Source: Teichococcus aestuarii
GTDB lineage: Bacteria > Pseudomonadota > Alphaproteobacteria > Acetobacterales > Acetobacteraceae
Direction of reading: 5' to 3'
DNA length: 64,000 nt
NCBI RefSeq assembly: GCF_003116135.1
Contig: NZ_PDOA01000008.1
Span: 1-64,000 of the forward strand
Positions within the stretch are counted from its first letter, which is position 1. Every line of letters starts with the position of its first letter. Of the stretch, positions 1 through 64,000 are shown in pieces. The notes below the pieces were generated by a model. The model made no database searches and was not told where the DNA came from. It worked only from the letters and a program-made list of their open reading frames with translations. Both the position numbers and the translations under genes were made by a program.

Positions 1-123
1 GTAATCCTTCCAGTTGGAATAACCGACCACTCCATGGACGTAATCGGGCGCATCGCCCAGCCAGCCAGTGAACTTGTTCAGAAGAGCCGGGTCGTTGCCG
101 ACATATACGCCAAGAGCGGTCAT
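1..123 (-). CDS. 5' end of an exported or surface enzyme, possibly glycoside hydrolase family 26-like (partial)
   Basis: Only the first 41 codons lie in the window; the gene runs off the left edge. The protein starts MTALGVYVGNDPALLNKF and continues with a W-L-G-D-A-P-D-Y-V-H-G-V-V-G-Y motif. From memory this beginning resembles alphaproteobacterial proteins with a GH26/endoglucanase-like domain followed by calcium-binding repeats, but 41 residues cannot settle it. There is no signal peptide, which would fit type I secretion through C-terminal repeats lying outside the window. The codons are less GC-biased than in the neighbouring genes, and the gene sits beside an AT-rich gap, so it may have been acquired separately. 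Confidence 0.5.
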   Translation of the reverse strand, partial: MTALGVYVGNDPALLNKFTGWLGDAPDYVHGVVGYSNWKDY

Positions 124-727
124 GGCTTTTACTTTCCTAATAAAAGAGCAGGCCGCTGGGGATTGCTCGCTCACAAGTGAGTGATAGCAGCAAAGCCCCG
201 GGAAAGGTCCAGCAAAAACAAAGGAAAATTAGTAATGAGTGGTAAGGATAATGTTTATTATTGTCAAGCTCAGGCTAAAATAAATAGTTCGCAGAAACTT
301 TGGAATATTAAAAATAATCCTGCGTCTCTCTGAACGAGAATGCCCGCTGAGCGCCTGACCACACGAAAACGTGAATTTCTGCCCTGAAACCACACGGTAA
401 CTTGAGGAAATCGCGCCCTGACAGACACAACCTGTGCACGTTGCCGCAGAGATTTTTTTCAGGGCTTAATCCAAATTCATGAAGAACATCTCTTAATTGG
501 TATCGGGCTGTGGCAGCCCGTGATTGCCCGGAAGAGCGGCCAGACAGCGCATCGATGGGGAAAAAGTGCCGGAGAGGCCGTCCGGCGGCGGGTGCCAGGG
601 CAGGAGGAGGCGCATGGCGCACCCCCTCAGCCCTGCCGGACGGCGTGACGGTGCCATCCCGGCCCGCCAGAGAGGCGAGGTCGGGGGAGGAATCCTCCTC
701 CCCCTGATTGACTGGCGGCTGCTGCCT
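124..727. other. AT-rich intergenic region with hairpins, no convincing gene
   Basis: This gap is clearly AT-richer than the rest of the window between about 124 and 520. It should hold the promoter and leader of the partial gene at 1-123. A CTCAC-AA-GTGAG hairpin (about 170-181) is nested inside a looser GGGG-ATTGCT / AGCAGCAAAGCCCC pairing (about 157-200), so the leader may be structured. A 10-bp inverted repeat GCCGTCCGGC / GCCGGACGGC lies at 577-586 and 635-644. A minus-strand open frame of 104 codons (308-622) has no recognisable features and runs through the inverted repeat, so I do not call it a gene. Confidence 0.6.
683..704 (-). terminator. stem-loop downstream of the Ldh-family gene
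   Basis: Perfect 9-bp arms GGGGGAGGA / TCCTCCCCC with an ATCC loop, 24 bases past the stop codon of the minus-strand dehydrogenase. There is no U-tract, as is common in very GC-rich genomes. Confidence 0.55.
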
Positions 728-1792
728 TTACTTCAGCGGAGGAACGCCGAGGCGGAGTCCGAGCGCGACCAGCTCCTCCATCACCGCGGCGGCGACCGGC
801 ACGCCCTCGCCGAGCCGCGCCTGCCGCAGCAGCGCCTCGCGCTCGCCGGGCAGGTGGATCCGCGCCACGCCGGGAGCCTTGCGGGCGCCACGCAGCTCAG
901 CGGCGGCGGTCTCCATGCGGGCATAATACGTGTCGAGGTCTTCGAAGGCCGTCACCGGCAGCACCGCGAAGAGATGGCCGACATTCTGCGGCCGTGCGAA
1001 ATCCTCGTACATGTGCGTCACCTCGCGGCCGAAGGCGGCGCCGGAGAGCATGGTGCTCAGCAGCCCCATGGTCAGGGTGAGCGCGTAGCCCTTCGGGCCG
1101 CCGAGCGGGCTGACGAAGCCTTCCAGGGCGCGTGCCGCGTCGGTGGTGGGAACGCCGTCCCGGTCCACCGCCCAATCCGGAGGGATCGGCGTGCCTTCCT
1201 TGGCGGCGACGATGATCTTGCCGCGCGCCGCGACCGAGCAGGCCATGTCCAGCATCATCGGCGGCGCGCCGCGCATCGGCATGCCGATGGCGAAGGGGTT
1301 GTTGCCGAGCAGCGCCTCGGCCCCGCCCCAGGGCACCATGTGGTTGATGCCGCCGATGGTGATGGCGATGCCGATCATCTCCGCGCGGGTGGCGTATTCC
1401 GCGAACCAGGCGGCCGCGCCGAAATGGTTGCTGTTGCGCACGGAGACCCAGGCCGGCTCGCCCTCCCGCGCCTTGCGCAGCGCCACCTCCATGGCCCAGG
1501 CGCCGACCACCTGCCCCATGCCGTTGTCGCCATCGACCACGGCGGTGCCGCGGGTCTCGCGCAGGATGCGCGGCACGGCGCGCGGATTGTTGGCGCCGCG
1601 CTCCAGCCGCTCCGCGTAGATCGGCAGCCGCACCACGCCGTGCGAGGCCACGCCGCGCAGATCCGCCTCCACCAGGCTCTCGGCGCAGAGCGCGGCCTCC
1701 GCCTCCGGCATGCCGACCCGCTCGAACACGGCCCGGCAGAAGCCGGTGAGCCGCGCGCTGTCCAGGATGGGTCCATCTCCCGCATCCGCCAT
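728..1792 (-). CDS. Ldh-family (malate/L-lactate/sulfolactate type) NAD(P)-dependent dehydrogenase
   Basis: The 354-residue protein has the normal length of the LDH2/MDH2 oxidoreductase family (unrelated to classical lactate dehydrogenases). Family motifs are present: SHGVVRLPIY near residue 55, the S-N-H-F-G catalytic histidine segment near 120, GNNPFAIGMP near 165, and a GGPKGYAL segment near 240. Known members reduce 2-oxo acids such as oxaloacetate, sulfopyruvate or ureidoglycolate-derived substrates; the substrate cannot be read from sequence. It lies 66 bases behind the ATPase gene of the riboswitch-controlled importer on the same strand and may be co-transcribed with it, though a cobalamin or metal link for this enzyme is not obvious. 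Confidence 0.85.
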   Translation of the reverse strand: MADAGDGPILDSARLTGFCRAVFERVGMPEAEAALCAESLVEADLRGVASHGVVRLPIYAERLERGANNPRAVPRILRETRGTAVVDGDNGMGQVVGAWAMEVALRKAREGEPAWVSVRNSNHFGAAAWFAEYATRAEMIGIAITIGGINHMVPWGGAEALLGNNPFAIGMPMRGAPPMMLDMACSVAARGKIIVAAKEGTPIPPDWAVDRDGVPTTDAARALEGFVSPLGGPKGYALTLTMGLLSTMLSGAAFGREVTHMYEDFARPQNVGHLFAVLPVTAFEDLDTYYARMETAAAELRGARKAPGVARIHLPGEREALLRQARLGEGVPVAAAVMEELVALGLRLGVPPLK

Positions 1793-1858
1793 GGCGCCTT
1801 CCTCCCGTTCTTGGTTGTTACGGGGAAAAGCCTAGGCGCCGGGGAAGGCGCGGTGCAA

Positions 1859-3283
1859 TCAGCCCTCCCGCGCCATGCCCCCGCCGGGTGGCCCGAGGCA
1901 CAGCGTGGCATCGGCCAGCGCCCGCGCCGCCGCCGCGTCGTGGGTGATGAGCAGCACGCCCAGCCCCTCCGCGTCGGCCAGGCCGCGCAGCAGGTGCAGG
2001 GCGGCGCGCCGCGTCGGCGGGTCGAGGCGGGAGCAGGGCTCGTCGGCCACCAGCAGGGCCGGGCGCAGCGCCAGCAGCCGCGCCAGGGCAACACGCTGCG
2101 CCTCGCCGCCGCTCACCGCCTCGGGCGGGCGGCGCAGCAGGGCGGGGGAGATGCCCAGCCGCTCCAGCAGGGGCGGCAGGGCGGGGGCGGTGCCGGGGCG
2201 CAGCCGCGCCAAGTCGGCCAGGCTCTCGCCCAGCGGGCGCTGGCGGGGAAACACCCGCGTCGGATCCTGGTGCAGCTTCTGGAAGCGGGTGCGCAGGCTC
2301 TGCCGCAGCCGCGTGTCCAGCGGGCGGCCCAGCCAGCAGAGCCGGCCGGCCGCAGGCGGCGCCAGGGCCAGCAGCGTGTCGCCCAGCGTCGTCTTGCCGA
2401 TGCCGCTGGGGCCGAGCAGCGCCGTCATCCGGCCGGCATGCAGGGAGAAGTCGAGCGGTCCGGCCAGGGCGCGGCCGCCACGGCCGATCGCCAGCGCCTC
2501 GGCCCGCGCCACCTCCTCGCCGCCCGCCGCCGGGGCACGGGCCGGCCAGAGGCGCGGATCGGCCGCCACGCAGGCACGGGCGAAGGCCGAGCGCGGCGCC
2601 GCCAGCACGCTCTCGGCGGGGCCGCATTCGGCGATCCGCCCTTCCTCCAGCACCGCGATTTGCCCCCCCAGCGCCTGCGGCACCGCCAGGTCGTGCGTGA
2701 TCAGCAGCAGGGCGCGCCCCTCCGCGCGCAGCGTGGCGAACAGCGCCAGCAATTCGGCCCGCCGTGCCGGGTCCAGCCCCTTGGTCGGCTCGTCGGCCAG
2801 GAGCAGCGGCGCCTGGCCGCGCAGCACCAGCGCCGCCAGCAGCCGCTGCGCCATGCCGCCCGAAAGCTGGAAGGGCAGCCGGGCCGCCGCCCTGGAATCC
2901 AGCCCCAGCCGGGCCAGCCAGCCCAGGGCGCCGGCGCGGTCCAGCCAGGGCGGCGTCAGCCGCAGCTGCGAGAGCGCGGGCAGCAGCGGCGCCAGCGCCT
3001 GGGCCGGCTCCTGCGGCAGCAGGCAGGTGCGGCTGTGCCAGAGGGCGCGCAGCCCGCGCTGGTCGGCGGCGCGCAGCCGGTGCGGACCGAGACCGATCCA
3101 GCCCGTGGCCTCCATGCAGCCGGGCAGCAGCCCGGCCACGGCGGCGGCGATCAGGCTCTTGCCGCCGCCCGAGGCACCGATGAGGCAGAGGCTCTCCCCC
3201 TCCGCCACCTCCAGGCAGACATCCCGCAGCATGGCCCGCCCGTCATGCCGGATGCCGAGCCCCTCGATGCGCAGCGCCTTCAT
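1859..3283 (-). CDS. fused double-ATPase subunit of a Dpp/Nik-type ABC importer
   Basis: This 474-residue protein contains two ABC domains in one chain, equivalent to DppD plus DppF or NikD plus NikE. Domain 1 (about 1-235) has Walker A GASGGGKS, signature LSGGMAQR and Walker B LLLADEP. Domain 2 (about 245-474) has Walker A GPSGIGKT, signature VSGGEAQR and Walker B LLVADEP, each followed by an ITHD switch histidine. I chose the ATG at 3283 because it overlaps the preceding permease stop as ATGA; a longer open frame upstream is only the shadow of that permease. It energises uptake by the two permeases at 3280-5072. Both domains keep all catalytic motifs. Confidence 0.9.
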   Translation of the reverse strand: MKALRIEGLGIRHDGRAMLRDVCLEVAEGESLCLIGASGGGKSLIAAAVAGLLPGCMEATGWIGLGPHRLRAADQRGLRALWHSRTCLLPQEPAQALAPLLPALSQLRLTPPWLDRAGALGWLARLGLDSRAAARLPFQLSGGMAQRLLAALVLRGQAPLLLADEPTKGLDPARRAELLALFATLRAEGRALLLITHDLAVPQALGGQIAVLEEGRIAECGPAESVLAAPRSAFARACVAADPRLWPARAPAAGGEEVARAEALAIGRGGRALAGPLDFSLHAGRMTALLGPSGIGKTTLGDTLLALAPPAAGRLCWLGRPLDTRLRQSLRTRFQKLHQDPTRVFPRQRPLGESLADLARLRPGTAPALPPLLERLGISPALLRRPPEAVSGGEAQRVALARLLALRPALLVADEPCSRLDPPTRRAALHLLRGLADAEGLGVLLITHDAAAARALADATLCLGPPGGGMAREG

Positions 3284-4116
3284 GTCTCCTCCAGCGGCAG
3301 GGCGGGCGCGGGGGCGCGCGCCAGCCCCTCGCCGATCAGCGTGGCCGACCAGGTGGCGAGGAAGATGGCGGCGGCGGGGGCGGCCAGCATGTGCGGCGCC
3401 TCCTGCAGGTAGGGCAGCGCCTCGGCGATCATCGCCCCCCATTCCGGCCGCGGCGGCAGCAGGCCGATGCCGAGGAAGCCCAGCGCCGAGACGGTGAGCA
3501 GGTTGCCCCCCAGATGCAGCGCCGCCAGCGAGGCGACGGGCCGCGCGATGGCCGGCCAGGCGTGGCGCCGCAGCCGGTAGGCGCGGCCGAAGCCCAGCAG
3601 CAGGCTGGCCTCCGCCTCCGGCGCCGCCAGGGCGCCGCGCGCCAGCGGCTCGGCAAGCTGCGCGTAGGGTGGCCAGCGCGTCAGCACGAGGCCGAGCAGC
3701 ACGGTGCCGACGCCGCCGCCCAGCAATTCGGTGGCCACCAGCACCAGCAGCAAGGCGGGGCAGGCATAGACCGTCTCGGTCAGGCCGCGCAGCAGGCGGC
3801 GCGGCATCCCTCCCAGGCTGGCGGTGAGCAGCCCAACCACCGTGCCCAACAGCGCCGTGGCGAGGCTCGCCGCCAGCGCCACGCCGAGCGAGAGCCGCGC
3901 CGCCGCGACGGTGCGCGCGAGCACGCTGCGGCCGAGCGGGTCGGTGCCCAGCAGCCACTCGCCGCCGGGCGGCAGGCCGGCAGCCATGAGGTCCGGCTCC
4001 AGCGGGTCGGCCGTGAGCAGGGCGGGGCCGGCCAGGGCGGTGGCCGCCAGCAGCGCCGCCAGCCCGGCGCCGAACCAGGGAAAGCGGCGATGCGCCGCGC
4101 CATGACGATGGCTCAT
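3280..4116 (-). CDS. Dpp/NikC-type ABC importer permease
   Basis: The 278-residue inner-membrane permease belongs to the DppC/OppC/NikC family. An N-terminal membrane segment is followed by the family sequence LLGTDPLGRSVLARTV (about 55-70), then four to five hydrophobic segments and the EAA-type loop around ALGFLGIGLLPPRPEWG (about 215-232). The ATG at 4116 overlaps the stop of the previous permease as ATGA, and the gene ends in an ATGA overlap with the ATPase, so the whole cassette is translationally coupled. It forms the translocation pore with the permease at 4113-5072. Confidence 0.88.
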   Translation of the reverse strand: MSHRHGAAHRRFPWFGAGLAALLAATALAGPALLTADPLEPDLMAAGLPPGGEWLLGTDPLGRSVLARTVAAARLSLGVALAASLATALLGTVVGLLTASLGGMPRRLLRGLTETVYACPALLLVLVATELLGGGVGTVLLGLVLTRWPPYAQLAEPLARGALAAPEAEASLLLGFGRAYRLRRHAWPAIARPVASLAALHLGGNLLTVSALGFLGIGLLPPRPEWGAMIAEALPYLQEAPHMLAAPAAAIFLATWSATLIGEGLARAPAPALPLEET

Positions 4117-5072
4117 GCCGTCGCACCCCCCGCGCGCAGGCGCGGGTCCATGGCGCGCAATGACAGCTCCGCCAGCAGCGTGGCGGCGCCGAGCAGCAGC
4201 GCGAAAGCCAGCCCCAGCGCCGCGACCACCGGAAGGTCGCGCGCCATCAGCGAGCGGATGAGGAGCTGGCCGATGCCGTCGAGGTTGAACAGCATCTCGA
4301 TGGCGATGAAGCCTTCCGTCACCTGCATGGCCAGCACGGGGAGATAGGCCACCACCGGCACCAGCGCCGGCCGCGCCACCACCCGCAACCCGATGCGCCA
4401 GGGCGCCACGCCGCGCATCCGGGCGAATTGCGTGGCGTAGGCGCCATGCGCCTCCGCCATGCCGTGCCGCGCCACCCGCGCCAACCCGGGGGCGAGCGCC
4501 GCCGCCAGCGTCACCACCGGCAGCACGAGGTGCCAGGGCGTGGCGTCGCCGGCCACGGGCAGCCAGCGCAGCCGCACCGAGAGCAGCACCACCAGCACGC
4601 CGCCCAGCGCGAAGGAGGGCGCCGAGGCCAGCAGCGCGGCGAGCGCCGCCACCCCCCGGTCCAGCCAGCCGCCCGGCCGCCGCCCCGCCGCCAGGCCGGC
4701 GGGCAGCGCCAGCAGCAGCGCCGCCAGCAGCCCCAGCGCGCCGACGCGCAGCGTCAGCCCCAGCCGCGGCGCCACCTCGGCCAGCACCGGCTGCCCGGTG
4801 ACGAGCGAGCGGCCGAAGCGGCCACGCGCCAGATCGGCCAGCCAGGCGCCGTATTGCAGCAGCACCGGCCGGTCCAGCCCTGCCTCCGCGCGCAGCGCCT
4901 CGACCATCGCGGCGCTCACCCGGTCCTCGCCGAAGCGTGCGGCGGCGACGCGCAGGGCGAGGTCGCCCGGCAGCGCCTGGAGCGCGGCGAAGCAGAGCGT
5001 CGCCACCACCAGCGCCACCAGCCCCGCCTGCGCCAGCCGGGCGGCCAGCAGGCGGGCGAGGCTCAGGCCCAC
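4113..5072 (-). CDS. Dpp/NikB-type ABC importer permease
   Basis: The 319-residue permease belongs to the DppB/OppB/NikB family. The N-terminal membrane segment leads into LQALPGDLALRVAAARFG, then RFGRSLVTGQPV (about 92-103), typical of this family, and the C-terminal EAA loop EGFIAIEMLFNLDGIGQL (about 265-282). The start is taken as GTG at 5072, which overlaps the last codons of the binding-protein gene; the only in-frame ATG options lie far inside the protein or in the neighbour's shadow. It pairs with the permease at 3280-4116. The GTG start inside the upstream stop region implies coupled translation. Confidence 0.85.
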   Translation of the reverse strand: MGLSLARLLAARLAQAGLVALVVATLCFAALQALPGDLALRVAAARFGEDRVSAAMVEALRAEAGLDRPVLLQYGAWLADLARGRFGRSLVTGQPVLAEVAPRLGLTLRVGALGLLAALLLALPAGLAAGRRPGGWLDRGVAALAALLASAPSFALGGVLVVLLSVRLRWLPVAGDATPWHLVLPVVTLAAALAPGLARVARHGMAEAHGAYATQFARMRGVAPWRIGLRVVARPALVPVVAYLPVLAMQVTEGFIAIEMLFNLDGIGQLLIRSLMARDLPVVAALGLAFALLLGAATLLAELSLRAMDPRLRAGGATA

Positions 5073-6640
5073 CGCAGCCCGGCCGCGCCGTAATCCTGCT
5101 CGAACGGGTCCAGCACCACCGAGGGCAGCGCCACGCGCGGCGAGACCGCCACATTGTGCTCGAACCAGGAGACGGGGATCACCGGCAGCTCGGTTTGCAG
5201 GATGGCGGCGATGCGCCGGCGCAGCGGCGCGCGCTCCGCCTCCGCGAAGCTGCCGAGATAGGCGCGGGTGAGGTCCAGCATCTCGGCGTTGTCGAAGCCG
5301 GGGGAGGACCAGAGCTGCCGGTCGCCGGTGAAGTCGGGGATGATGGTGCCGATCGGGTCCGGCACGTTGACGTAGGTGCGGGCCAGCAGGCTGCACTCCA
5401 TCGAGCCGTCGCGGATGGCGCCGGGCAGCGCGCCGGAGGGGCCGGGCCGCACCGTGATCTCGGCCCCCACGGTGCGCCACTGGGCCTGGATGGCCTGCGC
5501 CATCACCGGGATCTCCGGGCGGTTGGAGGGCACCATCATCGCGGCCGTCAGGCGCTGGCCGTCCCGGGCGCGGATGCCGTCGGCGCCCGGAGCCCAGCCG
5601 GCCTCGTCCAGCAGGCGGCGCGCCGCGGCCGGGTCCCGCCGCAGCGGCGGCAGATCCGGGTCGTGCCAGCCGGAGAGCACGGGGGGCAGGAGCTGGGTGG
5701 CGTGGCTTGCCGGATGGCGCAGGATGGCGGCGGCCAGCCCCTCGCGGTCGATGGCCAGGGAGAGGGCGCGGCGCACCCGGACATCGGCGAATTGCGGCCG
5801 GCGCAGATTCATGACGATCATGCGCGGGCGCGGGATGGTGGCGCTGAGGATGTGCGCCCGGCCCGAGGCCTGGATGCGCTCCGCCGCCTGCGGCAGCAGG
5901 GTGAAGGCGATATCCGCCTCGCCGGCCTCGGCCAGCCGGGCGCGGGTCTCGCCCAGCGGCACGGCGCTGTAGGCCAGGCGCCGCACCGCTGGCGGCGCGC
6001 CCCAGTATTCCGGGAAGGCCTCGGCCTCGATGCCGCGGATGCCGTCCAGCGCCGTCACGCGGAAGGGGCCGGTGGCCACCGGGCGCTGCGGCCGGCCCTC
6101 CGCGTCATAGGCGGATGGAGCGAGGATGATACCGGCATAGTCGGTCAGGCAGCCGGGCAGGGGGGCGAAGGGCGTCTCGGTGCGGAACACCACCTCCCGC
6201 TCGCCCTCGGCCCAGAGCGCCGCCAGCGGAATGGCGGACAGGCTCTCGGCCAGCGGCCGCACCCGCTCCAGCGTGCGCACCACGAGCGGCGCGGTGACGG
6301 GCGTGCCGTCATGGAAGCGCGCCTCGCGCAGGCGGAAGCGCCAGGTCAGCCGGTCCGGCTCCACCGACCAGCTCTCGGCCAGCAGGCCGCGCAGCGTGCC
6401 GTCAGGGCGCACGCCCACCAGTGTCTCGGCGATGCCGAGGCGGCGCAGCACATAGCCGGTCTCCACCGGGTCGGGGCTGCTGAACTCCCAGGGGGAGACC
6501 ATGCGCAGCACCGCCGCCTCGGCGCGCAGCGGGCGGGCGAGCAGCAGGGCGGGGGCGGCCAGCACCAGGCGGCGCGGCAGGGCGGGGGCGGGGCGGGCAG
6601 GCGCCAGGATCGGGGCGCGAAGGCCCGGCAGGTCGGTCAT
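5063..6640 (-). CDS. family 5 (DppA/NikA/CntA-like) extracytoplasmic substrate-binding protein
   Basis: The roughly 525-residue protein belongs to the SBP_bac_5 family. An N-terminal signal region (LPRRLVLAAPALLLARPLRAEA, about 20-42, with a twin-arginine-like RR) is followed by family motifs: a W-S-V-E-P-D-R-L-T-W-R-F segment near 95, F-H-D-G-T-P-V-T-A near 115, and D-V-R-V-R-R-A-L-S-L-A-I-D near 285. ATG codons stand at 6643 and 6640; the AGGAG site spaces better with the second. An open frame extends far upstream only because it runs through the riboswitch. The ligand is not evident. Control by a cobalamin riboswitch points to cobalt, a cobalt chelate or a corrinoid-linked need rather than plain peptides. 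Confidence 0.88.
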   Translation of the reverse strand: MTDLPGLRAPILAPARPAPALPRRLVLAAPALLLARPLRAEAAVLRMVSPWEFSSPDPVETGYVLRRLGIAETLVGVRPDGTLRGLLAESWSVEPDRLTWRFRLREARFHDGTPVTAPLVVRTLERVRPLAESLSAIPLAALWAEGEREVVFRTETPFAPLPGCLTDYAGIILAPSAYDAEGRPQRPVATGPFRVTALDGIRGIEAEAFPEYWGAPPAVRRLAYSAVPLGETRARLAEAGEADIAFTLLPQAAERIQASGRAHILSATIPRPRMIVMNLRRPQFADVRVRRALSLAIDREGLAAAILRHPASHATQLLPPVLSGWHDPDLPPLRRDPAAARRLLDEAGWAPGADGIRARDGQRLTAAMMVPSNRPEIPVMAQAIQAQWRTVGAEITVRPGPSGALPGAIRDGSMECSLLARTYVNVPDPIGTIIPDFTGDRQLWSSPGFDNAEMLDLTRAYLGSFAEAERAPLRRRIAAILQTELPVIPVSWFEHNVAVSPRVALPSVVLDPFEQDYGAAGLRWA

Positions 6641-6691
6641 CATCGTCTCCTGCACCGGGGAATCCCGCCCGGCGATGTGGGGAACAGGCCT

Positions 6692-6896
6692 CGGCGGCAG
6701 GTCTCCTGGCTCGCGGCCCGGCGGGGTGGCCTGCGCCCCCCGCCCTCCGGTGCCCCGCCTTCCCGGGCCTGCTGGCCCAGTGGCGCGCCCCCCTGGCGGA
6801 GGGCTGGCGGGCGCCGGAATGCCGCCTACAGTTGCGGGATCAGCCACCGACTTGCCCCCGGATCGGCTCCGGTGCGGGCGCACGGTGTTCCCTTTT
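6692..6896 (-). promoter_or_regulatory. cobalamin (B12) riboswitch
   Basis: Read on the minus strand the segment carries the hallmark blocks of the cobalamin element in order: AAGGGAACACCGTG at the 5' side (about 6896-6882), GCTGATCCCGCAACTGTAGG (6844-6825), a GCCACTGG block, GGAAGGC, and the near-invariant B12 box GAGCCAGGAGACCTGCCG (6711-6694). The leader then continues to the binding-protein start, with a CCGGG / CCCGG stem (6655-6672) just before the AGGAG ribosome site that could form part of an expression platform. B12 binding in this family normally turns the downstream genes off, so the importer should be made when cobalamin is scarce. Confidence 0.93.
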
Positions 6897-7298
6897 CACC
6901 CGCTCGCGCGGGACCGTCGAAGCCTCAGCATAGGCAGGCGCGGCGGCGGCGGCAATTCGCCCGCCTGCATCCCGCAGCACCGAGGCCGCCGCCGCCTCGT
7001 GCGGCAGCGGCACGCCATGCGCCCGCCGGTAGGCGGCGGCGAACTCGGCCCGCTCCATCGCCTCGCACAGGTCGAGGTGCCGCAGCAGCCGCCGCTCCGC
7101 CCGCGCCGAGGAGCCGAGCTGGCGGCGGAACATGCGCCACAGCAGATGCGCGTTCACCGCCCAGGGGTCGTAGGCGTGTTCCTGCATCCGGCGGCGCACG
7201 GCGGGGGGCAGGGCGTCGAAGCAGGCCCACTCATCGCCGCGCCAGCGGCGCCAGCGGCCTTCGCGGGCGGTGATGTCGTTGGGGGAGGGAGATGCCAT
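6840..7298 (-). CDS. uncharacterised 152-residue protein, Zur-like box at its start
   Basis: I cannot assign a function. The N-terminal 105 residues look like a compact soluble domain rich in W, R and A (RWRRWRGDEWACFDALP, then HLLWRMFRRQLG and RHLDLCEAMERAEF), with scattered H and C residues but no clear metal motif; it may belong to a small alphaproteobacterial domain of unknown function. The last 19 codons lie inside the cobalamin riboswitch and read as a basic, Pro-rich tail, so the C-terminus may be dispensable. The ATG at 7298 begins 9 bases after a palindromic operator. It is the first gene after a terminator and precedes the riboswitch and importer on the same strand. Confidence 0.7.
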   Translation of the reverse strand: MASPSPNDITAREGRWRRWRGDEWACFDALPPAVRRRMQEHAYDPWAVNAHLLWRMFRRQLGSSARAERRLLRHLDLCEAMERAEFAAAYRRAHGVPLPHEAAAASVLRDAGGRIAAAAAPAYAEASTVPRERVKREHRAPAPEPIRGQVGG

Positions 7299-7307
7299 AT
7301 CCGGCGT

Positions 7308-7328
7308 TTATGTTATGGTATAACATAA
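7308..7328. promoter_or_regulatory. Zur-like palindromic operator
   Basis: A 9-bp perfect inverted repeat, TTATGTTAT-GGT-ATAACATAA. Its core ATGTTAT-N3-ATAACAT has the same half-sites and spacing as the enterobacterial Zur consensus. It lies 9 bases upstream of the 152-residue gene and overlaps where its promoter should be (a TTGCGT -35-like box is at about 7329-7334 on the minus strand). A zinc-responsive repressor binding here is an inference; no zur gene is in the window. Confidence 0.6.
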
Positions 7329-7350
7329 CGCAAGGGGGCAGGTGCGAGGC

Positions 7351-7372
7351 GGGGAGGGGCGCTGCCCTCCCC
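7351..7372 (-). terminator. stem-loop after the large catabolic operon
   Basis: Arms GGGGAGGG / CCCTCCCC with a six-base loop, 8 bases past the stop of the flavoprotein gene on the minus strand. It separates the GntR-headed operon from the Zur-like operator and the importer genes. Confidence 0.6.
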
Positions 7373-7379
7373 GTTCCCG

Positions 7380-8768
7380 TCAGGCCCGGGCGGCGGCCTC
7401 GCCGGCGGCGTGGCCGAGCGCCACGGCGGTCAGCAGGCCATTGCCGGAGAGATAGCCCTCGGCCCGGCTGCCGGAGACGCCGCAGGCGGCGCCGCCCGCC
7501 GCGTAGAGGTTGGGAAAGGGCGTGCCATCGGGGCGTAGCACGCGGGCGGCCTCGTCCACCACCAGCCCGCCCTGGGTGTGGAACAGCGCGCCCGTGACCC
7601 GCACGGCGCGGTAGGGCGGCACCAGCGGCGGCTGATGGGCGAAGCTGCGGCCGAAGCCATCCGTGGCGCCGGCCTGCTTGAGCGCCTCCACCTCTTCCAG
7701 CGTGGCGCGGAGCGCCGCCTCGGGCAGCTTCGTGGCGGCGGCGAGGGCGGCCACGTCCGGCGCGCTCAGCACCACGCCGGCCGCCTCGGCCTGGCGGAAA
7801 TCCTCGAACTGGCGGGCAATGCCGGCGATGCGCTCGTCGAACACGCTCCAGGCGATGCCCTCCGGCTGACGCAGCACCACCGCCGCCTGCTCGGAATAGC
7901 CATGGCTCTCGTCCGAGAAGCGGCGGCCCTCCAGGTTCACCTGGAAGCCGCCCTGGGTGATGGTGGCCCAGGAGATCAGGATGCCGATGGGATGGGCGAC
8001 CGAGCCATGCCCCTGGTGGCCGGAGAGGTGCCGCGTGGCCGCCCCCAGCGCCTCACCCCAGAGCAGCGCCTCGCCCTGGTTGCCGGCATGACCGAAATAC
8101 AGCGCGCCGGCCAGTTGCGGCACATGCTCGGCCACCAGCGCCGGATTGCCGCCATAGCCGTTGCAGGCCAGGATCAGCGCGCCGCAGCCGAGGCGCTCCT
8201 CGCCGCCATCCGGCCGGCGGAAGGCGATGCCGTGGATGCGGCCATCCGCATCGGCGTAGAGATCCGTCACCTGCGCCTCGCACAGGATCTCGGTGCCAGC
8301 GGCCTCGGCCGCCTCGCGCAGCCGGTTGACCAGTTCCTCGCCGGAGCGGCTGGGCAGGCCGTGCATGCGGCAGGCGGAATGGCCGGGGTAGCGGAAATCG
8401 GTGATGACCGAGAAATCCAGCCCGTGCCGGTCCGCCAGCCATTCCAACACCGGGCCGATGCGCGTGGCAATGGCGCGCACCATCGCCGCATCCGGCTCGC
8501 CGCCGGCCTTGGCGAGGATGTCGGCGGCGAAGCGCTCCGGGCTGTCCGCCTCGCCCGCCGCCTGCTGCCAGCGCGTGCCGGGGGCGGGGATCAGCCCGGC
8601 GGAGAGGGCGGTGGAGCCGCGCGGCACCGGGTCGCGCTCCAGCACCAGCACCTCCTGCCCCGCCGCGCGCAGCGCCAGGGCGGCGGTGAGGCCGGCGGCG
8701 CCGGCGCCCACCACCACCACCGGCATCCGCATCTCGAAGCTGGCGTCCTCGGCCGGAAGCACCCTCAT
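7380..8768 (-). CDS. FAD-dependent oxidoreductase, fumarate reductase/succinate dehydrogenase flavoprotein family
   Basis: The 462-residue flavoprotein has an N-terminal dinucleotide motif GAGAAGLTAALALRAAG (about 17-33) ending in LVLERD, and the family's STALSAGLIPAPGT segment (about 50-63). The C-terminal FAD segment contains NLYAAGGAACGVSGSRAEGYLSGNG-type sequence split around 420-445. Relatives oxidise or reduce C=C bonds next to carboxyl groups (fumarate reductase, tricarballylate and 3-ketosteroid dehydrogenases). It is the last gene of the GntR-headed operon, with the ATG at 8768 overlapping the upstream stop as ATGA. The substrate is unknown; a soluble desaturation or reduction step on a dicarboxylate would fit the neighbours. 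Confidence 0.85.
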   Translation of the reverse strand: MRVLPAEDASFEMRMPVVVVGAGAAGLTAALALRAAGQEVLVLERDPVPRGSTALSAGLIPAPGTRWQQAAGEADSPERFAADILAKAGGEPDAAMVRAIATRIGPVLEWLADRHGLDFSVITDFRYPGHSACRMHGLPSRSGEELVNRLREAAEAAGTEILCEAQVTDLYADADGRIHGIAFRRPDGGEERLGCGALILACNGYGGNPALVAEHVPQLAGALYFGHAGNQGEALLWGEALGAATRHLSGHQGHGSVAHPIGILISWATITQGGFQVNLEGRRFSDESHGYSEQAAVVLRQPEGIAWSVFDERIAGIARQFEDFRQAEAAGVVLSAPDVAALAAATKLPEAALRATLEEVEALKQAGATDGFGRSFAHQPPLVPPYRAVRVTGALFHTQGGLVVDEAARVLRPDGTPFPNLYAAGGAACGVSGSRAEGYLSGNGLLTAVALGHAAGEAAARA

Positions 8769-9379
8769 GCCGCGCGCACCTCGTCCAGCGCCTGCGCGAT
8801 GCTGGCGATGCGGCAGACCGGCCGCAGCGCGGCGATGGCGGTGGCATGGGTCTCGGCGCCGAAGGCGGCGCAGCCATCCTCCAGCACGGTCACGTCCATG
8901 TCCCGCACATGCGCGTCCCGCACCGTGGAGGCGACGCCGCCATTGGTGACGATGCCGGCCACCAGCAGCCGCCGGATGCCCGCCTTGCGCAGCACCCATT
9001 CCAGCCGCGTCATGTAGAAGGCGGAATAGGCCAGCTTCTCTACCGAGAGATCGGCCGGCTGCAATTCGTCCACGAGCTGGTGGCCCCAGGCGCCGGGGCA
9101 GAAATCGCCCTTCCGCAGGAAGGGCCGCAGCGCCTTCAGGTGCGGCGAGATCATCGGCTCGCCGCCCTTGCCCGGCACCAGGGTGAACTGGGTGGAGACC
9201 ACCCAGCCGCCCTTCGCGCGCAGCGCCTCGGCCAGCGGCTTCAGCCTGCCCGGCAGGGCGGCGATGGCGGGGTCGCCCTGGCCGCCGCGCGCATAGGCGC
9301 CCTCGGGGTGGATGAAGTCGTTCTGCAGATCGACGATCAGCAGGGCGGTCTCGGTGACCGGGACAGGCTCGTGGCTCAT
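8765..9379 (-). CDS. isochorismatase-fold hydrolase with glycine in place of the nucleophilic cysteine
   Basis: The 204-residue protein has the complete isochorismatase/cysteine-hydrolase fold. The acidic residue D17 (LLIVDLQNDF) and the lysine K115 (VEKLAYSAF) of the usual triad are present. The nucleophile position, normally T-N-x-C-V in amidases such as RutB or nicotinamidase, reads T-N-G-G-V with G148. True isochorismatases such as EntB also lack this cysteine, so the enzyme is unlikely to work as a thiol amidase. The ATG at 9379 comes after a short duplicated segment that separates it from the hyuA stop. In the operon it may hydrolyse a product of the HyuAB step by another mechanism. Confidence 0.85.
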   Translation of the reverse strand: MSHEPVPVTETALLIVDLQNDFIHPEGAYARGGQGDPAIAALPGRLKPLAEALRAKGGWVVSTQFTLVPGKGGEPMISPHLKALRPFLRKGDFCPGAWGHQLVDELQPADLSVEKLAYSAFYMTRLEWVLRKAGIRRLLVAGIVTNGGVASTVRDAHVRDMDVTVLEDGCAAFGAETHATAIAALRPVCRIASIAQALDEVRAA

Positions 9380-9419
9380 GCCGCGCGCTCCACGTCGCGG
9401 CTCATGCCGCGCGTTCCAC
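9373..9419. repeat. imperfect 21-bp direct repeat at the hyuA/isochorismatase junction
   Basis: Copies at 9373-9393 and 9399-9419 match at 20 of 21 positions with a 26-base period. Each copy contains a CAT (minus-strand ATG) and codes for the same residues V-E-R-A-A that end HyuA. The duplication created a nine-codon minus-strand ORF starting at 9405 and moved the isochorismatase start away from the usual ATGA overlap. Confidence 0.8.
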
Positions 9420-11456
9420 AATGACGTTGCCGAGGCGATCGACCCGCGCCACCAGGCCGGGATCGACCACGGTGGTGGCGTCCGGCTGCTCCAGGATGGC
9501 CGGGCCGGGGATGGTGGCGCCCTCCGGCAGTTCCAGCCGGGCATAGATGGCGGTGTCGTGCCAGGCGCCGCCGAACCAGACGGGGCGGCTGCCGCGCCGC
9601 GCGCCCTCCACCGTGGCCTCCTTCTCCGGCGCCAGCAGGCCGAGGTCGAAGCGCGGCCGCCGGCCGATCGCCGCCGTGCGGAGATTGACGATGCGCACGC
9701 CGAGGCCGGGCAGCAGGCGGGAGAAGCTGGTCTGGTAGGCACGCTCGAAGGCCTCGTGCACGATGGCGCGGGTCAGCCCCGTGCTACCGCCCTGCACCGC
9801 GACCGGCAGCGGCACGGCGACGGTGTGGGTCTGGCCGGCATAGTGCATGTCCAGCTCGAACACCGTGTCGATCCGCTCGACGGCGAGGCCGGCGGCCTCC
9901 ACCACGGCGCGGGCGGCGGCGGCCTCCGCCACCATGCGGCGGTCGAGCGCCGCCTCGTCCATCGCCTCCAGCGTCAGGTTCACCGTCTGCACCTGGTCGT
10001 GCCGGATGTCGGCGATGACGCAGCCCAGCGCGGAGGTGACGCCGGGGAAGCGCGGCACCAGCGCCGCCTTCAGCCCGACCTCGCGGATCAGCGCGCCCGT
10101 GTGCAGCGCGCCGCCGCCGCCGAAGGGCACGACCGCGAAGCGCGAGGGATCATGCCCACGCTCGATGGAGACGAGCCGGATGGCCCCCGCCATGCGCGCA
10201 TTGGCGACCCGCAGGATGGCCTCCGCCGCCGCCATGGCATCGAGGCCGAGCGGCGCGCCCACATGCGCCAGGATGGCCGCCTTCGCCGCCTCCACATCCA
10301 GGCGCGCGAGCTTGCCGCCGATCGGCCGCTCGGCGTTGATGCGGCCAAGCACGACATTGGCATCCGTCAGCGTGGGCCGGGTGTTGCCCTGGCCGTAGCA
10401 GACCGGGCCGGGCCGGGAGCCGGCGCTCTCCGGCCCCACCTGCAGCAGCCCGCCGGCATCGACATGGGCAATGGAACCGCCGCCGGCGCCGATGGTGCTG
10501 ATCTCGATCATCGGCGTGCGGATGACCAGGCCGAAATCGATGGTGGTCTGCGCCGCCAGCGCCGTGCCGCCCCCCACCACCAGCGAGACGTCGAAGGAGG
10601 TGCCGCCGAGATCGCCGGTGATGACATCGGGGAAGCCGGCCTCGCGCGCGATGGCGGCGGCGGCGATGACGCCCGCCGCCGGCCCGGAGAGCGCCGTGCG
10701 CACCGGCAGCCGCCGCGCCGTGGCGGTGGACATGACGCCGCCATTGGATTGCACGATGTGGAACCGGCCGCCGAAGCCCTCGCCCGCCAGGGCCGCGTCC
10801 AGCTTGCCGAGATAGCTGCCGACGACGGGCTGGAGGTAGGCGTTCAGCGCCGTGGTGGAGGTGCGCTCGAACTCGCGGATCTCTGGCAGGATCTGGCTGG
10901 AACAGGCGATGGCCTCGCCGGGCCAGACCGCGCGCGCCGCCGCCAGCGCCGCCTGCTCGTTGGCCGGGTTGGCGTAGGCGTTGATGAAGACGATGGCCAG
11001 CGCCTCGGCGCCTTGGGCGACGAGAGTGCGCACCGCCGCCTGCACCTCGGCCGGATCGACCGCCGCGCGGATGGAGCCATCGGCCAGGGTTCGCTCGGCC
11101 ACCTCCAGCCGCATGTCCCGATCCACAACTGGAAGAAAATCGCCCCAGAGGCCCCAGGTGTGCAGGCGGTCGCGGCGGCGCATCTCCAGCACGTCGCGGA
11201 AGCCGCGCGTGGTGATGAGGCCGACCTTCGCGCCCTTGCGCTCCAGCAGCGCATTGGTGCCGACGGTGGTGCCATGCACCACCGAGGCCAGCTGCGCCAC
11301 GGGGCCGAAGCTCTTCAGACCATCGAGGAAGCCCACCGCCTCGTCGCCGCGGTTGGAGGGCACCTTGGCGGTGCGGAAGCGGCCCGCCGCCTCGTCGTAG
11401 CAGAACAGGTCGGTGAAGGTGCCGCCGACATCGACGCCGACAATGGTCGCGCTCAT
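9402..11456 (-). CDS. hyuA: hydantoinase/oxoprolinase subunit A (HyuA family)
   Basis: The 684-residue subunit belongs to the ATP-dependent hydantoinase/5-oxoprolinase/acetone carboxylase A family. It starts with the actin-like ATPase motif VGVDVGGTFTDLFCYD (about 5-20), followed by VVHGTTVGTNALLERKGAKVGLITT split around 60-84, and GDLGGTSFDVSL (about 285-296), all diagnostic. With HyuB it normally opens cyclic amides such as 5-oxoproline or N-methylhydantoin at the cost of ATP. The ATG at 11456 overlaps the hyuB stop (ATGA). The ring substrate here is unknown. The family also includes acetophenone and acetone carboxylase subunits, but no third carboxylase subunit is nearby. Confidence 0.9.
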   Translation of the reverse strand: MSATIVGVDVGGTFTDLFCYDEAAGRFRTAKVPSNRGDEAVGFLDGLKSFGPVAQLASVVHGTTVGTNALLERKGAKVGLITTRGFRDVLEMRRRDRLHTWGLWGDFLPVVDRDMRLEVAERTLADGSIRAAVDPAEVQAAVRTLVAQGAEALAIVFINAYANPANEQAALAAARAVWPGEAIACSSQILPEIREFERTSTTALNAYLQPVVGSYLGKLDAALAGEGFGGRFHIVQSNGGVMSTATARRLPVRTALSGPAAGVIAAAAIAREAGFPDVITGDLGGTSFDVSLVVGGGTALAAQTTIDFGLVIRTPMIEISTIGAGGGSIAHVDAGGLLQVGPESAGSRPGPVCYGQGNTRPTLTDANVVLGRINAERPIGGKLARLDVEAAKAAILAHVGAPLGLDAMAAAEAILRVANARMAGAIRLVSIERGHDPSRFAVVPFGGGGALHTGALIREVGLKAALVPRFPGVTSALGCVIADIRHDQVQTVNLTLEAMDEAALDRRMVAEAAAARAVVEAAGLAVERIDTVFELDMHYAGQTHTVAVPLPVAVQGGSTGLTRAIVHEAFERAYQTSFSRLLPGLGVRIVNLRTAAIGRRPRFDLGLLAPEKEATVEGARRGSRPVWFGGAWHDTAIYARLELPEGATIPGPAILEQPDATTVVDPGLVARVDRLGNVIVERAA

Positions 11457-13105
11457 GCCGCGCCTCCCTCCGTCACGTAGCCAAGCCGGCGGTCGCGCGC
11501 GGCCTTTCGCGGGTCGCGCCGCGCCGGGTCGCCCCAGCCGCCGCCGCCAGGGGTTTCGAGCGTCACGCTGTGCCCCGCCTTCAGCGCGATATCGGTGATC
11601 TTGGAGACCATGGGCGGGTTGTGCGCGCCCTGCTCGTCCGTCCAGGTGAAGCGGTTCAGCGCGGCGGGCGTGCCGCCGGTGACGCCGAAGGGCGCCGCCT
11701 TGCCGCGCTCGCCCAGCAGCGAGACCCGCGCATCGGTCAGCGGCTCGATCTCGTAGACCGCACCGAGGCCGCCGCGATTCTCGCCCTGGCCGGCGGAATC
11801 CGGCCGCAGCGCCCATTGCCGGAACAGCACCGGATAGGCGGCCTCGAGGATCTCCACCGGCGGGATGGTGGCGGTGGAGATGGGGTTGTTGGCGTGGCTC
11901 AGGCCATCGCTCTCCGGGTTGCCGCCGAGGCCGCCGCCAAAGAACGAAAACATCACCCAGCGCGAGCCATCCAGGCGGTGCCCGGCGAGCGAGAGCGCGT
12001 TGATGGTGCCGAAGGGCGCCGCCGTGGCGCGGGCGGGATCGGCCTTGGCGAGCGCGCCGAAGATGACGCCGATCAGGCGCAGGATGGTCTCGGTGTAGCC
12101 GGCCACCGGGCGCGGCGCCGTGGCGCCGAGCAGCGTCGTCTCCGGCACGGTGAAGGCGATGGGGCGCAGGCACCCCGCATTGGCCGGCACCTCGGTGAAG
12201 ACATGCTTCAGCGCCACGTAGCAGGCGGCGATGGCGGTGGAGCGGGCGATGTTCACCGGCCCCTGCACCGGCGGCGAGGAGCGCGAGAAATCCAGCGCCA
12301 TCGTCTCGCCCTCGATGGTGAGGTCGAGCGCGATGGTCAGCGTCTCGTCGGTGATGCCGTCATTGTCCAGCACATCCTCGAAGCTGTAGCGCCCATCCGG
12401 CAGGGCACGGATGGCGGCGCGCATCAGCGCCTCGGCGCGCTCCGAGAAGGCGGCGAAGGCCTGGGCGACCGTGGCCTCGCCATACTCGTCGAGCAGCGCG
12501 GCGAAGCGCCGCCCGCCGAGGTCGAGCGCGTTGATCTGGCCGTTCAGGTCGCCCCAGTTGGAGTCCGGCACGCGGGAATTGGCGGCGAGGATGTCCAGCA
12601 GGTCCTGGTTCATCCGCCCCTCGGTCATCAGCCGCACGGGGGGGATGCGGACGCCTTCCTGGAAGCTCTCCGTGGCCTTGGGGTTGTAGCCGCCGGGCAC
12701 GTTGCCGCCGATATCGAGCCAGTGGCCGACCGAGGCCATCCAGCAGAACAGCCGCCCCTCGCGGAAGACCGGGCGCACCAGGCGGAAATCGTTGAGATGC
12801 GTGCCGCCGTCATAGGGGTCGTTGAACAGGAAGGTGTCGCCCTCCCGCACGCCGCCGGAGGCCGCCACCTTGTCGATCACCGCCTTCACCGCGAAGGCCA
12901 TGGCGCCGACGAAGATGGGCAGGCCATTGGCACCCTGCACCAGCGTCTCGCCCGTCTCGGCATGGTAGAAACCGTGGCAGGCGTCGCGCGCCTCGGCGAT
13001 GATCGGGTTGAAGGCGGAGCGGTAGAGGGTCGCGTCCATCTCGTCCGCGATCTGCTCCAGCCGCCCCTTCAGGATGGCGAGGGTAACAGGGTCGATCGCG
13101 CTCAC
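11453..13105 (-). CDS. hyuB: hydantoinase/oxoprolinase subunit B (HyuB family)
   Basis: The 550-residue subunit begins MSAIDPVTLAILKGRLEQ, the classic HyuB start (x-D-P-V-T-L-x-I-L-x-x-x-L). Other family segments include NDPYDGGTHLND (about 90-101) and WLDIGGNVPGGYNP (about 120-134). The C-terminal glycine-rich end ETPGGGGWGDP (about 520-530) is also typical. It is the catalytic partner of HyuA for ring opening of cyclic amides. It overlaps the next gene on both sides by ATGA, showing tight operon structure. Length is normal and no motif appears lost. Confidence 0.92.
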   Translation of the reverse strand: MSAIDPVTLAILKGRLEQIADEMDATLYRSAFNPIIAEARDACHGFYHAETGETLVQGANGLPIFVGAMAFAVKAVIDKVAASGGVREGDTFLFNDPYDGGTHLNDFRLVRPVFREGRLFCWMASVGHWLDIGGNVPGGYNPKATESFQEGVRIPPVRLMTEGRMNQDLLDILAANSRVPDSNWGDLNGQINALDLGGRRFAALLDEYGEATVAQAFAAFSERAEALMRAAIRALPDGRYSFEDVLDNDGITDETLTIALDLTIEGETMALDFSRSSPPVQGPVNIARSTAIAACYVALKHVFTEVPANAGCLRPIAFTVPETTLLGATAPRPVAGYTETILRLIGVIFGALAKADPARATAAPFGTINALSLAGHRLDGSRWVMFSFFGGGLGGNPESDGLSHANNPISTATIPPVEILEAAYPVLFRQWALRPDSAGQGENRGGLGAVYEIEPLTDARVSLLGERGKAAPFGVTGGTPAALNRFTWTDEQGAHNPPMVSKITDIALKAGHSVTLETPGGGGWGDPARRDPRKAARDRRLGYVTEGGAA

Positions 13106-13983
13106 GCCGCGCCCTCCTTGCCTTCGAACTTCGCGTAGGTCTCGCCCAGGGCCAGCATCTCCGGCGTGCCGATCAACCCGTTCAGCGCGCCGAAATCGAA
13201 CATGCGGCCGGCGAAGGGCTGGTTGCTGCCATGCGCCGCCAGCGAGGCGTAGTAGTCGCGCGCCGTGTGGGCGAGGGCGCGCACGATGCCGCCGGGGAAG
13301 ATGACGAGGCGGAAGCCCATCCCGCCCAGCTCACCGGCGGTGGAGATCGGCGTGTCGCCACCCTCGACCATATTGGCCAGCAGCGGCCGGACGCCGCCCA
13401 GCTCGGCAGCGATGCGGCCGAGCTGCTCGCGCGAGCGCGGCGCCTCGACAAAGAGCACATCGGCCCCGGCCTCGGCGTAGAGGCGGGCGCGCTCCAGCGC
13501 GGCCTCCATGCCCTCCACCGCCACGGCGTCGGTGCGGGCGATGATCAGCGTCTCGCGGCTGTGGCGGGCATCGACGGCGGCCTTGATCTTGCCGGCCATC
13601 TCGCCCGCGCCGATCAGCGACTTGCCCTGCAGGTGGCCGCAGCGCTTGGGCAGGGTCTGGTCCTCGAGCTGCAGCGCCGTGGCGCCGGCGCGCTCGAACA
13701 GCCGCACCGTGCGCTGCGTGTTCAGCGCGTTGCCATAGCCATTGTCGGCATCGACGACGAGCGGCACATCCACGCGGTCGCGGATCAGCCCGACCGTCTC
13801 GGCCACCTCGGTCATCGAGACCAGGCCGATATCGGGCCGGCCGAGGCGCGTATAGGCGATGGCCGCGCCGGAGACGTAGAGCGCCTGGAAGCCGGCCATC
13901 ACGGCCAGGCTCGCGGTCAGCGCGTCATAGACGCCGGGCGCCACCACGGCGGCGGGGCCGGCCAGTTCTTCTCGCAGGCTCAT
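13102..13983 (-). CDS. isocitrate lyase/PEP mutase superfamily lyase (methylisocitrate/dimethylmalate lyase-like)
   Basis: The 293-residue TIM-barrel protein carries VDADNGYGNALN (about 78-89) for metal binding and PKRCGHLQGKS (about 112-122). The catalytic cysteine, C115, lies in the K-R-C-G-H loop, the signature of C-C bond lyases such as 2-methylisocitrate lyase and 2,3-dimethylmalate lyase and absent from oxaloacetate decarboxylases and mutases of the same family. It should cleave a 2-alkyl malate or isocitrate-type acid to pyruvate (or glyoxylate) plus a small acid. Neighbours are a PrpD-family protein and, across the divergent promoter, LeuCD, which together could make its substrate. 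Confidence 0.87.
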   Translation of the reverse strand: MSLREELAGPAAVVAPGVYDALTASLAVMAGFQALYVSGAAIAYTRLGRPDIGLVSMTEVAETVGLIRDRVDVPLVVDADNGYGNALNTQRTVRLFERAGATALQLEDQTLPKRCGHLQGKSLIGAGEMAGKIKAAVDARHSRETLIIARTDAVAVEGMEAALERARLYAEAGADVLFVEAPRSREQLGRIAAELGGVRPLLANMVEGGDTPISTAGELGGMGFRLVIFPGGIVRALAHTARDYYASLAAHGSNQPFAGRMFDFGALNGLIGTPEMLALGETYAKFEGKEGAA

Positions 13984-15389
13984 CAGGAAGCGCTCCGCGG
14001 CGGGGCCGCCAGCAAGGGCAGCAGGCGGGAAAGCCCACCGGGCTCCTCCACCGCCTCGACCGCCGTGATCAGGGTCTCCGCCGCGGCCTCGCCCCAGACG
14101 GGCGCGGCCATCTCGCGGAACTTGGCGAGGATGTCCTCGCGCGCATAGGGGTCCTCGGTGTCGCCCCGGTTGGTCAGCACCTCGGCGCGGTGGGTGCTGC
14201 CGTCGCGCAGCGTCACCGTCAGGCGCGCCGGGCGCAGGCCGGGGAGCTGCGCGGTCAGCGCCGCATCCTCCCGCACCGTGACGCGCGCGGCGAGGTCGCG
14301 CACCGCCTCGTCCCGCAGGGCGGGCGGGCGGAAGGCGGGCACGCTGGCGCCGCCATGCACCAGCGCCGTGGCGAGCGCGAAGGGGATGGAGAACTTGGCC
14401 GAGAGCATGTTGCGCGGCTGGGGCAGATCAAGCTGCGCGGCCCAGACATAGGTCTCCACCGCGATGGCCGCCACATCCGCAGCGCGCAGCCCGGGCAGCC
14501 GGGCGCTGATCTCGCCCAGCGCGTCCAGCGCGCCATGGGTGTAGCGGCAGGCGGCATGGCGCTTGAAGTAGTTGCGGGCGATCTCCCAGCGCGTGCCGAG
14601 CTGCTCGGTCATGGCGGCGGGCGAGAACTCCTCGGCGATGATGCCGCCATAGACGGCGCCGATGCCGTCCGTCTCGCCGGTGAAGCCGGCGGCGGCCAAG
14701 TCCCAGGCCATCAGCCCGAGCTGGTTGGAGAAGCCGGCATAGGCGTTGCGCACCGTGGCCCCCTCCAGCATCGTCCGGCGGCTGGTGGAGAGGCCGAGGC
14801 TGGAGGCGATGTTCAGCCCCTGGATGATGGTCTCCGCATCCGCGCCATGCAGATGCGCGGCCGAGAGGAAGGCGCCGACCGTGCCCCAGGTGCCGTGCGG
14901 ATGCATTGTCACGCGCAGCTTGCTGGCGATGCCGATGCGCGCGCCCATCTCGTAGCCGAGGATGATGGCGCCGAGCAGGGCGCGCCCATCCTTCGGCGCG
15001 GCGGCCAGCGCCGCCGGCACCACATGGATGGCGGGGTGGCCGCGCGCATACTGGTTGCCCTCGTCCAGCTCCAGCATGACGCCGGCGGTGCCGTTGGCGA
15101 AGGCGGCGAGCAGCGGCGGCAAGGCGCGGCCGGCACCGATGACGGCGGCCGCGCCGCCGCCCGCGTAGTTCGGCCGCGCCAGCAATGCGCGCAGCTCCGG
15201 CTCCTGCATGCCGGCGGCGATGACGCCGATGCTGTCCAGCAGCACCAGCCGGGCGCGGGCGAGCACCTCCGGCGGCAGGCCACCGGGATCGAAGCCGGCG
15301 GCGAAGCGGCCCCATTCGGCCAGCCATGCGGGGCGTTCCTGGCGCAGCAGCACGGAAGCCGGCTGCACGCCGGGCGTGACAATGCTCAT
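13983..15389 (-). CDS. MmgE/PrpD family protein
   Basis: The 468-residue protein belongs to the MmgE/PrpD family, whose known members include 2-methylcitrate dehydratase and cis-aconitate decarboxylase, while most are uncharacterised. Recognisable segments are the helical N-terminus ending LDSIGVIAAGMQEPEL (about 50-65), a G-H-P-A-I-H-V-V-P-A-A-L-A-A segment near 115, a H-P-H-G-T-W-G-T-V-G-A segment near 155 and K-R-H-A-A-C-R-Y-T-H-G near 275. The ATG at 15389 was chosen because the longer frame runs into livF. The stop overlaps the lyase ATG by one base (TGATG). A dehydratase-lyase pair as in the methylcitrate cycle is suggested, though prpC is absent. Confidence 0.87.
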   Translation of the reverse strand: MSIVTPGVQPASVLLRQERPAWLAEWGRFAAGFDPGGLPPEVLARARLVLLDSIGVIAAGMQEPELRALLARPNYAGGGAAAVIGAGRALPPLLAAFANGTAGVMLELDEGNQYARGHPAIHVVPAALAAAPKDGRALLGAIILGYEMGARIGIASKLRVTMHPHGTWGTVGAFLSAAHLHGADAETIIQGLNIASSLGLSTSRRTMLEGATVRNAYAGFSNQLGLMAWDLAAAGFTGETDGIGAVYGGIIAEEFSPAAMTEQLGTRWEIARNYFKRHAACRYTHGALDALGEISARLPGLRAADVAAIAVETYVWAAQLDLPQPRNMLSAKFSIPFALATALVHGGASVPAFRPPALRDEAVRDLAARVTVREDAALTAQLPGLRPARLTVTLRDGSTHRAEVLTNRGDTEDPYAREDILAKFREMAAPVWGEAAAETLITAVEAVEEPGGLSRLLPLLAAPPRSAS

Positions 15390-15396
15390 CGTGACC

Positions 15397-16098
15397 TCAC
15401 ATGCCGAGATAGGCGCGGCGCAGCTCAGGGTTGTCGCGCACCGCATCCGCCGTGCCGGAGAGGGCGAACTGCCCGTTCTCCAGGATGTAGGCGCGGGCGG
15501 CGACCTCGAGCGACTGCACCACATTCTGCTCGACCAGCAGGATGGGAAGCCCGTCGGCGTTGAGCCGGCGGATCAGGGCGAACATCTCCTCGACGAGCAG
15601 CGGCGAGAGGCCGAGCGAGGGCTCGTCGAGGATGAGGAGGCGGGGCTCGGCCATCATGCCGCGGCCGATGGCGAGCATCTGCTGCTCGCCGCCCGAGAGG
15701 GTGCCGGCGGCCTGGGCCATGCGCTCGCGCAGGCGGGGGAAGGTGGCGAAGACGCGCTCCAGGTTCCGCGCGCGGCGCGGCTTGCCACGCCGGTAGCTGC
15801 CAAGCTCCAGATTCTCGCGCACGCTCATGTTGGGGAAGATCTTGCGCCCCTCGGGCACATGGATCAGCCCGGCGGCGACGATGGCATCCGGCGCGGCGCG
15901 GTCGATGCGCTGGCCGTCGAACAGGATCTCGCCGGCGCGCACCGGCACCACGCCGGAGAGCACCTTGTTCAGCGTCGTCTTGCCGACGCCATTGGCGCCG
16001 AGCACGGCGACGATCTCGCCGGCGGAGACTGCCATGTCGAGGCCGCGCAGGACCTCGACGCCGCCACAGCCGGCGCGCAGGCCGCGGATCTCAAGCAT
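15397..16098 (-). CDS. livF: LIV-type ABC importer ATPase LivF
   Basis: The 233-residue ATPase has Walker A GANGVGKT (about 35-42), the LivF-typical VPEGRKIFPNMSVRENLELG (about 92-111), signature LSGGEQQML and Walker B LLILDEP. It powers branched-chain-amino-acid-type (HAAT) uptake with LivG. The ATG at 16098 lies inside the end of livG, so the two are coupled. Together with livG, livM, livH and a binding protein it forms a complete importer. In catabolic operons such transporters often carry aromatic acids, amides or dicarboxylates rather than leucine, so the substrate should follow from the enzymes downstream. Confidence 0.9.
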   Translation of the reverse strand: MLEIRGLRAGCGGVEVLRGLDMAVSAGEIVAVLGANGVGKTTLNKVLSGVVPVRAGEILFDGQRIDRAAPDAIVAAGLIHVPEGRKIFPNMSVRENLELGSYRRGKPRRARNLERVFATFPRLRERMAQAAGTLSGGEQQMLAIGRGMMAEPRLLILDEPSLGLSPLLVEEMFALIRRLNADGLPILLVEQNVVQSLEVAARAYILENGQFALSGTADAVRDNPELRRAYLGM

Positions 16099-16843
16099 GG
16101 GCGCCTCCCTCGGCGCGCATCCGCGCCGCCGCGCCATGGCCGAGATAGGCCTCGATCACCGCCGCGTCGTTGCAGACCGCGCGCGGCGGCCCCTCGGCGA
16201 TCATGCGGCCCTGCGCCAGCACATGCACATGGTCGCACAGGTTCATCACCGCCTGCATCACATGCTCGATCATCAGGATGGTCACGCCCCGCGCGCGGAT
16301 GGCGCGCAGCACCGGCAGGATGTCCCGCACCTCGGAGGGGTTGAGGCCGGCCAGAACCTCGTCCAGCAGCAGCAGGCGCGGCGCGGTGGCCAGGGCGCGG
16401 GCCAGCTCCAGCCGCTTGCGGCCGGCCACCGTCAGCGCGGCGGCGGGCGTCTCCAGCAGCGGCGCGAGGCCGACCTCCTCCGCCACGGCGCGGGCCGCGT
16501 CCAGCGCCGCCTGGCGGCCGGCGTGGCGAAGATAGGCGCCCACCGCGATGTTCTCGTGCACCGTCAGCCCCTGGAAGGGCTGCACGATCTGGAAGGTACG
16601 GGCGATGCCGCGGCGCGCCCGTCGATGCGGCGGCTCGGCCGTCACATCCTCCCCGGCGAACAGCACGCGCCCGGCGCTGGGCTCCAGGAAGCCGGAGGCC
16701 AGGGCGAAGAGCGTCGTCTTGCCCGCGCCGTTCGGGCCGATCAGCCCGGTGATGGAGCCTTCCGGCACCGCCATGCTGGCCTTGTCCACCGCCAGCAGGC
16801 CGCCGAAGCGCTTGCTCAACCCCTCGACCGAGAGAAGGATCAT
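16091..16843 (-). CDS. livG: LIV-type ABC importer ATPase LivG
   Basis: The 250-residue ATPase has Walker A GPNGAGKT (about 36-43) and the LivG feature GIARTFQIVQPFQGLTVHEN (about 85-104). The signature region is degenerate, TVAGRKRLELARAL (LSGG replaced by LTVAG), a form seen in many LivG proteins of this branch, followed by Walker B LLLLDEVLAGLNPSE. The ATG at 16843 overlaps the livM stop as ATGA. It works with LivF on the cytoplasmic face of LivHM. Confidence 0.9.
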   Translation of the reverse strand: MILLSVEGLSKRFGGLLAVDKASMAVPEGSITGLIGPNGAGKTTLFALASGFLEPSAGRVLFAGEDVTAEPPHRRARRGIARTFQIVQPFQGLTVHENIAVGAYLRHAGRQAALDAARAVAEEVGLAPLLETPAAALTVAGRKRLELARALATAPRLLLLDEVLAGLNPSEVRDILPVLRAIRARGVTILMIEHVMQAVMNLCDHVHVLAQGRMIAEGPPRAVCNDAAVIEAYLGHGAAARMRAEGGAHA

Positions 16844-17796
16844 GGCGTGGCCCTCCGCATCCGCAGGCGGCGCAGCGCGCCGACCAGCCCCGCCGGCACG
16901 AAGGCGACGGCGGCGATCAGGATGACGCCGAACAGCATCAGGTCCACCCCCGTCATCCAGCCCAGCAGGCCCTTGGTGACCTCGCCCACGCCGTGCAGCG
17001 CCAGCGCGCCGACCACCGGCCCCAGCACCGTGCCGAGGCCGCCGACGATGGCGGCGATCAGCACCTCCACCGAGATCCAGGTGCCATAGGCGATGTTGGC
17101 GTCGAGATAGAGGAAGTTCTGCGCGTAGAGCCCGCCCGCGGCGCCGGTGATGGCGCCGGAGAGGGCGATGGCGCGCAGCTTGGTGGCCAGCACATCGACG
17201 CCGAGCGCGCGCGCCGCGTCCTCGTTCTCGCGCACGGCGACGAGCTGCGCGCCGAAGCGGCCGCGGTCGATCCAGAGCGTGAGCAGCGAGACGCCGAGGA
17301 TGCAGGCCAGCACCACCCACAGCATGCCGGCGCGGCTGGCGAACTGGAAGTTGGCGAAGGATGGCTCCAGCTTGATCAGCAGCCCCGCCGCGCCGCCGGT
17401 GAAGCCGGCCGCGTTGGCGAGGATGCGCAGCACCTCGGCGAAGGCCAGCGTCACCAGGGCGAAGTAGGAGCCGCGCAGCCGGGCGCGGAAGCTGAGGAAG
17501 CCGATCATCCAGCCGGTCAGCGCCGCCAGCGCGATGCCGCAGGCGAAGCCCACCCAGGCATTCACGCCGAATGTGGTTTGCAGGATGGCGGTGGCATAGG
17601 CGCCCGTGCCGAACAGGGCGGCGTGGCCGAAGGAGAGTTGCCCGCCATAGCCGCCGAGGAGGTTCCAGCCCTGCGCGCCGAGCGCGATGATCAGCGCCGA
17701 GACGAGGAAGTTCAGCAGCAGGTTGCTGGCGAAGAGCGGCGTCAGCGCCAGCGCGCCGAGCAGCAGCGCGAGGGGAAGGATGTCGCGCGCCTTCAT
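16840..17796 (-). CDS. livM: LIV-type ABC importer permease LivM
   Basis: The 318-residue permease has about eight hydrophobic segments and the family landmarks GGYGGQLSFGHAALFGTGAY (about 48-67) and the EAA-like loop A-R-A-L-G-V-D-V-L-A-T-K-L-R-A-I-A near 195. The start overlaps the livH stop (ATGA). It pairs with LivH in the inner membrane. Confidence 0.9.
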   Translation of the reverse strand: MKARDILPLALLLGALALTPLFASNLLLNFLVSALIIALGAQGWNLLGGYGGQLSFGHAALFGTGAYATAILQTTFGVNAWVGFACGIALAALTGWMIGFLSFRARLRGSYFALVTLAFAEVLRILANAAGFTGGAAGLLIKLEPSFANFQFASRAGMLWVVLACILGVSLLTLWIDRGRFGAQLVAVRENEDAARALGVDVLATKLRAIALSGAITGAAGGLYAQNFLYLDANIAYGTWISVEVLIAAIVGGLGTVLGPVVGALALHGVGEVTKGLLGWMTGVDLMLFGVILIAAVAFVPAGLVGALRRLRMRRATP

Positions 17797-18665
17797 GCGC
17801 GGGCTCCGAACAGGCCGGTGGGCCGGAACAGCAGCACCAGGATGAAGATGAGGAAGATGCCGAGCTGGCCCAGGCTCTCGCCCAGCAGCAACCCGCCCAG
17901 GCTCTCCACCACGCCCACGATGAGGCCGCCGAGCAGCGCGCCCGTCACCGAGCCCATGCCGCCCAGCACCACGATGGTGAAGGCCACCAGCACGAAGGCG
18001 TTGCCGACGCGGGGATTGACGTAGAAGGTGGGCAGCAGCAGGCAGGCCGCGACCGCCAGGCAGGCACAGCCGATGCCGAAGGTGACGGCGAAGATGTGCC
18101 GCGGGTCGATGCCGCTGAGCTGCGCGCCGAAGCGCTCCTTGGCCACGGCGCGGATGGCGCGCCCCGTATCGGTGCGGGCCAGCAGCAGCCAGAGCAGCGC
18201 CGCCACCAGCAGCGCCACAGCGCAGCCCACCAGCCGCGGGCGGGAGAGCAGCATGGGGCCGAGCTCCACCACGTCGAACCCCATCTCGCCGCCGAGGCTG
18301 CGCGTGTCGGAGCGGAAGGCGGCGAGCAAGGCGTTCTCCAGGATGATGGAGAGGCCGAGCGTGACCAGCAGCGTGTTGCGATCCTCGCCATGGCTGGAGG
18401 GGCCGATGACGAAGCGCTGCAGCCCGTAGCCCAGCCCGTAGAACAGCAGCGCCAGCGGCAGGATGGCGGCGTAGGGGCCGATGCCGAGCAGCTGCTCCAT
18501 GCCCAGCACGGCGAACATGGCGCAGGTCAGCAGCGCGCCATGCGCGAAGTTGACGATGTGCAGCACGCCATAGACCAGGGTGAGGCCGAGCGCGACCAGG
18601 GCGTAGGCCGCCCCGGTCATCAGCCCGTTCACCACCGCCTCGGCGATGATCGCGAGGGAGTACAT
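17793..18665 (-). CDS. livH: LIV-type ABC importer permease LivH
   Basis: The 290-residue permease is mostly hydrophobic and contains the LivH landmarks GLTLVYGVLHIVNFAHGALL (about 27-46) and A-V-A-K-E-R-F-G-A-Q-L-S-G-I-D near 172, with R-P-T-G-L-F-G near the C-terminus. It begins 10 bases after the stop of the binding-protein gene. With LivM it forms the membrane channel of the first LIV importer. Confidence 0.9.
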   Translation of the reverse strand: MYSLAIIAEAVVNGLMTGAAYALVALGLTLVYGVLHIVNFAHGALLTCAMFAVLGMEQLLGIGPYAAILPLALLFYGLGYGLQRFVIGPSSHGEDRNTLLVTLGLSIILENALLAAFRSDTRSLGGEMGFDVVELGPMLLSRPRLVGCAVALLVAALLWLLLARTDTGRAIRAVAKERFGAQLSGIDPRHIFAVTFGIGCACLAVAACLLLPTFYVNPRVGNAFVLVAFTIVVLGGMGSVTGALLGGLIVGVVESLGGLLLGESLGQLGIFLIFILVLLFRPTGLFGARA

Positions 18666-18675
18666 GAGCCCGCGG

Positions 18676-19893
18676 TCAGCCCTGCACCGGGAAGACCGGC
18701 TTGGCGTCGGCGAAAGCGTCGGGGAAGATCACCTTGATGTCGCCGCCCTGCACCTGGGTGTTGACCGGCGCGGCGCCCTGGTTCTGGCCGTTGACGAACT
18801 TCGTCGGGCCGTAGGGGAGGATATGGCCGGAGAAGTCGGAGGTGGCGAGGGCCTCGATGACCTTGTTGCGGTCGGCGGCGCCGGCGCGGCCCACCGCATC
18901 CGCCACCAGCTTCACGCAGGAATAGTTCAGCGGCACGTTGTAGGCCCAGAGGCGGCCATCGGCATCGACCTTGGCCTTCAGCGCCTTCGCCTCCTCGCTG
19001 CGCGGGTCGTGCCAGTGGTTGCAATCCATCACCGCTTCGGCCGCGTCCGGGAACTCCTTGACGAAGCGGTAGTTGGAGGCGGCGCCGTTCAGCACGGCAT
19101 AGATGCCCTTGGGCCGGATGCGCTGCTGCCGCATGGTGCGCGCCAGCAGCACGAACTCGCCATAGTAGCTGGAGGGAATGACAAGGTCGGGCCGCAGCGA
19201 GCGGATGCGCAGCGCCACGTTGGACATGTCGCGCGCCGGCGTCGGGTGGGCGATGGTCTCCAGCACCTCGAAGCCGCGCTTCGGCAGCTCCGCCTGCAGC
19301 AGCCTGGCGAGGCCGGAGCCGAACAGCCCGTCCTCGTGTACCAGCACCACCGTCTTGCAGGGCTTGCCGGCGTCGTCGTTGAGGCGGACGAGGTTCTCGA
19401 GCGCCGTGCCCGTCACCATGCCGAAGCCGGGGGCGAAGCGGAAGGTGTTGCGCAGGCCGCGCGCGGTGATCTGGTCGGAGACGCCGACATCGACGATGTA
19501 GGGCAGGTCGTAGCGCGCCGCCGCCTGGCTGGCGGCTAGGCAGATCGGGCTGGCGAAGCCGCCGACGATGGCGACGACGCCCTCCGCCTGCAGCTTCTCC
19601 ACTTCCTGCACCGCCGCTTCCGGGTTGGAGCGGGCATCGGCCACCACCAGTTCCACCTTCGCGCCGCCGAGGGCCTGGATGCCGCCCGCGCCGTTGATCG
19701 CCTCCGCTGCCAGGGTGGCGCCAAGGCGGCCGAGATCGCCATCCTGCGCCAGCGCGCCGGTCAGCGGCTGCAGGATGCCGATCTTCACGGCGGCGGGCTG
19801 CGCGCGCAGCAGGCCGGGCATGGCGAGGGTCGGCAGCAGCGCCCCGGCCCGCAGGGCCGTGCGGCGGGTGATGGTCAGGCGGGATGTGCTCAT
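18676..19893 (-). CDS. periplasmic binding protein of the first LIV-type importer
   Basis: The 405-residue protein is of the LivJ/AmiC-like peripheral binding family (Peripla_BP_6). A twin-arginine-like leader (TITRRTALRAGALLPTLAMPG, about 7-28, cleavage near LRAQPA) is followed by VKIGILQPLTGALAQDG (about 35-51), the usual start of the mature domain. A loop VAIVGGFASPICLAASQAAA (about 108-127) contributes to ligand binding in this family. The ATG at 19893 overlaps the regulator stop as ATGA. It determines specificity of the importer at 15397-18665 and may also serve the second importer, which has no binding protein of its own. The ligand is not predictable. Confidence 0.9.
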   Translation of the reverse strand: MSTSRLTITRRTALRAGALLPTLAMPGLLRAQPAAVKIGILQPLTGALAQDGDLGRLGATLAAEAINGAGGIQALGGAKVELVVADARSNPEAAVQEVEKLQAEGVVAIVGGFASPICLAASQAAARYDLPYIVDVGVSDQITARGLRNTFRFAPGFGMVTGTALENLVRLNDDAGKPCKTVVLVHEDGLFGSGLARLLQAELPKRGFEVLETIAHPTPARDMSNVALRIRSLRPDLVIPSSYYGEFVLLARTMRQQRIRPKGIYAVLNGAASNYRFVKEFPDAAEAVMDCNHWHDPRSEEAKALKAKVDADGRLWAYNVPLNYSCVKLVADAVGRAGAADRNKVIEALATSDFSGHILPYGPTKFVNGQNQGAAPVNTQVQGGDIKVIFPDAFADAKPVFPVQG

Positions 19894-20720
19894 GATGACG
19901 ACTTCCTCTTGCTGCGCGGGGGCCGTGGCGTGGTGTTCTTTTCAGTGTTGGCCGCGAGCGGCGGCAATGGGCTCCAGCGCCGGGCGCCATCGGCCCCCGT
20001 GCGCTGAAGCTGCATCTCGAAGCTGAAGCGGTCCGGCCGGTAGAGCGCGTGCAGGTGCTCGACCGCGCTCCCCGCCTCGTCCTCGACAAGGCGGGTGAGG
20101 GAGAGCAGCGGGGCGCCGATCTCCACCTGCAGCGCCTGCGCCACCTCCGGCCCGGCCAGCGTGGCGCCGATGGATTGCCGCGCCCGCGCCACGCGCAGGC
20201 CGGAACGCTCGAGCAGCGCCAGCAGCGGCTGCGAGGCCATCTCCGCCTCGGAATAGGTGGTGCCGATGCGCTCGGGCACATGGGTGGTCAGGTGAGAGAA
20301 GGGCTCGCCGCCCATCAGCCGCACGCGCACCGCGCGCTGCGCGCGCTCTGCCGGCGCGAGGCCCAGCGTGGCGGCCACCGGCGCGGGCGGCAGCACATAG
20401 CCGAAGGAGAGCAGCCGCACCTCGGTGCGCCGCCCCATCTCCTTCAGATGCGTGAATACATCAGCGAAATCGACCACGGTCGGCGCCAGCACGCCGCCGC
20501 CGCGCACGAAGGTGCCGACGCCGGGGCGCCGCTCGACCAGCCCTTCATTGGAAAGCTGGTCCAGCGCGCGGCGGATGGTGACGCGGGAGACGCCGTGCTC
20601 GGCCGCGAGGTCCGGCTCGCCCGGCAGCCGCGTGCCGGCGGGCAGCGTGCCGCCGGTGATGCGGTCCCGCAGCAGCAGGTAGATCCGGCGCGCCTTGAAG
20701 GTCTCGACGGCGGCGTCCAC
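19890..20720 (-). CDS. GntR/HutC-family transcription regulator with UTRA domain
   Basis: The 276-residue regulator has an N-terminal winged helix (LPGEPDLAAEHGVSRVTIRRALDQLSNEGLVER split over about 32-64, with V-S-R-V-T-I-R-R-A as the recognition helix) and a C-terminal UTRA ligand-binding domain (about 90-245). The C-terminal tail is basic and Ser-rich. The start is GTG at 20720, with an AGAGGAA ribosome site. It heads the twelve-gene minus operon and faces leuC, with two GTCT-N8-AGAC palindromes between. HutC-type regulators usually respond to a pathway substrate and autoregulate, so it probably controls both divergent arms. Confidence 0.9.
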   Translation of the reverse strand: MDAAVETFKARRIYLLLRDRITGGTLPAGTRLPGEPDLAAEHGVSRVTIRRALDQLSNEGLVERRPGVGTFVRGGGVLAPTVVDFADVFTHLKEMGRRTEVRLLSFGYVLPPAPVAATLGLAPAERAQRAVRVRLMGGEPFSHLTTHVPERIGTTYSEAEMASQPLLALLERSGLRVARARQSIGATLAGPEVAQALQVEIGAPLLSLTRLVEDEAGSAVEHLHALYRPDRFSFEMQLQRTGADGARRWSPLPPLAANTEKNTTPRPPRSKRKSSS

Positions 20721-20743
20721 GCGGTTCCTCTCCCCTTTTCCCT

Positions 20744-20789
20744 GTCTGGTTTTCCAGACCGGCTGCTGTCTAGCCTACGAGACAGCAGC
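20744..20789. promoter_or_regulatory. tandem GTCT-N8-AGAC operators in the divergent promoter
   Basis: Site 1 is GTCTGG-TTTT-CCAGAC (20744-20759). Site 2 is GCTGCTGTCT-N8-AGACAGCAGC (20762-20789), a perfect 10-bp inverted repeat whose inner part has the same GTCT-N8-AGAC layout. The two centres are 24 bp apart, about two helical turns. They lie between the GntR gene and leuC and are the obvious binding sites for that regulator. Confidence 0.7.
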
Positions 20790-20850
20790 ATTGCGTCAAC
20801 GGTTTTTCTGCGGCATCGTCCTGGCCACAACGCCGGGGGGAGGGCAGGGC

Positions 20851-22269
20851 ATGGCCGAAGCGCCGCCGCGACGCACGCTGTTCGACAAGCTGTGGGACGC
20901 GCATGTCGTCCTCACGCGGGAGGACGGGCAGAGCCTGCTCTGGATCGACCGGCACTTCTTCCACGAGGGCTCGCACCACGCCTTCGCGCAGCTCCGCGCG
21001 CGCGGCGCGAAGGTGGCGCGTCCCGCGCTCAATATCGGTGTCGCCGACCATTACGTGCCGACGCGAACACCGCAGCGCAGCATTGCCGATTCCGGCATCG
21101 CCGGCATGGTGCAGGGGTTGGAGGCCAATGCGCGCGCCCATGGCACGCGCCTCTATGGCCTGCACGACCCGCGCCAGGGCATCGTGCATGTGGTGGGGCC
21201 GGAGCAGGGGCTGACCCTGCCGGGCCTCACCATCGTCTGCGGCGACAGCCACACCTCCACGCATGGCGCCTTCGGCGCGTTGGCCTTCGGCATCGGCGCC
21301 TCGGAAGTGGCGCATGTGCTGATGACGCAGACGCTGTGGCAGCGGAAGCCGAAGCGCATGCGCGTCACGGTGGAGGGGACGCTCCCCGCCGGCACGGGTG
21401 CCAAGGATCTGGCGCTCGCCATCATCGCCCGCATCGGCGCCGATGGCGCGCAGGGCCATGCGGTGGAATATACCGGAAGCGCCGTGCGCGGCCTCTCGAT
21501 GGAGGGGCGGCTGACCTTGTGCAACATGGCCATCGAGAGCGGCGCGCGCTGCGGCATGGTCGCGCCCGATGCCACCACGGTCGGGTTCCTGCGCGGCCGG
21601 CCGCTGGCGCCGCAGGGTGCCGCCTTTGAGCAGGCCGCCGAGGCGTGGCTCGCCCTGCCGGGCGATGCGGGCGCGGAATTCGACCGCGAGGTATCGCTGC
21701 AGGCCGGCGAGATCGCGCCCATCGTCACCTGGGGCGTCAGCCCGGAGGATGCGCTGCCCGTCACCGCCGCCATCCCCGACCCCGACCGCGCCAATGACCC
21801 CTCCCGCGCCGCGCAGATCCGCGACGCGCTGGACTATATGGGCCTCCGCCCCGGCCAGCGGCTCGAGGAGGTGCCGATCGACCGCGTCTTCATCGGCTCC
21901 TGCACCAACAGCCGCATCGAGGATCTGCGCGCGGCCGCGGCGGTGCTGGCGGGGCGGAAGGCGCGGGTGCCGGGGCTGGTCTCGCCCGGCTCCTCGCTGG
22001 TCAAGCGGCAGGCCGAGCAGGAGGGGCTGGACCGCATCTTCCGCGAGGCCGGGCTGGAATGGGTGGAATCCGGCTGCTCCATGTGCGTCGGCATGAATGG
22101 CGACCTGGTGCCGGCGGGCGAGCGCTGCGCCTCCACCACCAACCGCAACTTCAAGGGCCGCCAGGGGAAGGGGGCGCGGACGCATCTGATGTCCCCCGCC
22201 ATGGTCGCCGCCGCCGCGCTGGCGGGGCACATCGCCGATGTGCGGCCGATGCTGGAAGGCCGGAGCTGA
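20851..22269 (+). CDS. LeuC-type hydro-lyase large subunit (3-isopropylmalate/dimethylmalate dehydratase-like)
   Basis: The 472-residue aconitase-superfamily protein contains the cysteines expected for a 4Fe-4S cluster: C351 in IGSCTNSRIED, and C409 and C412 in SGCSMCVGMN. The substrate-binding GDSHTSTHGAFGALAFGIG (about 131-149) is intact. ATG 20851 has a GGAGGG ribosome site; longer frames upstream run through the operators. With the LeuD-like subunit it dehydrates and rehydrates a 2- or 3-hydroxy dicarboxylic acid. No leuA or leuB is adjacent and the gene is in a catabolic cluster, so isopropylmalate may not be the substrate; citraconate, maleate and 2,3-dimethylmalate hydratases belong to the same family. 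Confidence 0.9.
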   Translation: MAEAPPRRTLFDKLWDAHVVLTREDGQSLLWIDRHFFHEGSHHAFAQLRARGAKVARPALNIGVADHYVPTRTPQRSIADSGIAGMVQGLEANARAHGTRLYGLHDPRQGIVHVVGPEQGLTLPGLTIVCGDSHTSTHGAFGALAFGIGASEVAHVLMTQTLWQRKPKRMRVTVEGTLPAGTGAKDLALAIIARIGADGAQGHAVEYTGSAVRGLSMEGRLTLCNMAIESGARCGMVAPDATTVGFLRGRPLAPQGAAFEQAAEAWLALPGDAGAEFDREVSLQAGEIAPIVTWGVSPEDALPVTAAIPDPDRANDPSRAAQIRDALDYMGLRPGQRLEEVPIDRVFIGSCTNSRIEDLRAAAAVLAGRKARVPGLVSPGSSLVKRQAEQEGLDRIFREAGLEWVESGCSMCVGMNGDLVPAGERCASTTNRNFKGRQGKGARTHLMSPAMVAAAALAGHIADVRPMLEGRS

Positions 22270-22898
22270 TGCAGCCCTTCACCACCCTGGCGGCCCCGGC
22301 CTGCCCGCTGCCGCTGGCCAATGTGGACACGGACCAGCTCATCCCCGCCCGCTTCATGAAGCGGCCGCGCAGCGAGGGCTACGGGCGGTTCCTGCTGCAC
22401 GACCTCCGCTTCACCGAGGATGGCACGGTGCGGCCGGATTCGCCGCTCGACCGGCCGGAGCGGGCGGGCGCGCGGGTGCTCGTCGCCCGGCGCAACTTCG
22501 GCAGCGGCTCCTCGCGCGAGGCGGCGGTCTACGCGCTGGTCGATGCCGGCTTCCGTTGCGTCCTGGCGCCGAGCTTCGGCGACATCTTCGCCAGCAACGC
22601 CGTCAACAACGGGCTGCTGCCGGCGCGGCTGGAGGAGCGCGAGATCGAGCAGCTGCTCGCCTGGCTGGAACAGGGCGGCCGCGACCTCACGGTGGACCTG
22701 GAAGCCTGCGCGGTGCGGGCGGGCAACCACCGCTTCGGCTTCGCCATCGATCCGGTCTGGCGCACCAAGCTGCTGAACGGCTGGAACGACCTCGACCTGA
22801 CGCTGAGCCATGCGGAGGCCATCGCCGCCTTCGCGGAGGCCGATGCCCGGCGCCGCCCCTGGGCCGGGCTGCCGCCCCTGGGGCCGGAAGCCGGATAG
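22269..22898 (+). CDS. LeuD-type hydro-lyase small subunit
   Basis: The 209-residue swivel-domain subunit contains the family segments NVDTDQLIPARFMKRP (about 18-33) and RNFGSGSSREAAVYAL (about 75-90), the latter holding the catalytic serine loop. It overlaps the large-subunit stop by one base (TGATG), so the two are made together. Substrate specificity in this family depends largely on the small subunit loop after IPARF, here MKRPRSEGYG, close to the isopropylmalate form (lengthened FLK-type loop), so bulky branched malates are plausible. Confidence 0.88.
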   Translation: MQPFTTLAAPACPLPLANVDTDQLIPARFMKRPRSEGYGRFLLHDLRFTEDGTVRPDSPLDRPERAGARVLVARRNFGSGSSREAAVYALVDAGFRCVLAPSFGDIFASNAVNNGLLPARLEEREIEQLLAWLEQGGRDLTVDLEACAVRAGNHRFGFAIDPVWRTKLLNGWNDLDLTLSHAEAIAAFAEADARRRPWAGLPPLGPEAG

Positions 22899-22978
22899 AC
22901 ACTCCGGCACGGGGCGCGCACAAGGGACGGGTTCGGCAATCAGGATGGCGGCGAAGCACCGCCCCCGCAGGAGGATCC

Positions 22979-23845
22979 ATGAGCCTGACCCCGCCCCGCT
23001 GGCGTTCCCTGCTCTTCGTGCCCGCCCATGTGCAGCGCTTCATCGCCCGGGCGCATGAGCGGGGGGCGGATGGCATCATCCTCGACCTGGAGGACGCCGT
23101 GCCGGCGGCAGAGAAGCCCGCCGCCCGCGCCTCCCTCGCCGGCTCCATCGCCGCCATCGGCGCGCACGGGCCGGCGGTGCTGGTGCGGGTGAACCGGGGT
23201 CTGCGCGCCCTGGCGGCCGATCTGGAGGCAGCGGTGGTGCCGGGCCTGGCCGGCCTCGTGCTGCCCAAGGTGGAGGAGCCGGGCTATGTGCGGGACGTCT
23301 CCGCCGCCGTGGCGGAGCTGGAGGCGGAGCGCGGCATCGCCCCCGGCACGGTGCGGCTGCTGCTGCAGATCGAGACGCCCGCCGCCCTCTACGCCCTGCC
23401 CGCCATCGCGGGCGCCGACCCGCGCAGCGTGGCGATGATGCTGGGGCCGGAGGATTTCTGTGCGGCGCTCGGTGCCATCCCCGGACCGGCGGCGCTGCTC
23501 GGCCCCAACCTCGCCGTGCTGATGGCCGCCCGCGCGGCGGGGCTGATGCCGATGGGCTTCGTCGGCAGCATCGGCCAGTTCCAGGACCTGGACGCCTTCC
23601 GCCGCACCATCGCCGAGGCGCGGCAGCTCGGCTTCCGTGGCGCGCTGGCGGTGCACCCGGCGCAGGTGGCCATCATGAACGAGGTCTTCGCGCCCGATGC
23701 CGCCGAGATCGACTGGGCGCGCCGCGTGGTGGCGGGCGACGCGGAGGCGCGCGCCGCGGGCCGTGGCGCCTTCCAGATCGACGGCAAGATGATCGACCCG
23801 CCGGTGGTGCGCCGCGCCGAGGAGATCCTGGCGCTGGCCGGATAA
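22979..23845 (+). CDS. HpcH/HpaI family aldolase, citrate lyase beta-subunit-like
   Basis: The 288-residue protein starts with WRSLLFVPAHVQRFIARA (about 7-24) and carries DGIILDLEDAVPAAEK (about 30-45), RVNRG, and GPEDFCAALG (about 158-167), all typical of the CitE/malyl-CoA lyase branch. Relatives cleave or form citramalyl-CoA, malyl-CoA or beta-methylmalyl-CoA, or act as thioesterases on them. It follows leuD after 80 bases with its own AGGAGG site (about 22970-22975). A C-C cleavage role after the LeuCD step is likely, in parallel with the cysteine-loop lyase on the other strand. Confidence 0.87.
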   Translation: MSLTPPRWRSLLFVPAHVQRFIARAHERGADGIILDLEDAVPAAEKPAARASLAGSIAAIGAHGPAVLVRVNRGLRALAADLEAAVVPGLAGLVLPKVEEPGYVRDVSAAVAELEAERGIAPGTVRLLLQIETPAALYALPAIAGADPRSVAMMLGPEDFCAALGAIPGPAALLGPNLAVLMAARAAGLMPMGFVGSIGQFQDLDAFRRTIAEARQLGFRGALAVHPAQVAIMNEVFAPDAAEIDWARRVVAGDAEARAAGRGAFQIDGKMIDPPVVRRAEEILALAG

Positions 23846-24011
23846 GGCTGCCCGGGCCGTGCCCTGGCGGCGAGGCCAAATCCTCCACCGCAAAGGCGGC
23901 CCGGCAGTAACCCAGGATTGTATGGCAATATGCTGATTTGTTGACGGGCTTGGAGGCCCATGGAACAGTAGCGCAACGCTGGCAGCACATGTCAGGAAAA
24001 GGGGAGAGAGA

Positions 24012-24065
24012 ATGAACGAGAAAGCGTGGGCCATGCCCGCGCGGCTGGAGGCGTGCCGCGCATGA
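24012..24065 (+). CDS. 17-residue ORF overlapping the second livH start
   Basis: ATG at 24012 follows a strong GGGGAG site and encodes MNEKAWAMPARLEACRA before a TGA that overlaps the livH ATG (ATGA). It lies where a binding-protein gene would normally stand. It could be a leader peptide coupling translation into livH, or the remnant of a lost gene. No homology can be judged at this length. Confidence 0.35.
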   Translation: MNEKAWAMPARLEACRA

Positions 24066-24997
24066 TGGAATGGCTTTCCGATAACGGGCTGCTGCTGGGG
24101 CTCGCGGTGCTGGACGGGCTGGCCTCGGCCGCCGCCATCTTCATGGTGGCGGTGGGGCTGAACCTGGTGTTCGGCGTGCTGCGCATCCTCAACGTGGCGC
24201 ATGGCAGCCTCTACGCCATCGGCGCCTACACCGCCGCCTCGCTCACCGCCGCGATGGTCGCCGCCGGGCTGCCGGCCTGGCTCTCCTACCCGATGCTGGT
24301 CATCGCCGCGGCGCTGGTGGGCGTCATCCTCGGCCCGCTGATCGAGCGCGTGCTGCTCAAGCGGGTGGAGACGCAGGAGCCGGTGCTGCAGCTCCTCGTC
24401 ACCTTCGCGCTGTTCATGATCCTCGAGGATGTGCAGAAACTCATCTGGGGGGTGCAGCCCGTCTCCAACGAGACGCCGATGCAGCTGCTCGGCACGGTGG
24501 ACGTGCCCTTCGGCGCCGATGTCATCCCCTTCACCGCCTACCAGCTCTTCGTGCTGCCGGGCATCGCGCTGCTGACCCTGGTGGGGCTCGCCTGGTTCAT
24601 GCGCCGCACACTGACGGGGCGCGTCATCGTCGCCGTCACCACCGACCGCGAGGCGGCCACCTCCCAGGGCATCGACGCGGCGAAGGTGACGATGCTCACC
24701 TTCACCTTCGGCGCCGCGCTGGCGGCGCTGGGCGGCGCGCTGGCCTCGCCCATGACCTCCATGGTGCCGGGCATCGGCGCCTCCACCATCGTGCTCTCCT
24801 TCGCCGTGGTGGCGACCGCCGGCCTCGGCCAGATCGAGGGCGCGGCGCTGGCGGCGGTGATGATCGGCCTCGGCCGCTCCATCGCCGTCTACCTGGAGCC
24901 GGAGCTGGAGGTGGTGATCCCCTACCTGATCATGGTGCTGGTGCTGCTGGTGCGGCCGCAGGGCCTGTTCGGCGTGACGGAGACGCGGCGCATATGA
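24062..24997 (+). CDS. livH: second LIV-type permease LivH
   Basis: The 311-residue permease has the family landmark GLNLVFGVLRILNVAHGSLY (about 32-51) and six to eight hydrophobic segments, ending V-R-P-Q-G-L-F-G. ATG 24062 is preceded by a GGAGG site and overlaps the 17-codon ORF. It heads the second LIV cassette (LivH, M, G, F), which has no binding protein in the expected place. The sequence is only distantly related to LivH at 17793-18665, so the cassette is not a recent duplication. Confidence 0.9.
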   Translation: MMEWLSDNGLLLGLAVLDGLASAAAIFMVAVGLNLVFGVLRILNVAHGSLYAIGAYTAASLTAAMVAAGLPAWLSYPMLVIAAALVGVILGPLIERVLLKRVETQEPVLQLLVTFALFMILEDVQKLIWGVQPVSNETPMQLLGTVDVPFGADVIPFTAYQLFVLPGIALLTLVGLAWFMRRTLTGRVIVAVTTDREAATSQGIDAAKVTMLTFTFGAALAALGGALASPMTSMVPGIGASTIVLSFAVVATAGLGQIEGAALAAVMIGLGRSIAVYLEPELEVVIPYLIMVLVLLVRPQGLFGVTETRRI

Positions 24998-25935
24998 GCA
25001 GGTCCCGCCTCGAAATTCTCGCCGGCCTGGCCGGCGCGCTGCTGCTGGTGCTGATCGCCTGGGGCGTGCCCTGGCTGCGCTTCGTGCTGACCATCGCGCT
25101 CGCCAAGGGCATCACGGTGCTCGGCATCCTGCTGCTGCTGCGCGCGGGGCAGGTGAGCTTCGGCCATGCCATGTATGTCGCCATCGCCGCCTACACCGTG
25201 GCCTTCGTGGCGCCCCGCATGCCGGAGGTGCTGCTGCTGCTGCCGCTGGCGGCGCTGGCCTCCACCGCGGTGGGGCTGGTGGTCGGCCTGTTCGTCATGC
25301 GCTACCGCGAGATCTTCTTCGGCATGCTGAACCTGGCGCTCAGCATGGTGTTCTACTCGCTGCTGGAGAAGCTCTACACCATCACCCACGGCACGGACGG
25401 CATCCGCCTCCCCGTGCCCACCTTCCTCGGCCAGACCCTCACCGGCCCCACCTATGAATGGGCGGTGTTCGGCATCGCGCTGGTGCTGGCGATCGGCTTC
25501 GCGCTGCTGGTGCGGGTCTACCTCGCCGCCCCGCTCGGCCAGGCGCTGGCCGGGATCAAGACGCGCGAGGCGCGGCTGGAGTTCATGGGCGTGCCGGCGC
25601 GCTACGTGCTGCTCTCCGCCTACGCGCTCTCGGCGCTGATGGCGGGCTGCGGCGGCACCATCATCGCGCTCACCTCCCGCCACGTGACGCCGGCGCTGGC
25701 CTACTGGACCGCCTCGGGCGAGCTGGTGTTCATCGCCATCCTGGGCGGCGCGGGCAGCGTGCTGGGCGCCTTCCTCGGCGCCGTCGTCTATGAGCTGACG
25801 CGGGTCTACGCGGCGGCCAACCTGGCCGATGCCTGGCAGCTCATCCTCGGCACGGTGCTGCTGCTGGTCATCCTGTTCGCGCCGGGCGGGCTGGTCGGCA
25901 TGGCGCAGGGTCTGCGGCGGAGGAAATCGGCATGA
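24994..25935 (+). CDS. livM: second LIV-type permease LivM
   Basis: The 313-residue membrane protein carries RAGQVSFGHAMYVAIAAY (about 50-67), corresponding to the LivM G-Q-x-S-F-G-H motif, and an EAA-like loop (LAGIKTREARLEFMGVPARY, about 184-203). It starts with an ATGA overlap to livH and ends with an ATGA overlap to livG. It pairs with the LivH at 24062-24997. Confidence 0.9.
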   Translation: MSRSRLEILAGLAGALLLVLIAWGVPWLRFVLTIALAKGITVLGILLLLRAGQVSFGHAMYVAIAAYTVAFVAPRMPEVLLLLPLAALASTAVGLVVGLFVMRYREIFFGMLNLALSMVFYSLLEKLYTITHGTDGIRLPVPTFLGQTLTGPTYEWAVFGIALVLAIGFALLVRVYLAAPLGQALAGIKTREARLEFMGVPARYVLLSAYALSALMAGCGGTIIALTSRHVTPALAYWTASGELVFIAILGGAGSVLGAFLGAVVYELTRVYAAANLADAWQLILGTVLLLVILFAPGGLVGMAQGLRRRKSA

Positions 25936-26702
25936 GCGTGCTGCTCTCGGCGCAGGATCTGCGCCTCGCCTTCGGCGGCGTGAAGGCCGCCGACGGCATC
26001 AACCTCGACGTGATGGAACGCGAGTTCCTGGCCATCATCGGTCCCAACGGCGCGGGCAAGACCACCTTCATCAACATGAGCACCGGCCACCTGCGGCCGC
26101 AGGGCGGCTCCATCACCTACCAGGGCCGGCAGGTGCTGGGGATGAAGCCGCGCGACATCGTCCGCATGGGCATCGCCCGCTCCTTCCAGCTGCCGCAGCT
26201 CTTCACCGAGCACACGGTGCTGGAGAACGCGGCCATGGCGGTGGCCGCGCGGGAGGGCACCTTCTCGCCCTTCCGCCCGCTGCTGCGCCCGGCCTTCCGG
26301 GCGGAGGCGGAGGCGCTGCTGGAGCGCTTCGGCCTCACCGCCGCCGCGCACCAGCGGGCGGATGCGCTGAACGAGGGCACCCGCAAGCTCACCGACATCG
26401 CCATGGCGGTGGCCATGAAGCCGCGCCTGCTGCTGATGGACGAGCCGACCAGCGGCGTCGCCGCCGCCGACAAGATGGCGGTGGTGGAGACGCTGGCGCG
26501 GGTGCTGCGCGAGGCCGGCGTGACGGCGGTGTTCGTCGAGCACGACATGGACGTGGTGGCGCGCATCGCCGACCGCGTGGCGGTGTGGGGGCAGGGCCGG
26601 ATCGCGGCGCTCGGCCCGCCGGAGCAGGTCCTGTCCGACCCCATGGTGCAGCGCGACGTCATTGGCATCCAGCCCGGTGGAGGCGCCCATGCTGCGGCTT
26701 GA
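25932..26702 (+). CDS. livG: second LIV-type ATPase LivG
   Basis: The 256-residue ATPase has Walker A GPNGAGKT (about 37-44), the LivG feature GIARSFQLPQLFTEHTVLEN (about 80-99), a degenerate signature DALNEGTRKLTDIAMAV in place of LSGG, and Walker B LLLMDEP with the switch histidine in FVEHDMD. The reading frame overlaps the start of livF by 14 bases. It energises the second LIV importer. Confidence 0.9.
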   Translation: MSVLLSAQDLRLAFGGVKAADGINLDVMEREFLAIIGPNGAGKTTFINMSTGHLRPQGGSITYQGRQVLGMKPRDIVRMGIARSFQLPQLFTEHTVLENAAMAVAAREGTFSPFRPLLRPAFRAEAEALLERFGLTAAAHQRADALNEGTRKLTDIAMAVAMKPRLLLMDEPTSGVAAADKMAVVETLARVLREAGVTAVFVEHDMDVVARIADRVAVWGQGRIAALGPPEQVLSDPMVQRDVIGIQPGGGAHAAA

Positions 26703-27363
26703 GAATGTCTCGGTGGATATCGCCGGCGCGCCGGTGCTGCGCGGCGTCAACCTGGCGGTGCCGCCCGGTGGCCGGGTGGCGCTGATCGGCCGCAACGGCG
26801 CCGGCAAGACCACCACCCTGCGCGCGCTGATGGGGCTGCTGCCGGTGCGCGGCGGCAACATCGTCGTCGACGGGCAGAACTGCACGGGCGCCCCCGCGTA
26901 TCGCCGCGCGGCGCTCGGCATCGGCTACGCGCCGGAGGAGCGGCGGCTGTTCGGCAGCTTCACCGTGCTGGAGAACCTCCGCCTGCCGGCCGAGGTGCTG
27001 CGGCTGCCCCAGCCCGAGATGGCGCGGCGGCTGGACCTCGTCCTCACCCTGCTGCCCGAACTGCGCGACTTCGCGCCGCGCAAGGCGGCGGGGCTCTCGG
27101 GCGGGCAGGGCAAGATGGTGGCGCTGGGCCGGGCGCTGATGGTGGGCACCCGCGCCGTGCTGCTCGACGAGCCCTTCCAGGGCCTCGCCCCCGCCTTGGC
27201 GCAACGCTACGCCGAGGCGCTGGCGCGGCTGCGCGACGCGCTGCCCGATGTCGCCATCCTGATCACCGAGAGCAGCCCGGCCCTGTTGCGGCAACTGGTC
27301 GAGCAGACCTTCGTGATCGAGCGCGGCGAGATCCTGGACCCGGCGGATGCGCTGACGGATTGA
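26689..27363 (+). CDS. livF: second LIV-type ATPase LivF
   Basis: The 224-residue ATPase has Walker A GRNGAGKT (about 37-44), GYAPEERRLFGSFTVLENL (about 83-101), signature LSGGQGKMVALGRAL and Walker B AVLLDEPFQGLAPAL. The usual switch histidine is replaced: after the Walker B strand the sequence reads ILITESSPAL where VEQ or TH is normal, which may slow ATP turnover. The start at 26689 was chosen for its GGAGG site within the end of livG. Confidence 0.88.
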   Translation: MLRLENVSVDIAGAPVLRGVNLAVPPGGRVALIGRNGAGKTTTLRALMGLLPVRGGNIVVDGQNCTGAPAYRRAALGIGYAPEERRLFGSFTVLENLRLPAEVLRLPQPEMARRLDLVLTLLPELRDFAPRKAAGLSGGQGKMVALGRALMVGTRAVLLDEPFQGLAPALAQRYAEALARLRDALPDVAILITESSPALLRQLVEQTFVIERGEILDPADALTD

Positions 27364-27416
27364 CCGACAATCTCGTTTTCCGCAAGCTGCGGCCCATCAT
27401 CAGGGAGGATGGGCCG

Positions 27417-27818
27417 ATGGCCGAGAGCGAGATGTTCGAGAAGGGCCTGGAGATGCGCCGCAAGGTGCTCGGCAGCGAGTACGTGGACGGCAGCATCGCC
27501 AGGGCCGACGACTTCATGATGGCCTTCCAGCGCATCACCACCGAATGGTGCTGGGGCTATGCCTGGAACCGCCCGGGGCTGGAGCCGAAGACGCGCAGCA
27601 TGCTGAACCTCGCCATGCTGACGGCGCTCGGCAAGACGCCCGAGATCAAGCTGCATGTGAAGGGGGCGCTGAACAACGGCGTCACCGTGGAGGAGATCAA
27701 GGAGATCCTGCTGCACGCCACGGTCTATTCCGGCATACCGGCCGGGCTCGATGCCTTCAAGGCGGCGCATGAGGTGCTGAAGGCCGAGGGCGCGCTGCCC
27801 GAGAAGCCGGCGGAATGA
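27417..27818 (+). CDS. carboxymuconolactone decarboxylase family protein
   Basis: The 133-residue protein has the CMD fold signature: a W-N-R-P-G-L-E-P-K-T-R-S-M-L segment near 55, then a H-V-K-G-A-L-N-N-G-V-T-x-E-E-I-K-E stretch near 85 and LLHATVYSGIPAG (about 102-114). It is closest to the PcaC branch (no CxxC redox motif, so not AhpD). ATG 27417 is preceded by AGGGAGGA. PcaC decarboxylates 4-carboxymuconolactone, but many homologues in unrelated catabolic operons act on other lactones or beta-keto acids. No other protocatechuate genes are nearby, so the reaction here is open. Confidence 0.85.
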   Translation: MAESEMFEKGLEMRRKVLGSEYVDGSIARADDFMMAFQRITTEWCWGYAWNRPGLEPKTRSMLNLAMLTALGKTPEIKLHVKGALNNGVTVEEIKEILLHATVYSGIPAGLDAFKAAHEVLKAEGALPEKPAE

Positions 27819-28735
27819 GCGAGGGCGCGATCCGCCGCATCGGCTTCGTCGGCATCGGCAACATGGGCTGGCCGATGGCGGCCAACCTGCTGAAGGCGGG
27901 CTTCGCGGTGACGGTGGCCGACGCCGTCCCCAACCGCGCGCGGGACTTCGCCCGCGAGGTGGGCGGCCAGGCCGCCGCCGGCGCCGCCGAGGCCGCTGCG
28001 GGGGCCGACGCGGTCATCACCATCCTGCCCACCAGCAAGCATGTGGCGGCGGTGGTGGAGGAGATGCTGGAGGGCCTGCCCGCCGGCGCGGTGGTGATCG
28101 AGATGTCCTCCGGCGTGCCGGGTGTCACGCGGCAACTGGCGGAGCGCCTGGCCGCGAAGGGCTGCGCGATGGCCGACTGCCCCGTCTCGGGCGGCGTGCC
28201 GCGCGCCCGCATGGGGGAGCTGGCCATCATGGCCGGCGGCGAGACGGCGGTGCTCGACCGCATCGAGCCGGTGCTGCAGGCGGTGGGCACTTCCGTGCAC
28301 CGCTGCGGCGGCATCGGCAACGCCCAGGCGATGAAGGCGCTGAACAACCTCGTCTCGGCCGGCGGCTTCCTGATCGGCATCGAGGCGCTGCTGATCGGCC
28401 AGAAATTCGGCCTCGACCCGGCGCTGATGGTCGATGCGCTGAACAGCTCGACCGGCATGAACAACAGCACGCAGAAGAAGTTCAAGCAGTTCGTGCTGTC
28501 GCGTCGCTTCGATTCCGGCTTCGGGCTGGACCTGATGGTGAAGGACCTCTCCATCGCCCTGGAGGTGGGGCGGGAGAGCGGCACGCCGACGCCCTTCGCC
28601 GCGCTGTGCCGCGAGATGTGGGCCAGCGCCGGCACGCTGCTTGGGCCGGGGCAGGACCATACCGCCGTGGCCCAGCTTGTCGAGCAGCTCGGCGGGCAGG
28701 CGCTGGGCGGCGGCAACGGCAGCAGCCAGAGCTGA
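27815..28735 (+). CDS. 3-hydroxyisobutyrate dehydrogenase family oxidoreductase
   Basis: The 306-residue NAD(P) enzyme has the N-terminal FVGIGNMGWPMAANLLKAGF (about 10-29), the substrate motif D-C-P-V-S-G-G-V-P-R-A near 125, and the catalytic lysine in QAMKALNNL (about 171-179). Relatives act on 3-hydroxyisobutyrate, tartronate semialdehyde, or 2-(hydroxymethyl)glutarate. Its ATG overlaps the CMD-like stop (ATGA), and a strong terminator follows at 28739, so it closes the divergent plus-strand arm. A beta-hydroxy acid dehydrogenase role in the same unidentified pathway is likely. Confidence 0.88.
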   Translation: MSEGAIRRIGFVGIGNMGWPMAANLLKAGFAVTVADAVPNRARDFAREVGGQAAAGAAEAAAGADAVITILPTSKHVAAVVEEMLEGLPAGAVVIEMSSGVPGVTRQLAERLAAKGCAMADCPVSGGVPRARMGELAIMAGGETAVLDRIEPVLQAVGTSVHRCGGIGNAQAMKALNNLVSAGGFLIGIEALLIGQKFGLDPALMVDALNSSTGMNNSTQKKFKQFVLSRRFDSGFGLDLMVKDLSIALEVGRESGTPTPFAALCREMWASAGTLLGPGQDHTAVAQLVEQLGGQALGGGNGSSQS

Positions 28736-28738
28736 GAA

Positions 28739-28773
28739 CGCGGCCAGGAGCGGCGGCACCGCTTCTGGCCGCG
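28739..28773 (+). terminator. strong stem-loop ending the LIV-2/CMD/HIBADH operon
   Basis: A 15-bp stem, CGCGGCCAGGAGCGG paired with CCGCTTCTGGCCGCG (one G-U pair), with a five-base loop, starts 3 bases after the stop codon. Confidence 0.7.
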
Positions 28774-29051
28774 CCAGCCTCCCGGCGGCGTGCCCGCCCG
28801 GCCTCCACCCCCGAGACAATTCCGCCCCTGAGCCCACGGAACGAAGGCCGCGTGCCGGCGTTCCGCATCTGGCCGTGGACACGTCCTGGTGCCGGAACCG
28901 CCAGCCATTCGGTCCGGCAACACAACAGTTAAATAACTTGCAATCTTCTCGGAAAATTGCGATACACTTGAAGATAAAGAAACTATACTTCGCGCCTTCA
29001 TTCTGTTGCAGACCCATATCCTCGGCCGGGGATGTATTTTCGGGAAAAGTC
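28774..29051 (+). promoter_or_regulatory. AT-rich promoter region of the ptsN-like/mrp operon
   Basis: After the terminator no gene is seen. The second half (about 28915-29050) is strikingly AT-rich. A possible housekeeping promoter is TTGCAA (28938-28943), 17 bases, GATACA (28961-28966), giving a leader of about 80 bases before the EIIA-like gene. No further operator is evident to me. Confidence 0.35.
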
Positions 29052-29525
29052 ATGGCCATCAAAAAACTCTTCAGCGGAGAGGATTCTGTTCTTTCTCTTT
29101 CTCCAGGAGACAAGAAGGAGCTTCTCGAGATGCTGGCGCAGGAAGCCTCCGCCCGCCTGTCCTATGACGGGCCGACGGTGCTGGATGCCCTGCAGGCGCG
29201 GGAAAGGCTTGGCTCCACCGCGCTCGGCCGTGGCGTCGGCCTGCCCCACACGCGGCTGGAGGGGCTGGGCACGCCGCTGGCCCTGCTGGCCCGCCTGACA
29301 CGGCCGATCGACTTCGAAGCGCGGGACGGCGAGCCGGTCGATCTGGTCTTCATGGTCCTGTGGCCGGAGAACAGCGCGGAAGGCTTCCTGCCGGCGCTCT
29401 CGGGCATCTGCCGCGTGCTGCGGGGCAACCAGCTGCCGCGCCAGCTCCGCCAGGCACGCTCCGGCGCCGAGGCGCTCGCCATGCTTCAGGCCGCGGAGGT
29501 GGACAGTCCCGACGAGGCTGTCTGA
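29052..29525 (+). CDS. PTS EIIA-Ntr (PtsN)-like regulatory protein
   Basis: The 157-residue protein is a single EIIA domain of the mannitol/fructose/Ntr class. The phosphoacceptor histidine is H66 in GVGLPHTRLEGL, followed by PLALLARLTRPIDFEARDGEPVD-type sequence (about 76-98) matching the PtsN domain. It has no EIIB or EIIC partner, so it is a regulator rather than a sugar transporter component. It lies 76 bases upstream of the Mrp antiporter operon on the same strand. PtsN is known to control potassium transport in enterobacteria, which makes a link to the antiporter plausible. The DNA upstream is AT-rich. Confidence 0.85.
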   Translation: MAIKKLFSGEDSVLSLSPGDKKELLEMLAQEASARLSYDGPTVLDALQARERLGSTALGRGVGLPHTRLEGLGTPLALLARLTRPIDFEARDGEPVDLVFMVLWPENSAEGFLPALSGICRVLRGNQLPRQLRQARSGAEALAMLQAAEVDSPDEAV

Positions 29526-29601
29526 GCCCGCCCGCCTCCTCTGCGGGGCACCCATCACTCCGCCGCCCTTCTTCCCGGCCTGAAGGAGAGAACCGCCGCT
29601 G

Positions 29602-32475
29602 ATGCCTGATGCTCTTTACCTTTCGACGGCGATCGGCCTGCCCTATCTCGGGGCGCTGGTCACCGCGCTGCTGCCGGCCAATGCCCGCAGGCTGGAATCC
29701 TGGCTGGCCGGTGCCGTCGCGCTGCTGACGCTCACCATGGTGTGGCTCTGCTACTATCCCACCATCGCCGAGGGCGGGGTGGTCCGCGCCGAGATCGCCT
29801 GGGTGCCGCAGCTCGGGCTGAACCTGGTCCTGCGGCTGGACGGCCTGGCCTCGGTCTTCGCGGTGATGGTGGCGGGCATCGGGCTGCTGGTCGTGCTCTA
29901 CGCGCGCTACTACATGTCCTCGGACGACCCGATCCCGCGCTTCTTCGCCTTCCTGCTCGCCTTCATGGGCTCGATGATGGGGCTGGTGCTGTCGGGCAAC
30001 CTGATCCAGCTCGTCTTCTTCTGGGAGCTGACCAGCCTCTTCTCCTTCCTGCTGATCGGCTACTGGCAGCACTCCGCCCAGGCGCGGGACGGCGCGCGCA
30101 TGGCGCTCACCGTCACCGCCAGCGGCGGGCTGGCGCTGTTGGCGGGCGTGCTGCTGCTCGGCCACATCGTCGGCAGCTACGACCTGGACCGGGTGCTGGC
30201 CTCGGGCGATGTCATCCGCGCCCACCCGCTCTACCTGCCGGCGCTGGTCCTGGTCCTGCTGGGCGCCCTCACCAAGAGCGCGCAGTTCCCCTTCCACTTC
30301 TGGCTGCCGCACGCCATGGCGGCGCCCACCCCCGTCTCGGCCTACCTGCACTCGGCGACGCTGGTGAAGGCCGGCATCTTCCTGATGGCGCGGCTCTGGC
30401 CGGTGATGGCCGGCACCGACGCCTGGTTCTGGATCCTCGGCAGCGCGGGCATGATCACGCTGCTGCTCGGCGCCTATGTCGCCATCTTCCAGCACGACAT
30501 GAAGGGGCTGCTGGCCTATTCCACCATCAGCCATCTCGGGCTGATCACGGTGCTGCTCAGCCTCAACAGCCCGCTGGCCATGGTGGCGGCGATCTTCCAC
30601 ACCATGAACCATGCCACCTTCAAGGCCTCGCTGTTCATGGCCGCCGGCATCATCGACCACGAGACCGGCACGCGCGACATCCGCAGGCTCTCGGGCCTCA
30701 ACGCCACCATGCCCTTCACGGCGCGGCTGGCGATGGTGGCCGCCGCCGCCATGGCGGGCGTGCCGCTGCTGAACGGCTTCATCTCCAAGGAGATGTTCAT
30801 CACCGAGACGCTGTCGGCCTCGACGGCGCCCACCCTCCTGCACAGCCTGCTGCCGCTCGGCGCGGCGCTCGCCAGCATCTTCGCGGTGGCCTACTCGCTG
30901 CGCTTCATCCACGGCGCCTTCTTCGGCCCCACCACCGGCGACATGCCGCACACCCCGCACGAGCCGCCGCAATGGATGCGCCTGCCGGTGGAGGTGCTGG
31001 TGTTCGGCTGCATGGTGGTGGGCATCCTGCCCGCCGCCACCATCGGGCCGTTCCTCGATGTCGCGGTGCGCTCGGTGCTGGGGGAGGCCACGCCCTATTA
31101 CAGCCTGGCGGTCTGGCACGGCTTCAACCTGCCGCTGGTGATGAGCCTCATCGCCCTGGCCGGCGGCGCGCTGCTCTACCGCCTGCTGCAACGCCACCTG
31201 AACGCCGGCATCGACGGCACGCCGCTGCTGCGCCGCCTGGACGGAAGGCGCCTGTTCGACCGGGTGATGGTCTTCCTCTCCTGGCGCTTCGCCCGCACGC
31301 TGGAGCGGCTGCTCGGCACCAGCCGGCTGCAGACCCAGCTGCGGCTGATGGTCTGCGTCACCATCCTGGCCGCGGTACTGGCGCTGGCGCCGCATGATTT
31401 CGGCCTCGGCGTGCTGCAGCTGAGCCCGGCCGATCCGGTGATCGGGCTGGTCTGGCTGGCGGGCAGCCTCTGCGCCCTGGCGGCCGCCTACCAGGCCAAG
31501 TACCACCGGCTGGCGGCGCTGGTGCTGCTGGGCGGCGCCGGGCTCGCGGTCTGCATCACCTTCGTCTGGTTCTCGGCGCCCGACCTCGCGGTGACCCAGC
31601 TGCTGGTCGAGGTGGTGACGACGGTGCTGCTGCTGCTCGGCCTGCGCTGGATGCCCAAGCGCCTCGAGCTCGCCGGCTCCGGCCGGCTGCTGTCGCGGCT
31701 GCGGCGCTACCGCGACTTTGCCATCGCGCTGGGAGCGGGCCTGGGCCTGACCGCCATCTCCTACGCCACCATGACCCGCGTCTCGCCCGAGGGCATCTCC
31801 CGCTTCTTCCTGGAGCGCGCCTACACCGAGGGCGGCGGCACCAACGTGGTCAACGTCATCCTGGTGGATTTCCGCGGCTTCGACACCTTCGGCGAGATCA
31901 CGGTGCTCTGCATCGTGGCGCTCACCGTCTTCGCGCTGCTGCGCCGCTTCCGCCCGGCGCCGGAGAGCATCGGCGTGCCGGACCAGCAGCAGGGCGACGT
32001 GCGGAACTGGATGATGGTGCCCGCCGTCACCATGAAGCTGCTCTTCCCGCTGATCGGCGTGGTGGCGGTCTACCTGCTGCTGCGCGGGCACGACCTGCCG
32101 GGCGGCGGCTTCGCCGGCGGGCTGATGCTGGCCATCGCCATCCTGCTGCAATACATGGCCGGCGGCACGCGCTGGGTGGAGGACCACCTGCGCGTCCATC
32201 CGCTGCGCTGGATGTCGGCGGGGCTGCTGCTGGCCGGCGGCACGGGGCTCGCCGCCATGGCCTTCGGGCAACCCTTCCTGACCTCCTACTTCGCCTATGC
32301 CGATCTCGGCTGGCTCGGCAAGTTGCCGGTGGCCAGCGCGCTGATCTTCGACATCGGCGTCTTCGCCCTGGTGTTCGGCGCCACGGTGCTGATGCTGATC
32401 GCCATCGCCCACCAGTCGGTGCGCAGCCAGCGCGCCGCCCCGACACCCCCGCCGGCCCCGCAGGAGGAGCGCTGA
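29602..32475 (+). CDS. mrpA: Mrp/Pha cation:proton antiporter, fused A and B subunits
   Basis: The 957-residue membrane protein begins with the NuoL/MrpA-like proton-conducting part (proton-antiporter motif region about 105-420, including LTKSAQFPFHFWLPHAMAAP near 225-244 and GLLAYSTISHLGL near 300). It continues into the MrpA C-terminal part and ends with a MnhB/MrpB domain (about 800-945, with LLLRGHDLPGGGFAGGLM near 829). Fused A-B subunits are normal for the Pha/Mrp systems of rhizobia and relatives. The complex exports sodium or potassium in exchange for protons and supports alkali and salt tolerance. The ATG has an AAGGAGAG site upstream. Confidence 0.93.
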   Translation: MPDALYLSTAIGLPYLGALVTALLPANARRLESWLAGAVALLTLTMVWLCYYPTIAEGGVVRAEIAWVPQLGLNLVLRLDGLASVFAVMVAGIGLLVVLYARYYMSSDDPIPRFFAFLLAFMGSMMGLVLSGNLIQLVFFWELTSLFSFLLIGYWQHSAQARDGARMALTVTASGGLALLAGVLLLGHIVGSYDLDRVLASGDVIRAHPLYLPALVLVLLGALTKSAQFPFHFWLPHAMAAPTPVSAYLHSATLVKAGIFLMARLWPVMAGTDAWFWILGSAGMITLLLGAYVAIFQHDMKGLLAYSTISHLGLITVLLSLNSPLAMVAAIFHTMNHATFKASLFMAAGIIDHETGTRDIRRLSGLNATMPFTARLAMVAAAAMAGVPLLNGFISKEMFITETLSASTAPTLLHSLLPLGAALASIFAVAYSLRFIHGAFFGPTTGDMPHTPHEPPQWMRLPVEVLVFGCMVVGILPAATIGPFLDVAVRSVLGEATPYYSLAVWHGFNLPLVMSLIALAGGALLYRLLQRHLNAGIDGTPLLRRLDGRRLFDRVMVFLSWRFARTLERLLGTSRLQTQLRLMVCVTILAAVLALAPHDFGLGVLQLSPADPVIGLVWLAGSLCALAAAYQAKYHRLAALVLLGGAGLAVCITFVWFSAPDLAVTQLLVEVVTTVLLLLGLRWMPKRLELAGSGRLLSRLRRYRDFAIALGAGLGLTAISYATMTRVSPEGISRFFLERAYTEGGGTNVVNVILVDFRGFDTFGEITVLCIVALTVFALLRRFRPAPESIGVPDQQQGDVRNWMMVPAVTMKLLFPLIGVVAVYLLLRGHDLPGGGFAGGLMLAIAILLQYMAGGTRWVEDHLRVHPLRWMSAGLLLAGGTGLAAMAFGQPFLTSYFAYADLGWLGKLPVASALIFDIGVFALVFGATVLMLIAIAHQSVRSQRAAPTPPPAPQEER

Positions 32476-32819
32476 TGGAACTCATCCTGGCCCTGAGCAT
32501 CGGCGTGCTGGGCGGCTCGGGCGTGTGGCTGCTGATGCGGCCGCGCACCTTTCAGCTCATCATCGGGCTTTCGCTGCTCTCCTACGCGGTCAACCTGTTC
32601 ATCTTCAGCATGGGCCGCTTCCCCGTGGGGCGGCCGCCCGTGCTGGAGCCCGGCACCGCCGGCGACCCGGCGCAGTATGCCGACCCGCTGCCGCAGGCGC
32701 TGGTGCTCACCGCCATCGTCATCGGCTTCGCCACCACGGCACTGTTCCTGGTGGTGATGCTGGCCGCGCGCGGCCTGACCGGCGGCGACCATGTGGACGG
32801 GCGGAGGCAGGACCATTGA
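32475..32819 (+). CDS. mrpC: Mrp antiporter subunit C (NuoK-like)
   Basis: The 114-residue protein has three predicted membrane segments and resembles NuoK: GVLGGSGVWLLMRPRTFQL (about 8-26), GLSLLSYAVNLFIFSMG (about 29-45) and VLTAIVIGFATTALFLVV (about 75-92), the usual MrpC layout. It overlaps the mrpA stop by one base and the mrpD start by four. Confidence 0.92.
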   Translation: MELILALSIGVLGGSGVWLLMRPRTFQLIIGLSLLSYAVNLFIFSMGRFPVGRPPVLEPGTAGDPAQYADPLPQALVLTAIVIGFATTALFLVVMLAARGLTGGDHVDGRRQDH

Positions 32820-34441
32820 GCGGCTGGATGCAACACCTCGCCATCGCGCCGATCCTGCTGCCGCTGCTGGCCGGCGCCATCATGATCCCGATGGACGACC
32901 AGCGCGGCCGGCTGCGCGCGGCGCTGGGCGTCGCCTCGGCGCTCGGCCTGCTCGCCATCGCCATCGCCCTGGCCTTCCTGGCCGATGCCGGCGATGCGGC
33001 GCCGGTCTTCGTCTACCGCCTCGGCAACTGGCCGGCGCAGTTCGGCATCGTGCTGGTGGTGGACCGGCTGGCGGCCATGCTGCTGCTGCTCTCCGCCGTG
33101 CTCGGCCTCGCCGCGCTGCTCTTTTCCCTGGTGCGGTGGCAGCGCATGGGCGCGCATTTCCACGCCCTGTTCCAGTTCCAGCTGATGGGGCTGAACGGCG
33201 CCTTCCTCACCGGCGACCTGTTCAACCTCTTCGTCTTCTTCGAGGTGCTGCTGGCCGCCTCCTATGGCCTCGCCCTGCACGGCTCGGGCGTTGCGCGGGT
33301 GAAGGCGGGGCTGCACTACATCGCCATCAATCTTGCGGCCTCGCTGCTGTTCCTGATCGGCGTCAGCATGATCTACGGGGTGGCGGGCACGCTCAACATG
33401 GCCGACCTCGCCGCCCGCATCCCCGCCCTGCCGGCGGAGGACCGGCCGCTGCTGGAGGCGGGCGCCGCCATCCTGGCCATGGCCTTCCTGGCCAAGGCGG
33501 CGATGTGGCCGATGGGCTTCTGGCTTGCCCCCACCTATTCGGCGGCGAGCCCACCCGCCGCCGCCATCTTCTCGATGATGAGCAAGGTGGGCTTCTACGC
33601 CGTGCTGCGCCTCTCGCTGCTGCTGTTCGGCGCCGAGGCGGGGGCGTCGGCCGGCTTCGGCAGCACCTGGCTGTTCCTCGGCGGGCTGGCCACCATCGCC
33701 TTCGGCGCCATCAGCGTGCTGGCCACGCAGGACCTCTCGCGCCTGGCCGGTGCCAGCGTGCTGATCTCCTCCGGCACCTCCCTGGCGGCGCTGGGGGCGG
33801 GGCAGGAGGCCGTCACCAGCGGCGCGCTGTTCTACCTGGCCAGCTCGGCCCTGGCGATCGGCGCCTTCTTTCTGCTGGTCGAGCTGCTGGAGCGCGGCCG
33901 CGAAGTGGGCGCCGACGTGCTGGCGGTGACCCAGGAAGCCTATGGCGGCAAGACCGAGGAGGATGAGGAGGAGGTCGAGGTGGGCACGCCCATCCCCGCC
34001 ACCATGGCGGTGCTCGGCGGCTGCTTCCTCTGCTGCGCCCTGGTGCTGGCGGGGCTGCCGCCGCTCTCCGGCTTCATCGCCAAGTTCGCCATGCTGGACG
34101 GCATCCTCAACCCGCAGGGGTTGGGGCAGGGCGCGGCGGCGGTGCCGCCCGATGGCTGGGCGCTGCTGGCGGCGCTGATCCTCTCCGGCCTCGCCACGGT
34201 ACTGGCGATGACGCGCGCCGGCATCCGCAGCCTGTGGGCGGCCACCGACCGCGCCGTGCCGCGCGTCGGCGTGGTGGAGATCGCCCCCATCCTGCTGCTG
34301 CTCGGCCTGTGCATCGGCATGACGGCGGGGGCGGGGCCGGTGCTGCGCTACATGCAGGCCACCGCCAGCGCGCTGCACACGGCGCCGAGCTACATGGGCA
34401 GCGTGGTGCCGGTGGATGGCACGACGGAGGCCCGGCCATGA
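32816..34441 (+). CDS. mrpD: Mrp antiporter subunit D (NuoN/M-like)
   Basis: The 541-residue polytopic protein belongs to the proton-antiporter family. Motifs include LTGDLFNLFVFFEVLL (about 131-146) and the lysine-bearing LAKAAMWPMGFWLAPTYSAA (about 221-240). I chose TTG at 32816 over ATG 32828: it overlaps the mrpC stop as TTGA, has a GGAGG site 8 bases upstream, and gives the SGW-start typical of PhaD. An acidic insert EEDEEEVEVG (about 382-392) lies in a loop between membrane segments; I do not recall it as conserved. Confidence 0.92.
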   Translation: MSGWMQHLAIAPILLPLLAGAIMIPMDDQRGRLRAALGVASALGLLAIAIALAFLADAGDAAPVFVYRLGNWPAQFGIVLVVDRLAAMLLLLSAVLGLAALLFSLVRWQRMGAHFHALFQFQLMGLNGAFLTGDLFNLFVFFEVLLAASYGLALHGSGVARVKAGLHYIAINLAASLLFLIGVSMIYGVAGTLNMADLAARIPALPAEDRPLLEAGAAILAMAFLAKAAMWPMGFWLAPTYSAASPPAAAIFSMMSKVGFYAVLRLSLLLFGAEAGASAGFGSTWLFLGGLATIAFGAISVLATQDLSRLAGASVLISSGTSLAALGAGQEAVTSGALFYLASSALAIGAFFLLVELLERGREVGADVLAVTQEAYGGKTEEDEEEVEVGTPIPATMAVLGGCFLCCALVLAGLPPLSGFIAKFAMLDGILNPQGLGQGAAAVPPDGWALLAALILSGLATVLAMTRAGIRSLWAATDRAVPRVGVVEIAPILLLLGLCIGMTAGAGPVLRYMQATASALHTAPSYMGSVVPVDGTTEARP

Positions 34442-34923
34442 GGTGGCTGCTGCCGCACCCGGTCGTATCGGCCGGGCTGTTCGTCTTCTGGCTGCTGGCC
34501 AGCCGCAGCGTGGCGCCGGGGCCGGTGGTGGTGGGCGCCATCATCGCCGTGCTCGGCGGCTGGGCGCTGGCCCTGCTGGACCCGCCGCAGGTGCGCATCC
34601 GCCGCCCCGGGCTAATCCTGCGGCTGCTGGGCCGGGTCTTCGTCGACATCATCCGCTCCAACATCGCCGTGGCGCGGATCGTGCTGAGCCGCAGGCCGGC
34701 GCGCCGCGCCGGCTTCATGCACATCCGGCTGTCGCTGCGGGAGCCGCACGCGCTCGCCGCGCTGGCCTGCATCCTCACCGCCACGCCCGGCACCGCCTGG
34801 CTGGAATTCGACCCGGAGGAGGGCTGGCTGCTGCTGCACGTCCTCGACCTGATCGACGAGGCGGAGTGGGTGCATATCGTCAAGGAGCGCTACGAGGCGC
34901 CGCTGCTGGAGATCTTCCGATGA
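34438..34923 (+). CDS. mrpE: Mrp antiporter subunit E
   Basis: The 161-residue protein has two to three N-terminal membrane segments and a cytoplasmic domain with the MrpE landmarks VFVDIIRSNIAVARIVL (about 67-83) and A-C-I-L-T-A-T-P-G-T-A-W near 113. Overlap with mrpD is ATGA. Confidence 0.92.
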   Translation: MRWLLPHPVVSAGLFVFWLLASRSVAPGPVVVGAIIAVLGGWALALLDPPQVRIRRPGLILRLLGRVFVDIIRSNIAVARIVLSRRPARRAGFMHIRLSLREPHALAALACILTATPGTAWLEFDPEEGWLLLHVLDLIDEAEWVHIVKERYEAPLLEIFR

Positions 34924-35201
34924 GCCTTGTGGTGCTGAGCTGGTCGCTGTTCGCCGCGCAGATCATGCTGGGCCTCGCCTTCGGCTGCACCGCTTGGCGC
35001 GTGCTGCATGGCCCGCGTGCGCAGGACCGCGTGGTGGGGCTCGACATCCTCTACATCAACGGCATGCTGCTGCTGCTGACCTTCGGCATCCGCACCGGTA
35101 CGGACCTCTATTTCGAGGCGGCGCTGGTGGTGGCGCTGCTGGGCTTCGTCAGCACCGCGGCGCTGGCCAAGTTCCTGATGCGCGGCGAGGTGATCGAATG
35201 A
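34920..35201 (+). CDS. mrpF: Mrp antiporter subunit F
   Basis: The 93-residue protein has three membrane segments and the family core GPRAQDRVVGLDILYINGML (about 31-50), where the D-R-V-x-x-L-D motif is diagnostic. It overlaps both neighbours by ATGA. Confidence 0.92.
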   Translation: MSLVVLSWSLFAAQIMLGLAFGCTAWRVLHGPRAQDRVVGLDILYINGMLLLLTFGIRTGTDLYFEAALVVALLGFVSTAALAKFLMRGEVIE

Positions 35202-35599
35202 ACCATCTGGCGGAGCTTCCTGCGCCGGTGGCGCTGCTGGCGTCGGCGCTGGTGCTGGCGGGGGCCTTCCTGTCGCTGGCCGGCTCCTTCGGCCTGCTGC
35301 GGCTGCGCACCTTCTACGACCGGCTGCACGCGCCCACCATTGCCACCTCCATGGGCATCAGCTGCGTGCTGCTGGCCTCCATGGTGGTGTTCACCGCGCT
35401 GCAGTCGCGGCTGGTGATCCACGAGGTGCTGGTGGGCGCGCTGGTGGTGCTGACCACGCCGGTGACGCTGATGCTGGTGGCGCGCACCGCGCTGCACCGC
35501 GACCGGCTGGAGAACAACCCCGGCGTGCCGCGCGCCGCCGCGCCGGACGAGACCGCGGAACACCCGGAGGCGGCGCGGCCGGAGGGACCGCCCGCCTGA
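35198..35599 (+). CDS. mrpG: Mrp antiporter subunit G
   Basis: The 133-residue protein has three membrane segments with the MrpG landmark GSFGLLRLRTFYDRLHAPT (about 29-47) and VLVGALVVLTTPVTLMLVAR (about 78-97). The C-terminal tail is long, charged and Pro-rich (about 105-133). It ends 16 bases from the convergent metallophosphatase gene. Confidence 0.92.
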   Translation: MNHLAELPAPVALLASALVLAGAFLSLAGSFGLLRLRTFYDRLHAPTIATSMGISCVLLASMVVFTALQSRLVIHEVLVGALVVLTTPVTLMLVARTALHRDRLENNPGVPRAAAPDETAEHPEAARPEGPPA

Positions 35600-35615
35600 G
35601 CCTGCCCGCCGCGCC

Positions 35616-36326
35616 TCAGGCCTGGAGGAAGCCCAGCCGGCCTTCCTCCAGCACGGCGCAGGTGAGGGGGCCGCCGGACCAGGCGGCGGTGTCGAGATTG
35701 ATGCGGTTGTGGCGGATCTCGGGCTCCGCCCGCGCGGTGTGGCCATGCACCACCACGACACCGTGCGCCGCCTCGCTGGAGAGGAAGGGCTGCCGGATGC
35801 GGATGAGGTCCTCCGCCGATTGCGCCTCCAGCGGCAGGCCGGGCCGGATGCCGGCATGGACGAACAGATACCCCCCCGCCCGGTGCCAGCGCCCGAGGCG
35901 CCGCATCCACGCCAGATGCGCGGCCGGGATTGCCTCGCGCCACAGCGCGGGCGCGGCCTCGGCCGGCAGGCCGTAGCTTTGCAGGGTGGGGCGGCCGCCG
36001 CACCACAGCCAGTCCGCCACGTCGCCCGGCGCGCCCTCCAGCGCCGCCAGCATTGTTGCCTCGTGGTTGCCGCCCAGGTCGATGCGCCGCGCCGGCAGGG
36101 CCGGGGGGCCGCTGAGCCAGTCCAGCACGCCGGCGCTGTCCTCGCCCTTGTCCACGTAGTCGCCGAGATGCAGCAGCGTCGGCCGCGCGACGGGGCGGGC
36201 GGCGAGGTCGTCCGCCACCAGCGCGTGCAGCCGCCGCAGCCGGGCCGCGCAGCCATGGATGTCGCCCACGGCATAGATGCGCTCCTCCGGCGGCAGCCGG
36301 GCCGGGGCGGGGCGGAAGTCGATCAT
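35616..36326 (-). CDS. calcineurin-like metallophosphatase (serine/threonine or diadenosine-type)
   Basis: The 236-residue protein has the full metallophosphoesterase motif set: AVGDIHGCAARL (about 19-30), HLGDYVDKGED (about 54-64), GNHEATML (about 87-94), FVHAGIRPGLPL (about 155-166) and VHGHTA (about 193-198). This matches the PrpA/PrpB and bis(5'-nucleosyl)-tetraphosphatase group; the substrate could be phosphoprotein or dinucleotide. It starts with an ATGA overlap to the GntR gene, so the two are co-transcribed, although no functional link is clear. Confidence 0.88.
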   Translation of the reverse strand: MIDFRPAPARLPPEERIYAVGDIHGCAARLRRLHALVADDLAARPVARPTLLHLGDYVDKGEDSAGVLDWLSGPPALPARRIDLGGNHEATMLAALEGAPGDVADWLWCGGRPTLQSYGLPAEAAPALWREAIPAAHLAWMRRLGRWHRAGGYLFVHAGIRPGLPLEAQSAEDLIRIRQPFLSSEAAHGVVVVHGHTARAEPEIRHNRINLDTAAWSGGPLTCAVLEEGRLGFLQA

Positions 36327-37018
36327 GCCGCGCCGCCCTCCAGCCCGGCGCCGACATAGGCCCCGGTCTGCTCGTAGTGCCGGGCCAGCAGGGCGGCGGC
36401 CTCCTCGGCGTCGCGCGCCAGCACCGCGCGGGCGATGGCGGCGTGCTCGGCGGCCACCTCCCGGCCCGGATAGGCGCGGAGGCTGGAGATCGCCCCGTAG
36501 CGCTGCGCCTCCTCGCGCAGCTTGTCGCAGAAAGCCAGGAGCTCCGGCGCGCCGCAGGCGGCCAGCAGCGCCCGGTGGAAGTGGCGGTGGCATTCCTCCC
36601 ACGCCGGGTTGGCGACGAGCCGCTGCGGGTCGAGCGAGCGCGCCAGGCGTTGCAGCCGGTGCCCGGACAGCAGCACCGCCTCCTCCCACGCGGCATCGCC
36701 GCAGCGGAGAGATTCGCGCAGCGCCGCGCACTCGGCCAGCACGCGGCTGCGGATCAGCCCGGCAAGGGCACCCGGCGGCGCCGCCGCAACGCGGAAGCCG
36801 CGATGCTCCGCCTGCTCCGCCAGCCCTTCCGCCGCCAGCCGCGAGAGCGCCTCCCGCATCGGCGAGGCACCGGCGCCGTAGCGTTCCGCCAGCGCGCGCA
36901 GTGTCAGGCGGCCGCCGGGCGGCAGGGCGCCGGAGAGGATATCGGCGCGCAGGCGGCGGTACATGGCACGCGCCAGCGTGGTGTCCGGCAGGTCAGGCGG
37001 GGTGTCGGAAGGTGGCAT
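36323..37018 (-). CDS. GntR-family regulator, FadR/FCD subfamily
   Basis: The 231-residue regulator has an N-terminal winged helix (ILSGALPPGGRLTLRALAER, about 26-45, and GASPMREALSRLAAEGL, about 49-65) and an all-helical FCD ligand domain (about 95-215) with the D/H metal-site pattern (E-C-H-R-H-F-H-R-A-L near 140, H-A-A-I-A-R-A near 190). It is divergent from the fumarylacetoacetase-family gene, 113 bases apart, and probably controls it. Confidence 0.88.
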   Translation of the reverse strand: MPPSDTPPDLPDTTLARAMYRRLRADILSGALPPGGRLTLRALAERYGAGASPMREALSRLAAEGLAEQAEHRGFRVAAAPPGALAGLIRSRVLAECAALRESLRCGDAAWEEAVLLSGHRLQRLARSLDPQRLVANPAWEECHRHFHRALLAACGAPELLAFCDKLREEAQRYGAISSLRAYPGREVAAEHAAIARAVLARDAEEAAALLARHYEQTGAYVGAGLEGGAA

Positions 37019-37052
37019 GGGCGCCGCATGATCGTCATTCCTGGGGAGCAAT

Positions 37053-37074
37053 GCAAGGATTGCCGCAAATGCGG
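37053..37074. promoter_or_regulatory. adjacent small palindromes in the gntR/FAH divergent promoter
   Basis: GCAA-GGA-TTGC (37053-37063) and CCGC-AAAT-GCGG (37063-37074) abut each other in the only gap between the FCD regulator and the FAH-family gene. They are candidate operator sites but short, and could be chance. Confidence 0.25.
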
Positions 37075-37130
37075 ATTGACGACAGCGGTTTTTCGATAAG
37101 ACTCCCGGAAACCCCGGAAGGAATTTTCCC

Positions 37131-37994
37131 ATGCGCCTGATCGCTTTCCAGCACGAGGGGCGCGCGGCCCTCGGTGCCCGGCTGGGCACGGAGGTCGTTC
37201 TCCTCGCCGACGTGGTGCCGGGCCTGCCGCAGGACCCTGCCCTGGCCCTGGCCGCGCTCGGGCTGCCGGAGGGCGCACCCGCCCTGGCCGCGCGCCTCGC
37301 CGATGCGCCGCGCCGGCCGCTCGCCGGGCTGACCCTGCTGCCCGTCATTCCGCGCCCCGGCAAGGTCGTCTGCATCGGGCTGAACTACGCGCTGCACGCC
37401 AAGGAGGGGAACAACCCCATCCCCGACTATCCGGCGGTGTTCTTCCGCGGCCCCACCTCGCTCGCCGCGCACGGCCAGGCGCTGCTGCGGCCGAAGGCTT
37501 CCGACAAGTTCGACTACGAGGCGGAGCTGGCCATCGTCATCGGCAAGCGCGCGCGGCACCTCAGCGAGGCCGAGGCGCTCTCCTGCGTCGCCGGCTACAC
37601 CTGCATGAACGAGGGCTCGGTGCGCGACTACCAGCGCAAATCCACCCAGTGGGGCATGGGCAAGAACTTCGACCGCACCGGCGGCCTCGGCCCCGAGATC
37701 GTCACGCCCGACGAGCTGCCGCAGGGGCCCAACGCGCTGCGCATCACCGCCCGCCTCAACGGCGAGACGATGCAGGACAGCAACACCTCCGACATGATCT
37801 TCTCCGTCCCGCGCATCCTCGCCATCCTCTCCGAGGCGATGACGCTGGAGCCAGGCGATGTCATCGCCACGGGCACGCCGAGCGGCGTCGGCTATGCCCG
37901 CAAGCCGCCGGTCTTCATGAAGGGCGGCGACACGATGGAGATCGAGATCGAGGGCATCGGCACCCTCGTCAACACCGTCGAGGACGAGGCCTGA
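37131..37994 (+). CDS. fumarylacetoacetate hydrolase family enzyme
   Basis: The 287-residue protein has the FAH fold sequence: KVVCIGLNYALHAKEGNNP (about 78-96), F-D-Y-E-A-E-L-A-I-V-I-G-K near 128 with the metal-binding acidic residues, FDRTGGLGPEIVTPDEL (about 181-197) and VIATGTPSGVGYARKPPVF (about 244-262). Relatives include 2-hydroxyhepta-2,4-diene-dioate isomerase, ureidoglycolate lyase and acylpyruvases, acting on C-C or C-N bonds of 2-oxo acids. The regulator gene faces it, and a Bug-type binding protein is convergent. Confidence 0.9.
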   Translation: MRLIAFQHEGRAALGARLGTEVVLLADVVPGLPQDPALALAALGLPEGAPALAARLADAPRRPLAGLTLLPVIPRPGKVVCIGLNYALHAKEGNNPIPDYPAVFFRGPTSLAAHGQALLRPKASDKFDYEAELAIVIGKRARHLSEAEALSCVAGYTCMNEGSVRDYQRKSTQWGMGKNFDRTGGLGPEIVTPDELPQGPNALRITARLNGETMQDSNTSDMIFSVPRILAILSEAMTLEPGDVIATGTPSGVGYARKPPVFMKGGDTMEIEIEGIGTLVNTVEDEA

Positions 37995-38000
37995 GCGGCC

Positions 38001-38028
38001 GGCCGCCGCGCCATCGGGCGCGGCGGCC
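38001..38028. terminator. bidirectional terminator between FAH-family and TctC-like genes
   Basis: A perfect 12-bp stem, GGCCGCCGCGCC / GGCGCGGCGGCC with an ATCG tetraloop, centred in the 40-base gap between two convergent stop codons. Confidence 0.75.
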
Positions 38029-38034
38029 ACGGCC

Positions 38035-39039
38035 TCATTGCACGGTGATGTTGCGGCTCCGGATCACCGCGCGCCACTTGGCGTTCTCCGCCGTGTGGTA
38101 GGCCGGCCATTCGGCGGGCGTCTGGGTCTCGGGCGTCACCGCCAGGGCGGCGAGGCGCTCGCGCGTCTCGGGCGCCGTCATGGCGGCGCGGGTCAGCGCA
38201 TGCAGGCGGGTGACGATCTCGGCCGGGGTGCCGGCCGGGGCCAGCAGCGCGATGTGCTCCTCCGCCTCGTATTCGGGGAAGCCCTGCTCACGGAAGGTCG
38301 GGATCTCCGGCGCCACGGCGCTGCGCTCGCGCGAGGAGATGGCCAGCGGCCGCAGCTCCCCCGCCTGGATCAGCGGCAGCAGGCCCGAGGCGGCCTGGAT
38401 GACCATGGAGACCTCCCCCTGCATCGTGCCCTGCACCGCCTGCGCGCCGGAGCGGTAGCCGACATCGCCGAGCCGCAGCCCGGCGGCCTGCAGGAACAGC
38501 TCGGTCGCCAGATGGGTGGAACTGCCGGTGCCGGAATTGGCGAAGGTCATGGTGTGGCCGGGCTGCTTCGCTAGGGCGACGAACTCCGCCAGGCTGCGGG
38601 CGGGCGAGGCCTTCGGCACCACCAGGATCATCGGCTGCGCGGCGATGAGGCCGACACCGGTGAAGGCCTGCGCGTTGTCATAGGGCAGGTTGTAGAGGTG
38701 CGGCGCCATGGCATAGGTGCTGACGGTGCCGACCAGCAGCGTATGGCCGTCCGGCCGCGCCCGCGCGACGGAGGCGAAGCCGATCGTGCCGTTCGCCCCC
38801 GCGCGGTTGTCGATGACGAAGCTCTTGCCGGTGTCCTGCGAGAGGCGTGCCGCCAGGATGCGGGCCACCGCGTCGGTGGAGCCGCCGGCGGCCCAGGGCA
38901 CCACCATCGTCACCGTGTGGGCGGGGAAGCCGGCGGCGCCTTGGGCAGAGCCCGTGCGCGGGAGGGCGAGGGAGAAGGCGGGCAGGGCCAGGGCGGCCCT
39001 GCCGAGATCGCGGCGGGTGAACATCGGGCGTTTCCTCAT
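38035..39039 (-). CDS. Bug/TctC-type tripartite tricarboxylate transporter binding protein
   Basis: The 334-residue protein has a twin-arginine-like leader (FTRRDLGRAALALPAFSLAL, about 7-26) and the Bug-family start FPAHTVTMVVPWAAGGSTDA (about 39-58), followed by NRAGANGTIGFASVA (about 80-94). ATG 39039 is preceded by a GGAGG site; other ATGs are at 39048 and 39024. TctA and TctB membrane partners are not in the window, which is common for the many orphan Bug proteins of Acetobacteraceae and Burkholderiales. Ligands are usually carboxylic acids or nicotinate-like compounds. Confidence 0.9.
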   Translation of the reverse strand: MRKRPMFTRRDLGRAALALPAFSLALPRTGSAQGAAGFPAHTVTMVVPWAAGGSTDAVARILAARLSQDTGKSFVIDNRAGANGTIGFASVARARPDGHTLLVGTVSTYAMAPHLYNLPYDNAQAFTGVGLIAAQPMILVVPKASPARSLAEFVALAKQPGHTMTFANSGTGSSTHLATELFLQAAGLRLGDVGYRSGAQAVQGTMQGEVSMVIQAASGLLPLIQAGELRPLAISSRERSAVAPEIPTFREQGFPEYEAEEHIALLAPAGTPAEIVTRLHALTRAAMTAPETRERLAALAVTPETQTPAEWPAYHTAENAKWRAVIRSRNITVQ

Positions 39040-39105
39040 GGCCCGCATCCTCCGGGCCTTGCGGAATTGTCACGACCGAGGCGGCGGAGACAAGAGGCTT
39101 CCGCA

Positions 39106-39127
39106 CCGGCGGGCACCGGCCCGCCGG
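39106..39127 (-). terminator. stem-loop after the chemoreceptor gene
   Basis: A 9-bp stem CCGGCGGGC / GCCCGCCGG with an ACCG loop, 20 bases beyond the minus-strand stop. Confidence 0.6.
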
Positions 39128-39147
39128 CCTTTCCAGGGTCCCGCGCC

Positions 39148-41466
39148 TCAGGCGCGGATCGCCACCAGGAACTCGCTGGAGCGGGTGCGGAGCTGCCCGG
39201 CCTGGCTGGCCAGCTCCTCCGTGGCGCCCAGCATCCCCGTCGCCGCCTGGCGCGTCTCCTGCGCCACCTGCCGCACGCTGGCGATGCGCTGCGTCACCGT
39301 GCCGGTGGCCTCGGCCACCTGCGCGGCGCTGCGGGCGATCTCCTGCGTCGCCGCCCCCTGCTCCTCGACGGCGGCGGCGATGGCGGTGGAGATCTCGTTG
39401 GTCCGCTCCACCGTGTTGCCGATGCCGCGGATGGCCTCCACCGCGCGCGTCGTCACCGCCTGGATCTCGGCGATCTGGCTGCCGATCTCCTCCGTCGCGC
39501 GGGCGGTCTGCCCGGCCAGGTTCTTCACCTCGGAGGCCACCACGGCGAAGCCCTTGCCCGCCTCGCCGGCGCGGGCCGCCTCGATCGTGGCGTTCAGGGC
39601 CAGCAGGTTGGTCTGCCCGGCGATGTTGCCGATCAGCTTCACCACATCGCCGATGCGCGCCGCGCTCTCGGCCAGGCTGCGCATGGTCTCGTCGGTCGCG
39701 CGCGCCTCGGCCACCGCCTGGCGCGTCACCGAGGCGGCCTCGGAGACGCGGCGGGTGATCTCGACGATGGAGGCCGCCATCTCCTCGGAGGCGGCGGCGA
39801 CCGCCTGCACATCGGCATTGGCGCGGCCGGCGGCGTCGGCCACCAGCCCGGCCTGCTGGTCGGACTGCTCGGCGCTGGCGGAGAGATGGCGGGCCGCCGT
39901 CTCCATGTCGCCGCTGCGGGCCACCACGGTCTCGACCACGCCGCCCACCTCGCCCTCGAAGGTGTTGGCGAGGCGCGCCTGCTCCGTGACCACTGTCCAG
40001 ACCATCATCGGGCCGACATAGCCGCCGGCATTGTCGCGGATGGCGGAGACGTTGAGGTCCATCACCTCCGCGCCCACGCGGATGCGGGTGCGGTAGGGCA
40101 GGCGCGAGCCATCGGCCAGGATCTCCTGGATGGCGCCGGGCTGGCGGTGGAAGATATCGATGCTGCGGCCCACCACCTCCTCCACCGGGCAGGGCAGGAT
40201 CTGCGGGATGCGCTCGGTCAGGATCTCGCGCATGCGGGCGTTGAGGTAGGTGATGCGGAAGCCGTCCTCCGGGTCCGCCATCACCACGCCCGTCGGCATC
40301 TGCTCCAGCATCTGGCGCTGCGCGAAGGCCTCGGCCACCGTGCCGCGCAGCGCCTCGACGGCACCGGCGATGGCGCCGATCTCGTCACGGCGGTCGCGGT
40401 CGGTCACCTCCACCTTGGCGTCGCCGCCGGCGATGCGGGCGAGGATGCCGGAGAGGCGGCGGAGCGGGGCGGAGATGGCGCGGGTGGTGCCCCAGCCGGC
40501 CAGCACCGCCACCAGCCCGACCAGCACGCCGGCGATCAGCGTGTTCTGCCGCACCGTCTCCATCGCCGCCTCGGCGGCGGCGATGGAGGATTGCGCGCGC
40601 AGCGCCAGCCGGTCCTTGACGCCGTCCAGCGCCTCCTCCAGCTGCGCCATCGCCGGCCGCACCTGCTGCTCGCGCAGCGTGCGGATGGCGTCGAGCGCAT
40701 TCACCGACTCATCCGACGCGCTGGCCAGAGTGGTGCTGGCGCGGCCCAGCACCTCGACGCTCTGGCGCAGGGAATCGTTGAACGGCCCGGACTGGAAGCC
40801 GCGCAGGTGCACGCGCTGCTGCGCGATGGCGCGGCGCAGCCGGCGGGACTGGTCCTCATCCTCCGTGCTCAGGAAGCGCTGGATGCTGGCGCGCATCTCG
40901 CCCACGGCGGCGTGGTAGGACATCAGCCGCTGGCGCATCTCGTCCACCCGGCCCGGTTCGGTCAGGTCGAACTGCAGGCTGGCCTGCACCGCCTCGAAGC
41001 GCTGGTCGTACTCGCCCATCGCGGGGAACAGCACCTCGTCGCGCCGCTGCAGCAGCATGCGGCGCTGCTGGATCACCGCCTCCAGGGCCTTGGCATAGGC
41101 ATCGATGCGCGGCAGCACGGCCTCGGCCTGGGCGCGGTCCTCGCCGGAGAGCATCGCCAGGCTCTCCTGCACCCGGCCGCGCAGCGCCTCGAGGGCAGCC
41201 TGGTTGCTGGCCCAGGCGGTGTCGAGCGCGGCGGCCGACTGCGCGTTCTCCGCCGTGCTGTTGGCGAGCGCCGCGCGCGCCGCCTCGGCGAGGGCGCTGC
41301 GCAGGGTGGTGTCCGCCGTGGAGGCCGTGTGCAGGTCGCTCACCCGCTCGTCGATCTCCGACAGGCCGAGATTGGTGCGCACCACCAGCACCGTCAGCAG
41401 GATCAGGGTGAGCGTGACCGAGAGGCCCAGCTTCATCCCCACAGACAAATTCTTCAGAAGGCGCAT
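39148..41466 (-). CDS. methyl-accepting chemotaxis protein with a PAS domain
   Basis: The 772-residue transducer has TM1 (about 12-32), a long helical periplasmic sensor (about 33-310), TM2 (about 312-332), a HAMP domain (about 333-385), a PAS-type module (about 392-505, [19 protein letters not shown]) and a signalling domain (about 520-772). The hairpin tip reads [27 protein letters not shown] split over 610-640, as in the alphaproteobacterial MCP class. No C-terminal NWETF-like tether is present. ATG 41466 was chosen; a TTG seven codons upstream is also possible. It sits next to the flagellar region, but no che genes are in the window. Confidence 0.9.
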
Positions 41467-41535
41467 CGGGGCAGGGTCCTGGAGCAAGAAGACTGCCTAT
41501 CTTCTCCTCAGGTCTTAACAGCCTGTTTCCCTGCC

Positions 41536-41555
41536 GGCCGGATGGTCGTCCGGCC
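41536..41555 (-). terminator. stem-loop after flhG
   Basis: GGCCGGA / TCCGGCC with a six-base loop, in the 131-base gap between flhG and the chemoreceptor, about 43 bases beyond the flhG stop on the minus strand. Confidence 0.4.
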
Positions 41556-41597
41556 GATCCGGCAAGCCCCCTTGCGAGGAGAGATTTTGTAAACCCT

Positions 41598-42437
41598 TCA
41601 CCGCACCGCGGCGAAGGCGGCACGCAGGCCGAGCCCGCCGGCCAGAGCCTCCACATCGGCCGCCGCGGCGCTGCCGGGGTGGCGTGTCAGCAGCGGGGTC
41701 TGCCGGCGGATGGCATCGCGCACCTTCTCGTCGCGCCGCACCACGCCGGCCAGCGGCACCTGCCGGCGCAGGAAGGTGACGCAGGCGCGCTGCAGGGTGG
41801 CGGCGGTGCGGCGGCCGCGCGCCGCGTCCATCGCCTGGTTCACCACGATGCGCGCCTCGGCACCAGGCCGGTCCTGGCCGTGCAGCTTCAGCACGGCATA
41901 GGCGTCGGTCAGGCTGGTTGGCTCGTCGGTGGCCACCACCAGCAGCAGGTCGGCGCTGGCGGCGAGGCGGCGCGTCGGCGGCGCAAGCCCCGCGCCGAGG
42001 TCGAGCAGCACCACGTCCCAGAAGGTGGCGCCGTCGCGCAGCAGGGCGGCGACGCGCTCCACCGTCGCAGCCTCCATCGCCGCCAGCGCGCCGCTGCCGG
42101 AGCGGCCGGCCAGCACGTCGAAGCCGCCCGCCGGGTGGCGCAGCACCGCCTGGCGCAGGCTGAGCCGGCCGGTCAGCAGCCCGTGCAGGTCCCGCTCCGG
42201 CTGCAGGCCGAGCTGCACATCGACATTGGCGAGGCCGAGATCGGCGTCCACCAGCAGAACCTGCAGGCCGCGCCGGGCCAGCGCCTGGGCCAGGGTGATG
42301 GAAAGCCAGGTCTTGCCCACGCCGCCCTTGCCGGAGGCGACGGCGACGATGCGGCCCGGCGGCAGCAAGGGCTCCGGCAACAGCGGCTCGGGCAGCAGCG
42401 GCTCCGGGGAGAAGGCCGCGCGGGGTTCGATCATCAT
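41598..42437 (-). CDS. flhG: FlhG/FleN-type MinD-like ATPase
   Basis: The 279-residue ParA/MinD-family ATPase has the deviant Walker A ASGKGGVGKTW (about 34-44), VDADLGLANVDVQLGL (about 63-78) and WDVVLLDLGAGL (about 140-151, where D-L-G-A replaces the usual D-x-x-A-G). It follows flhF with an ATGA overlap and is the last gene of the fliF operon. FlhG limits flagellar number and stimulates FlhF GTPase. Its N-terminus lacks the usual DQA-x-x-L-R FlhF-activating helix and instead has three copies of PEPLL (about 11-26). Confidence 0.88.
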   Translation of the reverse strand: MMIEPRAAFSPEPLLPEPLLPEPLLPPGRIVAVASGKGGVGKTWLSITLAQALARRGLQVLLVDADLGLANVDVQLGLQPERDLHGLLTGRLSLRQAVLRHPAGGFDVLAGRSGSGALAAMEAATVERVAALLRDGATFWDVVLLDLGAGLAPPTRRLAASADLLLVVATDEPTSLTDAYAVLKLHGQDRPGAEARIVVNQAMDAARGRRTAATLQRACVTFLRRQVPLAGVVRRDEKVRDAIRRQTPLLTRHPGSAAAADVEALAGGLGLRAAFAAVR

Positions 42438-43543
42438 GCGAAGTCTCCGGCCGGAAGCGTGGCAGGGGCACGGAACAGGGCGTTGCGCGCCGCCGTCGCG
42501 GCGGGCTGATGGGCGGCCGTGGAGCCGGGCGGGCCGGCATGGGTGCGGCGGCGCAGGCGCTCCGCCATCCAGGCGGGCGAGAGCGGCAGCAGCCCGTCGG
42601 CCAGGCGGTTGCCGGCGCCGGCCTCGGCGATGACCAGGCTGGCGGCGGCGGCGGCGGAGAGCAGCCCCCCCATCCGCCGCGTGGCGTCCAGCCGCGTCGG
42701 GATCATGTGGGTGGCGCCGAGGGCGCGGAAGGCACGGGCCAGGTCGGCCGCCTCGGCGCTGTCCAGCCCGGCGGGCAGCACCAGCGCGACATGGGCGCGG
42801 GTGGCCTGGATCAGCGCCAGCAGGGCGCGCGCCTGCTCGGGGTCGAACGGGTCCGTGCCGGGGGTGTCGATCAGCACGCCGCCGGGCGGGCGCAGCGCCA
42901 CGGCCTGCAGCGCGGCGGCCGGGCTGGCGGCGTGGCTGAGCGGCGCGCGCAGCAGGGCGGCGACGCCGACGAGCTGCGCCGCCGCGCCGGGGCGCTGCTG
43001 GTCGGTGTCGACGATCAACGGCGGCGTGGCGCCGGAGAGCACCTGGCGCGCCGCCAGCTTCACCGTGGTCAGCGTCTTGCCGGCGCCGGGGGGGCCGGCC
43101 AGCAGCAGCGGGCGCTCCTCCGGCGGCGGCAGCCGGCCGAAGCGCAGCGTGGCGGCCAGCATGGCCTCCAGCGGGCCGGACAGCAGCCGGTCGCGCAGCG
43201 CCCCGGGCACGCCATGGAAGGCCAGCGCGGCCGCAGCCTCCTCCGCCGCCCCGCCCCGCAGGGGGGGGCCGGCCGTGGAAAGGGCGGGCAGCGGCAGGGC
43301 GAAGCTTTCCGGGAGCGGCGCCTGCGCGGGGGAAAAGGCGGGCATCAGCGGCTCCTCCAGAAATTCCTTGGGCAGCGGTTCCTCGGGCGGCCCGTCGGGC
43401 GGCTCCGGCTCCACCCCGCCGGTAACCTCATAGCCCTCGCCGACGCGGCGGGAAGCGAGCAGCACCGCCTCCGGCCCCAGCTCGGCGGCGAGCAGGCGCA
43501 TGGCATCGGCCATGCTGCGGGCGCGGACGACGCGGATGCGCAT
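42434..43543 (-). CDS. flhF: FlhF, SRP-type GTPase for flagellar placement
   Basis: The 369-residue protein has a short N-terminal B domain (MRIRVVRARSMADAMRLL, about 1-18), a Pro/Glu-rich linker (about 45-90), and a NG domain with G1 GPPGAGKTLTT (about 151-161), G2 D-T-D-Q-Q-R-P-G-A near 183, G3 IDTPG (about 233-237) and G4 TRLD (about 290-293). The G motifs are complete. It starts 11 bases after flhA and overlaps flhG. With FlhG it sets flagellar position and number. Confidence 0.9.
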   Translation of the reverse strand: MRIRVVRARSMADAMRLLAAELGPEAVLLASRRVGEGYEVTGGVEPEPPDGPPEEPLPKEFLEEPLMPAFSPAQAPLPESFALPLPALSTAGPPLRGGAAEEAAAALAFHGVPGALRDRLLSGPLEAMLAATLRFGRLPPPEERPLLLAGPPGAGKTLTTVKLAARQVLSGATPPLIVDTDQQRPGAAAQLVGVAALLRAPLSHAASPAAALQAVALRPPGGVLIDTPGTDPFDPEQARALLALIQATRAHVALVLPAGLDSAEAADLARAFRALGATHMIPTRLDATRRMGGLLSAAAAASLVIAEAGAGNRLADGLLPLSPAWMAERLRRRTHAGPPGSTAAHQPAATAARNALFRAPATLPAGDFA

Positions 43544-43554
43544 GCCGCCGCGCC

Positions 43555-45636
43555 TCAGACGCTGCCGAGCACGCGGATGCGCGCGCGGGGGTGGATCTCG
43601 GCCTGGGCCAGCACCGGCGTGGCGGGGCGGAAGCGCTCCACCACCGCGCGCAGATGCGGCCGCAGCGCGCCGGAACAGACCAGCGCCGGCATCTCGCCGC
43701 CCGCCGCCGCCTGGTCCAACGCCTGGCGCAGCCGCTGGATGAAGTCGGAGAGCTGCGCGGGCGGCATGGCGAGCTGGCGGTCCTCGGCGGGGCCGACCAG
43801 CGCCTCGGCGAAGGCGGCCTCCCAGGAGGCGCCGAGGGTGAGCAGCGGCACGTCGCCGCGCGGGCCGCGCAGCGCGTCGGTGATCTGCCGCGCCAGCCGG
43901 GCGCGGACGATGGCGGTGATGCCGGGGATGCTCCGCCCGCCGCCCGAGGTGGCCTCCTGGATGCCCTCCAGGATGGTCGGCAGGTCGCGGATCGAGACGC
44001 GCTCGGCGAGCAGGGATTGCAGCACGCGCTGCACGGTGCCGATGCTGGCCTGCGCCGGGATCAGGTCGCCCACCAGCCGGCGCTGCTCCTCGGGCAGGCC
44101 GTCCAGCAGGCGGCGGGTCTCGGAATGGGAGAGCAGCTCGGCCATGTTCTCGCGCACCACCTCGGTCAGGTGGGTGGCCAGCACGCCGGCGGCGTCCACC
44201 ACCGTGGCGCCGCGCGCCAGGGCGAGGTCGCGCCGGCTCTCCTCGATCCACAGCGCCGGCAGGCCGAAGGCCGGCTCCGCGCAGCGCTCGCCCGGCAGGT
44301 CGCGCAGCGCCTCGCCCGGGTCGATCGCCAGCACCAGGGGCGGGCGCAGCTCGCCGCGCGCCGCCTCCACATCCTTCACGCGCATGACGTAGGTGTTGGC
44401 GCCGAGCTGCATGTTGTCCTGCACCCGCACACTCGGCAGCACGAAGCCCATCTCCTGCGCGATGCTGCGGCGGAGCGCCCGGATCTGCTCTGTCAGCCGC
44501 GGCGCGTCGCCCGAGGCGAGGGACAGCAGGCCGTAGCCGATCTCGAGCTTCAGGGCATCGAGCCGCAGCGCCTCGGCCACGGGTGCGTCGGCGGCGGCGG
44601 CGCCATCGGGCGTGGCGGCCTCGGGCGGCGGCGCCGCGGCGGCGGCGCGCTCCGCCTGGCGGCGCGACCAGGCGGCGGCGCCGGCCGCGCCGGCCAGCGC
44701 CAGGAAGGGCAGCGCCGGCATGCCCGGCAGCAGCGCCATCACGCCCGCCGCGCCGGCGGCGATGCCGAGCGGCTTGGCGCCGCTGCCGAGCTGCCCGGCG
44801 ATGAGCTGGTCCGCCCGCCCCTCCGAGGCGCCCTTGGTGACGACGATGCCGGCGGCGACCGAGGTGAGCAGCGAGGGGATCTGCGAGACCAGCCCGTCGC
44901 CCACGGTGAGGGTGAAGAAGGTCTCCGCCGCGTCGCCGAAGCCCATGCCGTGGCGGCCAACGCCGATGGCGAGCCCGCCCAGCAGGTTGACGAAGGTGAC
45001 GATGAGGCCGGCCACGGCATCGCCGCGCACGAACTTCGCCGCGCCGTCCATGGCGCCGAAGAAGGCGCTCTCCTCCTCCAGCTCGCGGCGGCGCAGCCGC
45101 GCCTGGGTCTCGTCGATGGTGCCGGCGGAGAGATCGGCGTCGATCGCCATCTGCTTGCCCGGCATGGCGTCCAGGCTGAAGCGCGCCGAGACCTCGGCGA
45201 TGCGCCCCGAGCCCTTGGTGACCACCATGAAGTTGACGACGAGCAGGATGGCGAAGACGACGAAGCCGATCAGCACGTCGCCGCCCATCAGGAAGCTGCC
45301 GAAGGCGGCGATGACGCCGCCCGCCGATTGCGGCCCCTCATGCCCGTGCGTCAGCACCATGCGGGTGGTGGCGATGTTCAGCGCCAGCCGCAGCAGGGTG
45401 GTGAGCAGCAGGATGGTGGGGAAGCTGGTGAAATCCAGCGGCCGGCGCAGCATCAGCGCCACCACCAGCACCAGCACGGAGGCGGTGACGGAAACGGCCA
45501 GGCTGAAATCCAGCAGCATCACCGGCAGCGGCACCAGCATGATGCCGACCAGGGCGACGACGCCGACGGCCAGCGCGATGTCGCTGCCCGGATTCAGCCG
45601 GTTGAGGCTGGCGGAAAGGGTGAAGCCGGCGGCCAT
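43555..45636 (-). CDS. flhA: FlhA, flagellar type III export gate protein
   Basis: The 693-residue protein has eight N-terminal membrane segments and the FHIPEP signature region RRPLDFTSFPTILLLTTLLRLALN (split, about 65-88), GDAVAGLIVTFVNLLGG (about 204-220) and VGDGLVSQIPSLLTSVAAGI (about 246-265). The cytoplasmic domain (about 350-693) is complete and ends RARIRVLGSV. It forms the nonameric export gate. The gene starts 6 bases after flbD, as in the Caulobacter fliF operon. Confidence 0.95.
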   Translation of the reverse strand: MAAGFTLSASLNRLNPGSDIALAVGVVALVGIMLVPLPVMLLDFSLAVSVTASVLVLVVALMLRRPLDFTSFPTILLLTTLLRLALNIATTRMVLTHGHEGPQSAGGVIAAFGSFLMGGDVLIGFVVFAILLVVNFMVVTKGSGRIAEVSARFSLDAMPGKQMAIDADLSAGTIDETQARLRRRELEEESAFFGAMDGAAKFVRGDAVAGLIVTFVNLLGGLAIGVGRHGMGFGDAAETFFTLTVGDGLVSQIPSLLTSVAAGIVVTKGASEGRADQLIAGQLGSGAKPLGIAAGAAGVMALLPGMPALPFLALAGAAGAAAWSRRQAERAAAAAPPPEAATPDGAAAADAPVAEALRLDALKLEIGYGLLSLASGDAPRLTEQIRALRRSIAQEMGFVLPSVRVQDNMQLGANTYVMRVKDVEAARGELRPPLVLAIDPGEALRDLPGERCAEPAFGLPALWIEESRRDLALARGATVVDAAGVLATHLTEVVRENMAELLSHSETRRLLDGLPEEQRRLVGDLIPAQASIGTVQRVLQSLLAERVSIRDLPTILEGIQEATSGGGRSIPGITAIVRARLARQITDALRGPRGDVPLLTLGASWEAAFAEALVGPAEDRQLAMPPAQLSDFIQRLRQALDQAAAGGEMPALVCSGALRPHLRAVVERFRPATPVLAQAEIHPRARIRVLGSV

Positions 45637-45642
45637 GGCGGC

Positions 45643-47043
<1,401 letters not shown>

Positions 47044-47047
47044 GGCG

Positions 47048-47377
47048 TCACGTCACCCGGTCGGTCTTGACGATCTCGGTCATGGTGACGCCGAGCCGGT
47101 TCTCGCCCACCATCACCACCTCCCCGCGCGCGACGAGGCGGTTGTTGACGTAGATGTCCACCGCCTCGCCCAGCTTGCGGTCCAGCTCCACCACCGCGCC
47201 GCGGCCGAGCTTGAGCAGCTGGCTCACCTGCATGGTGGCGCGGCCGAGAACGGCCGAGACCTGCACGGGAATGTCGTAGATGGCGCCGAGCCCCTCGGCG
47301 CCGGGCATGGCCGGGCGGGCGGCGTCGGGCTCGAGCTCCTCGAGCGGGGGCAGGGCGGCGTAGGTGGGGTCGGGCAT
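47048..47377 (-). CDS. fliN: FliN, flagellar switch protein
   Basis: The 109-residue protein is the SpoA-domain switch subunit: IYDIPVQVSAVLGRATMQVS (about 33-52), LLKLGRGAVVELDRKLGEAVDIYVNN (split, about 55-80) and LVARGEVVMVGENRLGVTMTEI (split, about 82-103). It forms the lower C-ring with FliM, which is not in the window. It lies 4 bases before flbD and 18 after fliH. Confidence 0.94.
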   Translation of the reverse strand: MPDPTYAALPPLEELEPDAARPAMPGAEGLGAIYDIPVQVSAVLGRATMQVSQLLKLGRGAVVELDRKLGEAVDIYVNNRLVARGEVVMVGENRLGVTMTEIVKTDRVT

Positions 47378-47395
47378 CTTGCCTCTCTCGCGGTC

Positions 47396-48121
47396 TCAGC
47401 GTGTCTCGGGATTCGGCTCGGCAGGGGCGTCGAGCCCGAAGCCGGCCAGCAGCGCGGCCACCGCCGCGCGGGCCGTGGCGGCGCGGCGCTCGGCCAGGCC
47501 GTCGCGCCAGCGCAGCACCGCATCGCCCGGCTCCAGGGCGGGGTCCGCCACCACCCGGCAGGCGGGCAGCGTGGCGCAACGGGCGGCCGCCGCCTCGGAC
47601 AGGGCGGGGGCGACATGCAGGGCCAGCTCCGGCTCGCCGTCCAGGGCGGGCAGCAGCCGGGCCAGGAAACCCTCCAGCTCCGCCCCGGCATGGCGCGCCG
47701 CCAGGGCGGGAAGGGCAGCCTGCAAGGCGCCCAGCACCAGCGCGCCGACCGACCGCGCCGCCTCCTCCGCCAGGGCGCGGGCGGCGGGAGCGGCCTCGGC
47801 CAGCTGCGCGGCGGCGAGGCGCAGCGTGTCCAGCAGCGCCGCCTCCTGGCTGGCGGCGGCGGCGGCGCGGCCGGCGGCCTCGCCCTCGGCGAAGCCGGCG
47901 ACGCGTTCGGCGGCGAGCAGGCCGGGCAGCGGGTCCGGCGCCGGCGGGGCGGGGACGGGCGGCTGGGGTGGCGGCTGCGGGCGCGGCAGCAACTCCTCGG
48001 CGGCGAAGTCGTAAGGCGCGCCGGGGCGGGCCAGCGGGCGCGCCGGGGCGGCCGGCGCGGCGTGGCGCAGCAGCAGGGCGTGGTGGCGCAGCGGCGCCTC
48101 GCCCGACACGGCGGCGCTCAA
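47396..48121 (-). CDS. fliH: FliH, flagellar export ATPase regulator
   Basis: The 241-residue protein has a Pro-rich N-terminal region (PRPQPPPQPPVPAPPAPDP, about 45-63) and an Ala/Glu-rich coiled-coil middle (about 70-130), with the C-terminal FliH/HrpE domain (about 130-235). FliH sequences diverge strongly, so the call rests on position between fliG and fliN plus this architecture. The start is taken as TTG at 48121, which overlaps the fliG stop (TTGA); the next candidate is GTG six codons on. FliH holds the FliI ATPase at the export gate. Confidence 0.8.
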   Translation of the reverse strand: MSAAVSGEAPLRHHALLLRHAAPAAPARPLARPGAPYDFAAEELLPRPQPPPQPPVPAPPAPDPLPGLLAAERVAGFAEGEAAGRAAAAASQEAALLDTLRLAAAQLAEAAPAARALAEEAARSVGALVLGALQAALPALAARHAGAELEGFLARLLPALDGEPELALHVAPALSEAAAARCATLPACRVVADPALEPGDAVLRWRDGLAERRAATARAAVAALLAGFGLDAPAEPNPETR

Positions 48122-49137
48122 TACACCATCTCCTCGGCCTCGCCCTCGGCCAGGCGCAGCTCGCCCTGCTGGGCCAGCTCCTTGGCCAGCGCCACCATGG
48201 CCATCTGCGCCTCCTCCACGTCGCGCAGCCGCGTGGGGCCGAGGCTCGCGATGTCGTCGCGCAGCATGCGGCCGGCGCGCTCCGACATGGCCTTGAAGAA
48301 CTGCTCGCGCAGCGTCTCGGAGGCGCCCTTGAGCGCGATCACCAGCCGGTCCTTCTCCACCGCGCGCAGCAGCACGGCGATGCCGGCGGCATCGAGCCGC
48401 CGCAGATCCTCGAAGGTGAACATCAGCGAGCGGATGCGCGAGGCGGAATCGGCCGCGCGCTCCTCCAGCCCGGCCATGATGCGGCCCTCGGCGGCGCGGT
48501 CGAGGTTGTTCATGATCTCGGCCAGCAGCTCGTGCGAATCCCGCCGCGCGGAGCGGGCGAGGTTCGACATGAACTCGGCCTTCAGCGTGCGCTCCACGCC
48601 CTCCAGCGCCTCGGCCTGCGGGCTCTCCATGCGCAGCATGCGCATGACCACCTCCATGGCGAAGCCCTCGGGCAGCAGCGCCAGCACGCGCGCGGCGTGG
48701 TCGGGCCGCACCTTGGTCAGCACCACGGCGACGGTCTGCGGGTATTCGTTCTTCAGGTAGTTGGCGAGCACCGCCTCGTTCACGTTGCCCAGCTTGTCCC
48801 ACATGGTGCGGCCGGCGGGGCCGCGCAGCTCTTCCATGATCTGCGTCACGCGGTCGCGCGGCAGGCCGCGCAGCAGCATCCGCTCGGTGGTCTCCCAGCT
48901 GCCGATCAGCGAGCCGGCCTGGCCGATCTGCTCGGCGAAGTCGCGGCACAGCGCCTCCACCGTCTCGGCCGAGACGGTGCCGAGCTGCGCCATGGCGGCG
49001 GAGACGTCGCGCACCTCGTCCTCATGCATGCGCGCGAGCAGGCGGCCGGCGCGGTCCTCGCCCAGCGCCAGCATCAGCGTCGCCGCCTTCTGCGGGCCGG
49101 TCAGGCCCAGGGTGTTGAACGCGCGGGTCAGGCTCAC
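48118..49137 (-). CDS. fliG: FliG, flagellar motor switch protein
   Basis: The 339-residue protein has all three FliG domains: N-terminal (GLTGPQKAATLMLALGED, about 11-28), middle with EHPQ-like equivalent KNEYPQTVAVVLTKVRPDHAARVL (split, about 120-143), and the C-terminal torque helix with charged residues (ALLRAVEKDRLVIALKGAS, about 265-283, and MSERAGRMLRDDIASLGP, about 295-312). It couples FliF to the C-ring and MotA. ATGA overlap with fliF upstream. Confidence 0.95.
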   Translation of the reverse strand: MSLTRAFNTLGLTGPQKAATLMLALGEDRAGRLLARMHEDEVRDVSAAMAQLGTVSAETVEALCRDFAEQIGQAGSLIGSWETTERMLLRGLPRDRVTQIMEELRGPAGRTMWDKLGNVNEAVLANYLKNEYPQTVAVVLTKVRPDHAARVLALLPEGFAMEVVMRMLRMESPQAEALEGVERTLKAEFMSNLARSARRDSHELLAEIMNNLDRAAEGRIMAGLEERAADSASRIRSLMFTFEDLRRLDAAGIAVLLRAVEKDRLVIALKGASETLREQFFKAMSERAGRMLRDDIASLGPTRLRDVEEAQMAMVALAKELAQQGELRLAEGEAEEMVY

Positions 49138-50780
49138 GGCTTGGCCTCCTGCGGGGTGAGCCAGCGGCGCAGCACCGCCAGCGTCTCATCGGGGTTGCGG
49201 TCCACGAGCTCGGCCAGGTTGTTCAGGCTGGAGACGCGGATCTGCCCCTGCACCATGGCCAGGTCCATCATCGGCTGGTCCGTCTCGATGGCGGGGGCGC
49301 CGCCCTCCGGCGCGGGCAGGCCGGGCGTGGCGCCCGTGCCGTCGGGCAGGGCGGGCGCCGCGGGCGGCGGCGCCATGCCGGCGATCAGCCGCTTCACCAC
49401 CGGCCGCCCCAGCAGCAGCCCCACCAGCACCACCAGCGCCAGCAGGCCGCTCTCCACCAGCCGCACCGTCAGCGCGGGCGTCAGCGAGGCGAAGCCGAGG
49501 AAGCCGGACGGCGCCTCGCCCTCGGCGCCCTGGCCGGGGTCGGCGAAGCGCAGGGACACCACTTCCAGCCGGTCGCCGCGCGCCTCGTTGAAGCCGATGG
49601 CGCCGCGCACCAGCGCGCTGATCCGCGCCAGCTCCTCCGCCGTGCGCTCGCGGAAGCGGGGTGCGCCGCCCGGCTCCTCGGCCGGCTCCCACACCCCGTC
49701 GACCAGCACGGCGACGGAGAGGCGGCGCAGCATCGGCTGCTCGCGCAGCGTGCTGCGCGTGGTGCGGCCGATCTCGTAGTTGATGGTCTCCTCCTGCCGC
49801 TGCTCCTGCGTCTGCGGCCCGCCCTGGGGCGGCGCCGGCGCGCCGGGCAGCTGGTTGGCGACGGTGACGTTCTGCGGCTCGCCGCTGCGGTTGCTCTCGG
49901 TGGTGGAGCTCTGGCTGCGCGGCACCTGGTTGTCCGGGTCGAAGCGCTCCTCGGTCACCTGCACGCGGTCGAGGTCCATCTCCAGCGTCGCCTCGGCGCG
50001 CACGCGGCCGGGGCCGAGGGTGCGCTCCAGCATCTCCTCGATGCCGCGCGCCATGCGCATCTCCTGCGCGCGGCGCAGCTCCTCGCGCGATTGCGCCAGC
50101 GCGCCGCCCGCCTCGCCGCCCTGCCCGCGCGAGAGCAGCTCGCCGCGCCCGTCCACCACCGCCACGTTCTGCGGCTTCAGCCCCGGCACGGCGGAGGCGA
50201 CCAGCTGCAGCACCGCCTGCACGCCCTCGCGGTCCAGCCGCTGGGCGCCGCGCATCTGCAGCACCACGCTGGCCTGCGCCTCGCTGCGCTCGCGCGAGAA
50301 GGGCTCGCGCCGCGGCAGGGCCAGGTGCACGCGCGCCGCGGCCACGCCCTCCAGCGCGCGGATGCTGCGGGCGATCTCGCCCTCCATCGCGCGCAGGCGG
50401 TTGACGTCCTGCTGGAAGGGGGTGGTGGTCAGCCCGCCCTGGCGGTCGAAGATCTCGTAGCCGATGCTGCCGCCGCTCGGCAGGCCGTCCCGCGCCAGCA
50501 TCAGCCGCAGCCGCGGCACCTGCTCCTCGGGCGCCAGGATCTCGGTGCCGTTGCGGCCGATGCGGTGCGGCACGCGGGCGCGCTCCAGCGCCGCCACCAC
50601 CTGCGCCGCGTCGCGCGGGTCGAGCTCGGCATAGAGCAGGGCCATGGGCGGGGTGGTGGTGCGCAGCACCATGTAGCCCAGCACGCCGAGCGTCAGCGCC
50701 GCCGAGAGGCCGAGCATGGCCAGCCGCGCCGGGCCAAGCGCGCGCAGCGAGGCAAGCAGGCGTTGCAGGCCCGCGTTCAT
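49134..50780 (-). CDS. fliF: FliF, flagellar MS-ring protein
   Basis: The 548-residue protein has an N-terminal membrane segment (about 20-42), ring-building motifs (LLYAELDPRDAAQVVAALER, about 50-69, and IGRNGTEILAPEEQVPRLRL, split), and a C-terminal membrane segment (about 435-455). The C-terminal tail NNLAELVDRNPDETLAVLRRWL (split, about 520-541) is the FliG-binding site. ATG 50780 is preferred over a GTG three codons upstream. It heads the operon that continues through flhG. Confidence 0.94.
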   Translation of the reverse strand: MNAGLQRLLASLRALGPARLAMLGLSAALTLGVLGYMVLRTTTPPMALLYAELDPRDAAQVVAALERARVPHRIGRNGTEILAPEEQVPRLRLMLARDGLPSGGSIGYEIFDRQGGLTTTPFQQDVNRLRAMEGEIARSIRALEGVAAARVHLALPRREPFSRERSEAQASVVLQMRGAQRLDREGVQAVLQLVASAVPGLKPQNVAVVDGRGELLSRGQGGEAGGALAQSREELRRAQEMRMARGIEEMLERTLGPGRVRAEATLEMDLDRVQVTEERFDPDNQVPRSQSSTTESNRSGEPQNVTVANQLPGAPAPPQGGPQTQEQRQEETINYEIGRTTRSTLREQPMLRRLSVAVLVDGVWEPAEEPGGAPRFRERTAEELARISALVRGAIGFNEARGDRLEVVSLRFADPGQGAEGEAPSGFLGFASLTPALTVRLVESGLLALVVLVGLLLGRPVVKRLIAGMAPPPAAPALPDGTGATPGLPAPEGGAPAIETDQPMMDLAMVQGQIRVSSLNNLAELVDRNPDETLAVLRRWLTPQEAKP

Positions 50781-50939
50781 GCGGCGCACCGCGCATCACG
50801 GCCCGCCGGCAGCCCCGGCCGTGCCGTGGCCGCCCGCCCGGCTTCCGCCGGTCCTGCCATCGCCCGTTTTGGGCCGCCTGGTCGACGCATACGCCATGCT
50901 CTCCGCGCGCAGGGTTCTTCCCCGCGCCGCGAAACTTTC

Positions 50940-50954
50940 GCAGGGGCGTTGCCT
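50940..50954 (-). promoter_or_regulatory. possible sigma-54 promoter of the fliF operon
   Basis: On the minus strand AGGCAA-N5-CTGC keeps the GG-N10-GC core but departs from TGGCAC/TTGC at three positions. It would give a leader of about 148 bases to the fliF start. It is the best match I find in the 234-base gap between flgD and fliF. Confidence 0.35.
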
Positions 50955-51014
50955 GAATATTAACGGCGATGCGGCGCGGCGCGGTTTGCGCCGGCGGTGT
51001 GGCTTTCCGGTGCG

Positions 51015-51695
51015 TTACAGGCCGCGCAGCGCCTCCAGCCCGACGGTGAGGGCGCCAAGGCCGAGCTTCGGCCCTGCGCCGCTGCGGGTGATGCTGTCCA
51101 CCTGGTCGGTCACGGTCACGTCCAGCGTGCTGCTGGCGACGCCGCGCGCATCGGTGCCGGCGACGGACAGCTTGTAGGCGCCGTCGGCGAGCAGGGCGCC
51201 GCGTGAATCTCGGCCGTCCCAGCGCCAGGCGGTGGCCGCCTCGCCCAGCGGCACGGCGGCCTGGCGCAGCACGGTGCCGGCGGCATCGGTGATGGTGACG
51301 AGCGCGCCGCTGGCGCCGCCGGCCTCCTTCAGCGCCGGCAGGTTCAGCTTCTGCGCAGTGCCATCCTGCAGCCCCACCGAATCGGTGGCCACCGTGATCT
51401 CCTGCCCCATCAGCGGCGCGGCGGTGAGCATGGCGGCGGCGTTCTGCAGCTCCAGCAGCGCCTCCATGTTGCGGTTGGTGGCGATCTGCTGCTCCACCGC
51501 GGCGAATTGCGAGAGCTGGGTGGTGAACTGGGTGGGATCGAGGGGCTGCAGCGGGTCCTGGTTCTGCAACTGCGTCGTCAGCAACATCAGGAAGCTCTGC
51601 ATATCCCCCGCCAGGCTGGTGGCGGCGTTGCCGCTGGCGGTGCCGCGCGCCGCGGTGGTGGCGGTGGTGATGGCGGCGCTGTCGGTGATGGCCAT
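51015..51695 (-). CDS. flgD: FlgD, hook-cap assembly protein
   Basis: The 226-residue protein starts with a low-complexity Ser/Thr/Ala region, then the FlgD core FLMLLTTQLQNQDPLQPLDPTQFTTQLSQFAAVEQQ (split, about 36-71), diagnostic of the N-terminal domain. The C-terminal half has the Ig/tudor-like fold (AWRWDGRDSRGALLADGAYKL, split, about 155-175). It lies 29 bases after fliK in the same operon. FlgD caps the growing hook. Confidence 0.93.
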   Translation of the reverse strand: MAITDSAAITTATTAARGTASGNAATSLAGDMQSFLMLLTTQLQNQDPLQPLDPTQFTTQLSQFAAVEQQIATNRNMEALLELQNAAAMLTAAPLMGQEITVATDSVGLQDGTAQKLNLPALKEAGGASGALVTITDAAGTVLRQAAVPLGEAATAWRWDGRDSRGALLADGAYKLSVAGTDARGVASSTLDVTVTDQVDSITRSGAGPKLGLGALTVGLEALRGL

Positions 51696-51724
51696 GGCGG
51701 GGCGCTCCGTCTTGGGGGCAGGAA

Positions 51725-52843
51725 TCAGAGGGCGAGGTCGATCTGGCCGCTGCCGCCGGCGCGCGGGGCGCCGGCGGCAGCGGCCAGGAGGGCGGAGGCC
51801 GGGCCCGCGCCGCGGCGGCGGCGGGCCATGGCGTGGGGCGGGCCTTCGCCCTCCCCGGGCGAGCCGTCCTCCTGGCGTGGCGCGCCATTCCACAGTCCGA
51901 ACTGCAGCGTCGCGCCCTGCTCGGCCGCCAGCCCGGCCTGCTGCAACACGGCCTGAATGGCGGGCGCGTCCTGCATCAGCTGCAGCAGGGTCTCCGGCCG
52001 CTCGGCGGCGAAATGCAGCGAGGCGGGTGTGTCCACACCCTTTTCCAGCGTGATCTCGATGCGCCCCAGCGCCTCCGGCTGCAGCGCCACGACGATGCGG
52101 GCCGGCGCGGTGGCCGTGGCCGGGCGGGTGGCGAGGGCAAGCAGCCCCTGCTCGACCTGCCGTACCGGCGGCGGCGCGGCGTGGACGGGCGGGGCGTGGA
52201 CGGGCGGGGCGGCCGCGGGCGAGGCCACCGGCAGCGGCGCGGGCAGGGGAGCGGATGCGGGACCGGGCGCCGGACCGGACGGCGCGGCGTGCGGGGTTTC
52301 CGGAGCGGCGGCCATGGGCGCGGCCCCCGCCGCATCAGAAGAGGGAAGCGCTGCCGCGCCATCCTCCGCCGCGGAGGCCGCCATGCCCGCCATGTCCTGG
52401 GGGAAAGGGGGCGCTGCCACAGCAGGCTCCGCCGCGCCCTCCGCCGGGCCGGGCGACGGTAAGGAGGCCTGCGGGGCGGGCGGCAGGGCGGTGCCGGCGC
52501 GGCCACGCGGCTGGCCGAGGCCGGGTTCGGCCTGGCCGGCGTCCTGCGCCAGCGGGGCCGGCGGCGGCGGGACCGGCAGCGCGGCCGGAAGCGGAAGCCA
52601 GGCGGCGACGACGGGCGCCGCGCCGGGCGCGGGGGCCGGCGGTTCCTGCGGCGGGGCATCCTCCGACAGCGGCAAGCCGTTCCGGCCGGGGGCGGCGCCG
52701 TTCGGGCCGGCGGGCGCCGTGCCGGCGGCCGGCGCCTCGCCCAGCGCCGCGAACAACGCCGCGAATGCTCCCTCGGCCCCGGCCGCGTTGGCGCCGGAGG
52801 GGCAGGAGGGCGGCGTCGGAAGCGCGGCGATGGCGGGCATCAT
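51725..52843 (-). CDS. fliK: FliK-type flagellar hook-length control protein
   Basis: The 372-residue protein has a long Ala/Pro-rich disordered N-terminal region (about 1-240, including the repeat PPVHAPPVHA near 217-226 from a 15-bp DNA duplication at about 52181-52210) and a C-terminal Flg_hook domain (about 245-340: ARIVVALQPEALGRIEITLEKG, split, and PETLLQLMQDAPAIQAVLQ). This is the ruler-plus-switch layout of FliK. It is divergent from flgE and precedes flgD. Confidence 0.88.
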   Translation of the reverse strand: MMPAIAALPTPPSCPSGANAAGAEGAFAALFAALGEAPAAGTAPAGPNGAAPGRNGLPLSEDAPPQEPPAPAPGAAPVVAAWLPLPAALPVPPPPAPLAQDAGQAEPGLGQPRGRAGTALPPAPQASLPSPGPAEGAAEPAVAAPPFPQDMAGMAASAAEDGAAALPSSDAAGAAPMAAAPETPHAAPSGPAPGPASAPLPAPLPVASPAAAPPVHAPPVHAAPPPVRQVEQGLLALATRPATATAPARIVVALQPEALGRIEITLEKGVDTPASLHFAAERPETLLQLMQDAPAIQAVLQQAGLAAEQGATLQFGLWNGAPRQEDGSPGEGEGPPHAMARRRRGAGPASALLAAAAGAPRAGGSGQIDLAL

Positions 52844-52878
52844 GGGTGTGGGCCTGGAAGGATCTCGAAGCCTCCCCA

Positions 52879-52893
52879 GCAAAAGCGGGGCCA
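52879..52893 (-). promoter_or_regulatory. sigma-54 type promoter of fliK-flgD
   Basis: Minus strand: TGGCCC-CGCTT-TTGC, one mismatch from TGGCAC-N5-TTGC with exact GG-N10-GC spacing. The predicted start is about 52867, giving a leader of roughly 25 bases to fliK. Confidence 0.6.
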
Positions 52894-53023
52894 GAGCGCG
52901 GCCCGCGCCGCCAGGCCCCCGGACCCTGCCACATGGCGCCGCCACCCGGCAGAAACTGCCGGCCGCCCGGCAATCCCTGCCACCCGGACCCGGCACGGCG
53001 GCGCATCCGGCCCGCCGGCAGGC

Positions 53024-53038
53024 TGGCATGGCGGTTGC
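53024..53038 (+). promoter_or_regulatory. sigma-54 type promoter of flgE
   Basis: Plus strand: TGGCAT-GGCGG-TTGC followed by AA, matching TGGCAC-N5-TTGC at all but one position. The predicted start is about 53050, 59 bases before the flgE ATG. Confidence 0.75.
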
Positions 53039-53108
53039 AACCGCCTTGCCTCATCCGGGCCGCGGCATTGCCGCACAGGCCCCTGGCCCGCTGCAAGGAA
53101 CCCCGCGG

Positions 53109-54305
53109 ATGTCGCTGTTCGGCTCCATGACCACCGCCATCTCCGGCATGAACGCGCAGGCGCGCGCGCTCGGCCACATCTCGGACAATGTCGCCAACAG
53201 CCAGACCATCGGCTTCAAGCGCACCGACACCAGCTTCGCCAACCTGCTGACGCAATCGAACGAGCGGACCCACGCGCCGAGCGCGGTGGTGGCCACGCCG
53301 AGCGCCACGGTCTCGCTGCAGGGCTCGGTGGAGACGGTGGAGAACCCGCTCTCCCTGGCGCTTTCCGGCAATGGGCTGTTCAGCGTGGCGCAGGCCGCCG
53401 GCCGCAATGCCGACGGCTCTCTGACCTTCGACACCCAGCCGCTCTTCACCCGCGCCGGCGACTTCCGCAAGGACAGCTCGGGCTACCTGGTCAATGGCAG
53501 CGGCTATGCGCTGCAGGGCTGGGCCGCCAACGCGGCGGGCGAGGCGCAGCAGGGCGTGCTGGCGCCGGTCCGCATCAGCGATGCGCCGCTGCCGGCCACC
53601 GCGACGCGCACCGTGACCCTGAACGCCAGCCTGCCGAAGGGCGCCGCCGCCCCCATCCAGAGCCAGGTGCAGATCTACAACGCGGCCGGCGAGCAGCAGA
53701 CGGTGAACCTGACCTGGACGCGCACCGCCGACAATGCATGGAATGTCGCGGGAACGACGGCGGAGGGCGCGGCGCTCGGCGAGGCGAACCTCGCCTTCGA
53801 CGCGAACACCGGCGCGCTCACCAACAATCCACCGCAGGCGGTGCTGGGCGCCGGGGACGCGGCGCTCACCCTGAACCTCGCCAACCTCGCCCAGGGGCCC
53901 GTCGCCGCCTACGAGCAGCGCAGCGTCACCGTCGACGGCAGCCGCGCCGGCGCCTTCCGCTCCGCCTCCATCCGCGACAATGGCGATGTCGTCGTCAGCT
54001 ACGACAACGGACAGAGCCGTACCGTGGCCAAGGTGCCCGTCGTCACCTTCACCAATCCGGACGCGCTGCAGCGGATGGACGGCCAGGCCTTCGGCATGAC
54101 CGCGGAGGCGGGCACCATGCAGGTGCAGGCGGCCGGCACCCAGGGCGCCGGCACCCTCTCCAGCAGCGCGGTGGAGCGCTCCAACGTCGATATCGCGGCC
54201 GAGTTCTCGAAGCTCGTCGTGGCGCAGCGCGCCTACACCGCCAACACCCGCGTCGTCACCACCAGCGACGAGATGCTGAACGAGACGATCAACATGCGCC
54301 GCTGA
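53109..54305 (+). CDS. flgE: FlgE, flagellar hook protein
   Basis: The 398-residue rod/hook-family protein has the N-terminal polymerisation motif MSLFGSMTTAISGMNAQARA (about 1-20) and SDNVANSQTIGFKRTDTSFA (about 26-45), with variable middle domains, and the C-terminal helix SKLVVAQRAYTANTRVVTTSDEML (split, about 366-390). Length is typical of short alphaproteobacterial hooks. It is alone on the plus strand, with a good sigma-54 promoter 71-85 bases upstream, and converges on motA. Confidence 0.94.
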   Translation: MSLFGSMTTAISGMNAQARALGHISDNVANSQTIGFKRTDTSFANLLTQSNERTHAPSAVVATPSATVSLQGSVETVENPLSLALSGNGLFSVAQAAGRNADGSLTFDTQPLFTRAGDFRKDSSGYLVNGSGYALQGWAANAAGEAQQGVLAPVRISDAPLPATATRTVTLNASLPKGAAAPIQSQVQIYNAAGEQQTVNLTWTRTADNAWNVAGTTAEGAALGEANLAFDANTGALTNNPPQAVLGAGDAALTLNLANLAQGPVAAYEQRSVTVDGSRAGAFRSASIRDNGDVVVSYDNGQSRTVAKVPVVTFTNPDALQRMDGQAFGMTAEAGTMQVQAAGTQGAGTLSSSAVERSNVDIAAEFSKLVVAQRAYTANTRVVTTSDEMLNETINMRR

Positions 54306-54329
54306 GGCGGCGCGAGGCGCGCAGCCAGA

Positions 54330-54343
54330 GCCGCCGAGGCGGC
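54330..54343. terminator. small stem-loop between flgE and motA
   Basis: GCCGCC-GA-GGCGGC in the 48-base gap between convergent genes. The stem is short and the whole gap is GC-repetitive. Confidence 0.35.
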
Positions 54344-54353
54344 GGCGGCCCGC

Positions 54354-55223
54354 TCAGGCGGCCGCCGCCGCCTCGTTCAGGGTGGTCTCCAGCGACTGGA
54401 AGCTCGGCATCAGGTCGGAAGGCACGGTCTTGCGGCCGACCTCCACCGCCACCTGCGGCGCGTTGCCGTGCAGGTGGGCGACGAGCACGGCGCGCACCAC
54501 CTCCAGGTACTTCGCCTCCTCCATCACCACCGCCTTCAGCTTGCTCGCCAGCGGCCCCACCAGCCCGTAGGCCAGCAGCACGCCGAGGAAGGTGCCCACC
54601 AGCGCGCCGCCGATCATGGCGCCCAGCACCGCCGGCGGCTGGTCGATGCTGCCCATCGTCTTGATGACGCCGAGCACGGCGGCGACGATGCCGAGCGCCG
54701 GCAGCGCATCCGCCACGCTCTGCAGGGCGTGGGCGGCGTGCAGCTCCTCCTCGCGGATCTTGCGCAGCTCGCGCTGCATCACGTCCTCGATCTGGTGCGG
54801 GTCGTCGGCGTTCATGCCGATCATGCGCAGATAGTCGCAGATCAGCGCGGTGGCATGGCGGTCGGCCAGGATACGCGGAAAGGCGGTGAAGATGCTGCTC
54901 TCCTCCGGCTTCTCGATATGCGGCTCCAGCCCCACGGCGCCCCGCGTCTGCGCCACGCGCAGCAGGCGGTGCAGCAGCGTGCACAGGTCGAGATAATCCT
55001 GCCGCCCATAGCGCGCGCCCTTGAGCGCCTTCGCCAGCCCGCCCAGCGTGTGCTTCACATGCGCCATGGAGTTGGACATCAGGAAGCTGCCCACGGCGGC
55101 GCCGCCGATGATGAGCATCTCGAAGGGCAGGGCGTGCAGGATCGGGCCGAGCTTGCCGCCCGCCGCCAGGTAGCCGCCGAACACGCAGGCGAGCACGACG
55201 CCGAAGCCGGCGAGCAGGATCAT
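54354..55223 (-). CDS. motA: MotA, flagellar stator subunit
   Basis: The 289-residue protein has four membrane segments (about 2-20, 32-48, 165-190, 200-222) and the MotA cytoplasmic loop with charged FliG-contact residues (LEPHIEKPEESSIF, about 94-107). VADALPALGIVAAVLGVIKTMGSID (split, about 162-186) carries the conserved proline of TM3, and the second conserved proline is in LVGPLASKLKA (about 218-228). It overlaps the motB stop as ATGA. Unusually, motA follows motB. Confidence 0.94.
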   Translation of the reverse strand: MILLAGFGVVLACVFGGYLAAGGKLGPILHALPFEMLIIGGAAVGSFLMSNSMAHVKHTLGGLAKALKGARYGRQDYLDLCTLLHRLLRVAQTRGAVGLEPHIEKPEESSIFTAFPRILADRHATALICDYLRMIGMNADDPHQIEDVMQRELRKIREEELHAAHALQSVADALPALGIVAAVLGVIKTMGSIDQPPAVLGAMIGGALVGTFLGVLLAYGLVGPLASKLKAVVMEEAKYLEVVRAVLVAHLHGNAPQVAVEVGRKTVPSDLMPSFQSLETTLNEAAAAA

Positions 55224-56260
55224 CGGGAAGCTCCGGGGTCGGCGGGGCGTGGTGTCTCGGGCAGCGCCACCAGGATGGAGGCGCGGCGGTTGGCGGCATC
55301 CTCCGGGCGCTCGGGGCGCAGCAGCTCCCGGTCGGCGCGGCCGGTGACGGCGCGGATGCGCTCCTCGGCCACGCCCGCCTCCACCAGCAGGCGGCGCGTG
55401 GCGCCGGCGCGCTCGGCCGAGAGGTCCCAGTTGGAGCGGTCGGCATTGCCGCGGAAGGGCGTGGCGTCGGTATGGCCGCTGATGTCGACAGGATTCGGCA
55501 GGCGCGCGACGACGGCGGCGACGCGCATCAGCAGCGCGCGGCCACGGGCATTGGGCGCCGCCTGGCCGGCGGCGAAGACCGGCTGGCCCTCGGCGTCGAC
55601 GAGCTGGATGCGCAGCCCCTCGCGCACCTGCTCCAGCATCAGCTGCGCCGCCAGCTCGGCAAGTTGCGGATCGTCGGCCACGCTGCGGCGGATCTCGGCC
55701 GCGGCGCGGTCCAGCGCCTCGCGCTCCAGCGCCTCGCGTTCCGGGCCGTGCGTGGCGGCGCCGGGCGGCGGCGCGGCCTGCGCCTCCTGCTCCGCCGTGG
55801 CGACAACCCGCCGCGCCATCGCCATCTCCGGCGCCGGGCGGCGCAGCGGGTAGGCCGAACGGGCGGCTTCGGGAGGCAGCGTGTCCTCCTCGTCCTGCTC
55901 GGTCATCTCCGCCGGCAGGGGCATGGCCGGCAGCGCCATCTGCACGCCGCCCGAGGGTGGCGTCTCCCCGGCCAGCGTGCGGTCGCTGTTCATGGTGCGG
56001 CCGCCGAAGGGCTCGCCGGAGCCGGACGCCGCGCGGCCGAGGATGTTGGTGGGCGCGAAATAGTCGGCCAGGCCGCGCCGCTGCGCGTCGGTCGTGGCGT
56101 TGATCAGCCACATCAGCAGGAAGAACGCCATCATCGCCGTGACGAAGTCGGCATAGGCGATCTTCCAGGCGCCGCCATGGTGGGCGTGCTCCTCGCCCTC
56201 CTCCTCGCGGCGGATGACGATGGTGGGGGAGGGATCCCCTTTGCCAGGTCGCTTGGCCAT
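55220..56260 (-). CDS. motB: MotB, flagellar stator subunit
   Basis: The 346-residue protein has a charged N-terminus, a single membrane segment WKIAYADFVTAMMAFFLLMW (about 32-51) with the proton-carrying aspartate D38, a long linker (about 60-190) and a C-terminal OmpA-like peptidoglycan-binding domain (about 200-335, PVDISGHTDATPF and ANRRASILV). With MotA it forms the proton-driven stator. The gene starts 50 bases after the CtrA-like regulator and precedes motA. Confidence 0.94.
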   Translation of the reverse strand: MAKRPGKGDPSPTIVIRREEEGEEHAHHGGAWKIAYADFVTAMMAFFLLMWLINATTDAQRRGLADYFAPTNILGRAASGSGEPFGGRTMNSDRTLAGETPPSGGVQMALPAMPLPAEMTEQDEEDTLPPEAARSAYPLRRPAPEMAMARRVVATAEQEAQAAPPPGAATHGPEREALEREALDRAAAEIRRSVADDPQLAELAAQLMLEQVREGLRIQLVDAEGQPVFAAGQAAPNARGRALLMRVAAVVARLPNPVDISGHTDATPFRGNADRSNWDLSAERAGATRRLLVEAGVAEERIRAVTGRADRELLRPERPEDAANRRASILVALPETPRPADPGASR

Positions 56261-56310
56261 TCACGAACTCCTGCCGCGCCCCCGTGGCGGGGGCGCGGGG
56301 AAGCGGTCTG

Positions 56311-57084
56311 TCAGGCCACGGCCGCGGCGAACGCCTCGGGCAGCAGATGGGCGCGGCGCTGGCGCGGCTGGCCGGCGAAGAAGCGCTGGCGGGCCTGGGC
56401 CACATCGGCCTCCGCCGGCTCGCGCAGCACATAGCCGCTGCCCCAGACGGTGCGCACGATCTCCGCCGCGCCGGCCGCGGCCAGCTTGCGCCGCAGCTTG
56501 CAGACGAAGACGTCGAGCACGCGCACATTCGGCCCTTCGTTCAGGCCATAGGCGCGGCTCATGAACTGCTCCTTGGTGAGCAGCATGCCGGGGCGCAGCA
56601 TCAGCGTCTCCAGCACCTCGAACTCGCGCGCCGTCAGGCGCACATGCCGCCCATCGACCATGACATGGCGCTGCGCCTGGTCGAGGGTGACGTTGCCGCA
56701 GTTCAGCACGGCGGAGGCATGGCCCAGCACCCGGCGCTGGATGGCCTGCAGCCGCACCACCAGGAGCTGCGTGCTGACCGGCATGGTCAGCACGTCGTCG
56801 GCGCCGTGATTGAAGGCGGCCTGCTCCTCCTCGACGCGCAGCCTGCTGGCGAGGATGACGACCGGCACCCGCAGGCCGCGGCCCCGGATCTCCCGCAGCA
56901 CGGCGATGGCCTCCGCCGCGTTGTCGTTGGCCTGCAACACGATCGCGTCATAGGGACCGCTGAACTGGGCGATGGAAGCAGTCTCGCAGAATGGCGTCGC
57001 CACGTCGCAGACATGACCCAGCCGGGTGAGGTCGCGGTGCAAACCCTGCGGGGAGGCGAGGAGAGAAGCGGCGAGGATAAGCAT
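56311..57084 (-). CDS. CtrA-family regulator with a phosphorylation-dead receiver (FtcR/Rem-like)
   Basis: The 257-residue OmpR-type protein has a C-terminal winged helix (about 120-230) very close to CtrA: VRLTAREFEVLETLMLR, LTKEQFMSRAYG, VRVLDVFVCKLRRKLA and VWGSGYVLREP. The receiver lacks every catalytic residue: no acidic pair in the first strand (LILAAS), Q51 at the phospho-acceptor position (YDAIVLQ) and M101 at the lysine position (GADDVLTMP). Brucella FtcR and Sinorhizobium Rem are OmpR-type flagellar regulators in similar positions. The ATG at 57084 avoids the upstream regulatory DNA. It precedes motB and motA and probably controls flagellar genes. Confidence 0.85.
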   Translation of the reverse strand: MLILAASLLASPQGLHRDLTRLGHVCDVATPFCETASIAQFSGPYDAIVLQANDNAAEAIAVLREIRGRGLRVPVVILASRLRVEEEQAAFNHGADDVLTMPVSTQLLVVRLQAIQRRVLGHASAVLNCGNVTLDQAQRHVMVDGRHVRLTAREFEVLETLMLRPGMLLTKEQFMSRAYGLNEGPNVRVLDVFVCKLRRKLAAAGAAEIVRTVWGSGYVLREPAEADVAQARQRFFAGQPRQRRAHLLPEAFAAAVA

Positions 57085-57159
57085 GCCAGTCCTTGCGATT
57101 TTCGCTGCGAACGGGAGGTCCGGGCCGAGGCTCCACAACCATTGAGCGAGCCTCACAAT

Positions 57160-57173
57160 TTAGCGATCTATGA
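57160..57173 (-). promoter_or_regulatory. 14-bp motif shared with the fliX upstream region
   Basis: Minus strand TCATAGATCGCTAA, 76-89 bases upstream of the CtrA-like regulator start. An identical copy in the same orientation lies at 57786-57799 upstream of fliX. An exact 14-base repeat in two noncoding leaders suggests a common regulator or promoter element. Confidence 0.5.
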
Positions 57174-57214
57174 CCTTTCAAAAATTTGCGCAAGCAGAGG
57201 TTGCAGGGGATCAA

Positions 57215-57229
57215 GCAACACAACGGCCA
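57215..57229 (-). promoter_or_regulatory. possible sigma-54 promoter of the CtrA-like regulator/motBA operon
   Basis: Minus strand: TGGCCG-TTGTG-TTGC followed by TT, with exact GG-N10-GC spacing and two mismatches in the -24 box. The predicted start is about 57204, 120 bases before the regulator ATG. Two CATATG boxes flank the site (57228-57233 and 57252-57257). Confidence 0.45.
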
Positions 57230-57301
57230 TATGTGCTTTTTCGGCACTATCCATATGGTTGATAGAAATTGCACTCTAGGTTGTATTGCGCAGGATCTAC
57301 T

Positions 57302-57733
57302 TCATGCGCCGGGAAGGCGCTTTGCCATCTCGATGCGCAGGCGCAGGGCCAGGGCGGGGCCGTCGGGCCCCAGGGCCGGCGTGCCCTCCAGCTCCCGCGC
57401 CAGCGCGGACAGCTCCGCCGGCGCGGGCACCTGATCACCTAGGCCCAGGGCGAGCAGCTGGAACCGGCGCAGCATGTCCGCCGCTTCCTCCAGCGCGGCC
57501 CCGGCCGGGCGCCTCCGGCGGGGCAGATCCTGCTCTTCCGCCTGGATTCCCAGCAGCGACAGAGCCCCTACCGCATTCGCCTCCCGCGGCCCGTCCGGGG
57601 CGGAAATCCGGTCTCCGCCCGGCATCCCGCCGCGCAGGCTGAAGGCTCCTCCAGGCCCGGCCGGGCGGCGCCGCGCTGCTGGACCCGTGGGACCCAGAGC
57701 GGAAGGAGGCAGGAAGGGCGGTACCAGGGACAT
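57302..57733 (-). CDS. fliX: FliX, class II flagellar assembly regulator
   Basis: The 143-residue protein matches FliX in length and layout: a Pro/Arg-rich N-terminus, the GAFSLRGG segment (about 29-36), A-V-G-A-L-S-L-L-G-I-Q-A near 55, then two helices (RRRRPAGAALEEAADMLRRF, about 72-91, and ALALRLRIEMAKRLP, about 127-141). In Caulobacter FliX is a membrane-associated partner that holds or activates FlbD according to basal-body assembly. It is divergent from the transglycosylase gene. Confidence 0.82.
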   Translation of the reverse strand: MSLVPPFLPPSALGPTGPAARRRPAGPGGAFSLRGGMPGGDRISAPDGPREANAVGALSLLGIQAEEQDLPRRRRPAGAALEEAADMLRRFQLLALGLGDQVPAPAELSALARELEGTPALGPDGPALALRLRIEMAKRLPGA

Positions 57734-57785
57734 GGGCGGGACAGACCGGTTGTGGCGGAGCTGGCCATGAAGTTGCGTGAATTTC

Positions 57786-57799
57786 TTAGCGATCTATGA
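57786..57799 (-). promoter_or_regulatory. second copy of the 14-bp shared motif, upstream of fliX
   Basis: Minus strand TCATAGATCGCTAA, 53-66 bases before the fliX ATG, identical to 57160-57173. It lies in the divergent fliX/transglycosylase gap, so it could act on either gene. Confidence 0.5.
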
Positions 57800-57835
57800 A
57801 TCCGGCCCTATGCAACCCAGGGTGGCGCCTTTTTC

Positions 57836-57850
57836 TGGCACAGACCTTGC
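57836..57850 (+). promoter_or_regulatory. sigma-54 promoter of the lytic transglycosylase gene
   Basis: Plus strand: TGGCAC-AGACC-TTGC followed by T, a perfect match to the consensus. The predicted transcription start (about 57861-57862) is only two or three bases before the ATG at 57864, so the transcript would be almost leaderless. Confidence 0.8.
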
Positions 57851-57863
57851 TGTCGGAAGCGGC

Positions 57864-58697
57864 ATGAGCCGCCATCTTTCCCTTTCTGGTTTTGTTCAAG
57901 TTGTCGTGTGGGTCCTGCTCCTGCTGCCCAGCGTGAGCATGGCGGCAACTGTAAGTTGTCGTGAGGCGATTGTGCAGGCGGAGCGGGATTACAACCTGCC
58001 GCCGCGCCTCCTCGCGGCCATCGCGCGCGTCGAGTCCGGGCGGAGAAATCCGGCGACGGGGCAGGTGGACCCCTATCCCTGGACCATCAACGCGGAAGGG
58101 CGCGGCAGCATGTTCCCCTCGCGCTCGGCAGGAATTGCCGCGGTGCAGGAATTGCAGGCCGGAGGCATGCGCTCGATCGACGTGGGCTGCATGCAGATCA
58201 ACCTGCGCCACCACCCAAGGGCCTTCGCCAGCCTGGAGGAAGCCTTCGACCCCCTGGCCAATGCGCGCTACGCCGCACGCTTCCTGCGGGAACTGATGGA
58301 CGCCAAGCAGGACTGGCACCGTGCCGCCGCGAGCTACCACTCGCAGAACCCGCAATTCGGCGAGCCCTACCTGGCGAAGGTGCTGGCCGCCTGGGAGGAT
58401 GAGAAGCGCCTGCCGGATGCGGCGCCGGCCATGGGCCTCGCCCAGGCCGCGCCGCCGGCGGGGCAGGGCGCGGTGGGGGGCGGCTTCTTCCTGGGCGCGG
58501 GGGAGGGCACGGCGCGCGGCCTGGCCGCCTACCGGGCCGCGCCGGTGCCGGTGGCCGGGGCATCGCGCCGGGTCGTGCAGGCCGCCTCGGTGGTGGCCCC
58601 TCCGAAGGGGGCTCCTTCGGCCGCGGCGCCGCAGCCCGTGCCGCGGGCGCTGCCCTTCTTCTTCCTCGCCTCCAGCCCGGCGCCCGCCGCCAACTGA
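57864..58697 (+). CDS. secreted lytic transglycosylase (SLT domain), flagellar-associated
   Basis: The 277-residue protein has a signal peptide (GFVQVVVWVLLLLPSVSMAA, about 9-28) and an SLT domain (about 32-160) with the catalytic glutamate in AIARVESGRRNP (about 52-63), GCMQINLRHHP (about 110-120) and AASYHSQNPQFG (about 152-163). The C-terminal 100 residues are Ala/Pro-rich and disordered. ATG 57864 gives the signal peptide; longer frames would begin upstream of the sigma-54 promoter. Such enzymes open the peptidoglycan for the rod, a role filled by FlgJ in other bacteria. Confidence 0.88.
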   Translation: MSRHLSLSGFVQVVVWVLLLLPSVSMAATVSCREAIVQAERDYNLPPRLLAAIARVESGRRNPATGQVDPYPWTINAEGRGSMFPSRSAGIAAVQELQAGGMRSIDVGCMQINLRHHPRAFASLEEAFDPLANARYAARFLRELMDAKQDWHRAAASYHSQNPQFGEPYLAKVLAAWEDEKRLPDAAPAMGLAQAAPPAGQGAVGGGFFLGAGEGTARGLAAYRAAPVPVAGASRRVVQAASVVAPPKGAPSAAAPQPVPRALPFFFLASSPAPAAN

Positions 58698-58713
58698 GGC
58701 GCGGCGCCCGGCC

Positions 58714-59784
58714 TCAGCGCAGGAAGTTGGCCAGGGACATCTCGCCCAGCATGGCCAGGCTCTTGTAGCTGGCCTGCAGCTGGGTCTGGATCGCCTGCAT
58801 GCGCACGAAGGCCTCGGCAGGGTCCACCGATTCCAGCGCGCCCACCTGCAGCTCGAGCTGCCCCGCCACCTCGCGGTTCTGCGCCGCGACGCCTGCCAGG
58901 CGCTGCTCGGTGTTGCCCAGCGCGCCCGCCTCGCCATTCACCCCGTCGGCGGCGGCACGCAGGGTGCGCACGGTGCCCTGCAGCAGCGCCGCCACATCGG
59001 CTTCCGCCGGCGCGGCGTCGAGGTTGGCCAGCACGCTCAGCCCGTGCAGCAGGTCGCGCGCCCAGGAACCGGTGCTGTCCTCGCCGGGCCGGGCACCCGT
59101 GGCATTGCGGTTGGCGTAGAGCCCGAGCTCGATGCGCACCCCCTCGCCCAGCGTGACGCCCGGGCGCGGGTCGTCGATCTCGCCGCGCGCGGCGGCGCTG
59201 GCATGGGCGGAGAAAGGGGTGATGCCCGGCGCGTCGCTCGCGGCCAGGGCACGGGTCTCGGCCAGCACGGCGGCGGCGCCGTCCTGCCCCAGCCGGGCCA
59301 TGGCCGCGCGGGTGCCGGCATAGAGCCCGGTCTGCTGGATCTCGCCGGGGCTGACGATGGGGCTGCCCGTGGGGTCGCTGCCGCCGAACAGCGCCTCGCC
59401 CTGGTAGCGCTCGCCGAGCAGCCCGGCCACCTCGGCCAGGGCGGCGCGGGCATTCTGCGCCACCATGGCGCGGTCCGGCCCCAGCGTGCCGAGCGCGCTG
59501 CCGGCCGCCTCGGCCATGCCGTTGGCGATCTCGGAGAAGCGGCCGAGCACGGTCTGCGTATAGGCCAGCTTCGCGCCGGCGGTCTCGGCGCTGGTGGCCA
59601 GCGTCTCGCGGCGCGACCATTCGGCGCGCAGGTCGACCGAGCGGCGCGCATCGGCGCCCAGCCCGGCATAGCTGTCGGCCCGCTGGCCGGAGGCGGCCTG
59701 GCGCGTCGCCTCGTCGAAGCGCGCGCGCAACTGCGCCGCCGCCAGCATCGTGCTGTCCAGGCTCCGGAAGCCGCTGATCGCCAT
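58714..59784 (-). CDS. flgL: FlgL, hook-filament junction protein
   Basis: The 356-residue flagellin-family protein has an N-terminal helix (LDSTMLAAAQLRARFDEATRQAASGQR, split, about 9-35), GERYQGEALFGGSDP (about 124-138) and the C-terminal helical end AIQTQLQASYKSLAMLGEMS (about 330-349) finishing SLANFLR, as in FlgL. It starts 15 bases after the flgK stop. It joins FlgK to the filament. Confidence 0.9.
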   Translation of the reverse strand: MAISGFRSLDSTMLAAAQLRARFDEATRQAASGQRADSYAGLGADARRSVDLRAEWSRRETLATSAETAGAKLAYTQTVLGRFSEIANGMAEAAGSALGTLGPDRAMVAQNARAALAEVAGLLGERYQGEALFGGSDPTGSPIVSPGEIQQTGLYAGTRAAMARLGQDGAAAVLAETRALAASDAPGITPFSAHASAAARGEIDDPRPGVTLGEGVRIELGLYANRNATGARPGEDSTGSWARDLLHGLSVLANLDAAPAEADVAALLQGTVRTLRAAADGVNGEAGALGNTEQRLAGVAAQNREVAGQLELQVGALESVDPAEAFVRMQAIQTQLQASYKSLAMLGEMSLANFLR

Positions 59785-59799
59785 GGGCCGCGCCCCTCC

Positions 59800-61305
59800 T
59801 TACCGCACCGTCGCCAGCAGCGCGTCCCACATGCTCTGCACGACGGACATCACCCGTGCATTGGCGGCATAGGCGTTCTGCAGCTGCACCATCGCCGCCA
59901 TCTCGGCATCGACATCGACACCCTCGCGCGCCTGCACCATGGCGTCGAACTGCGCCCGCACGGCGCCGGACTGCGCGGCGGCGGCCGAGGCGGCATCGGC
60001 CTCGGCGCTCTGCCGCCCCAGGGTGGCGGCGGCGTAGTCGCCGATCCGCTGCGCGCCGCCGGTGCCGGTGGCCAGCGTGCCGCCCGGGCCGAGATTGTTG
60101 CCGGCGATCGCCGCATGCGGCATGCCGGCGGCCGATTCGAGACCGAAGGCGTAATCGCCCACACGGTTGAGCAAGGCAGTGTAGCCGCTCGGCCCGCCCG
60201 CCGGGTTGGGCGGGAACCCGCCCGAATCGGGCGTGCCGTCGCGCAGCAGCGCCGGGTTTGCGGCGATGGCCGGGTTGACCGCCATCCGCCCGGCGAAGCC
60301 GGCGATGGCCGGGCCGGCGCCCGCGGCAGTCGGGTCTGGGGGAGCGCCGCCGCCGGGCTCGGTGAACAGGCGCAGCCCCTGCTCCTCCAGACGGTGCGCC
60401 AGGGTGGCGGCGGTCATGTCCAGCTCGGCCTGCATGCGCGGCAGCGTCTCGTCGCGCAGGGTGAAGCCCTCGCCGATGCGGCCGCCGAGCGCCGCGCCAT
60501 CGGCCAGGTTCATGCCGTTCAGCGTCAGCCCGGGCAGGGTGCCGGCCGGGGCGCCGTGGTAGCTGCCGGCCGTCACCGTGGCATCGGCCAGGGCGAAGGG
60601 GCTGGCCTTGGGGTCCAGCGGCAGGGTGTGGCCGCCCGGCAGCATCAGGGTGACACCGCCATTCTCCGCCGCCAGCGGCGTCACGCCGACCAGGGTGGAG
60701 AGGCTGGCCACGGCGGCGTCGCGCTGGTCCTGCAGGGCGGCGGCGCCGCGCCCGGCGGCGGTCTCGTTGCGCACCAGGATGTCGAGCCGCGCGATGTCCT
60801 GCAGCAGGGTGTTGGCGCTGCCGACATCGGCGCGCAGGCCGTCCTGCACGCCCTGGCGGGCGCGGTCCAGGGCGCCGCCAAGCGCGTTCATCCGCCCGGC
60901 CAGCACGCGCGCCGACTCCAGCGTGGCGGATTGCGCGGTGCTGTCGGCCGGGCTGGCGGCGAGGCTGGCGAAGCTGTCGCGCAGCGCGCCGATCAGCCCG
61001 GCCGGGCTGGTGCCGTCCGCCGGATCGCCCAGCAGGCGGGAGAGGGCGCCGAGCGTGTCGCTGCGCAGGCCGGCGGCGGCTTCCTCGGCGGCGGCGCGGC
61101 GCGCCTCCAGCCGCAGCGCCGGGTCGATGTCCCGCCGCGGGTCGAGCGCCCGCACCCCGCCGGTGAGGAGGGATTGCCCCTCCACCTGCTTGCGGGTGTA
61201 GCCGGCCACGCCGGCACCGGCGACATTCTGCGCCGCCGTGCCGAGTTGCCGGCTCGTCAGCCGCAGGCCGCTGCTGGCGGTGAGGAGCGCGCTATCGAGG
61301 CTCAT
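59800..61305 (-). CDS. flgK: FlgK, hook-filament junction protein
   Basis: The 501-residue protein has the rod-family N-terminus (ASSGLRLTSRQLGTAAQNVAGAGVAGYTRK, split, about 10-39), RNETAAGRGAAALQDQRDAAV (split, about 178-198) with the FlgK D-Q-R-D motif, and the C-terminal helix AEMAAMVQLQNAYAANARVM (about 468-487). ATG 61305 is chosen over ATG 61314; neither has a strong ribosome site. It follows the EAL gene by 48 bases. Confidence 0.9.
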   Translation of the reverse strand: MSLDSALLTASSGLRLTSRQLGTAAQNVAGAGVAGYTRKQVEGQSLLTGGVRALDPRRDIDPALRLEARRAAAEEAAAGLRSDTLGALSRLLGDPADGTSPAGLIGALRDSFASLAASPADSTAQSATLESARVLAGRMNALGGALDRARQGVQDGLRADVGSANTLLQDIARLDILVRNETAAGRGAAALQDQRDAAVASLSTLVGVTPLAAENGGVTLMLPGGHTLPLDPKASPFALADATVTAGSYHGAPAGTLPGLTLNGMNLADGAALGGRIGEGFTLRDETLPRMQAELDMTAATLAHRLEEQGLRLFTEPGGGAPPDPTAAGAGPAIAGFAGRMAVNPAIAANPALLRDGTPDSGGFPPNPAGGPSGYTALLNRVGDYAFGLESAAGMPHAAIAGNNLGPGGTLATGTGGAQRIGDYAAATLGRQSAEADAASAAAAQSGAVRAQFDAMVQAREGVDVDAEMAAMVQLQNAYAANARVMSVVQSMWDALLATVR

Positions 61306-61353
61306 GCCGCGCATCACAGCCGGCAAATGTTAACCGCATGCGTCCGGCTCCGC

Positions 61354-63021
61354 TCACTCGGCCTGCAGGGCGCGGCCGCTGAGATGCCCCGGCAGCCGGC
61401 CGGGCCGGCCGAACAGCCAGCCCTGGCCGTAGCGGGCGCCGAAGCCCAGCGCCACGGCGGCATCCGCCTCGGTCTCGATCCGCTCCGCCACCACCTCGGC
61501 GCCGAGGGCATGGGCCAGCTCCACCAGCGCGGTGACGAAGGCGCGGTCCTCGGCGCGGGCGGGGCCGTCCAGCCCGGTGACGAGCCGGCCATCCAGCTTC
61601 ACCAGCGCCGGGCGCAGCAGGCGGAGATAGCTCAGCCCCGCCGCGCCGGCGCCGAAATCATCGACGCAAAGCACCACGCCACGCTCGCGCAGGGCGGAGC
61701 AGGTGGCGGCGGCGGCCACCTCGTCCTCGATCTCGGCGGTCTCCGTCACCTCCAGCAGCAGGCGGCGCCGCAGCGCCGGCGGGGTGGCGTCGAGCAGCGC
61801 CAGCAGCCGGGCGCGGAAGCCGCCATCCTGCAGCGACAGTCCGGAGATGTTGCAGGCCAGGCGCAACGCCGTGTCGCCCTGCTCCATCGCCAGCAGGGTG
61901 GACTGCACCACGGCCAGGTCGAGCTCCACTGCCAGCCCCAGCATCTCCGCCAGGGTGACGAAATCCTGCGGGCTGTGCGGCACGCCGGGCTCGCCGGGCC
62001 AGGGGCGGATCAGCGCCTCGTAATGCGCCGCCGGCCGGCCCTCGCGGCCGAGTGCGACGATGGGCTGGTAGGCCAGGGAGAAGCGGCGGCCGGCGACGGC
62101 GCGGCCGAGCGCCGCGCTGCGCCGGCCGGCGGCGGCGACGAAGCCGTGCAGCCCCTCCTCGAACCCCGCTCTTGCCAGGGCCGCGGCCCCCCCCTGCGCG
62201 AAGGTGCCGAGCGCCAGACGCAGCGCGCGCACCGCCTGCGGCCCGCTCAGCCCGGCCGACTCGGGGTCCGCCAGCGGCAGGGTCTGGGCCGAGACGGCCG
62301 CCCCCGACAGACCGGCGGCGCCGAGGATGGCCTGCAGCCGCTCCACCACCGCGCCGAGGCTGGCATCGCCGGCGGGGCCGAGCACGCCGAAGCGCCCCGG
62401 CGCCAGCTGCGCCGCCACGCCATCCGGGCCGGCATGGTCGGCCAGGGCGGCGGCCACGTCGCGCGCCAGGGCGGGGCGGGGGGAGATCCGCCCGTCGGCG
62501 CCGGAGAGTTCCATCAGCGACAGCACGGTGCCGGCCTCGCCCTCCCGCAATGTCGCCTCGGCGCGGCGGGCCAGCAGGCCGGGCTCGCCAGGGGCGGGAG
62601 AAGGCGCCGGCGCAGGGCAGGGCTCCGCCGCCTGCGGCATGGCCATCGGCTCGGGCAGGGCGGTGAAGCACAGCGCCAGCCGCGCCCCGGGCAGGCGCAG
62701 CCCGTTGAGCAGCTGGGGCGGATGTCCGGGGCAGGCCAGCCGCAGCACCAGCGGCGGCAGCCGGCCCTCGGCGGCCAGCCGCGCCAGGGCACCCTCCAGC
62801 CCCGGGCGGTCTTCCGGCGCCACCAGGGCGCGCAGCGGCCCGCCCAGCGCCGCCGTGCCCAGCCGCGGCAGCAGCGTGCCCGCCAGGAAGGCGATCTGGC
62901 CGCCGGGGTCGGTCTCCACCATCAGCCCGACGGCGGCGAAGGCGAAGGCGGCGAGGCGGTCGGGGCCGGCCTCGTCCGTGGCGGCGGAAGGCGGCGGCCG
63001 CAGCGCCGTCTCAGCCACCAC
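61354..63021 (-). CDS. EAL-domain c-di-GMP phosphodiesterase with degenerate PAS and GGDEF-like parts
   Basis: The 555-residue protein has an N-terminal PAS-like region (about 15-140), a region resembling a degenerate GGDEF domain with no G-G-D-E-F (P-G-R-F-G-V-L at the loop, about 160-285), and a C-terminal EAL domain (about 305-550). Catalytic motifs are intact: YEALIRPW, LACNISGLSL, LLEVTETAEI, CVDDFGAG, LVKLDG, VVAERIET and YGQGW. It should hydrolyse c-di-GMP, promoting motility. The start is GTG at 63021 (or 63018), inside the last codons of fliP, so it is translationally coupled to the export gate. Confidence 0.85.
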   Translation of the reverse strand: MVAETALRPPPSAATDEAGPDRLAAFAFAAVGLMVETDPGGQIAFLAGTLLPRLGTAALGGPLRALVAPEDRPGLEGALARLAAEGRLPPLVLRLACPGHPPQLLNGLRLPGARLALCFTALPEPMAMPQAAEPCPAPAPSPAPGEPGLLARRAEATLREGEAGTVLSLMELSGADGRISPRPALARDVAAALADHAGPDGVAAQLAPGRFGVLGPAGDASLGAVVERLQAILGAAGLSGAAVSAQTLPLADPESAGLSGPQAVRALRLALGTFAQGGAAALARAGFEEGLHGFVAAAGRRSAALGRAVAGRRFSLAYQPIVALGREGRPAAHYEALIRPWPGEPGVPHSPQDFVTLAEMLGLAVELDLAVVQSTLLAMEQGDTALRLACNISGLSLQDGGFRARLLALLDATPPALRRRLLLEVTETAEIEDEVAAAATCSALRERGVVLCVDDFGAGAAGLSYLRLLRPALVKLDGRLVTGLDGPARAEDRAFVTALVELAHALGAEVVAERIETEADAAVALGFGARYGQGWLFGRPGRLPGHLSGRALQAE

Positions 63022-63748
63022 CGGCGAAGCCCTGCACCAGGCTGCCCGAGACCAGCCGCCAGCCATCGACCATGACGAAGAACACCAGCTTGAAGGGCAG
63101 CGAGATGGTGGGGGGCGGCAGCATCATCATGCCGAGGCCCATCAGCACGCTGGCCACCACCAGGTCGATGATGAGGAAGGGCAGGAACAGCAGGAAGCCG
63201 ATCTCGAAGGCGCGGCGCAGCTCGCCCACCATGAAGGCGGGCACCAGGGCGCGCCAGGGCGTCTGCTCCGGCGCGGCCACCTCGGGCATGCGGCCAAGCT
63301 CCAGGAAGAGCGCGATGTCCTCATCCCGCGCATTGGCCAGCATGAAGCCGCGGAACGGCTCGGCGGCGGCGCGCAGCCCGGCCATCTCCTCGATCTGCCC
63401 GGCCGCCATGGGCTGCAGCCCCTGGCTCCAGGACTGCTCCAACACCGGCTGCATGACGAAGAAGGTGAGGAACAGCGACAGCCCGATCAGCACCGGGTTG
63501 GGCGGGATGCCGGGCGCGCCGAGGGCGCTGCGCAGCAGCGACAGCACGATGGCGATCCGCGCAAAGGCCGTGGCCATCACCAGCAGCGAGGGCGCCAGCG
63601 AGAGCAGGCCGATCAGCGCCGTGAGCTGCACGAGTCGCGCGGTGGCCCCGGCGCCGCCCGCCCCCAGGTCGAGATTGAGGCTCTGCGCCAGGGCCGGGAC
63701 CGGCAGCAGGGCGAGGGCAAGCGCCAGGAAGACGGCAAGGCGGCGCAT
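63011..63748 (-). CDS. fliP: FliP, flagellar type III export gate protein
   Basis: The 245-residue protein has a signal-like N-terminus (about 1-21), the FliP motif LIGLLSLAPSLLVMATAFARI (split, about 45-65), a large periplasmic loop and the C-terminal FLPFLIIDLVVASVLMGLGMMMLPP (split, about 192-216) with IDLVVASVLMGLGMMMLP diagnostic. It forms the export core with FliQ and FliR, which are not in the window; normally fliQ follows fliP, but here an EAL gene does. It overlaps the fliO stop by one base. Confidence 0.95.
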   Translation of the reverse strand: MRRLAVFLALALALLPVPALAQSLNLDLGAGGAGATARLVQLTALIGLLSLAPSLLVMATAFARIAIVLSLLRSALGAPGIPPNPVLIGLSLFLTFFVMQPVLEQSWSQGLQPMAAGQIEEMAGLRAAAEPFRGFMLANARDEDIALFLELGRMPEVAAPEQTPWRALVPAFMVGELRRAFEIGFLLFLPFLIIDLVVASVLMGLGMMMLPPPTISLPFKLVFFVMVDGWRLVSGSLVQGFAGGG

Positions 63749-64000
63749 CAGCGTGGCTCCGCTGCGGCGCCGGCGCCGGCGCCGGGCGTGGCGCTGAGCA
63801 GCAGGTCCTGCGGGCCGCCGGTCAGCACCAGCAGCTCGCGCCCGTCGCAGCGCAGCAGCAGCAGGCGGCGGCGCGGGTCGATCGGCAGGCTCTCCAGCAG
63901 GGCCAGGCGGCGCGGCGCGGCGCCGCTCCCCCGGCGGCCGGCAGCCGCCAGGCCAGGCGCCAGGCCCAGGCGGCGCACCACCTGGCCGGCCAGCACGACC
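63748..64000 (-). CDS. fliO: FliO, flagellar export gate assembly protein (partial)
   Basis: Only the C-terminal 84 codons are in the window. RRLALLESLPIDPRRRLLLLRCDGRELLVLTGGPQDLLL (split, positions 63800-63920) matches the conserved FliO cytoplasmic domain. The membrane segment lies beyond the right edge. An in-frame GTG at 63996 is not a plausible start because it would remove the membrane anchor. FliO helps assemble FliP, which is the next gene. Confidence 0.85.
   Translation of the reverse strand, partial: VVLAGQVVRRLGLAPGLAAAGRRGSGAAPRRLALLESLPIDPRRRLLLLRCDGRELLVLTGGPQDLLLSATPGAGAGAAAEPR

Follow-up and report, generated by a model that had tools for sequence, protein, structure and literature searches.

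Can one leader place a bacterial importer under the control of both zinc and vitamin B12? The question is raised by a 64,000-nucleotide stretch of Teichococcus aestuarii (contig NZ_PDOA01000008.1, positions 1 to 64,000; the window), in which a palindrome resembling a Zur box stands before a gene of the DUF6525 family, and that gene leads into a cobalamin (B12) riboswitch and an ABC importer operon (Table 1). An earlier sequence-only reading had proposed that zinc repression at initiation and B12 control within the leader together make a two-metal decision circuit. Our analysis favors, at somewhat better than even confidence, a looser arrangement: Zur would act on a promoter upstream of DUF6525 (P1), the riboswitch would act on transcripts from both P1 and a second, riboswitch-proximal promoter (P2), and the importer would thereby answer to zinc and to B12.

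Table 1. Features of the window bearing on control of the importer (strand "-", minus strand; ".", unstranded).
Feature	Position	Strand	Basis or remark
Fused double ABC ATPase (NikD/NikE-like)	1857..3286	-	two ABC_tran stretches
ABC permease	3280..4116	-	Pfam PF00528
ABC permease	4113..5072	-	Pfam PF00528
SBP_bac_5 solute-binding protein (SBP), Nik/Cnt-like	5063..6643	-	Pfam; NikA/CntA models match below cut-off
Cobalamin (B12) riboswitch aptamer	6679..6933	-	Rfam RF00174, 70.5 bits vs gathering 31.5, model 1-189
Predicted riboswitch-proximal promoter P2: TTGCCG (6955-6950), 17-nt spacer, TATGCT (6932-6927)	6927..6955	-	TTG[AC] conservation; lies within DUF6525 ORF
DUF6525 gene, 152 codons	6840..7298	-	Pfam PF20135, 8e-13
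Predicted promoter P1: TTGCGT (7333-7328), 17-nt spacer, TAAACG (7310-7305)	7305..7333	-	predicted from sequence
Putative Zur-type operator, TTATGTTAT-GGT-ATAACATAA	7308..7328	.	core 7310-7326, GTTA-N5-TAAC

The palindrome at 7308-7328 reads TTATGTTATGGTATAACATAA, two 9-nt arms in perfect inverted repeat around a 3-nt centre (9-3-9). The sequence-only reading had described it as ATGTTAT-GGT-ATAACAT at the promoter of a 152-residue gene; the palindrome is present, and 9 nt separate it from the minus-strand ORF start at 7298. That reading also gave it the half-sites and spacing of the enterobacterial Zur box, a fuller form than the core treated below. A chance origin is ruled out by the genome-wide counts given below and by two expectations: dinucleotide shuffles give 0.03 matches per window to the 17-bp core ATGTTAT-N3-ATAACAT at three or fewer mismatches (the palindrome has none), and a first-order Markov model, with the window at 73% GC, gives about 1.4e-5 exact copies per 5.2-Mb genome. 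The Zur core published as GTTA-5N-TAAC (in the excerpted text of PMC4176598) fits the palindrome as well. The box would occupy the spacer of P1 and the edge of its predicted -10, and the predicted start site would lie near the DUF6525 ATG; a strict sigma-70 scan of 6500-7500 called no promoter, neither P1 nor P2. The candidate role of the palindrome as Zur operator of the DUF6525 promoter is well supported by the comparisons that follow.

The sequence-only reading had suggested scanning the genome for the same motif before zinc genes and zur, and such copies are found. The 5.2-Mb genome holds two exact copies and four distinct places at two or fewer mismatches; at three or fewer there are 21 forward matches (overlapping ones counted) against 5 for the reversed control pattern. 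The second exact copy precedes AztA/AztB-type genes (NCBIfam scores 205 of 220 and 234 of 280), a one-mismatch copy precedes an AztD-like gene (241 of 400), and a three-mismatch copy lies just upstream of a Zur-like gene (118.7 of 167 on the NCBIfam Zur model) beside a gene read by eye as hisI; all these zinc-related names come from matches below the NCBIfam cut-offs. A two-mismatch copy precedes a second SBP5-permease-permease-ATPase operon, whose SBP is 44% identical to that of the window. Together with the boxes before DUF6525 and importer relatives described below, these sites bear out the predicted Zur-type identity of the box. In a wider search with the pattern GTTATNNNATAACAT the neighbouring genes were mixed, which counts against the favored model: only ten of 30 loci, one of them this genome's own, carried a clear homologue of the zinc-linked queries.

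The palindrome might instead bind another regulator, such as the second of the two Fur-family proteins in the genome (at C18), and its signal might then not be zinc. The existence of that protein and the sub-cut-off score of the Zur candidate would allow for this. Against this, genes of zinc-transporter, zinc-chaperone and Zur-like type (all named below NCBIfam cut-offs) have near copies of the box in front of them, and the sites match the printed Zur core (the excerpted text of PMC4176598 and a table in PMC5387054), so that we regard a different regulator as very improbable. As a separate observation, the first ORF of the aztAB-type operon (C19:294927; L018:10928-11834), 43 codons long, has its ATG in contact with the Zur box, which suggests leaderless starts at Zur promoters.

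DUF6525 was found in 26 of 145 genomes, a set that includes this one; the 26 leave out a further match, the 27th (G082), which covers riboswitch-derived residues only. A box at three or fewer mismatches lies within 250 nt upstream of the gene in 16 of the 26 rows, or in 15 of the 25 relatives when the window is set aside, against 0.04 expected from dinucleotide shuffles. At five of the ten DUF6525 loci that have no box, the fetched stretch contains a COG0523 gene, and part of the COG0523 family has been linked to zinc (excerpted text of PMC2770081). DUF6525 looks like a common member of the putative Zur regulon in this family, and a domain named in no open-licence paper searched gains its first lead, a zinc response.

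The end of the window protein is shared less widely. Homology in the best pair is conserved to residue 117 and ends right at the P2 -35; looser tblastn matches extend to residue 147 at most, mostly through a stop. Stops fall at about residues 108-134 in 22 of the 25 relatives, at 138 in one and at 149 in another, and the remaining relative has no stop in the fetched stretch. The last ~35 residues in the window are encoded by riboswitch promoter and aptamer DNA, and the predicted structure is helical, with pLDDT below 50 at residues 110-135. No cobalamin riboswitch was found at any of the 25 other DUF6525 loci. The gene order of the window, unseen at these loci, could be of accidental origin.

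At the junction itself, the last 94 nt of the DUF6525 ORF (6933-6840) fall inside the aptamer match, and a terminator search of 6500-7500 found none, by a rule that needs a run of T and that a GC-rich or Rho-dependent terminator would escape. Given this overlap and the negative terminator search, read-through from P1 into the riboswitch is likely; the proposal that the DUF6525 transcript would run into the riboswitch is what the anatomy leads us to expect. Examined for an expression platform, the leader fold of 6620-6960 is no stronger than that of shuffles (z -0.01), and the junction had no second match among plasmids.

The riboswitch also appears to have a promoter of its own. Of 32 cobalamin riboswitches, those of the window, Roseomonas sp. 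GC11 and Acidisphaera among them, 30 carry a TTG[AC] element between -28 and -18 relative to the start of the aptamer; stretches of the same sequences taken further upstream predict 2.1 (loci L172 and L183, of 30, left out). When all 92 riboswitches of the family that exceed the Rfam cut-off are taken, 70 have it at this position; that set leaves out two family hits below the cut-off and hits outside the family. The P2-like site is shared by the window, GC11 (G006) and Acidisphaera sp. L21 (G022). With such a site upstream of the aptamer, the importer should be transcribable without P1 and therefore need not depend on the Zur promoter, and Zur may only add transcript to the output of P2. The proposed two-metal decision circuit thus survives in part: box and riboswitch are stacked and read-through is likely, but the predicted riboswitch promoter, the chief finding against that circuit, argues against a strict zinc-then-B12 decision. 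The two inputs would then probably add up at initiation, and the riboswitch would act on the leader that both transcripts share.

The P2-like site, at its standard position, is also what would be expected if the locus held two touching but separate units, in which Zur and P1 control DUF6525 only, the importer is expressed from P2 only, and the order arose by rearrangement with negligible or silent read-through. The end of best-pair DUF6525 homology right at the P2 -35 and the lack of a riboswitch beside the gene at the 25 other loci agree with such a separation, and the overlong frames near 149 residues or without a stop in two relatives, which make the long frame of the window not unique, count against joint control. 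Set against separate units are the entry of the DUF6525 frame into the aptamer with no terminator found, as well as the two comparisons taken up next, with the importer family and with GC11. We hold separation to be a serious possibility, of less than even probability.

All four importer proteins score below the NCBIfam Nik cut-offs (NikA, for example, 173.3 of 600), and a NikABCDE nickel importer was rejected as its identity; the solved chains nearest to the window SBP include nickel and metallophore binders. The cargo is likely a metal or a metal chelate, and cobalt is plausible because of the B12 riboswitch. CbtA and CbiM are absent from this genome (G000) and from GC11; this says little about replacement of a cobalt importer, since among 20 genomes tested CbtA occurs in just 5 and CbiM in just 3, and a weak partial CbtA hit was obtained in Acidisphaera L21. 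A third SBP paralogue in this genome, 48% identical (G000:C42:3641-5155; L109 / L158), has no recognisable Zur box or riboswitch in 4.5 kb.

Alphaproteobacterial relatives of the importer often have the box and no riboswitch. Of 40 rows of SBP homologues, 21 carry it at three or fewer mismatches within 600 nt upstream (19 of 38 once two duplicates are removed), against 0.09 expected by chance; one of the 40 had just 33 nt of upstream sequence, and the count excludes L115, L116 and L121 (duplicates of L093, L094 and L095), L130 and L133 (contig ends) and the distant L135, L136 and L139-L150. A box is found farther upstream in three additional rows, in one of which it stands immediately before a COG0523 gene, and the six beta-proteobacterial rows have none. 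In Rhodoferax, Hydrogenophaga and Comamonadaceae (L126-L129), the DNA upstream of the importer SBP appears, by eye, to encode a ZnuA-like binding protein, with no box of this motif. Three annotated plasmid records were examined from 135: zinc ABC genes lie close by in two but not in the third, the plasmid of Skermanella mucosa carries a DUF1826 gene and a GTP-binding protein gene with the zinc ABC genes, and the best boxes in the three have 3, 3 and 1 mismatches.

An SBP homologue at E 1e-135 or better occurs in 5 of 397 family genomes, including the window's, GC11 and Acidisphaera L21, and among the SBP loci scanned with Rfam only this trio has a riboswitch. In a tree of 36 SBP proteins (L118 and L119, duplicates, L123, with two stops, and L125, a fragment, excluded), the trio is monophyletic (100/100) within a ten-row group (100/100); the tree is rooted at its midpoint and leaves the branch order inside that group unresolved. 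Five of the seven other members of the group carry a box directly upstream. Since riboswitch-free relatives are so often Zur-boxed, the riboswitch looks like an added layer, and zinc control is likely the older one, with the B12 riboswitch placed onto an importer already under putative Zur control. The frequency of the box in the family also speaks against an importer separate from Zur.

The best evidence for a real stack comes from outside the window, from Roseomonas sp. GC11. In that genome the orthologous importer (SBP 71% identical to the window SBP) has a perfect box, ATGTTATATCATAACAT, separated from the aptamer below it by 45 nt that contain no gene. The box ends 22 nt above the P2 -35, and no TTG adjoins it on either side, a placement that weighs against the favored model. 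Its divergent neighbour is a methyltransferase gene, and P. aeruginosa has a Zur-linked methyltransferase gene, PA1921 (excerpted text of PMC4542158). The box as an operator of the methyltransferase is weakened as an explanation: the eight other loci found for this methyltransferase, three of them 76-86% and five 52-54% identical, lack one, the best matches within 350 nt having 6-8 mismatches. A box kept above the same riboswitch without DUF6525 runs counter to separate units; Acidisphaera sp. L21, which has the riboswitch and importer but no Zur box at the locus, is in keeping with them. The simplest history, drawn from these three genomes, would have Zur control first and a single gain of the riboswitch, after which the box was kept (GC11), came to stand behind DUF6525 (window) or was lost (Acidisphaera).

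Boxes near B12 riboswitches recur elsewhere in the family. Five of the 92 family riboswitches have one at three or fewer mismatches within 200 nt above the aptamer, against 0.08 expected from mononucleotide shuffles; the window, with its box 375 nt from the aptamer, is not among them. Across 83 riboswitch loci (153 kb), four loci have such boxes, all confined to the 200-nt stretches above aptamers that make up about 11% of the sequence; this enrichment may be somewhat inflated as intergenic DNA is richer in A+T than genes. The genes below the five boxed riboswitches encode the SBP5 importer (G006), CbtBA (G009), TonB receptors (G024, G015) and a FecCD permease that lies 1.3 kb downstream (G013). 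The G009 box (C23:9000-17000; L271) sits between a divergent DUF1826-COG0523 operon and the riboswitch with cbtB-cbtA; that it also faces this operon counts against the favored model. The G024 box, ATGTTATAACATATCGT (C2:4620-4817, minus strand; L186 / L269), has 2 mismatches, precedes a TonB-dependent receptor and shares its last T with the TTGAC -35 of the riboswitch promoter; the upstream gene is on the same strand, and no divergent gene was seen that would explain the box. Cobalamin riboswitches also stand before MetE in G082:C29 (L157; by Pfam) and G005:C88 (L274; by eye), the latter with a weak 4-mismatch box above it.

Such placements raise the possibility that Zur blocks the riboswitch promoter directly from a box near P2, as in GC11 and G024, and that in the window this has been replaced by read-through from DUF6525; the two could coexist with the model we favor. 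The one-base overlap of the G024 box with the -35, and the GC11 box 22 nt above it, are suggestive, but simple blocking would call for a shorter distance than that in GC11, the site in G024 carries 2 mismatches, and the window box, 375 nt from the aptamer, is out of reach of such a mechanism. We consider direct blocking unlikely.

Returning to joint control through P1 and P2, the following sequence of events may be envisaged. When zinc is sufficient, Zur would cover P1; in zinc shortage P1 would fire and give the DUF6525 message, and the anatomy of the locus suggests that these transcripts would continue through the B12 riboswitch into the importer operon. P2, judged by its position just upstream of the riboswitch and its family-wide conservation, would give a zinc-independent message, and the B12 riboswitch would act on both. 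Low B12 would then release the importer from P2, and low zinc would allow stronger expression from P1 plus P2. A bolder extension is that ribosomes on the Zur-controlled DUF6525 message traverse the initial 94 nt of the aptamer before halting next to its core, with the effect that zinc shortage both raises the importer leader and loosens B12 control, and that stacks of Zur box and riboswitch, recurring in the family, join cobalt or B12 supply to zinc status. This we think quite improbable.

A working join would tie the supply of cobalt or B12 to zinc scarcity at a single gene set and, if true, would fit the idea of cobalt standing in for zinc. The trio of genomes would then show one importer gaining B12 control on top of zinc control and, in one case, in its place. 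The components are each already known: Zur boxes, B12 riboswitches, Zur control of a cluster C importer and Zur-controlled cobalt import. No report of a Zur operator and a B12 riboswitch joined in one leader was met in the open-licence literature searched.

The nearest precedent is in Paracoccus denitrificans, where zinc depletion induces the cluster C importer pden1341-1344 and Zur binds the importer promoter in EMSA (excerpted text of PMC5387054, here and below). Both importers belong to cluster C (SBP family 5), and the row of SBP5, permease and ATPase genes is found in the window as well, the likeness being one of family and gene order. The P. denitrificans locus includes a COG0523 gene, pden1338, and COG0523 and zinc ABC genes lie near some relatives of the window importer. 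There, however, the Zur motif lies 26-40 bp upstream, whereas in the window no box stands directly upstream of the SBP gene and DUF6525 and the riboswitch intervene; the excerpted text of PMC5387054 does not mention a B12 riboswitch.

Nik-type importers under a predicted B12 riboswitch have been described in Clostridium tetani and Desulfitobacterium hafniense, and the riboswitch-controlled NikABCDE systems were set apart from Ni-specific NikA proteins (excerpted text of PMC2667541). The term Zur is absent from PMC2667541, and the window proteins miss the Nik cut-offs. In P. aeruginosa, zinc shortage switches on a cobalt-importing system, PA2911-PA2914, through pyochelin-cobalt import (PMC11481552), and Zur-controlled cobalt import eases zinc starvation (PMC11481552, PMC13083405; excerpted texts), which offers a reason for zinc and B12 signals to converge. 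That system consists of a TonB receptor and a siderophore/B12-type ABC importer, and the term riboswitch is absent from PMC11481552. Finally, in Mycobacterium tuberculosis a translated frame in or before the B12-riboswitch leaders of metE and ppe2 alters downstream expression (abstract of PMC11260477). Those frames are short uORFs and zinc is absent from the abstract, whereas here it is a Zur-boxed gene of a conserved family that enters the aptamer.
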